A DNA stretch of 24,845 bases, taken from IMG/VR virus record IMGVR_UViG_3300022225_000004, positions 1 to 24,845 of that record; one strand, 5' to 3'. Shown in pieces: positions 1 to 24,845 of this stretch. The position numbers and the translations under genes are program-made. The DNA is from a virus. The notes beneath the pieces are model-generated. The model saw nothing but the letters and a program-made list of their open reading frames with translations, ran no database searches and had not been told where the DNA came from. The stretch's first letter is position 1; each line of letters begins with the position of its first letter.

Positions 1-2
1 AC

Positions 3-1463
3 CAAACTTTGTATGATTTAGCAAAAAACAACAATGGCACTGGAGAGGGACAACCAGCAACTAGTAGTTGGACTACTGGAGGAGATTTAAATCATGCTCG
101 GTCTAGAACATGTGGAGCCGGAGAGGTATCGGCTGGGTTAATAATGGGAGGCTATAGTTCCAATCCTTGGGGCCATGAAAATACATCAGAAGAATACAAC
201 GGATCTTCATGGGCTGATGCAGGAGACATTGCAACAGGACGAGAATATCTAGGAGGATGTGGGACTCAATCGGCAGGGCTCTGTATGGGCGGTCAATGGG
301 GTTCTGGCGGAGGAACTGAGGAGTATAATGGAACTTCATGGTCTGCTGGTGGTGCTCTAGGTACACAACGAATGGGTGGCGGAGGATGTGGTACTCAATC
401 AGCGGCACTTTATATAGGTGGCGATTATTTTATTTATCAAAAGCAAACAACTGAACATTATAACGGTAGTTCGTGGTCTAATGGAGGAGATATTTCTGTG
501 GCTAGACGGTGGGGAGCCGCCGCAGGTACTACTTCGGCGGCCGTATTCGCAGGAGGTTACGGCCCTACAACATCTTTATGTGAAGAATATAATGGTAGTT
601 CATGGACCACCGTCAATTCTCTTCTTGCCACTCGGCATTATTGTAGTTCGGCAGGAACTCAAACAGATGCCATAATGAGTGGCGGTGGCGGTAGTTCTAC
701 TGAAAAATATGATGGTACTACATGGTCATCTAATGCTGGTCTTAATTATGCTAGAGGTGGTGGCATGTCAGCAGGAGTGCCTGCATCGAACAATTTCATG
801 GTAGCTGGCGCCGCTGGCTCGAGTATGGGTGAGAAGACAGAAGAATATACTCAAGCTCCTGCAGATACATTAGGAACAATGTTTAATTCCGGAAATAATG
901 GTTATTTTGTTTTTAACGGATCTTCTCATTATATTGATTTACCTGATATGGGATTTTCGGGTAATGCCGCAATATCTGTTACAGCATGGGCGCAAGTTTC
1001 TAATTTATCATTAAGAAATATGGTCTGGTCTTCAGGAATAGCTGGTAGTATGCAAAGAATTGATTTTGAAATGGGATCCCCAGTTGGACAATCTGCAGGT
1101 AATATTGGGATTCATTTTAGTGGCCGTACGTGGTCAACTAATACAGATATCATATCTGCTAATACGTGGTATCATGTTGCTTTTACTATTACCGGGTCTA
1201 GTACTTTACCAGGCAATTTAAAATACTATATTAATGGTGTAAATCAAAGTCTTGAACAAAGTCAAGGATCTGGCGACGCAACGTTAAATTTGGTTGATAG
1301 TAATTATTTTATTGGGGTAAGATCAGAAGCAAGTGCTAACAGTTCTCCAACAGGACTATATTTGGGTGGAAAAATAGCAAGTTTGCAAGTTTATAGTCAA
1401 GGCTTAACGGCAGGAAAAGTTCTTCAAAATTATGAAGCACACAAAGCAAGATTTGGTTTATGA
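3..1463 (+). CDS. Kelch-repeat and LamG-like adhesin, 5' end missing
   Basis: The frame is open to the left edge, so the true start lies outside the window; the TTG at position 9 is not a convincing start. The first about 285 residues carry roughly six Kelch-like repeats of about 45-50 residues, each with an EEYNGSSW-type strand followed by GG and an AGTQSA...GG strand, as in beta-propeller blades. The last about 190 residues look like a concanavalin/LamG jelly-roll (FNGSSHYIDLPDMGF near its start, then WYHVAFTI and YYINGV), a fold common in carbohydrate binding. Inference: a virion adhesin or tail-fibre component that binds host surface glycans. It ends in an ATGA overlap with the next gene, so the two are probably cotranscribed. 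The repeat architecture is clear; the virion location is inferred. Confidence 0.75.
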   Translation, partial: QTLYDLAKNNNGTGEGQPATSSWTTGGDLNHARSRTCGAGEVSAGLIMGGYSSNPWGHENTSEEYNGSSWADAGDIATGREYLGGCGTQSAGLCMGGQWGSGGGTEEYNGTSWSAGGALGTQRMGGGGCGTQSAALYIGGDYFIYQKQTTEHYNGSSWSNGGDISVARRWGAAAGTTSAAVFAGGYGPTTSLCEEYNGSSWTTVNSLLATRHYCSSAGTQTDAIMSGGGGSSTEKYDGTTWSSNAGLNYARGGGMSAGVPASNNFMVAGAAGSSMGEKTEEYTQAPADTLGTMFNSGNNGYFVFNGSSHYIDLPDMGFSGNAAISVTAWAQVSNLSLRNMVWSSGIAGSMQRIDFEMGSPVGQSAGNIGIHFSGRTWSTNTDIISANTWYHVAFTITGSSTLPGNLKYYINGVNQSLEQSQGSGDATLNLVDSNYFIGVRSEASANSSPTGLYLGGKIASLQVYSQGLTAGKVLQNYEAHKARFGL

Positions 1464-2062
1464 ATAATGATTCTTTAGATTTAGTATTAGAAAAAATTGA
1501 TTTATCTCTTGTTAGAGAATTACAATCAGAATTAGACGATACATGGAATAAAAAACAAATGTTTCGGACTGAAACTGAAATGCGAGTTTCTGTTTTAAAC
1601 GACATAAAATTTCCCACATCAGCATCGAAATATTGGCAAGCAATTAGAGAACAAGCAGTTATGTTAGAAAATCTTGTCATGTTAAGTTTTGAATATCGGC
1701 GCAATGATGTGAAATTAAGGCGCAAAAAAGAAAAATTATCTAAAGAACTAAACAATTTTAAAAAAGAAGAATTACAAATTGATATAGATGAATGCGAATA
1801 TATAAAAAAATCAACAGAACAAACAGCTCATCATCGTGTTAGAGAAATTGAACATTGGTCAAGGATAAAAAAAGAATTAGATGACGGAACATTTGACACT
1901 CAAGATGTTAATACACATCAAGCAGATTCATATCATAAAAGGTATGAAATTGAAGCTAAAAATTTAACTCCTGGTACACCATTTGAAACTACTAGAAATG
2001 TTATGGCCCATTTAGAAACTAGTAAAAGATTAAGAAAAGAAAAAACTTTGTTACCTAAATAA
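1460..2062 (+). CDS. Conserved phage-type coiled-coil protein of unknown function
   Basis: A 200-residue protein whose ATG overlaps the stop of the adhesin gene by four bases, which suggests translational coupling. The middle (about residues 70-150) is very rich in Lys, Glu and Arg with heptad-like leucines, predicting a long helix or coiled coil. There is no signal peptide or membrane segment. No catalytic motif is recognised. Position directly behind an adhesin suggests a chaperone, a fibre-attachment protein or simply a co-expressed small virion protein, but this is inference. Its stop lies two bases from the stop of the convergent Nudix gene, with no room for a separate terminator. Confidence 0.7.
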   Translation: MNNDSLDLVLEKIDLSLVRELQSELDDTWNKKQMFRTETEMRVSVLNDIKFPTSASKYWQAIREQAVMLENLVMLSFEYRRNDVKLRRKKEKLSKELNNFKKEELQIDIDECEYIKKSTEQTAHHRVREIEHWSRIKKELDDGTFDTQDVNTHQADSYHKRYEIEAKNLTPGTPFETTRNVMAHLETSKRLRKEKTLLPK

Positions 2063-2064
2063 AT

Positions 2065-2553
2065 TTATATATTCTTTGATAATTGTTTTTTTAAGTCCCA
2101 CCACCAAGAAGCAGTTTCTTCTTTTTCTGAAATAGCCATATTATAGGTAGCACGAATATCCTTTACTAATCCTTTGTTATATAATATACTTTTTGCCCCA
2201 TTATGCAATGGCTTTGGCCAGTTGCCAATATCAACCCAGCAGTATCCAGATGATTCGTCGTTTAATATAGGCACAAATTCTTTATATGCAACTACAATAA
2301 ATGTATTATAAAAAAAACTATTATTTTTGGCTTTGTATTGATGCAGAGGATATATTTTTACTACGGCAGGCACATTTCCGATTTCTTCCTGTAATTCTCT
2401 ATATAATGTTTCGATAGGTCGTTCTTCTTTATGGGCTTTACCGCCCCAGAACGCCCAAGTACCAGGATGACTAACTTTTCTTGATCTTAATTGGAGTAAT
2501 ATTCTTCCAGTAGAAACTGAGAGAAAAATACATCCAGATGCTTTAACCTCCAT
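2065..2553 (-). CDS. Nudix hydrolase
   Basis: A 162-residue protein with a complete Nudix box: G38-x5-E44-x7-R52-E53-L54-x-E56-E57-I58-G59. The three glutamates around E53-E57 bind the metal that activates water for attack on a nucleoside diphosphate linked to another group. The preceding WAFWGGKAH stretch and the N-terminal LLQLRSRKVSHPGTW resemble MutT/NUDT1-type members. Substrate cannot be read from sequence; candidates are damaged dNTPs, ADP-ribose or NAD-type molecules, capped RNA ends or alarmones. T4-like phages often carry Nudix enzymes (T4 NudE is one). It lies 12 bases downstream of gene 15 on the same strand, so it probably rides on the gene 14-15 late transcript. Confidence 0.88.
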   Translation of the reverse strand: MEVKASGCIFLSVSTGRILLQLRSRKVSHPGTWAFWGGKAHKEERPIETLYRELQEEIGNVPAVVKIYPLHQYKAKNNSFFYNTFIVVAYKEFVPILNDESSGYCWVDIGNWPKPLHNGAKSILYNKGLVKDIRATYNMAISEKEETASWWWDLKKQLSKNI

Positions 2554-2565
2554 GTAACCTTATTA

Positions 2566-3915
2566 TTATAAGAATATTCGCCAAAAACCAGCATTAAATG
2601 TTCCTTCATAGGAATTTATCCATTCAGAGCCAGTCCATTCTAATTGTACTGATGTTGTTGTATTTACAACATATTTGGTATCAGAGGTAACACTTGTATC
2701 TAAACTTACAACCCAAGAACTACCATTATATTCAATAATATCATTCTTATTGCCGTTTCCAATTGTGCCCCATGCTCCGCCAATCGGTACAGTATCGGTT
2801 ATTAGATATCGTTGTCCTGTAGCCGCCGCGGCAAGTGTACCATCGTCTGGGTAACTTAATGTCGGATTAATTATGCCAATAATAGCCGTTTCAGTATTTG
2901 CTGGTAACGTATCATTATCTAATGTAACAGTTAATTCATTGTCATTACTACCATATTGTATAGTACCAATTACATCGCCAGCGGTACTACCTGGATCTAT
3001 TGATTTTCGCAATCGTAATTGACTAATACCAATGTTTATTTCGTCACCACCATATGCTTTAAATAAATCTGACCATTTTAAATCTGTTGACGTTGATCCT
3101 TGTTCTGTGTATAATGTTGCTGTAGTGCCTACAAATCGAAGTTGGTAATCATTATGTGTAACTACTATCCACTGTTTTGTTGCATCAGCAATGGTACCAG
3201 ATGATTCAAATTCAGCCATTTCGGTTGGGCTGTCTGCTTCAAGTAATTGAGTTATGATAGTATGAATAAGTGTTTGCCGTCTTAAATTAGCAGGAGGACT
3301 AATATGAATTGGCATATCAAAAGTAAGGCTCGAAACATCAATTTCATCTTCAGTACCAACAGGTACAGTTCTATTCGACCATGTTACATCTGCTAATTCT
3401 ACATACGACAGCGAACTCCAATCAAACGGATTATCTGAAGTATATATGTTTAAACTTGGATTATACAAAACAAGTATTTGTTCCATTAATTGTAATTTTT
3501 GTTCTGTACTAGATGTCCAAAGATCTACTTGCATAGTCATATCATATGGAACAGGCATTGATCGTTCAATTGAATATCTATTTCCTAATTCACTAGTATA
3601 AGCCTGGGTTTCTTCGTCATATTTCTTTTCATATACTGCAACTGTATCTTCAAATGCTGGATTACGTCTGCGATCAGCATTCATGGATAAGTCTGTTACA
3701 TAGCAACTTAAAAAAGGTATAGTAGGAATTGTATTCTCAGAATTTTCTTTTATAATGTGAGCAGTCTGCCTATCTATATCGCCATATCGTGCAGGCACTC
3801 GTTGAAAAATATCTTCTCCAACTTCGTTCTGTCCCATTTTTACAGCGAACCCGCCGAATAGGCGGATAAATTGTAGTATATATTTTCTTATCTGTTCATC
3901 GTAAAAATAATTCAT
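2566..3915 (-). CDS. 15: T4 gp15-like tail sheath stabiliser and completion protein
   Basis: The N-terminus (MNYFYDEQIRKYILQFIRLF, then a VPARYGD motif) and the middle (PVPYDMTMQVDLWTSSTEQK, EQILVLYNPSLNIY, TFDMPIHISPPAN) match the pattern of T4 gp15, the terminator ring that caps tail tube and sheath and joins the neck. T4 gp15 is 272 residues; this one is 449. The extra length is C-terminal, with a module near residues 360-410 (GQRYLI, NDIIEYNGSSW) of the kind found in fibre-like decorations, and it ends in the aromatic YEGTFNAGFWRIFL. Its ATG overlaps the end of gene 14 by four bases. Recognised by motif memory rather than by alignment, but the match is good along the whole T4-length core. 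Confidence 0.82.
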   Translation of the reverse strand: MNYFYDEQIRKYILQFIRLFGGFAVKMGQNEVGEDIFQRVPARYGDIDRQTAHIIKENSENTIPTIPFLSCYVTDLSMNADRRRNPAFEDTVAVYEKKYDEETQAYTSELGNRYSIERSMPVPYDMTMQVDLWTSSTEQKLQLMEQILVLYNPSLNIYTSDNPFDWSSLSYVELADVTWSNRTVPVGTEDEIDVSSLTFDMPIHISPPANLRRQTLIHTIITQLLEADSPTEMAEFESSGTIADATKQWIVVTHNDYQLRFVGTTATLYTEQGSTSTDLKWSDLFKAYGGDEINIGISQLRLRKSIDPGSTAGDVIGTIQYGSNDNELTVTLDNDTLPANTETAIIGIINPTLSYPDDGTLAAAATGQRYLITDTVPIGGAWGTIGNGNKNDIIEYNGSSWVVSLDTSVTSDTKYVVNTTTSVQLEWTGSEWINSYEGTFNAGFWRIFL

Positions 3916-4934
3916 GCGTCAGTCTTTGGTTTAATTACTTCACTAAGTGGTTGTCTTGATTCATATTCATCGCCGTCAACCAAGGCAGTACCTTCATTAT
4001 TAAAATATTTGGCTTTTGGAAATGTCCGCCCTTCCCATGTAGTGTTGAGTACATTATCGGAAACTTTATGCCATTTGTCGCCTCGTCTTACAAACAACCT
4101 ATCTGGCACATAATCTGTTCTTAAAAAGTATTCGCCTTGGTTAGGATCGTTTGGAAATGCCGAACCTGTAGGAATTGTTTCGCCATGTTCATATGTCGGA
4201 TTATCAGGATCATAATTAAATAGATGAGCAGTATCTTTAGAATTATTTGCGTTATCTTTTGCCGCCGCTTCTAATATTGCATCTGTTATTTCTAATTCTT
4301 TACCATAAGTACTGAGCTTATTTTTAATAGAATCTTCATCCATAAAGTCACCGAGTATATCTCTGAATTCTCGTTGATCTGCAATAGGTCCTGCTTTAAT
4401 TCTCCATATATGCGGCCACCATGTTGGGGAAAATCCTTCTGCTGGTCTGCTTCCATCTTCTATAACATACCATCTATTAATTGCTTCTTTGTGTTCACTT
4501 AATAATAAATCATCTCGTAAATGAGGCAATTCTATTACATCACCTGACATTAACTTACGGCCTATTTTTTCTACCATATCATTAATGTGAAATGTTAGAT
4601 AAATGGTATCATTTGATAAAAACAATCCAAATTGAGTTAAATCAAAGTCGTTATCACTAACATTGTAATGCCCTCTTAATTCATATATATCGGGGTCGTA
4701 TTTCCTGTCTCTATTTTCTAAGAATAAAACATCTTGGATAGATGTCTCGTTTGTAGTACCATTTGCTTGATGATTGGGTTGAGAAGGATCATCTGAAGGC
4801 CCTGTTTCTTGAGGGCCCAAGTATTTGTGGATTAAAATACCGGTGCCGCCTACTAAAAATTGCTCTTTTACAACACCATCTATAAAATGATAGTCGTTAC
4901 CTTTATCTTCACGCCAAAGGCTCAATCGGGGCAT
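3912..4934 (-). CDS. 14: T4 gp14-like neck protein
   Basis: A 340-residue protein starting MPRLSLWREDKGNDYHFIDG, with VLFLENRDRKYDPDIYELRG, NDTIYLTFHIND and GDVIELPHLRDDLLL in order. This matches the gp14 neck protein of marine T4-like phages; the last segment corresponds to the region of T4 gp14 (256 residues) that precedes its WVEP motif. gp14 joins gp13 in the neck below the portal, where it closes the filled head and docks the tail. The C-terminal third carries an extra module (about residues 255-290: QGEYFLRTDY, RLFVRRGDKW). A late-type box GATAAATA stands 18 bases upstream and AAGGA precedes the ATG. Gene 15 follows with a 4-base overlap. Its usual partner, gene 13, is about 17 kb away on the other strand. 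Confidence 0.82.
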   Translation of the reverse strand: MPRLSLWREDKGNDYHFIDGVVKEQFLVGGTGILIHKYLGPQETGPSDDPSQPNHQANGTTNETSIQDVLFLENRDRKYDPDIYELRGHYNVSDNDFDLTQFGLFLSNDTIYLTFHINDMVEKIGRKLMSGDVIELPHLRDDLLLSEHKEAINRWYVIEDGSRPAEGFSPTWWPHIWRIKAGPIADQREFRDILGDFMDEDSIKNKLSTYGKELEITDAILEAAAKDNANNSKDTAHLFNYDPDNPTYEHGETIPTGSAFPNDPNQGEYFLRTDYVPDRLFVRRGDKWHKVSDNVLNTTWEGRTFPKAKYFNNEGTALVDGDEYESRQPLSEVIKPKTDA

Positions 4935-4951
4935 AACATATTCCTTTTAGA

Positions 4952-4959
4952 TATTTATC
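4952..4959 (-). promoter_or_regulatory. Late promoter box before gene 14
   Basis: On the minus strand this reads GATAAATA in the context CGATAAATATC, like the T4 late promoter TATAAATA. It lies 18 bases before the gene 14 ATG and is nearly the same as the box before gene 18 (CGATAAATAC). Confidence 0.6.
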
Positions 4960-5006
4960 GAAATATCATACCTCGAACGGATTAAACAATAGTATCTATA
5001 ATAGCT

Positions 5007-5234
5007 TTAGTTATCTGCTTTCATAACTTTTTCGCTTATTACATTCTTAGTAGGAAACTGATGGAAAAGACCATGCGGTGTGTTTATAAACTTTTTACCT
5101 ACACCTAAGTTACCAAGTGTAGCATCAATGGTACACATTTCTGATGAGCCAGATGTTGCGTGTTCTCTAAGTTCAAGAAGTGCATTAATTGCAATTTGTA
5201 GTTTTAGCCTGTCTTTAATGTGGTTTTGCGTCAT
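5007..5234 (-). CDS. Small protein of unknown function
   Basis: A 75-residue soluble protein with a helical, amphipathic N-terminal half (residues 4-25, rich in Leu, Ile, Arg) and a Gly/Phe-rich C-terminal half. No known motif is recognised and there is no membrane segment. It starts about 35 bases downstream of a strong sigma-70-like promoter with the same extended -10 as three other promoters in this window, so it is probably expressed early by host RNA polymerase, unlike the late genes around it. A short regulatory or host-takeover protein would fit, but nothing in the sequence proves that. Confidence 0.6.
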   Translation of the reverse strand: MTQNHIKDRLKLQIAINALLELREHATSGSSEMCTIDATLGNLGVGKKFINTPHGLFHQFPTKNVISEKVMKADN

Positions 5235-5269
5235 AGGTCGGTCTCTTTAAAGTGTTTAGTTAATAATAT

Positions 5270-5297
5270 ATTATACTATATATAGCTTAAAAGTCAA
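5270..5297 (-). promoter_or_regulatory. Sigma-70-like promoter for the 75-aa gene
   Basis: On the minus strand TTGACT (5292-5297) and TATAAT (5270-5275) are separated by 16 bases, with TATAG just before the -10 and ATA after it. The start codon of the gene at 5234 is about 35 bases downstream of the -10. Confidence 0.75.
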
Positions 5298-5307
5298 CCG
5301 TTTTTTA

Positions 5308-5339
5308 AAATAGAGAGCATTAAAAAATACTCTCTATTT
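5308..5339 (-). terminator. Hairpin terminator behind amtB
   Basis: A perfect 10-base-pair inverted repeat, AAATAGAGAG (5308-5317) and CTCTCTATTT (5330-5339), with a 12-base loop. It begins six bases past the amtB stop on the minus strand and is followed on that strand by TTTTAAAAAA. The stem is AT-rich, so efficiency may be modest. It also separates amtB from the promoter of the 75-aa gene. Confidence 0.6.
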
Positions 5340-5345
5340 AATGGA

Positions 5346-6554
5346 TTATGCTAACTTACCTCTTACTGTTTGTTCGCCCTTCCATATTGCAGAAGTTTTA
5401 GAAAGTGAATATGCTGGCGTACTAAATTCAGCTGAATCTACACCTTCTATTTCTTGCTCAGGAGAAAGTCGAATACCTACTGTATACTTTAATCCTGCCC
5501 AAACAACAAAACACGACACAAAAACAAATGCACCAATAATAGATACACCTGTTAATTGGGTAGCAAAAGATACATCATCTTTAAATATTCCTACTGCTAA
5601 AGTACCCCAAACACCTGCAACTAGGTGAACCGATAGTGCTCCAACTGGGTCATCGATTTTGAATTTATCAAACATTGGAACGGCAACTAATACTAATAAT
5701 CCGCCTATCATGCCGATTGCCATTGCTAATTCCATTGTAGGATAATCAGGTCCTGCTGTAATGCTTACAAGTCCTGCTAACGCACCGTTAAGTACCATAG
5801 TTAAATCTACTCGTTTATAGATAAGTTGTGTTGCAATTAATGTTGTTAATGCACCAGCACAGGCGGCAATGTTTGTATTTGCAATAATTTGTGCTACCGC
5901 ATTTACATCTGCTATTGTGCCCATTGCTAACTGACTTCCGCCATTAAATCCAAACCAACCTAACCATAATATAAATGTACCCAATGTTGCTAATGGTAAA
6001 TTTGCTGGAGGTATTAAATTTGGTGAGCCATTTTCATTATAACGACCATGTCTTGCACCTAGTAAAATTGCACCTGCTAATGCACACCATCCACCTACGG
6101 AGTGTACAATAGTTGAGCCAGCGAAATCATTAAAACCCATTTCAGATAGCCATCCGCCGCCCCAGGTCCAATTACCTTGTAAAGGATAAATGATTGCTGA
6201 AAGTACTGCTACCATTCCCATAAAGGGCCAAAACTTAATACGTTCTGCAAGTGTTCCAGATACTATACTTGCCGCGGTTGCTACAAACACAACCTGAAAA
6301 AAGAAATCACTCATACCAGAATGATCTCCATCTGTTATGTTACCATACATAATTTGGTAACCAACTATATAAAACATAATACATGCTAAAGCATATAATG
6401 TTATATTTTTTGTTAAAATTGCTGTAGTATTTTTAGACCTTACTAATCCTGACTCTAGCATGGCAAAGCCTGCCGCCATCCACATAACTAGACAACCAGA
6501 AAAAATTAATAAAAAGGTGTTGAAAATATAAGCAACGTCTGTAAAATTTTCCAT
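5346..6554 (-). CDS. amtB: AmtB/Mep/Rh-family ammonium transporter
   Basis: A 402-residue polytopic membrane protein, the length of a mature bacterial AmtB, with about eleven membrane spans. The conserved elements are all present: D143 in FNDFAGSTIVH, the pore histidines H151 (STIVHSVGG) and H310 (GALSVHLVAGVWGT), and the aromatic gate region GWFGFNGGS. It moves ammonium or ammonia across the inner membrane. The C-terminal tail keeps RLSPEQEIEGVD, the region by which GlnK-type PII proteins block host AmtB. The ATG has a strong AGAGGAG site four bases upstream, and a late-type box lies about 50 bases upstream. The gene looks intact. Amt genes are known from a green-alga virus and from marine viral metagenomes, so it is an auxiliary nitrogen gene rather than a phage structural part. 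Confidence 0.96.
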   Translation of the reverse strand: MENFTDVAYIFNTFLLIFSGCLVMWMAAGFAMLESGLVRSKNTTAILTKNITLYALACIMFYIVGYQIMYGNITDGDHSGMSDFFFQVVFVATAASIVSGTLAERIKFWPFMGMVAVLSAIIYPLQGNWTWGGGWLSEMGFNDFAGSTIVHSVGGWCALAGAILLGARHGRYNENGSPNLIPPANLPLATLGTFILWLGWFGFNGGSQLAMGTIADVNAVAQIIANTNIAACAGALTTLIATQLIYKRVDLTMVLNGALAGLVSITAGPDYPTMELAMAIGMIGGLLVLVAVPMFDKFKIDDPVGALSVHLVAGVWGTLAVGIFKDDVSFATQLTGVSIIGAFVFVSCFVVWAGLKYTVGIRLSPEQEIEGVDSAEFSTPAYSLSKTSAIWKGEQTVRGKLA

Positions 6555-6602
6555 ATATCTCCTCTATAAAATGCTTAATTTTATAACATTCTTCTCAAAG
6601 TG

Positions 6603-6610
6603 TATTTATT
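6603..6610 (-). promoter_or_regulatory. Late promoter box before amtB
   Basis: Minus-strand AATAAATA in the context GAATAAATAC, the same nine to ten bases as the box before gene 13 (21613-21622). It stands about 49 bases before the amtB ATG. The rest of 6555-6768 is AT-rich and shows no gene. Confidence 0.5.
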
Positions 6611-6768
6611 CATTTTATAAATATTTTAATGTTTAACAAAGAATGTGTTTACAATGTGTTTATTTAAAAGGCAGGTGCATAAAATAAGTACAATATGTAA
6701 ATCTGAAGGCTCTACGCCCTAAAAGGATAAAATATCTATCGAATGATAAATAATTTTTTAAACCAAAC

Positions 6769-6860
6769 TGGCTCTGGGGGCTGGATTCGAACCAACACGC
6801 CCCTCTGCAAAGGGACAATACGTAAACAACGCATCACGTCTACCGTTTCGTCACCCCAGA
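6769..6860 (-). tRNA. Class II tRNA with GTT (Asn) anticodon, identity uncertain
   Basis: On the minus strand the sequence folds as a long-variable-arm tRNA with CCA encoded. The acceptor is TCTGGGG/CCCCAGA, the D-arm is of the tRNA-Leu type (ACG-AAACGGTAGA-CGT), and the anticodon arm is ATGCG-TTGTTTA-CGTAT. A 6-base-pair variable arm (GTCCCT/AGGGGC) and T-arm GTTGG-TTCGAAT-CCAGC follow, then discriminator G. The anticodon reads GTT, which is Asn, but bacterial tRNA-Asn is class I, and position 37 is U rather than a purine. A canonical tRNA-Asn(GTT) is present at 16613-16689. Its 5' end overlaps the end of the zinc-finger gene by ten bases. A tRNA-Cys reading (GCA at the variable arm) fits less well. 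Confidence 0.75.
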
Positions 6861-7078
6861 GTTCGTTCTTTTATAAGATGTTCAGCTTGATGCTCTGCAA
6901 GTTCATCAAGGTCTGTAAATGTTTCATCGCATTCAAAGCAACTAGCAAATCCATATTTCTTATAAAAGTTTTCCTCATCTATCATTTCTCGTGCTTGCTT
7001 TTGTAGTTCTGCTATTACGTCATTTATTCCATGTCCACCTGGGTAGACAGGAAATACCTTATTACTACTTTTTGGCAT
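6851..7078 (-). CDS. C2H2 zinc-finger miniprotein
   Basis: A 75-residue protein with one classical C2H2 finger near its C-terminus: CFEC, twelve residues, then HQAEH, i.e. C-x2-C-x12-H-x3-H. The linker has Phe and Leu at the places of the usual hydrophobic core (ETFTDLDEL). The finger and its flanks are acidic, which argues against simple DNA binding and for protein or RNA contact. The ATG overlaps the last base of the upstream synthetase-like gene, and its last ten bases overlap the class II tRNA. It is therefore probably translated from the same message as the synthetase-like gene and could assist it. The function is unknown. Confidence 0.75.
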   Translation of the reverse strand: MPKSSNKVFPVYPGGHGINDVIAELQKQAREMIDEENFYKKYGFASCFECDETFTDLDELAEHQAEHLIKERTLG

Positions 7079-7953
7079 TACATAAGCCCAGCTTTTTTCA
7101 TTCCAGCAATCAAGCGTGTCATTCCTATTCCTCCTCCAACCCTAGGTTTGAAGTCATGTGTCAAAAATTCAAAAAGTTCGTGTTCCACTCGTTCTTTACC
7201 AAACAAATCAAATAGTAATTGTGCATACCCACCATCTGAAATTGTATGGAATTGATGTTTCATTTCCTGTACATCAGTAGACCGTTCAGCACTACCAATG
7301 GTTTCCATGCCGCCAATAATAACATCGCATTTATTAGCAAGCAAGCCAGTTTTTTTCACATCCATTTCACCAAGTTTCATATTCCAGAAAGGACTTGTTG
7401 ATTCTGGAAAATGTGTCAGGAAAAATACATCTCCATATTCTTGATACATTTCTTCCTCATGGTGGGCATCTAATTCTGCACCAGTATATTTTGCTAATAC
7501 ACTTTGATACATGCCACCCGGAAAATCTAAATCTTTATATGGAGCCTTATTCCAATCACATTTAAATCCGAGATGTTTAAGTAAGTCGTTTTCTAATTTT
7601 AATAGATCATCGAAATTACCTGGCGCCTCAAATTCGAACATTGGAAAAATGAGTTCATGTCTACCTTCAACAGGATTCTGTTCTTGTCTGTAACTAGTGC
7701 TAAGACAATAACAACCTGCTATATCAGGTTTTGTAAGCAACTCGTATTCTAACCACATCTGTCCTGTTTGAGGTAATGGCCATATTTGACCATTATATTC
7801 GTAGGTTGCAACTGTGGTTGGATCTTCACAAGCCGCTAAAATACTAAGTCTATTTTGAGTGTGAACTTCTAAAAAATTTTTGGAGTCAAAAAAGGAACGA
7901 AGAAGTTTGACCGCAGTAGTGAATTCTGCTGGATCAATTAGTTGTGTAGTCAA
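7078..7953 (-). CDS. Class II aminoacyl-tRNA synthetase-like enzyme (AsnRS/AspRS-type catalytic domain)
   Basis: A 291-residue protein made of only a class II synthetase catalytic core of the Asp/Asn type. Motif 2 is seen at residues 88-109 (Y88-R89-x-E91, R98-H99, FPMFEFE) and motif 3 at 273-280 (GGGIGMTR with R280). The phrase GMETIGSAERS lies between them. There is no N-terminal OB-fold anticodon-binding domain, so it differs from true AsnRS (about 430-460 residues). Stand-alone relatives include archaeal asparagine synthetase (AS-AR), which makes Asn from Asp and ammonia with ATP. Inference: asparagine synthesis or amino-acid activation. The start is TTG with GGAG seven bases upstream; no in-frame ATG lies near. 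It is followed by the zinc-finger gene, the class II tRNA and amtB. Confidence 0.85.
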   Translation of the reverse strand: MTTQLIDPAEFTTAVKLLRSFFDSKNFLEVHTQNRLSILAACEDPTTVATYEYNGQIWPLPQTGQMWLEYELLTKPDIAGCYCLSTSYRQEQNPVEGRHELIFPMFEFEAPGNFDDLLKLENDLLKHLGFKCDWNKAPYKDLDFPGGMYQSVLAKYTGAELDAHHEEEMYQEYGDVFFLTHFPESTSPFWNMKLGEMDVKKTGLLANKCDVIIGGMETIGSAERSTDVQEMKHQFHTISDGGYAQLLFDLFGKERVEHELFEFLTHDFKPRVGGGIGMTRLIAGMKKAGLM

Positions 7954-8014
7954 AAAAAATTCTCCGTCTAAGTCAAATCTATGTATTTAGCATCTAAATT
8001 AAAAATACTTGACT

Positions 8015-8785
8015 TTAGGCAGTTAGTACCTCAACTCCACTTTCAGTAACCAGCAAAGTGTGTTCCCACTGAGCAGAAAGAGAACCATCAACAGTCACTG
8101 CGGTCCATCCGTCTGCTAGAATCCATATTTCCTGGCGCCCCATATTGATCATCGGTTCGATAGTGAACACCATTCCCTGACGAAGGATTTCTCCGTTACC
8201 TGCTGTTCCGTAATGTAAAATTTGTGGTGCTTCATGAAATTTGATACCTACTCCGTGACCACAAAAGTCTCGCACTACTGAATAATCTAAACTTTCAGCA
8301 TGAGACTGAATTGCATGACCAATATCTCCTGTTGTAGCTCCGGGTCGTACTTGTTCAATACCAAGTTCTAGACATTTACGTGTTTCTTTAACTAGGTTTA
8401 ATACAGAATCTGATACTTCTCCTATGATATACATCCGGCTCGCATCGCCAAAATATCCATTAAGATTATTAGTAACATCAACGTTAACGATATCCCCATT
8501 TTTTAGAATATATTCATTTGGGGTTCCGTGACAAATTACCTCATTAACTGAGGTACAAACACTTTTAGGAAAAGGCTCACCGTAAGGCCCTTTGCCGCGG
8601 CCATAGTTTAAAGGTGCAGGATAGGCGCCTTGGGCAAGGGTTTCATTATGAACCCATTCGTTGATTTGATTGGTTGTAATACCTTCAGTAATGCGTTCTT
8701 CAAGCATGTCAAGGATTTTACGTGTAAGCTGACTGCTTTTGCGGATTCCTTCTAGTTGTTCTTCGTTTTTGATGATTATTTGCAT
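8015..8785 (-). CDS. map: Methionine aminopeptidase type I
   Basis: A 256-residue cytosolic enzyme of the type Ia length, removing the start methionine from new proteins with small second residues. All five metal ligands are in place: D103 (VNVDV), D114 (GYFGDAS), H177 (CGHGVG), E210 (FTIEPM) and E241 (QWEHTLL). H86 in ICHG corresponds to the substrate histidine. No N-terminal zinc-finger extension is present. No good Shine-Dalgarno precedes the ATG, and a TATAAT sequence ends on it, so the start may be leaderless or weakly translated. Together with phage deformylases, such genes are taken to help virion and photosystem protein maturation in other marine phages; here the partner is not in the window. 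Confidence 0.96.
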   Translation of the reverse strand: MQIIIKNEEQLEGIRKSSQLTRKILDMLEERITEGITTNQINEWVHNETLAQGAYPAPLNYGRGKGPYGEPFPKSVCTSVNEVICHGTPNEYILKNGDIVNVDVTNNLNGYFGDASRMYIIGEVSDSVLNLVKETRKCLELGIEQVRPGATTGDIGHAIQSHAESLDYSVVRDFCGHGVGIKFHEAPQILHYGTAGNGEILRQGMVFTIEPMINMGRQEIWILADGWTAVTVDGSLSAQWEHTLLVTESGVEVLTA

Positions 8786-8812
8786 TATAAGTTATATATC
8801 AAAAAAAAATCG

Positions 8813-8843
8813 TTGACTTTATGATAAACAGAGTAAGTATAAT
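8813..8843 (+). promoter_or_regulatory. Sigma-70-like promoter for tRNA-Cys
   Basis: TTGACT (8813-8818) and TATAAT (8838-8843) with a rather long 19-base spacer. The -10 has the AAG/ATA flanks shared by the other three promoters of this type. The tRNA begins eight bases past the -10, so transcription would start almost at its 5' end. Confidence 0.6.
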
Positions 8844-8851
8844 ATATGTAT

Positions 8852-8926
8852 GTGGATGTGGCTGAAAGGCAAGGCAACGGATTGCAACCCCGTTTTATGC
8901 AGGTTCGAGTCCTGTCGTCCACTCCA
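8852..8926 (+). tRNA. tRNA-Cys (GCA)
   Basis: Acceptor GTGGATG/CGTCCAC, anticodon loop TTGCAAC giving GCA, T-loop TTCGAGT, discriminator T (a Cys identity base) and encoded CCA. It is the only plus-strand gene between 2065 and 12085. Confidence 0.95.
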
Positions 8927-8927
8927 A

Positions 8928-9068
8928 CTAATCAACAATTAGATGTTTTCTAAGCCACTCGTCTAATGCTTCTTCAATTTGACGCAAAGCAGGATCATCA
9001 GGTAAATCGAAATCTTCTATTGTTGAAACTGCACGTTTTAATTTCTTTGAACCAACTAATACAGACAT
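8928..9068 (-). CDS. Small acidic protein of unknown function
   Basis: A 46-residue reading frame (MSVLVGSKKLKRAVSTIEDF...) with a basic N-terminus and an acidic, amphipathic helix (LRQIEEALDEWLRKH) at the C-terminus. It fits the gap between the 91-aa gene and tRNA-Cys exactly: 14 bases from the upstream stop, and its own stop begins two bases beyond the tRNA's CCA on the other strand. The ribosome site is weak. No family is recognised. The composition looks like coding sequence rather than chance. Confidence 0.5.
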   Translation of the reverse strand: MSVLVGSKKLKRAVSTIEDFDLPDDPALRQIEEALDEWLRKHLIVD

Positions 9069-9082
9069 AATACCAGAAATTT

Positions 9083-9358
9083 TTAGTGCCTTTCGTTGTT
9101 CTTCTGGAGGCGGTTAATTAGTTTTCCGTTTTTAAATGCCCTAAAGTGAATTAAATCATTTCCTTCTTGAGGTTCTTCATAGATTTCGACCATGAACTGA
9201 TTGCCGTTTTCATCTGAATATAATTCTGTATACAGTTTTTTTGGAGCATTATCTATAACAATAGTGGAAATTTCTTGAGAATGTGCAAGTCGAATATATC
9301 CTAATATTGCAAATATAAAAGCAAGGAGAATTATCCAACCCCAATCTTGTGTCTTCAT
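9083..9358 (-). CDS. Small membrane-anchored protein
   Basis: A 91-residue protein with one N-terminal membrane span (WGWIILLAFIFAILGYI, residues 6-22), then LAHSQ, which could be a signal peptidase site. A polar domain of about 65 residues follows, with alternating strand-like stretches (KLYTELYSDENGNQFMVEIYEE). It is probably anchored in, or secreted through, the inner membrane with the domain in the periplasm. No family is recognised. The ATG overlaps the end of the upstream 71-aa gene by four bases, so it belongs to the same transcription unit as the dehydrogenase. Confidence 0.65.
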   Translation of the reverse strand: MKTQDWGWIILLAFIFAILGYIRLAHSQEISTIVIDNAPKKLYTELYSDENGNQFMVEIYEEPQEGNDLIHFRAFKNGKLINRLQKNNERH

Positions 9359-9570
9359 CTTTTAAATGACCGTTCCACTAACATAACTACCCCAATTGCT
9401 TTTTTGTATTCATCTATATTTTCATATAATGCATCAGCAAGCCCTGCTCGAATTTTCAATTCGCTTAAGGTAAATGACCATTCATCTATATTCGCAACAT
9501 ATTGCCATCGCATTACTGCTTTTACAGTTTTTCCATCGATAATAGTTCGTTGAAAGATAGGATCTTTCAT
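9355..9570 (-). CDS. Small protein of unknown function, possible paralogue of the 84-aa protein
   Basis: A 71-residue soluble protein, starting MKDPIFQRTIIDGKTVKAVM. The arrangement P-x-F-x-R-x3-D-x-K-T, then a Trp, a L-x3-L/R turn and a DEYKKAI helix is repeated in the 84-aa protein on the other side of the dehydrogenase gene (10623-10877). This suggests a duplication, although identity is low. It overlaps the dehydrogenase stop and the next ATG by four bases each, so it is tightly coupled within the operon. The function is unknown. Confidence 0.65.
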   Translation of the reverse strand: MKDPIFQRTIIDGKTVKAVMRWQYVANIDEWSFTLSELKIRAGLADALYENIDEYKKAIGVVMLVERSFKR

Positions 9571-10610
9571 AAAAATCTCTTTTCGGCTAAATCATTACAT
9601 ATTTTTATTGTTGTTTGATCTGTTTTTGCACTTTGATATAATACTTTAAAAACTGTATTAAATATAGAATCTAATCTATTTTTTACTATCGGACTTTCAT
9701 AATTTAAATCTATAAGTGTTTTATTTTGACTTTTTTCGACAATAATTACACCACCGCAATTTGCAAGATAGTCAGGTACATAAAAAATATTTTTCTCTTT
9801 AAGAAGCTCAGTAAGTTCATCTACTTCAAGTTGGTTATTTGCACCTCCAGCAATGCCTGCACATTTTAATTTTGGTATTGTTATTTGATTTAAAATTCCA
9901 CCAGTAGAACAAGGACTAAAAATATCACTTTCTACTTCATATATTTCATTTGGTTTAACAAACGATATATTTGCGAAATTTAACGAACCGTATTGATATT
10001 CTTCAAATACGTTAACATTTGTATCGGTAGCAATAACCTTTGCACCATCCTTAAGGCAAAAATCAATCAATCTTTTACCAACTTTACCTATTCCTTGAAC
10101 TGCAATTGTTTTATCTTTTAATGAATCAGTACCATGTAAAAATTTAATTAATGCTTTAATAGATTGGAACACTCCGTATGCGGTTGCAACCCCGCTATCT
10201 GTTTTACTCTTGTGTCCTAAGATAAAGTTTGTACTTTTTGCTATTTCTTTTAAATCGTGAATTGTAGTACCAATGTCACCAGATGTTATATATTTTCCAT
10301 AAAGATTGTTTACAAGGCCGGCAAATGCTTGCCAAAGTTCTGGACTTTTTTCAGGTAGAGCATTAACGGTTGCTTTGCCTCCGCCAAAATCTAAACCAGC
10401 TAAGGCATTTTTATAAGTCATACCTTTTGCAAGGCGCAATGTATCATTTAATTGTTCGTCATTAGTTTTATACGGATAATAACGACATCCGCCTACGGCT
10501 GGACCTAATTTGGTATTATGTATTGCTATATAAGCATCCAGCCCTGTTTTTTTATCAACTCCATGTACTACTTCTTCATACCCATCTATAGATATTTCTG
10601 TAATTATCAT
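9567..10610 (-). CDS. Leu/Phe/Val/Glu-type amino-acid dehydrogenase
   Basis: A 347-residue oxidoreductase of the Glu/Leu/Phe/Val dehydrogenase superfamily, close in length to leucine dehydrogenase (about 365). It interconverts an amino acid with its 2-keto acid and ammonium using NAD(P). The N-terminal domain has the substrate loop GPAVGGCR (36-43), K67 (MTYKNA), catalytic K79 (GGGKA) and D112 (TSGDIGTT). The Rossmann domain begins near residue 168 with TIAVQGIGKVG and IATDTN, suggesting NAD. The late CSTGG and AGGANNQL motifs are intact. Which amino acid it uses cannot be told. In the context of amtB and the AsnRS-like gene it is plausibly part of nitrogen assimilation or amino-acid breakdown. 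Confidence 0.92.
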   Translation of the reverse strand: MIITEISIDGYEEVVHGVDKKTGLDAYIAIHNTKLGPAVGGCRYYPYKTNDEQLNDTLRLAKGMTYKNALAGLDFGGGKATVNALPEKSPELWQAFAGLVNNLYGKYITSGDIGTTIHDLKEIAKSTNFILGHKSKTDSGVATAYGVFQSIKALIKFLHGTDSLKDKTIAVQGIGKVGKRLIDFCLKDGAKVIATDTNVNVFEEYQYGSLNFANISFVKPNEIYEVESDIFSPCSTGGILNQITIPKLKCAGIAGGANNQLEVDELTELLKEKNIFYVPDYLANCGGVIIVEKSQNKTLIDLNYESPIVKNRLDSIFNTVFKVLYQSAKTDQTTIKICNDLAEKRFL

Positions 10611-10622
10611 TTTGTTTTATCC

Positions 10623-10877
10623 TCATATAGAATTTTGTAACGAAATAAGAGTTTTTGCAAACTGTGACCGCATGCCTAAAAATGCTTCAATTTTTTTTAT
10701 ATTTAAAATTGCTAATTGATAAGCATCTTGGTCTTCATTAACCTCGGCGCAATTGCCCAATCGATAACGAAGATCTTCAGAGGAATATACTTTTTCGCTA
10801 CCATCATGCCATTTTAATGTTACACTCACTTCATGAGTTTTTCGATCTACGTGTATTCTTGTAAATTCTGGATTCAT
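10623..10877 (-). CDS. Small protein of unknown function
   Basis: An 84-residue protein. The ATG at 10877 is chosen because it overlaps the protease stop as TAATG and has GGGGGAAAG just upstream; the longer reading from 10892 would start inside the protease gene. The N-terminus MNPEFTRIHVDRKTHEVSVT and the DAYQLAI helix recall the 71-aa protein at 9355-9570. It is predicted to be soluble with a beta-rich front and helical back. It lies between the protease and the dehydrogenase in one apparent operon. Confidence 0.65.
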   Translation of the reverse strand: MNPEFTRIHVDRKTHEVSVTLKWHDGSEKVYSSEDLRYRLGNCAEVNEDQDAYQLAILNIKKIEAFLGMRSQFAKTLISLQNSI

Positions 10878-11761
10878 TATACTTTCCCCCACGGACTTCT
10901 GTGTTCTGTTGACGTTTCAACGTGTTCAGAATCTTTTACTATGTCAGCTACCATATTCTTTTCATCTCTATTTCTTTTGTGCTTTCGTTGATCAGCACAT
11001 TCTTTAGATGTTATATTTTTATCAAATATAAAATGAAATAATTGATCTTCTAAAAAGTTGTAAATTGATGGCATTGGGATAAAGTATGACATGTGTGTAA
11101 TAGCATCAGCTGAAAAACCTGTTGCCATTACTGCAATTCTACTTGGGATACCAATAAATTCAAATGTATCGCCACGATACACAGATCCGCCAGAATTACC
11201 AAAAATTGTTGGGGCAGTACTTAACCAATACGGATAGTTATCAATAACATCAGTAAATCCTGCTAATTGCCCTCTTGTTTGCAGAGGTGGATGTCCTAAA
11301 CCACAACCAATTGCGTAGACTGGTTGAAATAATCTTAATCGTTTTTTATGTTCACCTCTAGGAAACATTGTTGCTACATTTTTAAACTTTTTTGATGTTT
11401 GTAATCTTAACAAACCAATGTCCATATCTTTATCATAACACATAATTTCTGATCTGTATGCACTATGACCTGCTTCCCATGAGCCATATTCAAAGTCAAA
11501 CATTTCAACTGAACATTCAGCAAGAATATCAGTTTTAACTTCTCGTTTGAGTAATGTACTCCATTTCTTTTCTACTTTGATATTATCGTCAATTACGTGT
11601 TCATTTGTTAAAACGTAACTTTCAAAAATACCTTCTTCTTCATCAGGAACTTGTCTTGAATAAATTAAAGTTCCAGACCCACCTGCTTTAGTTGTCCGTA
11701 CTCTAACAGTAGGATAAAGCATGTGTTGGTGTTTGTCATTAATGTCTTTTTCGTCAAGCAT
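10877..11761 (-). CDS. Trypsin-like serine protease
   Basis: A 294-residue protein with the chymotrypsin-fold triad: H55 (VLTNEHVI), D114 (DKDMDIGLL) and S190 (FGNSGGS), plus the GGSGTLI strand before the histidine. There is no signal peptide, no membrane segment and no PDZ domain, so it acts either in the host cytosol or in the virion. The start is the ATG at 11761 because AAGGAG stands seven bases upstream; a TTG at 11803 would add 14 residues without a better site. The C-terminal 40 residues are charged (KHKRNRDEK) and probably disordered. Targets are unknown; virion maturation or host-protein cleavage are both possible. A late-type box lies at 11935-11942. Confidence 0.87.
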   Translation of the reverse strand: MLDEKDINDKHQHMLYPTVRVRTTKAGGSGTLIYSRQVPDEEEGIFESYVLTNEHVIDDNIKVEKKWSTLLKREVKTDILAECSVEMFDFEYGSWEAGHSAYRSEIMCYDKDMDIGLLRLQTSKKFKNVATMFPRGEHKKRLRLFQPVYAIGCGLGHPPLQTRGQLAGFTDVIDNYPYWLSTAPTIFGNSGGSVYRGDTFEFIGIPSRIAVMATGFSADAITHMSYFIPMPSIYNFLEDQLFHFIFDKNITSKECADQRKHKRNRDEKNMVADIVKDSEHVETSTEHRSPWGKV

Positions 11762-11934
11762 TTGAATACTCCTTAAGATTTGTTTTTTATGACTAAAATT
11801 CAAGGAGTTTAAACGGAAAGCTGGCTAGATTATAAAAGCCTGGGTTCATTTTATTCCGGTGTTTTCTCCTACGAATAAAATAATAAATGGCTTTATACTT
11901 TGGTATTTTGCCGGATGTCGTAAAAATATAACAA

Positions 11935-11942
11935 TATTTATT
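11935..11942 (-). promoter_or_regulatory. Late promoter box before the protease operon
   Basis: Minus-strand AATAAATA in the context CGAATAAATATTG, like the boxes before gene 13 and amtB. It is about 175 bases before the protease ATG, so the leader would be long. Confidence 0.4.
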
Positions 11943-12013
11943 CGAATATTAGTAATTCTATTACAGATACTATAATTATGTAAAATAAAAAATAAAAAAA
12001 GTTAAAATAATAG

Positions 12014-12042
12014 TTGACTTTTGTTGCTGTAGGTAGTATAAT
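12014..12042 (+). promoter_or_regulatory. Sigma-70-like promoter for the 12085 operon
   Basis: TTGACT (12014-12019) and TATAAT (12037-12042) with the ideal 17-base spacer; GGTAG precedes and ATT follows the -10. The first ATG is 43 bases downstream, after AGGAG. Confidence 0.82.
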
Positions 12043-12084
12043 ATTTGTAGTAGAGTTAAATGTTAACCTTTTTAGGAGCGTAAA

Positions 12085-12336
12085 ATGCTAAAGCAACTTC
12101 AAACATACAACGTGAGTTTCAAAGAAAAAGCCTGTGGTTTTTTTCATTCTTGTTTGTTTGGCGCCCCTACTGGTTGGGCTAAAGAACGTGGAGCAACGCA
12201 TTCCTTAGAAACAATAGACGGTCCTCGACCAGCACAGGTTTATAAAACATTTGCACTCATTGGAGTCGACGAGGGAGATTTTGGTAACATTATCTGGGAA
12301 CGTTGGCAAATCAGCAATCTAAAACAGGTTAATTAA
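12085..12336 (+). CDS. Small protein of unknown function
   Basis: An 83-residue soluble protein with a strong AGGAG site. It is the first gene behind a good sigma-70-like promoter, so it is probably made early. There are two cysteines near the N-terminus (ACGFFHSCLFG) and several tryptophans. No family is recognised. The next gene starts one base after its stop. Early small phage proteins often modify host enzymes, but nothing here shows a target. Confidence 0.65.
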   Translation: MLKQLQTYNVSFKEKACGFFHSCLFGAPTGWAKERGATHSLETIDGPRPAQVYKTFALIGVDEGDFGNIIWERWQISNLKQVN

Positions 12337-12337
12337 A

Positions 12338-12541
12338 ATGATTTCTTTTGCAAAAATTGCGGGAATAGGAATTCTATTCTATATGTTTTTGTCAGGTATA
12401 TTTACTGTTGACTTTATTGACAATGGTGAAGTAGCACTGACATTTAATGGCCTCCGTGACGGGTATTGGACAGAATTTGCTGATAAAGCAATGGCCGATG
12501 CTGATGGATTAGTTAGAGGTAATTTTTTTAAAACTGATTAA
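12338..12541 (+). CDS. Small membrane protein
   Basis: A 67-residue protein with one N-terminal membrane span (about residues 4-24, AKIAGIGILFYMFLSGIFTV) and a polar C-terminal domain of about 40 residues (NGEVALTFNGLRDGYWTEF). It is probably an inner-membrane protein with the tail in the periplasm. It starts one base past the upstream stop, so translation is likely coupled. No family is recognised. Confidence 0.6.
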   Translation: MISFAKIAGIGILFYMFLSGIFTVDFIDNGEVALTFNGLRDGYWTEFADKAMADADGLVRGNFFKTD

Positions 12542-12559
12542 TTAAAAATAAGGAGTAAA

Positions 12560-12934
12560 ATGAAGAAAGTATTTGCTATAATAATTGCAAGTTTAATGTT
12601 TGTTTGTGCTTGCACATCTTCAACCCCTGTTTATGCAGTTGAAGAATCTAAATTAGCAACAGCCTATAGTGCAACCCTTTGGGGAGCAGGCATAGGTATT
12701 GTAACTGGTTTAGGGCTTGCGGCTCTTAACACAAAAAATGGTGAAGAATCACTTATAACTGAAAATCGAATTAGAACTAATGTTTTGCAAGGTTTTGGTA
12801 CAGGCATTATATTCGGCCTTGTATATGGACTATTTGAAATAAGCGGATATAGTTATGGAGAAGATTCAGATTTTGTATCTTATATTAACCCAATAAATGA
12901 TCAAGTATTAATTTCATATAACCTTAAATTTTAA
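12560..12934 (+). CDS. Exported or membrane protein of unknown function
   Basis: A 124-residue protein with a basic start (MKK) and a hydrophobic signal segment. The signal may end at PVYA-VEE (signal peptidase I-like, after residue 26); the cysteines C15 and C17 do not make a good lipobox. Two further glycine-rich hydrophobic stretches follow (about residues 41-58 and 77-94), which could be membrane helices with GxxxG packing. A strong AAGGAG site stands upstream. No family is recognised; location in the envelope is the safe statement. Confidence 0.65.
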   Translation: MKKVFAIIIASLMFVCACTSSTPVYAVEESKLATAYSATLWGAGIGIVTGLGLAALNTKNGEESLITENRIRTNVLQGFGTGIIFGLVYGLFEISGYSYGEDSDFVSYINPINDQVLISYNLKF

Positions 12935-12935
12935 T

Positions 12936-13367
12936 ATGAAAGTAAAAATCGGACCACCTAGGAAGAATAGAGCATATCATATCCATATTGATAATCATGA
13001 TGTTTGGAATTTAGATCATACTCTTGCTACTATCATTCATCCTGCTCTTGTTCGTTTAAGGGAACGTGTACCAGATTTTGGATATCCAACTCCTTATTAT
13101 GAAACCGAATCGTATCCAGAATATAGTCAACAAGGATCATTTGAAGAGATTTTAGACCGTGATGCAGAGAGTAAATACTATGAAGCCCAATGGATGGAAA
13201 AACTCCAAAAAATGATTGATGCATTTGCAATGGTTATTGATAAAGATGAAGAATATAATGAAATTGCTCATCATCGTGATGACAAGGACAAAAGAAATGA
13301 ATGGAATCGCAAAATTGACGAAGGACTAAAACTGTTTTCAGAAAACTATCAAGGATTGTGGGATTGA
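12936..13367 (+). CDS. Conserved-looking soluble protein of unknown function
   Basis: A 143-residue protein starting MKVKIGPPRKNRAYHIHIDN. The first half has an aromatic, proline-rich stretch (DFGYPTPYYETESYPEY). The second half is helical and charged, with a central YYEAQWMEKLQKMIDAF helix. It resembles small hypothetical proteins common in T4-like marine phages but I cannot name a family. It starts one base after the upstream stop, and the next small gene starts two bases after its end, so it is part of the 12085 operon. Confidence 0.65.
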   Translation: MKVKIGPPRKNRAYHIHIDNHDVWNLDHTLATIIHPALVRLRERVPDFGYPTPYYETESYPEYSQQGSFEEILDRDAESKYYEAQWMEKLQKMIDAFAMVIDKDEEYNEIAHHRDDKDKRNEWNRKIDEGLKLFSENYQGLWD

Positions 13368-13369
13368 TA

Positions 13370-13471
13370 ATGATTATACCTTTTCTTCCTTTTGCTATAG
13401 TAACAATAGGTTTAACAATCTATAGTGCATTTTTTTATGAAAATGATTATTGTCCTAAAGAATGGAGTTAG
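13370..13471 (+). CDS. 33-residue membrane peptide, possibly the front of an amber-interrupted gene
   Basis: The ATG lies two bases after the upstream stop. The peptide has one membrane span (FLPFAIVTIGLTIYSAFFY) and a short acidic tail ending in PKEWS. It stops at TAG. The same frame stays open for another 37 codons after this TAG (13472-13585), reading PQVTVQEEQMRCERMQSGK and so on, with a natural composition. The whole may once have been, or may still act as, one 71-residue protein. Confidence 0.5.
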   Translation: MIIPFLPFAIVTIGLTIYSAFFYENDYCPKEWS

Positions 13472-13498
13472 CCACAAGTTACAGTACAGGAAGAACAA

Positions 13499-13585
13499 AT
13501 GCGATGCGAAAGGATGCAATCGGGTAAATCGTGGGGATTTTATGTAAAAACAGTTACAAATAAAGAAACGACTCCAAACAATTAA
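13499..13585 (+). CDS. 28-residue frame behind an in-frame amber codon
   Basis: An ATG with GGAAG upstream opens MRCERMQSGKSWGFYVKTVT and stops at 13585. It is in the same frame as the 33-residue membrane peptide, separated only by its TAG. It is either a separate tiny gene or the cytosolic tail of an interrupted membrane protein. Confidence 0.3.
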   Translation: MRCERMQSGKSWGFYVKTVTNKETTPNN

Positions 13586-13594
13586 AGATAATCA

Positions 13595-13774
13595 ATGAGA
13601 AGCAAACAACACGGTAGACAAGAACGACAAGAAGGTGCTATGAAACGCACCGAAGCACAACTTGCAATTTACGAGCAACAACTTGTAAACGATAAGAATA
13701 ATAAAGATCTTAAGAAAAAGATCGAACGTGCTACGAAAGTTATTGAAAACACAAAGAAGAACTTAAAAGGGTAA
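13595..13774 (+). CDS. Small basic helical protein
   Basis: A 59-residue protein, MRSKQHGRQERQEGAMKRTE at the start, very rich in Lys, Arg, Gln and Glu, and predicted to be one long helix or a helical pair (AQLAIYEQQLVNDKN, then KKKIERATKVIENTKKNL). It could bind nucleic acid or form a coiled coil. It begins nine bases after the preceding small frame and ends six bases before tRNA-Leu. No family is recognised. Confidence 0.6.
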   Translation: MRSKQHGRQERQEGAMKRTEAQLAIYEQQLVNDKNNKDLKKKIERATKVIENTKKNLKG

Positions 13775-13780
13775 CCAACT

Positions 13781-13867
13781 GCCACCGTGGCGGAATTGGT
13801 AGACGCCTTGGACTTAAAATCCAATGTTCTTCGGAGCGTGCCGGTTCGAGTCCGGCCGGTGGTACCA
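13781..13867 (+). tRNA. tRNA-Leu (TAA)
   Basis: A class II tRNA: acceptor GCCACCG/CGGTGGT, D-loop GAATTGGTAGA, anticodon loop CTTAAAA giving TAA, variable arm TGTTCTTCGGAGCGT, T-arm GCCGG/CCGGC, discriminator A, encoded CCA. It reads UUA, a favoured Leu codon in AT-rich genes. Confidence 0.96.
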
Positions 13868-13945
13868 GAATTAGAACGGTGAGGGAAGACTGAGGTGAAT
13901 ACCGCCCGATCATAGATATTACTATGGCGTTCATTTTTCTTAAAG

Positions 13946-13975
13946 GGAGAGTGTTAATTTATTTTAACACTCTCC
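13946..13975 (+). terminator. Perfect 12-bp hairpin
   Basis: GGAGAGTGTTAA (13946-13957) pairs perfectly with TTAACACTCTCC (13964-13975) around a 6-base loop. No U-run follows, so it may be a processing or stability element as well as a terminator. It lies between tRNA-Leu and the late box before tRNA-Met. The rest of 13868-14005 shows no convincing gene. Confidence 0.5.
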
Positions 13976-13991
13976 AACTACCATTTATAAC

Positions 13992-13999
13992 AATAAATA
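13992..13999 (+). promoter_or_regulatory. Late promoter box before tRNA-Met
   Basis: AATAAATA in the context CAATAAATACTT. It ends six bases before the 5' end of tRNA-Met, so a late transcript would begin almost exactly at the tRNA and continue into the lipoprotein gene. Confidence 0.5.
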
Positions 14000-14005
14000 C
14001 TTAAT

Positions 14006-14079
14006 TGCGGGGGCAGATTGGTATCTGAGCGGGGCTCATAATCCTGCTGTAGTGGGTTCGACTCCCATCCCCGCTACCA
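14006..14079 (+). tRNA. tRNA-Met (CAT), possibly initiator-like
   Basis: Anticodon loop CTCATAA gives CAT; T-arm GTGGG-TTCGACT-CCCAT, discriminator A, encoded CCA. The acceptor pairs as GCGGGG/CCCCGC with an unpaired T1-T72 end. An unpaired 1-72 is an initiator hallmark, but the anticodon stem lacks the three full G-C pairs of initiators and the D-loop is short. A CAT anticodon can also be tRNA-Ile2 if lysidine is added. Confidence 0.85.
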
Positions 14080-14088
14080 GGAGATATA

Positions 14089-14379
14089 ATGAGATTTATT
14101 TTAGTTATTTTATTAATATTTTTATTGTTGGGTTGTGCACCAGACCAGAAACAAACTCCATTATGGATACAGAGCCTAGAAACATTACCACCAGTAGAAG
14201 ATTTTAGTAGAGCAGGAGTATTTACTATAAACAAAAGAATATATGTACAATTTTGTGATCCTAAAGGAAATCAAATATGGTTTAGGTATGATGCATATAC
14301 AATGACATGGAGACAAAGTAGATATAATTCTTTAGGATGTGTCGATGGTAAAAACAGTACAGGACCAAATAGCGGATGA
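14089..14379 (+). CDS. Small lipoprotein
   Basis: A 96-residue protein with a classical lipoprotein signal: MRFILVILLIFLLLGC, with lipobox LLGC at residues 13-16, so it should be lipidated at C16 and anchored in the envelope. The mature part has 80 residues with an aromatic, strand-rich middle (RIYVQFCDPKGNQIWFRYDA) and two more cysteines that could form a disulfide. AGGAG, starting at the last base of the upstream tRNA, serves as ribosome site. Phage lipoproteins can act in superinfection exclusion or as outer spanin subunits; no inner partner gene is evident, so I leave the role open. Confidence 0.72.
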   Translation: MRFILVILLIFLLLGCAPDQKQTPLWIQSLETLPPVEDFSRAGVFTINKRIYVQFCDPKGNQIWFRYDAYTMTWRQSRYNSLGCVDGKNSTGPNSG

Positions 14380-14422
14380 CAAAATAATAACTCGGTAAAT
14401 ATAATTACATTAAGGATTTTTT

Positions 14423-14590
14423 ATGCCACTATATAATTATACATGTAATAAATGTGGTTTGGAATTTCAAGAAAGTCTTCCTGAAGAAGATAAACTTAAA
14501 CCAACACAATATTTTCAACCAGAAGAATGTGATGTTTATGTAGCACCTCATGCTGGTGTTGCTGAATGTGATCTAGAATTAAAAGAATAA
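14423..14590 (+). CDS. FmdB-like zinc-ribbon miniprotein
   Basis: A 55-residue protein opening MPLYNYTCNKCGLEFQE, the typical front of FmdB-family zinc ribbons (MPxYxYxCxxCGxxFE). C8 and C11 make the first knuckle; C36 and C49 are spaced wrongly for a standard second CxxC, so the ribbon may be degenerate. An AAGG site stands upstream. A second, more complete FmdB-like protein is encoded at 15440-15766. The family is often called regulatory, but its biochemical role is not established. Confidence 0.65.
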   Translation: MPLYNYTCNKCGLEFQESLPEEDKLKPTQYFQPEECDVYVAPHAGVAECDLELKE

Positions 14591-14671
14591 AGGGAAACCG
14601 TTTAAGAAACCCTATTGGGAATGATGGAAAGAATTAGACAATTAGAAAGATGAAAAGTACACAACAGGCAA

Positions 14672-14893
14672 ATGAAAAACGACAGGATTTTAAATGGTGA
14701 AAAAGTTACCAGAATACGAATATATGATTATCATAGCACTCCTAAGATTCGAGGATTATCAGGAGGGCAGATAAATGGTGAAACAATATTAGATAAAAAT
14801 GGAAGACCTTTGCCTTATAATAAAATTGGTGAGCTCGAAGACATCATTGACGTTGAAAATCAACCACGACGTAAAAATAGATCTAAAAAATAA
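14672..14893 (+). CDS. Small basic protein of unknown function
   Basis: A 73-residue soluble protein with a strand-rich front (KVTRIRIYDYHSTPKIRG), a GGQINGETILDKNGRPLPY middle that looks like beta-turns, and a basic tail (RRKNRSKK). The ribosome site is weak (CAGG). The 80 bases before it, 14591-14671, hold only a 10-codon frame. No family is recognised. The gene is followed after five bases by the 81-aa membrane protein. Confidence 0.55.
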   Translation: MKNDRILNGEKVTRIRIYDYHSTPKIRGLSGGQINGETILDKNGRPLPYNKIGELEDIIDVENQPRRKNRSKK

Positions 14894-14898
14894 TCTCA

Positions 14899-15144
14899 AT
14901 GAACTTATTAAACAACATGGATAACTGGCTATACAAATATCAAGAACAACAATTACACTTTTTTTGGGCGTTTAGTGTTACAACATTAGCAGTATTTTGG
15001 AAACCTTTATTAATATCTGGGTTAGTTGTTACTGTTGGTAAAGAAATATGGGATGCACAAAATCCACCACATAAGTTTTCATGGAACGATGTGAAATGGG
15101 GAGTAATTGGTTGGGTAGTTGGACTGCTAATAGTGGGGGCGTAG
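14899..15144 (+). CDS. Small two-span membrane protein
   Basis: An 81-residue protein with two membrane spans, about residues 25-45 (AVFWKPLLISGLVVTVGKEI) and 66-81 (WGVIGWVVGLLIVGA). The sequence GKEIWDAQNPPHKFSWNDVK between the spans recalls DUF2279/YfiM-like small envelope proteins, which have a KEhhD...FSWxDl pattern. A holin-like size and topology is another reading, but no lysis genes are nearby. Its last ten bases, including the stop, lie inside tRNA-Ala, so processing of that tRNA would cut the message. Confidence 0.65.
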   Translation: MNLLNNMDNWLYKYQEQQLHFFWAFSVTTLAVFWKPLLISGLVVTVGKEIWDAQNPPHKFSWNDVKWGVIGWVVGLLIVGA

Positions 15145-15210
15145 CTCATCTGGGAGAGCATATCCCTTGCACGGATAAGGTAGCAGGTTCGATCCCTGTC
15201 GCCTCCACCA
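15135..15210 (+). tRNA. tRNA-Ala (TGC)
   Basis: Acceptor GGGGGCG/CGCCTCC with one G-T pair, anticodon loop CTTGCAC giving TGC, T-arm GCAGG-TTCGATC-CCTGT, discriminator A, encoded CCA. The acceptor lacks the usual G3-U70 at the exact bacterial context, but G3 does pair with U. Overlaps the preceding coding region by ten bases. Confidence 0.94.
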
Positions 15211-15212
15211 GG

Positions 15213-15288
15213 GCGAGTGTAGCTCAGCTGGTAGAGCGCAACCTTGCCAAGGTTGAGGTCGAGAGTTCGAGTCTCTTCACTCGCTCCA
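15213..15288 (+). tRNA. tRNA-Gly (GCC)
   Basis: Acceptor GCGAGTG/CACTCGC, anticodon loop TTGCCAA giving GCC, T-loop TTCGAGT, discriminator T and encoded CCA. Two bases separate it from tRNA-Ala. Confidence 0.96.
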
Positions 15289-15294
15289 GGTAAT

Positions 15295-15438
15295 ATGATG
15301 TATACAGTTAAAATAGGCCAAAAATCAGTTTTCAAAACAAGTAAATTAAAAGAAGCATTTAGAGTTGTCAGAGATATTCTTAACAAAGGACAGACCGATG
15401 TATATCTATATGGAGGACGAATAGGTAGTTGGAAATAA
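15295..15438 (+). CDS. Small basic protein of unknown function
   Basis: A 47-residue protein, MMYTVKIGQKSVFKTSKLKE at the start, with a beta-hairpin-like front and a helix (EAFRVVRDILNKG) followed by a short strand. The start is the first of two adjacent ATGs seven bases after the tRNA-Gly CCA; an extension upstream in this frame would run through the tRNA and is rejected. The AGG at the tRNA end may serve as ribosome site. No family is recognised. Confidence 0.55.
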   Translation: MMYTVKIGQKSVFKTSKLKEAFRVVRDILNKGQTDVYLYGGRIGSWK

Positions 15439-15439
15439 T

Positions 15440-15766
15440 ATGCCAATATATGAATATAAATGTGAAGATTGTGGACATGAATTTGAAGAAATGCTTCATT
15501 TTTCAGAAAGAAATAATCCGTTAAATAATCAGTGTTCAATACGAATATTTGATCGTAATCATGAGCCTCAATGTTTTGATTGTAAAGGGAAAATACATTT
15601 AAAAATGAGTATGAGTTCCTTTCATTTAAAAGGTGGTGGTTGGTACAAAGATGGATATGAATCAAAACTAGAAAAGAAAGAAGAAAAGAAAGAAGAAAAG
15701 AAACCAGAGGCAAAGGATGATAAAAAACCGAAAGCAAAAGACGATACAAAGGCGAGTGTCGTATAA
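15440..15766 (+). CDS. FmdB-family zinc-ribbon protein with charged tail
   Basis: A 108-residue protein opening MPIYEYKCEDCGHEFEEM, the standard FmdB start. C8-x2-C11 and C45-x2-C48 supply four zinc ligands. The MSMSSFHLKGGGWYKDGY segment after the ribbon is the usual FmdB end. A tail of alternating Lys and Glu/Asp repeats (about residues 77-105) follows and is expected to be disordered. Family members are annotated as regulators but their role is uncertain. The gene starts one base after the upstream stop, and its last 15 bases form the 5' acceptor strand and D-arm of the Gly(TCC) tRNA sequence. Confidence 0.82.
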   Translation: MPIYEYKCEDCGHEFEEMLHFSERNNPLNNQCSIRIFDRNHEPQCFDCKGKIHLKMSMSSFHLKGGGWYKDGYESKLEKKEEKKEEKKPEAKDDKKPKAKDDTKASVV

Positions 15767-15825
15767 TGGTATTACCTTAGGCTTCCAACTTAAAGACGCA
15801 GGTTCGAATCCGGCCTGGGGAGCCA
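15752..15825 (+). tRNA. tRNA-Gly (TCC)-like, with mismatched acceptor stem
   Basis: The 5' half is a good Gly(TCC): acceptor strand GCGAGTG (identical to that of tRNA-Gly GCC), GTATAATGGTATTAC D-arm, and loop CTTCCAA with anticodon TCC. The 3' acceptor strand is CTGGGGA with discriminator G, which cannot pair with GCGAGTG and would not suit glycine. The last twelve bases match those of tRNA-Asn (16678-16689) at eleven positions. The T-stem also has one A-G mismatch. It is either a pseudogene or a recombinant tRNA. Confidence 0.6.
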
Positions 15826-15854
15826 AATAAACAATACTACAAAAGAGAAATATT

Positions 15855-16037
15855 ATGGCAGAAAAAGATGAAGGCTATGAAATGGCAACACAAGTCTTTC
15901 TATATATATTTGCGGGATGTGTGTTGTTCATGATTGCATCAATACTAATAGGATTATTTGAGGTTATTCCTATTGGATCTTATGGTGATATGACCAAATT
16001 TTGTATTAATTTCTTCTATCAATCGAATTGCTTCTAA
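15855..16037 (+). CDS. Small single-span membrane protein
   Basis: A 60-residue protein with an acidic N-terminus (MAEKDEGYEM), one membrane span of about 22 residues (FLYIFAGCVLFMIASILIGLF, residues 15-35) and a short C-terminal tail with two cysteines. It is probably an inner-membrane protein with the N-terminus in the cytoplasm or, given its charge, outside. A weak AGAG site precedes the ATG. One of several small membrane proteins set between tRNA genes here. No family is recognised. Confidence 0.6.
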   Translation: MAEKDEGYEMATQVFLYIFAGCVLFMIASILIGLFEVIPIGSYGDMTKFCINFFYQSNCF

Positions 16038-16069
16038 GTCATAATTAGGCGATTGGTTAAATTAAAATT

Positions 16070-16235
16070 GATTTGTTAGGTAAATGACACTAAAGCCAGG
16101 TCGGAGGGACGGACTCCTAATCCCTGAATGTGAATACGTGCTCTACCTAGATGAAGTTAAAACACCTCTCCAAAAAGACCCATAGTACGTGCATAGGGTT
16201 GAGGTTAGGTTAGTCTAGGCTCTGCCTAACAAATC
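16070..16235 (+). ncRNA. Candidate structured non-coding RNA, about 166 nt
   Basis: No credible frame exists in 16038-16245, but the sequence has strong pairing. GATTTGTTAGG (16070-16080) pairs perfectly with CCTAACAAATC (16225-16235), closing the whole element. Inside are a nested hairpin in which CAGG pairs with CCTG and GGAG with CTCC (about 16098-16126), a 6-bp helix CCTAGA (16146-16151) with TCTAGG (16214-16219), and a third arm with GACCC (16177-16181) and GGGTT (16196-16200), extended by CCTC/GAGG. A U-rich run (CTTTTATTATT) follows on the plus strand. It does not show tmRNA, SRP or RNase P signatures. It sits ten bases upstream of tRNA-Asp, so it may be processed from the tRNA transcript. 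Confidence 0.6.
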
Positions 16236-16245
16236 TTTTATTATT

Positions 16246-16322
16246 GGTCCCATCGTCTAGGCGGCCTAGGACACCGGCCTGTCACGCCGGCAACATGGGT
16301 TCGAATCCCATTGGGACCGCCA
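16246..16322 (+). tRNA. tRNA-Asp (GTC)
   Basis: Acceptor GGTCCCA/TGGGACC, anticodon loop CTGTCAC giving GTC with a strong CCGGC/GCCGG stem, T-loop TTCGAAT, discriminator G, encoded CCA. Confidence 0.96.
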
Positions 16323-16325
16323 CAC

Positions 16326-16401
16326 AGGGGTTTAGCTCAGTTGGGAGAGCGCCTGTTTTACACGCAGATTGTCACTGGTTCGATTCCAGTAACCCCTACC
16401 A
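16326..16401 (+). tRNA. tRNA-Val (TAC)
   Basis: Acceptor AGGGGTT/AACCCCT, anticodon loop TTTACAC giving TAC, T-arm ACTGG-TTCGATT-CCAGT, discriminator A, encoded CCA. The outermost anticodon-stem pair is a C-A mismatch. Three bases separate it from tRNA-Asp. Confidence 0.94.
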
Positions 16402-16411
16402 TGTTAAGTTG

Positions 16412-16428
16412 ATACGCTTAAAGCGTAT
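16412..16428 (+). terminator. Small hairpin after tRNA-Val
   Basis: ATACGC (16412-16417) pairs with GCGTAT (16423-16428) around TTAAA. There is no U-run. It may mark the 3' end of the Asp-Val precursor or a processing point before the 47-aa gene. Confidence 0.35.
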
Positions 16429-16464
16429 GATACAAAAAACATTAACTTATAGAAAGGTATAACA

Positions 16465-16608
16465 ATGGAATGTATTACACTAGCAAATGATATAATATCA
16501 ATGTATTCAACAAATATGATCATCGGACTTATACTCTTTACAGGGATGGGAGCTTGTTTAGGAGTTATTTTTGAAAAAGCTCTAAATAAAGAAAAGGTCT
16601 TATTTTAA
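16465..16608 (+). CDS. Small single-span membrane protein
   Basis: A 47-residue protein, MECITLANDIISMYSTNM at the start, with one long hydrophobic span (IIGLILFTGMGACLGVIF, residues 19-36) containing a GxGxxxG packing motif and a basic tail. An AAAGG site precedes the ATG. It ends four bases before tRNA-Asn. No family is recognised; the small glycine-rich span would suit an oligomeric inner-membrane peptide. Confidence 0.6.
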   Translation: MECITLANDIISMYSTNMIIGLILFTGMGACLGVIFEKALNKEKVLF

Positions 16609-16612
16609 TTAT

Positions 16613-16689
16613 TCCTCGGTAGCTCAGTTGGTAGTAGCAACAGACTGTTAATCTGTAGGTCGCTGGTTCGAGTCCAGCCCGGGGAGCCA
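16613..16689 (+). tRNA. tRNA-Asn (GTT)
   Basis: Acceptor TCCTCGG/CCGGGGA, class I short variable loop, anticodon loop CTGTTAA giving GTT with purine 37, T-arm GCTGG-TTCGAGT-CCAGC, discriminator G (Asn identity), encoded CCA. This is the canonical Asn tRNA, in contrast to 6769-6860. Confidence 0.95.
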
Positions 16690-16691
16690 AT

Positions 16692-16768
16692 GTTGACAGT
16701 AGTTCAATTGGTAGAGCATTGGATTGTGGTTCCAAAGGTTGCGAGTTCGAGCCTCGTCTGTCAACCCA
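16692..16768 (+). tRNA. tRNA-His (GTG)
   Basis: Anticodon loop TTGTGGT gives GTG. The acceptor TTGACAG/CTGTCAA carries the extra G-1 paired to C73 that marks His tRNAs; CCA is encoded. Two bases separate it from tRNA-Asn. Confidence 0.95.
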
Positions 16769-16786
16769 ATTATAAAAGGAGTAATT

Positions 16787-16876
16787 ATGAATAATAATCA
16801 AATGTTTGTAATAACAATAGTAGGAATAGTAGTTGTAGTAGCCATAGCAATGATTGTTGTTTGGTATTTCATTTAA
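16787..16876 (+). CDS. 29-residue membrane peptide
   Basis: A strong AAAGGAG site six bases upstream opens MNNNQMFVITIVGIVVVVAI, a polar start followed by one continuous membrane span and a short WYFI end. It fills the gap between tRNA-His and tRNA-Ile. The good ribosome site and clean composition support a real gene although it is very short. No family is recognised. Confidence 0.6.
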   Translation: MNNNQMFVITIVGIVVVVAIAMIVVWYFI

Positions 16877-16881
16877 AGTAA

Positions 16882-16958
16882 AGGCGTGTAGTTCAGCTGG
16901 TTAGAACGCCACTCTGATATGGTGGAGGTCGTTGGTTCAAATCCAACCGCGCCTACCA
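16882..16958 (+). tRNA. tRNA-Ile (GAT)
   Basis: Acceptor AGGCGTG/CGCGCCT, anticodon loop CTGATAT giving GAT, T-arm GTTGG-TTCAAAT-CCAAC, discriminator A, encoded CCA. It starts five bases after the stop of the 29-aa peptide. Confidence 0.95.
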
Positions 16959-16963
16959 TAAAA

Positions 16964-16971
16964 AATAAATA
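16964..16971 (+). promoter_or_regulatory. Late promoter box
   Basis: AATAAATA in the context AAATAAATACATTG, just behind tRNA-Ile and nine bases before the ATG of the 41-aa frame. Confidence 0.45.
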
Positions 16972-16979
16972 CATTGTAT

Positions 16980-17105
16980 ATGAAAGTCATCGCCAAAAAT
17001 TCCAAAGATGCTGAAAGCGTTTGGAAACATAACCACCCTGCACAAATTTCCTCACACGAGTTATACCTAATTTCAATTACAATTAATACCGCACAAAAGC
17101 AATAA
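16980..17105 (+). CDS. 41-residue frame of unknown function
   Basis: The frame reads MKVIAKNSKDAESVWKHNHP and continues to TAA at 17105, ending inside the next late box. There is no ribosome site; with the late box only nine bases upstream the message would be nearly leaderless. The composition is plausible for a small basic protein, but support is limited. Confidence 0.35.
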   Translation: MKVIAKNSKDAESVWKHNHPAQISSHELYLISITINTAQKQ

Positions 17106-17108
17106 ATA
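17101..17108 (+). promoter_or_regulatory. Late promoter box before the 277-aa gene
   Basis: AATAAATA in the context GCAATAAATATG, 24 bases before the ATG at 17132. Confidence 0.5.
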
Positions 17109-17131
17109 TGTATATCCTTGTGAGATAACAT

Positions 17132-17965
17132 ATGCGAGCACGTGAATTACTATTTGAAATAAGAGACGTACCTCAGGTTCAGAAAGCATTACCTGGTGAT
17201 TACGATACTGGACTGGCCGGAAGCGGTCAATCGACTCAGGATAGAAAAGCACGTAATCAAATATTTTTAGGTAGATATAAACGTTATTCCGTTTGGACAC
17301 ACGATTTACGGCAAGAAGGAGACACATCTCATGAGTATGATATTGAAGTTACTACAAACCGCAGACCTTATATTGTCGGTTTAAGCATTCATTTAGAACC
17401 ATATACTATGTATATTGAAAAAGATAAGCAAGACGTAGAAGGTCACAAAGTTCATATGGTTGAAAAAATGCCCGATGGTCCGGGTTCTGAGATAGACATG
17501 GTAGATTTTTATATTTGGACTATGAATACATTAGGTACTACTATGATATCAGATAGTAAACAAAGTAAAGGTGGTGCTTCAATATGGAAAAGATTAGCAA
17601 GTGATCCTCGAGTTAATGTGTTTGGATACTCGCCAACAACTTCTGAGATTAGTCAAGTAGATGACGAAGGTGATGCCGATTTATGGGATACATGGGCAGG
17701 TAGCGACAAAGAAATAGTAGATCAGGCTAATTCTGCAAGAAAATCTGCATGGGGAACGGTAAATTTAGATGACGCAGTTTGGCAAGTGCATAAAGACTGG
17801 CACGATGGTGTTATAACAAAAGATGAAGCCAAACAAAAAGAAGAAGAAATGAGAGCTCAAGAACTAGCAATACGCCAGGAAGCAGATAACGCTAGACAAG
17901 GTCAACATGATTCAGTACATTATATGTTATTTGCAGTTCCTAGCAATAAAAGTAAACATACTTAA
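17132..17965 (+). CDS. Probable virion-associated protein of unknown function
   Basis: A 277-residue soluble protein opening MRARELLFEIRDVPQ, an N-terminus shared by several small late proteins of marine T4-like phages. The middle has DFYIWTMNTLGTTMISDSKQ and KGGASIWKRLASDPRVNVFGY, a pattern (SDxxQSxGGxxLWxxL) that I have seen in phage proteins of unassigned function. The C-terminal 60 residues are a charged helix (KDEAKQKEEEMRAQELAIRQ) likely to form a coiled coil. A late box lies upstream, consistent with a structural or packaged protein. The activity is unknown. Confidence 0.65.
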   Translation: MRARELLFEIRDVPQVQKALPGDYDTGLAGSGQSTQDRKARNQIFLGRYKRYSVWTHDLRQEGDTSHEYDIEVTTNRRPYIVGLSIHLEPYTMYIEKDKQDVEGHKVHMVEKMPDGPGSEIDMVDFYIWTMNTLGTTMISDSKQSKGGASIWKRLASDPRVNVFGYSPTTSEISQVDDEGDADLWDTWAGSDKEIVDQANSARKSAWGTVNLDDAVWQVHKDWHDGVITKDEAKQKEEEMRAQELAIRQEADNARQGQHDSVHYMLFAVPSNKSKHT

Positions 17966-17969
17966 GAAA

Positions 17970-18197
17970 ATGAAATCATTATGTAGTTTAATAATGATAA
18001 CAATGTTGTTAAGTTGCTCTGAACCCCCGATGTATATAAAAACTGATAACCATATATACATATGCAAAATGGGTTGTCAAAATTATCCTTCCTGGTTGAA
18101 AAACCCGAAGGTAAAAACAAAATTATGGAAACCAAAAAAGTATGAGGCACCTCATTGCTTTGATCAATGTAAAAATAAACCAATAAGGCGGAGATAA
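17970..18197 (+). CDS. Small cysteine-rich lipoprotein
   Basis: A 75-residue protein. The start at 17970 is chosen because MKSLCSLIMITMLLSC is a clean lipoprotein signal with lipobox LLSC (C16); the longer frame from 17907 overlaps the previous gene. The mature part is short and basic with four cysteines (ICKMGC, HCFDQC), spaced as two pairs, suggesting disulfides in the periplasm. It starts four bases after the 277-aa gene. No family is recognised. Confidence 0.65.
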   Translation: MKSLCSLIMITMLLSCSEPPMYIKTDNHIYICKMGCQNYPSWLKNPKVKTKLWKPKKYEAPHCFDQCKNKPIRRR

Positions 18198-18206
18198 TGG
18201 TGATAT

Positions 18207-18425
18207 GTGGGAATAATTAAATGGTTGTTTGGAATAATAATAGGTATCATCTTTTTTTACATTCTATTTATAATAGTAAATAGTAAGGTGCAAGAACAAA
18301 AAAATAAAAAATTACTTTTTCCGTGTGAATATATAAGTGGTAAATGTAAGGTAAAAGTTACAGAAAAAAACTGTTCAGGCGGATTACCAGATGCTTATTG
18401 CGAGAGAAAACTTAATGAGAGGTAA
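18207..18425 (+). CDS. Small membrane-anchored protein
   Basis: A 72-residue protein read from GTG; GGCGGAG lies 12 bases upstream, a little far, so the start is not certain. One N-terminal span (WLFGIIIGIIFFYILFIIV, residues 6-24) is followed by a basic stretch and a domain with four cysteines (FPCEY, GKCKV, NCSGG, YCERK), probably disulfide-bonded in the periplasm. Together with the preceding cysteine-rich lipoprotein it could form an inner/outer membrane pair; this is inference only. Confidence 0.55.
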   Translation: MGIIKWLFGIIIGIIFFYILFIIVNSKVQEQKNKKLLFPCEYISGKCKVKVTEKNCSGGLPDAYCERKLNER

Positions 18426-18430
18426 TATGG

Positions 18431-18823
18431 ATGCCGGAACACAAGCATTTATTAATTAGAGCAGAAGTTAATAAACCTATTAAAGAAGAAAAAATACTTA
18501 AAAAATGGCTTAAAGATTTAGTTAAAAAAATTGATATGAAAATTATCAAAGGGCCATATATAGCATATGTATCTAAGGAAGGTAATAGAGGTATAACAGG
18601 TATTGTAGCAATAGAAACATCACATGTTGCAATTCATATATGGGACGAAGAAAGTCCTGCGTTAGTACAATTTGATGTATATTCTTGTGCTAATTTTTCA
18701 ACACACGAAGTTATAATGCATACAGCATTAATGGAACCAACAAAAGTAGAACATTTATTTATAAATAGAGGTAAGATTTTTGATATCGGTAATGTAAATA
18801 AATGGAGTATAACTAAGCCATAA
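18431..18823 (+). CDS. speD: S-adenosylmethionine decarboxylase-like proenzyme
   Basis: A 130-residue protein of the short prokaryotic AdoMetDC type, which self-cleaves to make a pyruvoyl group and decarboxylates SAM for spermidine synthesis. The core IETSHVAIHIWDEES contains S64 (future pyruvoyl), H65 and H69 at the spacing of the family's S63 and H68; C86 in DVYSCAN matches C83. The residue before the cleaved serine is Thr63, not the usual Glu, with Glu62 one place further back. SpeD is common in marine T4-like phages. GAGAGG precedes the ATG. Its 3' end overlaps the convergent membrane-protein gene by 11 bases. Confidence 0.88.
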   Translation: MPEHKHLLIRAEVNKPIKEEKILKKWLKDLVKKIDMKIIKGPYIAYVSKEGNRGITGIVAIETSHVAIHIWDEESPALVQFDVYSCANFSTHEVIMHTALMEPTKVEHLFINRGKIFDIGNVNKWSITKP

Positions 18824-19406
18824 AAATATGGTACTTGATAATAGTATAAATGAATCCTATAAAAAAGATTCCCATACCAATTTCATGTATTCTCCTATTG
18901 GCACTTATTACCATAGGGAACATAACACAAAGCATAATAACTCTGCCTAAAACTTTCGTAGAATAAAGCTCGCCTTGAAAGAACACAAAAAGGTTTCCTA
19001 TGAGTGCAACTTGTAATAACCATGCTAGTCCTAATATAACTCTATGATATTGGTAGTAATAATCTTTTAAATCAAGAGACTTCCCGGTATGATTTCGCGG
19101 AGTTAATATTTCAGATATCATGTACATTAAAAAAGGAACGAGGCAAAAAAGAACATAGGTGCCCAAGTTCCATCCGTCATTTGGAAAATAGTTTAAATTG
19201 GTTAGTGGATAACAAGTCCACCAAAATAACATGATTGTAAAAAGAGTGATGAAACAAAAAGCCGTATGTGGCCAGTAAAAGAAAACATCATCATCGGGAT
19301 CATTGTTATAGTTTTTGGCTAATAATTCAACAAGATTTGTCATCAATTTTACCATAGCCAAACCTAGTACCATGAAGGCCACGGCGCCAATATGCGAAAA
19401 TACCAT
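18813..19406 (-). CDS. Multi-spanning integral membrane protein
   Basis: A 197-residue protein with about six membrane segments, for example residues 4-24, 45-62, 84-98, 121-142, 153-170 and 177-195. Loops are short; one carries an acidic NNDPDDDV and another TPRNHTGKSLDLKDYYYQYH. No transporter or enzyme motif is recognised. It is the only minus-strand gene in 12085-24845. GGAGAC lies seven bases before the ATG inside a small hairpin, and a nearly identical ribosome site and ATG lie 44 bases further upstream in front of a four-codon frame. A late box lies at 19467-19474. Such a leader suggests translational control. Confidence 0.72.
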   Translation of the reverse strand: MVFSHIGAVAFMVLGLAMVKLMTNLVELLAKNYNNDPDDDVFFYWPHTAFCFITLFTIMLFWWTCYPLTNLNYFPNDGWNLGTYVLFCLVPFLMYMISEILTPRNHTGKSLDLKDYYYQYHRVILGLAWLLQVALIGNLFVFFQGELYSTKVLGRVIMLCVMFPMVISANRRIHEIGMGIFFIGFIYTIIKYHIFMA

Positions 19407-19462
19407 TTTTTTGTCTCCATAAGTAGGAGAGAAATTTATGGTAAATGCATTTTTTTGTCTCC
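19404..19462 (-). promoter_or_regulatory. Duplicated ribosome site with mini-ORF leader
   Basis: On the minus strand GGAGACAAAAAAATG occurs twice, at 19448-19462 and 19404-19418, 44 bases apart. The first copy opens a frame ATG CAT TTA CCA TAA (MHLP). Between them TCTCC (19426-19430) can pair with GGAGA of either copy; pairing with the second hides the ribosome site of the 197-aa gene. Confidence 0.55.
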
Positions 19463-19466
19463 TATG

Positions 19467-19474
19467 TATTTATT
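19467..19474 (-). promoter_or_regulatory. Late promoter box before the membrane-protein gene
   Basis: Minus-strand AATAAATA in the context AAAATAAATACATAGGAG, five bases before the first copy of the duplicated ribosome site. Confidence 0.5.
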
Positions 19475-19499
19475 TTATATACTATTTTTACTTTTTCGG

Positions 19500-19527
19500 T
19501 TGACATTATTGTTGTAGATAGTATAAT
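19500..19527 (+). promoter_or_regulatory. Sigma-70-like promoter, nearly leaderless
   Basis: TTGACA (19500-19505) and TATAAT (19522-19527) with a 16-base spacer; GATAG precedes and ATA follows the -10. The next ATG (19537) is only nine bases past the -10, so the transcript would have almost no leader. Confidence 0.78.
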
Positions 19528-19536
19528 ATATGTACT

Positions 19537-19713
19537 ATGAAAATATTTTTACTCGTTACTTTAGCATTCATGGCAGGATATGCATTCAGTTTTGTTAGTG
19601 CTGAATGGTATTATTTTTTAAATAGTAACTTTATTCATCTTTGTAGGTGGGCAGAATTACCAGATATAATTTGGATCTGGATGGATGAATGGGTTTTTTT
19701 TGGAGCGTTATAA
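19537..19713 (+). CDS. Small exported or membrane-anchored protein
   Basis: A 58-residue protein with a basic start (MKIF) and an N-terminal hydrophobic segment (LLVTLAFMAGYAFSFVSA, residues 5-22) that reads as a signal peptide with possible cleavage after VSA, or as an anchor. The remaining 36 residues are strikingly rich in Trp, Tyr and Phe (five Trp). Transcription from the promoter at 19500-19527 would start about two to three bases before the ATG, so translation is probably leaderless. The next gene starts two bases after its stop. No family is recognised. Confidence 0.6.
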   Translation: MKIFLLVTLAFMAGYAFSFVSAEWYYFLNSNFIHLCRWAELPDIIWIWMDEWVFFGAL

Positions 19714-19714
19714 T

Positions 19715-19867
19715 ATGTGTAGAATAAGATTATTTTTTGAATGTTCAGATGGATCAATGGGATTCGCCGAACACGTTATGAGATACGAAGATGACATTGC
19801 CGGTTTCATTAAACATTGGAAAACTGGTGGTCGAATGGTTATCACCGAACATATTGACTTGGTATAA
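19715..19867 (+). CDS. Small soluble protein of unknown function
   Basis: A 50-residue protein. The ATG at 19715 is preferred because GGAG lies about ten bases upstream and it abuts the previous stop; an earlier in-frame ATG lies inside the previous gene. Sequence opens MCRIRLFFECSDGSMGFAEH and reads as a compact alpha/beta miniprotein. It sits three bases before the HNH gene in one early operon. No family is recognised. Confidence 0.55.
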   Translation: MCRIRLFFECSDGSMGFAEHVMRYEDDIAGFIKHWKTGGRMVITEHIDLV

Positions 19868-19870
19868 AAT

Positions 19871-20374
19871 ATGCCTAAAAAATTAATAACACAAGAAGAC
19901 TTTGATGCCAGAGTGTGTCAAGTTGTTTTACCTTCCGGAGAAATATGTGGTAAAATACCACATCGAGTCGGAACACGAAAAGATGGTGTCGCACAAAGAA
20001 TACCATATATATGCTCTGTCCACCATCAAAATAGATTAGCTAAAAAGCATGGGCGACTTAATTATCGAGCATTAACAGGTCCTTGTTCTTCATATACTAA
20101 GCATAAAAAAACTTATTGTGAAAATAGAGATGGCCGATTAGGTTTTGTATGTACAACTAATATTGTTAATAAAATAACTGAAATGGGAACTATCTGGTAT
20201 GGTATGTTAGATGTCGATCATATAGATGGTGATCCTTCGAATGATACCGCTGAAAATTGTCAAACATTTTGTAAATGTTGTCATGCATATAAAACCCACA
20301 TTAACGGAGATACCGGAACACCAGGACGAAAAACTTTAAAAATTAAGATGAATTCTAAAAAGAATAAAAATTAG
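19871..20374 (+). CDS. HNH endonuclease
   Basis: A 167-residue protein with an HNH core: DVDHIDGDPSND (D116-H117, N124), N129 and a C134-x2-C137-H138 knuckle. The N-terminal half has a second probable zinc site (C16, C26, C48, H51). It should cut DNA with a divalent metal. The basic tail (KMNSKKNKN) suits DNA binding. T4-like phages use HNH enzymes as homing endonucleases or for DNA processing; free-standing position next to the neck/tail genes fits a homing endonuclease, but no intron is seen in the window. It follows two small genes behind a sigma-70-like promoter. Confidence 0.85.
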   Translation: MPKKLITQEDFDARVCQVVLPSGEICGKIPHRVGTRKDGVAQRIPYICSVHHQNRLAKKHGRLNYRALTGPCSSYTKHKKTYCENRDGRLGFVCTTNIVNKITEMGTIWYGMLDVDHIDGDPSNDTAENCQTFCKCCHAYKTHINGDTGTPGRKTLKIKMNSKKNKN

Positions 20375-20409
20375 GTTAAATTAAGTTAACTTCAATATTT
20401 TACTCTCAT

Positions 20410-20417
20410 TATAAATA
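20410..20417 (+). promoter_or_regulatory. Late promoter box, consensus TATAAATA
   Basis: A perfect T4 late box TATAAATA, five bases before the ATG of the 391-aa gene. With the T4 spacing, transcription would start at or next to the ATG. Confidence 0.6.
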
Positions 20418-20422
20418 AAATT

Positions 20423-21598
20423 ATGGCAACGAAAAGCAATTTACTTAAAAAAGTACCGAAGAAAAAAAGGCGCATGTCACAGGTTACTGTTGATGAACAG
20501 TATACAGGACCTGAACCTGAGTTCACCGATGGTGAAGAAATTGATAAAACTCAAATCGGAGCAGGACTTAATTATTACACTTACCATAAGAATGTCAAAG
20601 ACGCTAAAAAATACATTGCCGAATATCTAATTGATTATGGTCGTACTGATGAAGCAAAACAAGTTAAAGCATGTCCAGATGTTTTTATTATTTCTACCTA
20701 TGGATGGATTGCTCGTATGTCTACACGTGGTGCTAAGTTTAATGTTGAAATGGATGTTATTGAAAGATTAAATAAACATGTTGAATATATTTGCAAGCAA
20801 GGTAGTCTTAAAAAAGAAAAAACTACTGTAAAACAAGAACAACGAGCCAAAGGTCCAACTATTCAAGATAGGATTAAAGATCAATCCGACGAAATGGATA
20901 GTCAATTTGTTCAATGGACTGATATGTATGTTGAAAATACAAACTTGTTTAATCCTGCTATTATTGATCCTTATGGATATTTACAAAGTTGTAATTGTAC
21001 TCAAGCCCATGCACGACGCATTAAAAAAGATTGGGAGACAGAACTTATAGAATTTAAAGAAGCCCTTAAAGGAACCGACCAAGACCTTAAAGAAGCATAT
21101 TCACATTTACTAAAAAATAAGCGAATGGAAGGATTAATTGAACTTATAAATAGGTTCATTGATGCTTGTGATGTTATTGTTGGAGAATCAAAAGCAACAC
21201 GGAAACAACGTAAAAAGAAACCAGTAAGTGTTGAAAAACAAATTTCTAAACTCAAATATAAACAAACAGATGCAACTCTTGGAATTACTAGCGTCAATCC
21301 TATTGATATTATTGGTGCTACTATGGCAATTATATACCAGTGTAAATATCGTAAATTGGGTGTTTATGTAGCAGATGATGATCGTGGCTTTAAGATTAAA
21401 GGTACAACACTTCTTAATTTCAGCGATGCAAATTCAACTAAAAAGACCCTTAGGAAGCCTAAAGAGCAATTAAATTTTGCTAAAAAGGCAACAAAACATA
21501 AGTTTGGTAAATGGTTCGAATCAGAAATTAAAACTACTGAAACTAAACTCACCGGTCGCCTATCAGACGACACAGTTATCCTACAAACTTTCAAGTAA
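20423..21598 (+). CDS. Late protein of unknown function upstream of gene 13
   Basis: A 391-residue soluble basic protein. The N-terminus is Lys-rich (KKVPKKKRRM), then comes a region with NYYTYHKNVKDAKKYIAEYL. A helical middle with several Lys/Glu helices follows (about residues 120-270), and then GITSVNPIDIIGATMAIIYQ and a C-terminal half with NFAKKATKHKFGKWFESEIK. No enzyme motif or membrane span is seen. There is no Shine-Dalgarno; a consensus late box lies just before the ATG. The position directly before gene 13 suggests a role in late virion assembly or a packaged DNA-binding protein, which is inference. Confidence 0.7.
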   Translation: MATKSNLLKKVPKKKRRMSQVTVDEQYTGPEPEFTDGEEIDKTQIGAGLNYYTYHKNVKDAKKYIAEYLIDYGRTDEAKQVKACPDVFIISTYGWIARMSTRGAKFNVEMDVIERLNKHVEYICKQGSLKKEKTTVKQEQRAKGPTIQDRIKDQSDEMDSQFVQWTDMYVENTNLFNPAIIDPYGYLQSCNCTQAHARRIKKDWETELIEFKEALKGTDQDLKEAYSHLLKNKRMEGLIELINRFIDACDVIVGESKATRKQRKKKPVSVEKQISKLKYKQTDATLGITSVNPIDIIGATMAIIYQCKYRKLGVYVADDDRGFKIKGTTLLNFSDANSTKKTLRKPKEQLNFAKKATKHKFGKWFESEIKTTETKLTGRLSDDTVILQTFK

Positions 21599-21613
21599 CA
21601 TAACCAGTATCCG

Positions 21614-21621
21614 AATAAATA
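21614..21621 (+). promoter_or_regulatory. Late promoter box before gene 13
   Basis: AATAAATA in the context CCGAATAAATACTA, 19 bases before the gene 13 ATG, with CGGAG as ribosome site between them. Confidence 0.6.
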
Positions 21622-21640
21622 CTATACGGAGATATGTGTT

Positions 21641-22378
21641 ATGGCCGCAAGAGATACTTTAACTAGAGAAATAGAACTTCGCCTAGGCGGAGGAATGATA
21701 GATGTTGAGCTAGATCCTGATCATTATAATCTAGCAATTACTAAAAGTCTAGAAAAATACAGACAACGAAGCTCTCAAAGTACAGAAGAATCATTTGTTT
21801 TAATGGAACTTAAAATAGATGTATCTGAATATACATTAGCTGACGAAGTTATTGAAGTAAAAGATATTTATAGACGAGTAACTGGATCATATAGTTCATC
21901 TGGTAATGATATAGAACCATTTGAAGCGGCTTATTTAAATACCTATCTATTACATTCAGGAAGGGCAGGTGGATTAGCAACATTTGAAGCATACGCCGAA
22001 CATAGAGAACATTTAGGTAAAATGTTTGGATCAGAAATTTTGTTTGATTATCGACCTCAGAGTAAAAAGTTACGATTGCATAGACGTATAAAAGCAGATA
22101 CAGATGTTGTTCTTCATGTTTATAATTATAGACCCGAAGAAAATTTAATTATAGATACATATTCTGGTCCGTGGTTAAAAGACTATTCACTGTGCCAAGC
22201 AAAATTAATGTTAAGTGAAGCAAGAAGCAAATTTGGTGCTATTGCTGGACCCCAAGGAGGCACCACATTAAATGGTGACGCCTTGCGTCAAGATGCCATT
22301 GCAGAAATAGACAAGTTAGAACAAGACTTAACTCTCCACAACGAAGGTAGCGATCCTCTTGGATTTGTCATAGGTTAA
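21641..22378 (+). CDS. 13: T4 gp13-like neck protein
   Basis: A 245-residue protein opening MAARDTLTREIELRLGGGMI, with DVELDPDHYNLAITKSLEKY, a YTLADEVIEVKDIYRRV strand-turn and a late LHVYNYRPEENL and WLKDYSLCQAKLMLSEARSK. This is the pattern of gp13-type neck proteins in marine T4-like phages (T4 gp13 is 309 residues). gp13 and gp14 form the ring below the portal to which the tail attaches. It has its own late box and a CGGAG site. The next gene is the tail sheath; the usual genes 14 to 17 between them are absent here, and 14 and 15 lie at 2566-4934 on the other strand. Confidence 0.75.
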   Translation: MAARDTLTREIELRLGGGMIDVELDPDHYNLAITKSLEKYRQRSSQSTEESFVLMELKIDVSEYTLADEVIEVKDIYRRVTGSYSSSGNDIEPFEAAYLNTYLLHSGRAGGLATFEAYAEHREHLGKMFGSEILFDYRPQSKKLRLHRRIKADTDVVLHVYNYRPEENLIIDTYSGPWLKDYSLCQAKLMLSEARSKFGAIAGPQGGTTLNGDALRQDAIAEIDKLEQDLTLHNEGSDPLGFVIG

Positions 22379-22421
22379 CAGACTACTTAACCAGCAAAAT
22401 TGCCCATTTTTCCGCCTTACC

Positions 22422-22429
22422 GATAAATA
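22422..22429 (+). promoter_or_regulatory. Late promoter box before gene 18
   Basis: GATAAATA in the context CCGATAAATACATA, 46 bases before the sheath ATG; AAAGGAAAG supplies the ribosome site. Nearly identical to the gene 14 box. Confidence 0.6.
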
Positions 22430-22475
22430 CATAAAAGTTTAAACAAGTTAATTCCATTATTTAAAGGAAAGAATT

Positions 22476-24845
22476 ATGGCAACATTAGTATCACCAGGTG
22501 TGGCGGTATCAGTTATAGATGAAAGTTTCTATGGCTCTGCAGGAGCAGGAACGGTTCCGCTGATTATCGTTGCATCATCACAGGATAAAGCAGATGGCAC
22601 AGATTCAACTGCAACAGCAGGATATACTACTTCTGCTACAGCAATTAAACCTCATCTGATTACAAGTCAACGAGAACTGCTTCAACAATATGGTAAACCA
22701 TATTTTAAATCAGTATCAGGAACAGTTCAACAAGGTTATGAGACAAATGAATATGGTTTATTGGCGGCTTATTCATATTTAGGTGCCGCAAACAGAGCAT
22801 ATGTTATGAGGGCAGATGTTAATACATCACAATTAGAACCTTCTTCAACAGAACCAACAAGTGCTCCGCCTAACGGTGCATGGTGGTGGGACTTAGGAAA
22901 CACTACATTTGGTCTTTTTGAATATAAGCAAGTTAGTGTAGAATCAAGTGCATGGGTTGCACAAACAGTTACTATTCCAACTGCAACAGACACAGATATA
23001 GACGGCAGTGATCTTCCAAAAGCCGCATTTGGCAGTGACGGCGATTATGCCTTAGTACCATACGACGCGGCAGGAGTTCCTCTTACTGCACCTTCATATT
23101 ATAAAAAAGATGCTGGTGTATGGGCAACAGTAGAAAGCGGAAATTCAGGTATCACAGCAGTATGGGTTAGACCACACTATGATCCACCAGCCGCTCCAAA
23201 TATCGGCGATGTATGGATTAAATTAACTACTGCAAATAGTGGAATGAATATTTCTTATAAAGAATACAGTACAACATCAACTGCATGGGCTTCAAGAACA
23301 GTAGGCGTATTTGCAAGTGATGCAATGGCATGTATACCTGGTAATATTACCTCTGGTACACAAGCAACGGCAACAGCGGTAGCAGGAACAGGTGGTAGTG
23401 ATGCTTTGCAAACAGCAGATATCACACTCGTTGATGGTGGTTCTGGTTATACCGAAGCTCCAACAGTAGTAATAACCGATCCAAATGGTTCTTTAGCCGT
23501 TGCAACTGCAACAATAGGAACAAATGGTAAAGTAACCGGTGTTACAGTTACTACTCCTGGATCAGGCTATACAACGGCCGCAACTATTACATTTATTGGC
23601 GGCACACAACCTGCGGCAGATTCAGTTTACATTCGAAAAACTTCAGATGCTACAGCAGGCGGTGCCGGCGAAATACAATGGAATGGCGGAACAACCCATG
23701 TAGCAGGAACAGAAGAAACAATAGCATTCTATGTATTTCCAGGATCAAGTGCAACTTCGGCGGCGTTAGGTGCCGCATCAGTGCCGATTGCATTAAATGC
23801 AGACGGAACAACACCAACTGCTGACAAGGTAATTCATGCATCAAGTGCCCCAACCGCAGTAGCAACCGATGGTACTTATTGGTATGATACTACTCTTGCA
23901 TTAGACATATATAAAAAAGCATCAGGTGCATGGCAAAAACAAGCAGTTTCTAAATATGGAACAACTGCTCCGGCCGGTCCTAGTGATGGTGATGTGTGGA
24001 TAGACACCAACGATTTAGATAATTATCCTGTTATAAAAGTTTATGATAGTGCAAATGCAATATGGACTACAAAAGATAATACAGACCAATCTACTGCTGA
24101 TGGAGTAGTTTTTGCAGATTTAACACCAGATACAGGTGTTACAGCAGGACAAAGTCCTACTAATTTTTATAGTGGATACCCAAATCCAGCAATTTATCCA
24201 GATGGTATGTTTGCTGTTAATGGAGCAAGAAGTTCTTATCATGTACGAAAATATGATGAAAATGCAACATTATCAACAAGTGCCGCGGCGGCATGGAAAT
24301 GGGTTACAGCCGCAGGTAATAAAGCAAATGGTGCCGGATTATATGGCAGAAAAAGTCAAAGAAAAGTTGTTACTACAGCGATGCAGGCCGCATTAACCTC
24401 ATGTGTAGCAATAAGAGAAGAGTCGTATACATTTTCAATTATTGCATCTCCGGGTTATCCTGAGTTAGCAGATGAAATGAATACATTAGCAACAGATAGA
24501 AAAAATACAGCATTTGTTGTTATTGATCCTCCTTTCAGACTTGCAACATCAGGTGTAGCAAGTTGGATGCTAGGTACAAGTACTACAGAAAATGGTGAAG
24601 ATGGATTAGTAAGTAAAACAGCATATTCTGCTGTTTATTATCCTAGTGCATATACTACCGATTTAGATGGTAATACTGTAACATGTCCAGCATCACATAT
24701 TGCATTAAGAACATTTGCATATAATGATGATATTGCGTATCCGTGGTTTGCTCCGGCAGGCTTAACACGTGGTGTCATTGCTAATGCTACAAATATTGGA
24801 TACTTGGATTCAGAAGACGAGTTTGTACCAGTGGCATTAAGTGGT
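22476..24845 (+). CDS. 18: Tail sheath protein gp18, 3' end missing
   Basis: The frame is open for 790 codons to the right edge. It begins MATLVSPGVAVSVIDESFYG and has the sheath features PLIIVASSQDK, AAYSYLGAANRAYVMRADVN and, after residue 600, SFSIIASPGYPE-type and FVVIDPPFR segments (here TFSIIASPGYPELADEMN). gp18 forms the contractile sheath that drives tail contraction. T4 gp18 is 659 residues; this one is longer because of insertions at about residues 140-540. They include two GSGYT-type repeats (about 320 and 360) and three modules ending in an aromatic (DVWIKLT, GTYWYDT, DVWIDTN) that look like surface decorations. Confidence 0.92.
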   Translation, partial: MATLVSPGVAVSVIDESFYGSAGAGTVPLIIVASSQDKADGTDSTATAGYTTSATAIKPHLITSQRELLQQYGKPYFKSVSGTVQQGYETNEYGLLAAYSYLGAANRAYVMRADVNTSQLEPSSTEPTSAPPNGAWWWDLGNTTFGLFEYKQVSVESSAWVAQTVTIPTATDTDIDGSDLPKAAFGSDGDYALVPYDAAGVPLTAPSYYKKDAGVWATVESGNSGITAVWVRPHYDPPAAPNIGDVWIKLTTANSGMNISYKEYSTTSTAWASRTVGVFASDAMACIPGNITSGTQATATAVAGTGGSDALQTADITLVDGGSGYTEAPTVVITDPNGSLAVATATIGTNGKVTGVTVTTPGSGYTTAATITFIGGTQPAADSVYIRKTSDATAGGAGEIQWNGGTTHVAGTEETIAFYVFPGSSATSAALGAASVPIALNADGTTPTADKVIHASSAPTAVATDGTYWYDTTLALDIYKKASGAWQKQAVSKYGTTAPAGPSDGDVWIDTNDLDNYPVIKVYDSANAIWTTKDNTDQSTADGVVFADLTPDTGVTAGQSPTNFYSGYPNPAIYPDGMFAVNGARSSYHVRKYDENATLSTSAAAAWKWVTAAGNKANGAGLYGRKSQRKVVTTAMQAALTSCVAIREESYTFSIIASPGYPELADEMNTLATDRKNTAFVVIDPPFRLATSGVASWMLGTSTTENGEDGLVSKTAYSAVYYPSAYTTDLDGNTVTCPASHIALRTFAYNDDIAYPWFAPAGLTRGVIANATNIGYLDSEDEFVPVALSG

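Follow-up and report, generated by a model that had tools for sequence, protein, structure and literature searches.

Gene order and enzyme at the locus

The locus lies in a stretch of viral DNA of 24,845 nucleotides (IMG/VR record IMGVR_UViG_3300022225_000004), the whole of which is called the window here. A stand-alone class II synthetase core resembling AsnRS, a small C2H2-like open reading frame (ORF) and a long-armed tRNA with a GUU anticodon follow one another on the minus strand. Our analysis confirms this trio and its coordinates as proposed in a first-pass annotation, with the zinc-finger match falling below its cut-off, and ARAGORN also finds the second, normal tRNA-Asn which that annotation had placed elsewhere in the window (Table 1).

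Table 1. Position of the features recognised in the window
Feature	Position	Strand	Evidence and remarks
NUDIX hydrolase	2065-2553	-	
Ammonium transporter, full-length	5346-6554	-	PF00909, 322 bits; just downstream of the tRNA
Class II-shaped tRNA, GUU anticodon	6769-6860	-	ARAGORN; RF00005; family model R1, 87.4 bits
Landmarks of this tRNA	anticodon 6827-6825; U37 6824; G73 6772; encoded CCA 6771-6769	-	U1:A72
C2H2-like miniprotein ORF, between enzyme and tRNA	6851-7078	-	75 aa; zf-C2H2 20.7 bits, below cut-off 25.2
AsnRS-like stand-alone class II synthetase core	7078-7953	-	291 aa; TTG start
M24 peptidase, methionine aminopeptidase-like	8015-8785	-	
Glu/Leu dehydrogenase family	9567-10610	-	
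tRNA-Leu(UAA)	13781-13867	+	R1, 65.3 bits
Decayed tRNA-Gly(UCC)-like sequence	15758-15822	+	RF00005, 36.1 bits over a truncated match
Ordinary class I tRNA-Asn (GUU, U33, A37)	16613-16689	+	ARAGORN; RF00005, 63.5 bits; R1, 57.2 bits
S-adenosylmethionine decarboxylase	18431-18823	+	

The window, a 25-kb fragment, contains several metabolic genes and no recognised pyr gene. The acceptor stem of the tRNA-Gly(UCC)-like sequence is apparently broken and ARAGORN rejects it; a tRNA-Gly(UCC) is called by ARAGORN in the close relative L008.

The enzyme matches PF00152 with 69.8 bits (cut-off 25) over residues 13-285. Its AlphaFold2 model (pLDDT 91.9) finds AsnRS and AspRS cores as top PDB matches in a Foldseek search (AsnRS, E 5e-18), and the Pfam match together with the matching structure identifies a class II synthetase fold. 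The anticodon-binding domain, an N-terminal OB-fold, is absent, as the first-pass annotation had it: the core begins at about residue 8 and the Pfam match covers the catalytic domain only. Scores with the AsnRS/AspRS family models are about 10% of the cut-off or less; the AsnRS equivalog TIGR00457 gives 30.7 bits against a cut-off of 342.6, and the AS-A model NF005055 gives 15.9 bits against 389. PHROG 29758, of unknown function, matches the enzyme with an E value of 1e-104. Identity to Prochlorococcus phage proteins is 55-56%, and the relatives in P-SSM2, P-SSM5 and P-SSM7 carry the label 'tRNA ligase' (T4-GC 194).

The active site was compared by aligning the enzyme family to real AsnRS and AspRS sequences, three of each for the pocket pair. 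Arg89 of motif 2 and Arg280 of motif 3 are retained in the family, along with Glu43 of the flexible loop and Arg224, the arginine which reads the Asp/Asn side chain. The enzyme has Leu68-Glu69 where AspRS has Lys-Gln and AsnRS has Ala, Ile or Leu followed by Glu; Leu68, Glu69 and Arg224 are invariant in alignments of 60 and 56 sequences, which corresponds to an Asn-type pocket. Since the Leu-Glu pair is of the AsnRS type, asparagine would be favoured over aspartate as the ligand. The invariant proline of motif 1 is replaced by Gln33, itself invariant in the family alignments, and a Glu of motif 2 is replaced by Ile102, so that the activation step may differ. Longer loops and an invariant Cys42 are specific to the family.

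The tRNA of the window reads TCTGGGG-TG-ACG..CGT-G-ATGCG-TTGTTTA-CGTAT-(21-nt variable region)-GTTGG-TTCGAAT-CCAGC-CCCCAGA-G-CCA. A default Rfam scan of the whole window misses it because the fast filters drop it, and the lack of a hit is therefore a filter artefact; with these filters relaxed RF00005 gives 39.1 bits, above the gathering threshold of 29. Failure of a covariance model had been named at first pass as grounds against the tRNA; this score and the covariation of its stems described below speak for it. U33 is present and position 37 is U, which departs from the U33 and purine 37 of an elongator tRNA-Asn. Among the ordinary tRNAs of the window the tRNA-Leu(UAA) scores highest with R1, which suggests that the enzyme-linked tRNA has a Leu-like body.

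The stop codon of the zinc-finger ORF falls within the tRNA. This ORF clusters with those of 7 other loci, a minority of the related loci, and thus does not belong to the core. In 99 of 129 loci (including L327, a false positive described below) enzyme and tRNA are at most 20 nt apart, which leaves no room for the ORF. The earlier suggestion that the zinc finger helps the enzyme was rejected for want of conservation; it is an occasional passenger.

A GUU tRNA follows the enzyme in viruses

Several hundred stretches in IMG/VR encode relatives of the enzyme. A GUU tRNA on the same strand lies within 450 nt downstream in 128 of 147 distinct marine viral enzymes, the 147 being those for which 330 nt or more is available downstream. 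Where the variable arm is very long ARAGORN fails to call the tRNA, and our stem parser recovers these cases; the script counted 129, and L327, a false positive of the parser, was taken out. The gap between enzyme and tRNA is usually 4-15 nt (quartiles 6, 7 and 14 nt), with five overlaps. This association is far beyond chance and supports the first-pass proposal that a synthetase-like enzyme has an RNA dedicated to it. The same annotation had held that relatives lacking a nearby tRNA would refute the link: all cellular loci are of this type, whereas nearly all viral ones have the tRNA.

A GUU tRNA of the same kind directly follows the enzyme in the Prochlorococcus phages P-SSM7, P-SSM2 and P-SSM5, and that of P-SSM2 is unannotated in the listed region. 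Parts of a 2010 cyanophage comparison list 'tRNA ligase' for P-SSM2 and P-SSM7, leave the tRNA unremarked there and credit P-SSM2 with one tRNA in total (PMC3037559).

The parser missed a divergent linked tRNA in three loci, L245 and L246 (both GUU) and L250 (GUC). These tRNAs have an altered T-loop of the UCCGAAU/UCCGAAC type, and the anticodon of the one in L250 (3868-3966) is that of Asp. A separate viral enzyme lineage, found on the 73-kb viral contig L324, has a long-arm tRNA with GUU and U37 about 1 kb downstream; this association may have arisen independently or be ancient. In L114 the tRNA, about 7-30 nt past the enzyme stop, consists of two acceptor halves only (TCCGGGG-T-CCCCCGGA-GCCA), a collapse due either to the exact deletion of its interior or to an error of assembly. 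The tRNA is absent on two enzyme-bearing viral contigs of 235 kb and 146 kb, which are genuine losses, and from the examined regions of two huge phages with the enzyme. These cases, together with the cellular versions, indicate that the tRNA is not essential to the enzyme. In a tree 43 representatives form a viral clade and the cellular relatives fall outside it; 31-32 of the 43 have the tRNA (L267 is uncertain, as its contig gave the false positive). We regard it as very probable that enzyme and tRNA are functionally paired in viruses.

The 110 distinct linked tRNAs (without L327) keep the Asn identity set: GUU and G73 are present in all of them and U1:A72 in 109. GUU and G73 are the identity elements of E. 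coli AsnRS, and U1:A72 is as in bacterial tRNA-Asn. A pyrimidine occupies position 37 in 90 of the 110 and 20 lack U at position 33, leaving an ordinary U33/R37 loop in only 17, against 73 control tRNAs from the same contigs, all of which have U33 and a purine at 37 (three family members scored as controls by the script were taken out of this set). Fisher tests of linked against control tRNAs give 3e-32 for position 37 and 2e-5 for position 33, values which are approximate since they include L327 and are uncorrected for kinship. CCA is encoded in most of the linked tRNAs, and their variable region ranges from 5 to 39 nt. Among 47 representatives 99.3% of the pairs in the four helices are kept, 17 of 20 pairs change on both sides with covariation in the acceptor, D, anticodon and T stems, and no shuffled or slid structure comes near, whether on paired cells or on covariation score.

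The D-arm and body are nearest to tRNA-Leu, the top non-family matches of the family model being Leu tRNAs. Charging by Leu- or Ser-type enzymes had been suggested at first pass. However, charging with Leu needs A73, and the retention of GUU, U1:A72 and G73 makes such charging unlikely. The loop features agree with the other suggestion made there, that the tRNA has probably left normal translation. Judged from its sequence features, the tRNA has probably been retained because an Asn enzyme recognises it, rather than for decoding. An enzyme without an anticodon domain should not read GUU, and hence the anticodon may serve the host AsnRS or the ribosome.

Cellular relatives and pyrimidine genes

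Relatives of the enzyme with about 49-62% identity are found in Patescibacteria, DPANN archaea, Dependentiae, Midichloriaceae, Chlamydia, Myxococcota, Pasteurella atlantica and others. Some MAG hits, L102, L103, L110, L116 and L180 among them, either have the tRNA or group with the viral clade, and so resemble viral contigs. No cellular locus has a GUU tRNA near the enzyme, and in 14 enzyme-bearing cellular genomes no private tRNA occurs among the best 30 matches, all of which are Leu or Ser tRNAs.

A PyrE-, PyrF- or PyrD-type gene lies within 3 kb of the enzyme in 16 of 72 cellular loci, in several phyla (neighbours were found by clustering and their pyr identity confirmed with family models). 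The order in P. atlantica is enzyme-PyrF-PyrE with a divergent PyrD, and in Rickettsiales relatives it is enzyme-PyrF-PyrE-DHODH-like-PRPP synthetase. Of 140 genomes sampled from the Pasteurella family, only 3 have the enzyme.

A PyrE-like, PyrF, DHODH-like or PRPP-synthetase gene, often directly adjacent, was seen in the available flanks of 22 of 163 viral proteins (17 with a pyrE/F/D-like gene and 5 with PRPP synthetase alone). A genomic association of the enzyme with pyr genes thus exists in both cells and viruses, which goes beyond what the first-pass annotation foresaw. Among 50,697 phage records, 7 match the viral PyrF, 16 the viral DHODH-like protein and none the viral PyrE. Enzyme, GUU tRNA and PyrE occur together on a viral contig of 134.5 kb, with DHODH-like and PyrF genes elsewhere on it, and a DHODH-like gene is present on the contig whose enzyme is 83% identical to that of the window. 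In the opposite direction the link is looser: when viral contigs are retrieved by their DHODH-like or PyrE-like gene, most have no enzyme within 6 kb.

Three Patescibacteria show other neighbours, namely ArgH (argininosuccinate lyase) in L106 and L157 and an arginine dihydrolase in L140, hinting at an arginine-derived donor by the argininosuccinate route. A cytosine-deaminase-like amidohydrolase adjoins the enzyme in L106. In L140 a dimeric PyrC lies beside the enzyme, so the product could be carbamoyl-aspartate.

The early steps of the pathway are mostly missing from 33 enzyme-bearing genomes, many of them draft MAGs: at curated cut-offs CarB is present in 2, PyrB in 3, PyrC of the TIGR00857 family (as distinct from the dimeric family TIGR00856) in 2, PyrD in 16 and PyrF in 25. 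PyrB, CarB, PyrD and PyrF pass in all 14 control genomes, and all of these have a TIGR00857 match. Loss of PyrB is common in such lineages: it is present in 84 of 380 sampled Patescibacteria against 1 of 7 enzyme-bearers, and exclusion within this phylum is not significant. The enzyme was also considered as a substitute for AsnRS, and no clear pattern emerged; AsnRS is over its cut-off in 9 of the 33 genomes, and about six others have a weaker match over the full length.

Interpretation and comparison with known systems

Our analysis points to a two-gene viral module, consisting of an Asn-activating core and a private non-decoding tRNA, which belongs to an enzyme family of pyrimidine synthesis; we put the chances of this complete reading at about even. 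A role of the family in pyrimidine synthesis is, taken by itself, fairly probable. De novo synthesis is generally held to start from carbamoyl phosphate and aspartate, and the enzyme would supply a precursor upstream of PyrD, PyrE and PyrF in place of CarAB and PyrB, perhaps also of PyrC.

For substrate, product and the part played by the tRNA we infer a route which is rather doubtful in its specific chemistry. Asparagine and ATP would give Asn-AMP. The alpha-carboxyl group, activated as the adenylate or as an ester on the private tRNA, would react with CO2 on the alpha-amino group, yielding an N-carboxyanhydride; aminoacyl adenylates and esters are able to form such anhydrides with CO2. Attack of the side-chain amide nitrogen on the carbamate carbonyl would then close the ring to L-dihydroorotate and free the alpha-carboxyl. 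An AsnRS-derived enzyme might in this manner make dihydroorotate in one step from asparagine, CO2 and ATP, bypassing carbamoyl phosphate, though we hold this unlikely. The viral private Asn-tRNA would be the ester carrier or reservoir, sparing the Asn-tRNA of the host. Routes from urea, from arginine-derived donors or through carbamoyl-aspartate would be alternatives.

It is also conceivable, though rather improbable, that the pair is a private donor of aminoacyl-tRNA without a tie to pyrimidines, where the enzyme or the host AsnRS loads asparagine and the ester passes to an acceptor such as a lipid, a peptide or a small molecule. tRNA-Gly, which donates its amino acid in staphylococcal walls, is the model for this. 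Such a donor agrees with the near-universal pairing in viruses and with the non-decoding anticodon loop. However, no acceptor-using enzyme was recognised beside the pair, and the recurrent neighbours of known pathway common to viruses and cells are the pyrimidine genes. The same clusters are unexplained if the enzyme is an asparagine synthetase of the AsnA or archaeal AS-AR kind (aspartate, ATP and NH3 giving asparagine), whose product the tRNA-Asn uses. The size of the enzyme may be compared with that of AS-AR, and its stand-alone core without an anticodon domain is like that of the AspRS-like asparagine synthetases (PMC9437257). But the Leu68-Glu69 pair is AsnRS-like and not AspRS-like, and the AS-A score is a small fraction of its cut-off, and we consider a synthetase of this kind quite improbable.

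Ordinary translation support, in which an additional tRNA-Asn and a minimal AsnRS serve phage genes rich in AAU/AAC, would account for the retention of GUU, G73 and U1:A72, the mostly encoded CCA and the ordinary loop of 17 of the 110 tRNAs. It is difficult to reconcile with the pyrimidine at 37 in 90 and the lost U33 in 20 of them, neither change being seen in any of the 73 neighbouring tRNAs, with the normal tRNA-Asn already in the window, and with cellular enzymes which stand among pyr genes without a tRNA; we therefore think it distinctly improbable. A tRNA that serves only to process or stabilise the 3' end of the enzyme mRNA fits the many loci where it abuts or overlaps the enzyme gene, yet keeping GUU, G73 and U1:A72 would be needless for this and ordinary tRNAs would do equally well, which renders this explanation highly improbable.

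In literature drawn mostly from outside subscription journals we found no report of the enzyme-tRNA pair or of a function for the enzyme. The parts are of known kinds and their combination is new, that is, a private non-decoding tRNA with a synthetase-like enzyme and the association with pyr genes; this does not extend to the proposed chemistry. If the module of activating core and private tRNA in pyrimidine synthesis is true, a widespread unnamed enzyme located in pyr clusters would fill a metabolic gap in Patescibacteria, DPANN and symbionts without those steps. Its viral form would then clearly exemplify, in nature, a virus that uses a private tRNA for metabolism, and phage tRNAs would have a role beyond supplying codons. 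The system is testable, as Prochlorococcus hosts are listed for the isolates P-SSM2 and P-SSM7.

The closest known enzymes are AsnRS and AspRS (class IIb), with which the family shares the catalytic fold, Arg89, Arg280, Arg224 and the AsnRS-type Leu-Glu pair; it differs in the missing anticodon-binding domain, Gln33, Ile102, the invariant Cys42 and the longer loops. Asparagine synthetase A and archaeal AS-AR are likewise stand-alone synthetase cores in metabolism, whereas here the pocket is AsnRS-like, a partner tRNA is present in viruses, the neighbours are pyrimidine genes and the AS-A model gives only 15.9 bits. GluQ-RS, EpmA/PoxA and HisZ are further synthetase cores without an anticodon domain that have been put to other uses. 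The repurposed core is common to them and the present enzyme, which scores about 20 bits with EpmA models, but their substrates and partners are others, and none of them is known to have a private tRNA gene. Dedicated enzyme-tRNA gene pairs that travel together, such as PylRS and tRNA-Pyl, decode a codon. The pair described here resembles them as a dedicated synthetase-tRNA gene pair; unlike them, its tRNA has lost decoding features of the loop and its anticodon duplicates that of a normal tRNA. Finally, a truncated pathway of the Haemophilus type retains PyrD, PyrE and PyrF without CarAB, PyrB and PyrC, the same set as here, where in contrast an extra enzyme is present in the pyr cluster.

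Follow-up and report, generated by a model that had tools for sequence, protein, structure and literature searches.

A marine phage RNA family with a three-way-junction fold and a contact between arm tips, both supported by covariation

The window analyzed here is a whole stretch of viral DNA of 24,845 nucleotides (positions 1 to 24,845 of IMG/VR record IMGVR_UViG_3300022225_000004), and the element that concerns us lies among its tRNA genes at 16070-16235, on the + strand. The initial annotation, made from the letters alone, had described this region as a structured non-coding RNA of known or new class within a tRNA array. Direct reading agrees with the parts that it listed. The closing stem has 11 perfect base pairs, formed by GATTTGTTAGG (16070-16080) with CCTAACAAATC (16225-16235), and a twelfth pair is T16081-G16224; GGAG-GGACGGA-CTCC forms the nested hairpin (16103-16117); the 6-bp long-range helix, CCTAGA/TCTAGG, joins 16146-16151 to 16214-16219; the third arm corresponds to the P5-P6 stem within that helix; ACGTGC does occur twice, at 16136 and 16187; and the U-rich run TCTTTTATTATT (16234-16245) is present directly 5' of a tRNA-Asp gene that begins at 16246. 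On the same strand, a Rfam tRNA match at 15758-15815 (36 bits, model positions 7-64) is missed by ARAGORN and overlaps the end of the ORF at 15440-15766. Elsewhere, the window encodes a phage-borne ammonium transporter (5346-6554, - strand; PF00909, E 4e-96), a class II aminoacyl-tRNA-synthetase-like protein (7078-7953), an M24 peptidase (8015-8785), a Glu/Leu dehydrogenase (9567-10610), and an AdoMet decarboxylase (18431-18823).

When folded alone, the window copy is only mildly better than its shuffled versions (-48.1 kcal/mol and z -2.0 on the + strand, with 8 of 200 shuffles equally good; z -2.65 on the opposite strand, with 3 of 200 equally good), and comparison with relatives was therefore needed. 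These relatives were found by means of DNA patterns in IMG/VR, and 22 short forms (alignment A1) served to build a covariance model, R1. Across 140 sources (the window and L002-L140), R1 gives 46 convincing ones, that is, the window and 45 IMG/VR contigs, with 48 places. The 41 distinct versions in alignment A2 include two that run off a contig end (L005 and the type II copy of L032, discussed below); L071, an R1 match also cut by a contig end, was left out of it. Complete elements are about 159-225 nt long and fall into two size classes: short forms of about 160 nt, which measure 159, 160, 161, 163, 164 or 165 nt when cut at the same two points, and long forms of 206-225 nt in which an extra arm is inserted in P5. 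Measured against the window's element, type I copies have identities of 64-93%. The RNA copies of the window and L002 are 93% identical over 164 nt. Outside the RNA, the window and the 5.4-kb L002 match in just one stretch, at 72% identity, a contrast that speaks for constraint on the RNA. Within the window, R1 matches 16072-16234 with 179.6 bits, the closing stem being extendable to 16070-16235; with filters off this is the sole convincing copy, the runner-up match scoring 8.1 bits, and R1 detects no second copy of the element.

The alignments show a fold organized as a three-way junction, in which the closing stem P1 meets an arm composed of P2, P3 and P3b and a second arm composed of P4, P5 and P6. 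In the window copy, P1 pairs 16074-16080 with the covarying strand 16225-16231, and both-side changes are seen at six of its seven pairs. The P2 5' strand GACAC (16086-16090) covaries with its partner within the 3' strand GTGCTC (16138-16143), which overlaps the first of the two ACGTGC sequences. P3, in which GCCAGG pairs with CCTGAATGT (16095-16131; alignments A1 and A2), encloses the P3b hairpin at 16103-16117, which has both-side changes at three of its four stem pairs and a 7-nt loop at 16107-16113. On the other side of the junction, P4 pairs CCTAGAT (16146-16152) with the covarying strand GTCTAGG (16213-16219), with both-side changes at six of seven pairs in the full set. P5 pairs 16165-16171 with 16203-16209, with two mismatches in the window copy, and TACGTG (16186-16191) is the apical loop of the P6 hairpin (16179-16198). 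P4 and P5 are joined by an unpaired strand, GAAGTTAA... (16153-16164), which is near-invariant in alignments A1 and A3 and reads GAAATTTAAG in the type II copies. The three-way junction is closed by the strand CTCTG (16220-16224); with its preceding base this strand is GCTCTG, close to the GCTCTA found 5' of P4. Strong conservation of unpaired bases is seen in three internal loops as well as at the junction, as would be expected of an active core or of a surface for binding.

Support for this fold is provided by paired changes. Standard pairs make up 94.5% of cells in A1, and 17 of the 40 pairs show changes on both sides, a number reached by none of 500 shuffles (mean 8.3). The corresponding values for A2 are 91.3% of cells paired and both-side changes at 30 of 40 pairs, again reached by none of 500 shuffles (mean 14.7). 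A2 was fitted to the model, which favors the structure, and A1 was not fitted, although the structure was drawn up on A1. When the 3' partners are shifted by one to three columns, only 26-46% of cells remain paired, and far fewer pairs have both-side changes. Moreover, a count along a tree gives 62 branch-level double changes, or 79 when the tree is made from unpaired columns only, compared to 0-2 for pairings shifted by one or two columns. Compensatory changes are located in P1, P2, P3b, P4 and P5; in P2, for example, 14 of 22 sequences have CAC/GUG and 8 have CUC/GAG, and the closing stem appears as GUUAGG/CCUAAC, GUUGGG/CCCAAC, GUUGAG/CUCAAC and UACUGGG/CCCAGUA. The weaker parts are P5, with 71% of cells paired in A2, and inner P6, with 73%; for the R1 family as a whole, P1-P6 are found with compensatory changes, inner P5 and inner P6 being weak. 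The + strand is favored as the RNA because paired columns hold 97 G-U pairs versus 24 A-C mismatches, with the opposite trend in P2 (one G-U, six A-C) and P6 (one G-U, nine A-C). The checks that the initial annotation had proposed, namely cmscan, a covariance model and a search for compensatory changes in the closing stem, were thus run and passed, and its reading of the region as a structured non-coding RNA is borne out by a conserved, covarying fold across relatives. Comparative analysis confirms that 16070-16235 encodes a conserved structured RNA rather than a decayed tRNA or gene.

The alignments also point to a contact between the two arm tips, which covariation shows to kiss through ACG of the P3b loop (16109-16111) and CGU of the P6 loop (16188-16190). 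In the loops themselves, GGACGGA supplies the ACG and UACGUG the CGU, and each of the three positions is paired in every one of the 22 short forms. Among non-nested column pairs that are at least 93% complementary, the P3b-P6 loops rank first by corrected mutual information; among all pairs they rank 29th by mutual information, and many non-nested column pairs score higher yet are not complementary. In L086 and L100, the A-U pair is replaced by G-C to give GCG/CGC, and the P6 loop, which is ACGU in nearly all type I copies, becomes CGCG. L086 differs from its sister L018, which keeps ACG/CGU, by A to G and U to C, and since the two are 92.5% identical, the short branch between them holds changes on both sides of the contact. 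In type II, the contact is rebuilt as GUAG/CUAC in each of the two copies. The type I kissing helix has only three base pairs, two of which never vary, and in a three-pair shuffle test 4 of 500 shuffles reach the score and 74 of 500 reach the number of changed pairs. P3b loop-P6 loop kissing is found as a feature of the R1 family. The initial annotation had proposed a loop-loop contact between the two ACGT copies; its second loop was right, and the partner is instead the GGACGGA loop. The first ACGT is not conserved: ACGTG is present in the first region of only 10 of 40 distinct elements (in 8 of these, judged by eye, at the aligned position), and the stretch that holds it in the window overlaps the P2 3' strand. 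Covariation would fit kissing within one molecule and kissing between molecules alike, and cannot tell the two apart.

A divergent, type II element is present at L007:4932-5130, where R1 scores it at 31 bits, 36 nt after a type I copy. A second type II copy, in the record of L032 (G012, L162), scores 23 bits and is cut by the contig end. Both of the type II copies found are in records that also carry type I, and both keep the P1 and P2 5' strands, the 7-nt hairpin loop and GAAAUUUAAG. In L007 the type II P4 is written in different letters (CUCUGG/CCAGAG) and is flanked on both sides by GCUCUAC, and an unconstrained fold recovers P1, P4 and P5. These features show type II to be, as far as can be judged from two copies, a divergent paralogue with the same plan as type I. 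No further type II copies were found in the 23 records searched, and a viral pattern scan directed at type II, in which a pattern gap was miscounted, gave four matches, none of which matches R1.

We compared 44 genomic contexts, a few of which are duplicates of one locus, with gene family names being taken from single scanned members. The initial annotation had tied the element to tRNA arrays, a link that does not extend to the family, since only 8 of the 44 contexts lie within 12 nt of a tRNA called by ARAGORN and the other 36 do not. By eye, a tRNA-Tyr-like sequence that ARAGORN does not call is seen about 8-15 nt 3' of the RNA in L003, L004 and L009. Gene c2 is directly downstream in 15 of the 44, with the gp45 clamp gene behind c2 in most, and a staphylococcal-nuclease-like gene is downstream in 9 of the 44, either immediately or with one or two small ORFs in between; c2 and c5 have no Pfam match over the cut-off. 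A SET-domain gene precedes the RNA in five contexts, including L002, which is also among the 15 with c2. These five loci have a perfect TTGACA-N17-TATAAT sigma-70 promoter 46 nt upstream, which none of 100 shuffles of each matches; because one gene context is common to all of them, they count as one case. Most copies are without a standout promoter, and for the region upstream of the element in the window 89 of 100 shuffles are as good.

A T4-type DNA polymerase is found in 8 of 17 records: that of the carrier used as the query, two at 93-94% identity to it and five at 46-49%. The fact that type I copies are 64-93% identical to that of the window, although the polymerases of five carriers have only 46-49% identity to that of another carrier, implies either strong constraint or movement between phages. 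The tail sheath gene of the window (22476-24845, + strand) is of the jumbo-phage type, with 41% identity to that of PA5oct. Two close relatives of the window, L021 and L096, align over the tail sheath region at 93%, and a tail sheath of this type was not found in 15 other RNA-carrying records. Other carriers have cyanophage or T4-type replication genes, unlike the jumbo-type tail sheath of the window.

The statement that the element matches none of the common RNAs holds for Rfam 15, in which no family exceeds its gathering threshold; the IMES motifs are included in Rfam. A search of the whole window returns tRNAs only, a 341-base search around the element with E up to 10 returns nothing for it, six further loci, five of which carry the RNA, give no match falling on it, and loci with divergent members give only tRNAs over threshold. 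Matches below threshold are chance ones that lie off the element. ARAGORN and RF00005 call no tRNA or tmRNA over it. Blastn against 50,697 phage records gives no homologue, only short chance matches or none, and R1 has no match in HTVC008M, in PA5oct or in two single-cell virus records; in S-BM3, a match of 15 bits was rejected, as it falls within coding sequence. In 385 bacterial genomes of the class of G035, searched without a positive control, R1 gives no match, and 10 pattern matches in bacterial genome contigs look unrelated, none of them matching R1. Descriptions of the element in the open-licence literature were absent among the matches listed. In addition, the element contains words that we take to be RNase P look-alikes, such as GGAUAGUCUAGGC and UAGAUGAA, and because these suggested RNase P we tested the idea of a permuted form. 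Linear bacterial RNase P RNA (RF00010) has no match in the window with E up to 10. For circularly permuted forms, none of 42 doubled elements matches an RNase P profile, and the reverse search gives none of nine; this profile describes sequence rather than structure, recovers all nine RNase P sequences from which it was made, and matched 4 of 420 shuffles with scores below 0. The set left out L005 and L162 (cut by contig ends), the RNase P locus L178 (short flank) and the type II copy of L007.

Several named systems occupy a similar niche. T4 rnaC and rnaD (species 1 and 2), of 139 and 119 nt, lie next to T4 tRNA genes and are annotated as small stable RNAs with no stated function. With filters off, R1 scores at most 7.1 bits in the 3-kb stretch that holds them, the best match being 31 nt on the opposite strand, and rnaC has by eye a T-arm-like 3' end that the new family lacks. 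At E up to 1, rnaC and rnaD (L190:409-672) have no Rfam 15 match of their own. GOLLD and ROOL are described in PMC12286853 as phage-encoded structured RNAs of unknown function with kissing loops, often near tRNA islands of phages and prophages; the symmetric kissing loops of OLE and GOLLD are reported there to switch between palindromes. The element resembles GOLLD and ROOL in niche and in its kissing loop. These RNAs are much longer, many GOLLD exceeding 800 nt, and differ in fold; Rfam has profiles for both, and the element matches neither. The structured RNAs manA, wcaG and PhotoRC-II from marine samples, which also occur in cyanophages, are presented in PMC2864571 as tied to particular genes, with Rfam numbers given. 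None of the three is matched by the element. On the evidence of its sequence, the element is best described as a new orphan phage RNA family in a niche like that of T4 RNAs C and D, GOLLD and ROOL, and a member of none of them.

What such an RNA might do can be considered in the light of its neighbors. Varied lengths and paired changes disfavor a coding role, and the occurrence of the RNA in several unrelated gene contexts suggests that it may act in trans, as does the promoter upstream of the five loci with a SET-domain gene; because the neighboring genes differ, they give no clue to a partner. We propose that the element is a gene for a phage small RNA that acts as a folded RNA and not as a message. 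In the window, it would be co-transcribed with the flanking tRNAs and released by cutting of tRNA ends, tRNA-Asp starting 12 nt downstream; in some other phages, a promoter of its own would drive it. In the course of infection, the closed and stapled fold might then offer its conserved loops for contact with a partner. A protein of RNA metabolism or translation, whether of the host or of the phage, would be the likeliest candidate, and the RNA would act in trans as a scaffold or inhibitor. The most likely function, we infer, would be that of a scaffold for a protein partner. Our confidence in this explanation as a whole, with all of its mechanistic steps, is evenly balanced. A bolder proposal, that types I and II, present together in at least two virus records, represent an unseen class of compact, tertiary-stapled RNA that works as an RNA machine (a ribozyme, an RNA-only complex or an RNA-protein complex) in infections by uncultured phages, is speculative, and we regard it as rather unlikely.

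Alternative explanations share parts of this evidence. Assembly of RNA alone, through swapped P3b-P6 kissing or the palindromic ACGU loop in the manner of GOLLD, ROOL and OLE, would suit the ACGU and CGCG loops of P6 and draws on the palindrome switching and the tRNA-island setting described above for those RNAs; we consider it distinctly unlikely, given that covariation links the P6 loop to the P3b loop, which would be needless for a P6-P6 dimer, and that GOLLD has about five times the size of the element. Slightly less probable again is a riboswitch or leader that controls the downstream gene in cis. Purine riboswitches, like the element, have a closing stem, a three-way junction and two arms with kissing loops, and this likeness, together with the position of 15 of 44 copies directly 5' of c2 and mostly upstream of gp45, is what speaks for a cis-acting role. 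The likeness is one of architecture only, since the arms of the element are much longer, Rfam gives no match and the downstream gene is inconsistent; a cis switch is disfavored by these differing neighbors, which in other copies are tRNAs, the nuclease-like gene or unrelated ORFs, and a separate RNA would agree with the L002-like promoter and with the U-run that follows P1. We assign the same slim chance to a catalytic RNA, that is, a self- or trans-cleaving ribozyme that might, for example, process the tRNA transcript: the compact fold, the tertiary staple and the many conserved unpaired bases would be in keeping with catalysis, whereas no Rfam ribozyme matches and the permuted RNase P searches were negative in both directions. 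The notion of a decayed tRNA, tmRNA or gene remnant, which the initial annotation had named, for a tRNA or gene, as one of the findings that would overturn its claim, derives its appeal from the tRNA genes that surround the element in the window; this notion is ruled out for practical purposes by compensatory changes over 41 distinct versions, by the 36 contexts away from tRNAs and by the absence of any tRNA or tmRNA call over the element, leaving it a vanishingly small probability.

The family adds an orphan RNA to the T4-type phages, for which RNAs C and D of T4 are already annotated. Moreover, it has a covariation-supported fold and a defined tertiary contact, and its covariance model can be used on transcriptomes, so that expression, partner and function become directly testable. 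A weak full-length R1 match (16.7 bits, E 0.27) is also seen at L043:2801-2909, on the - strand of contig IMGVR_UViG_2645727660_000001.
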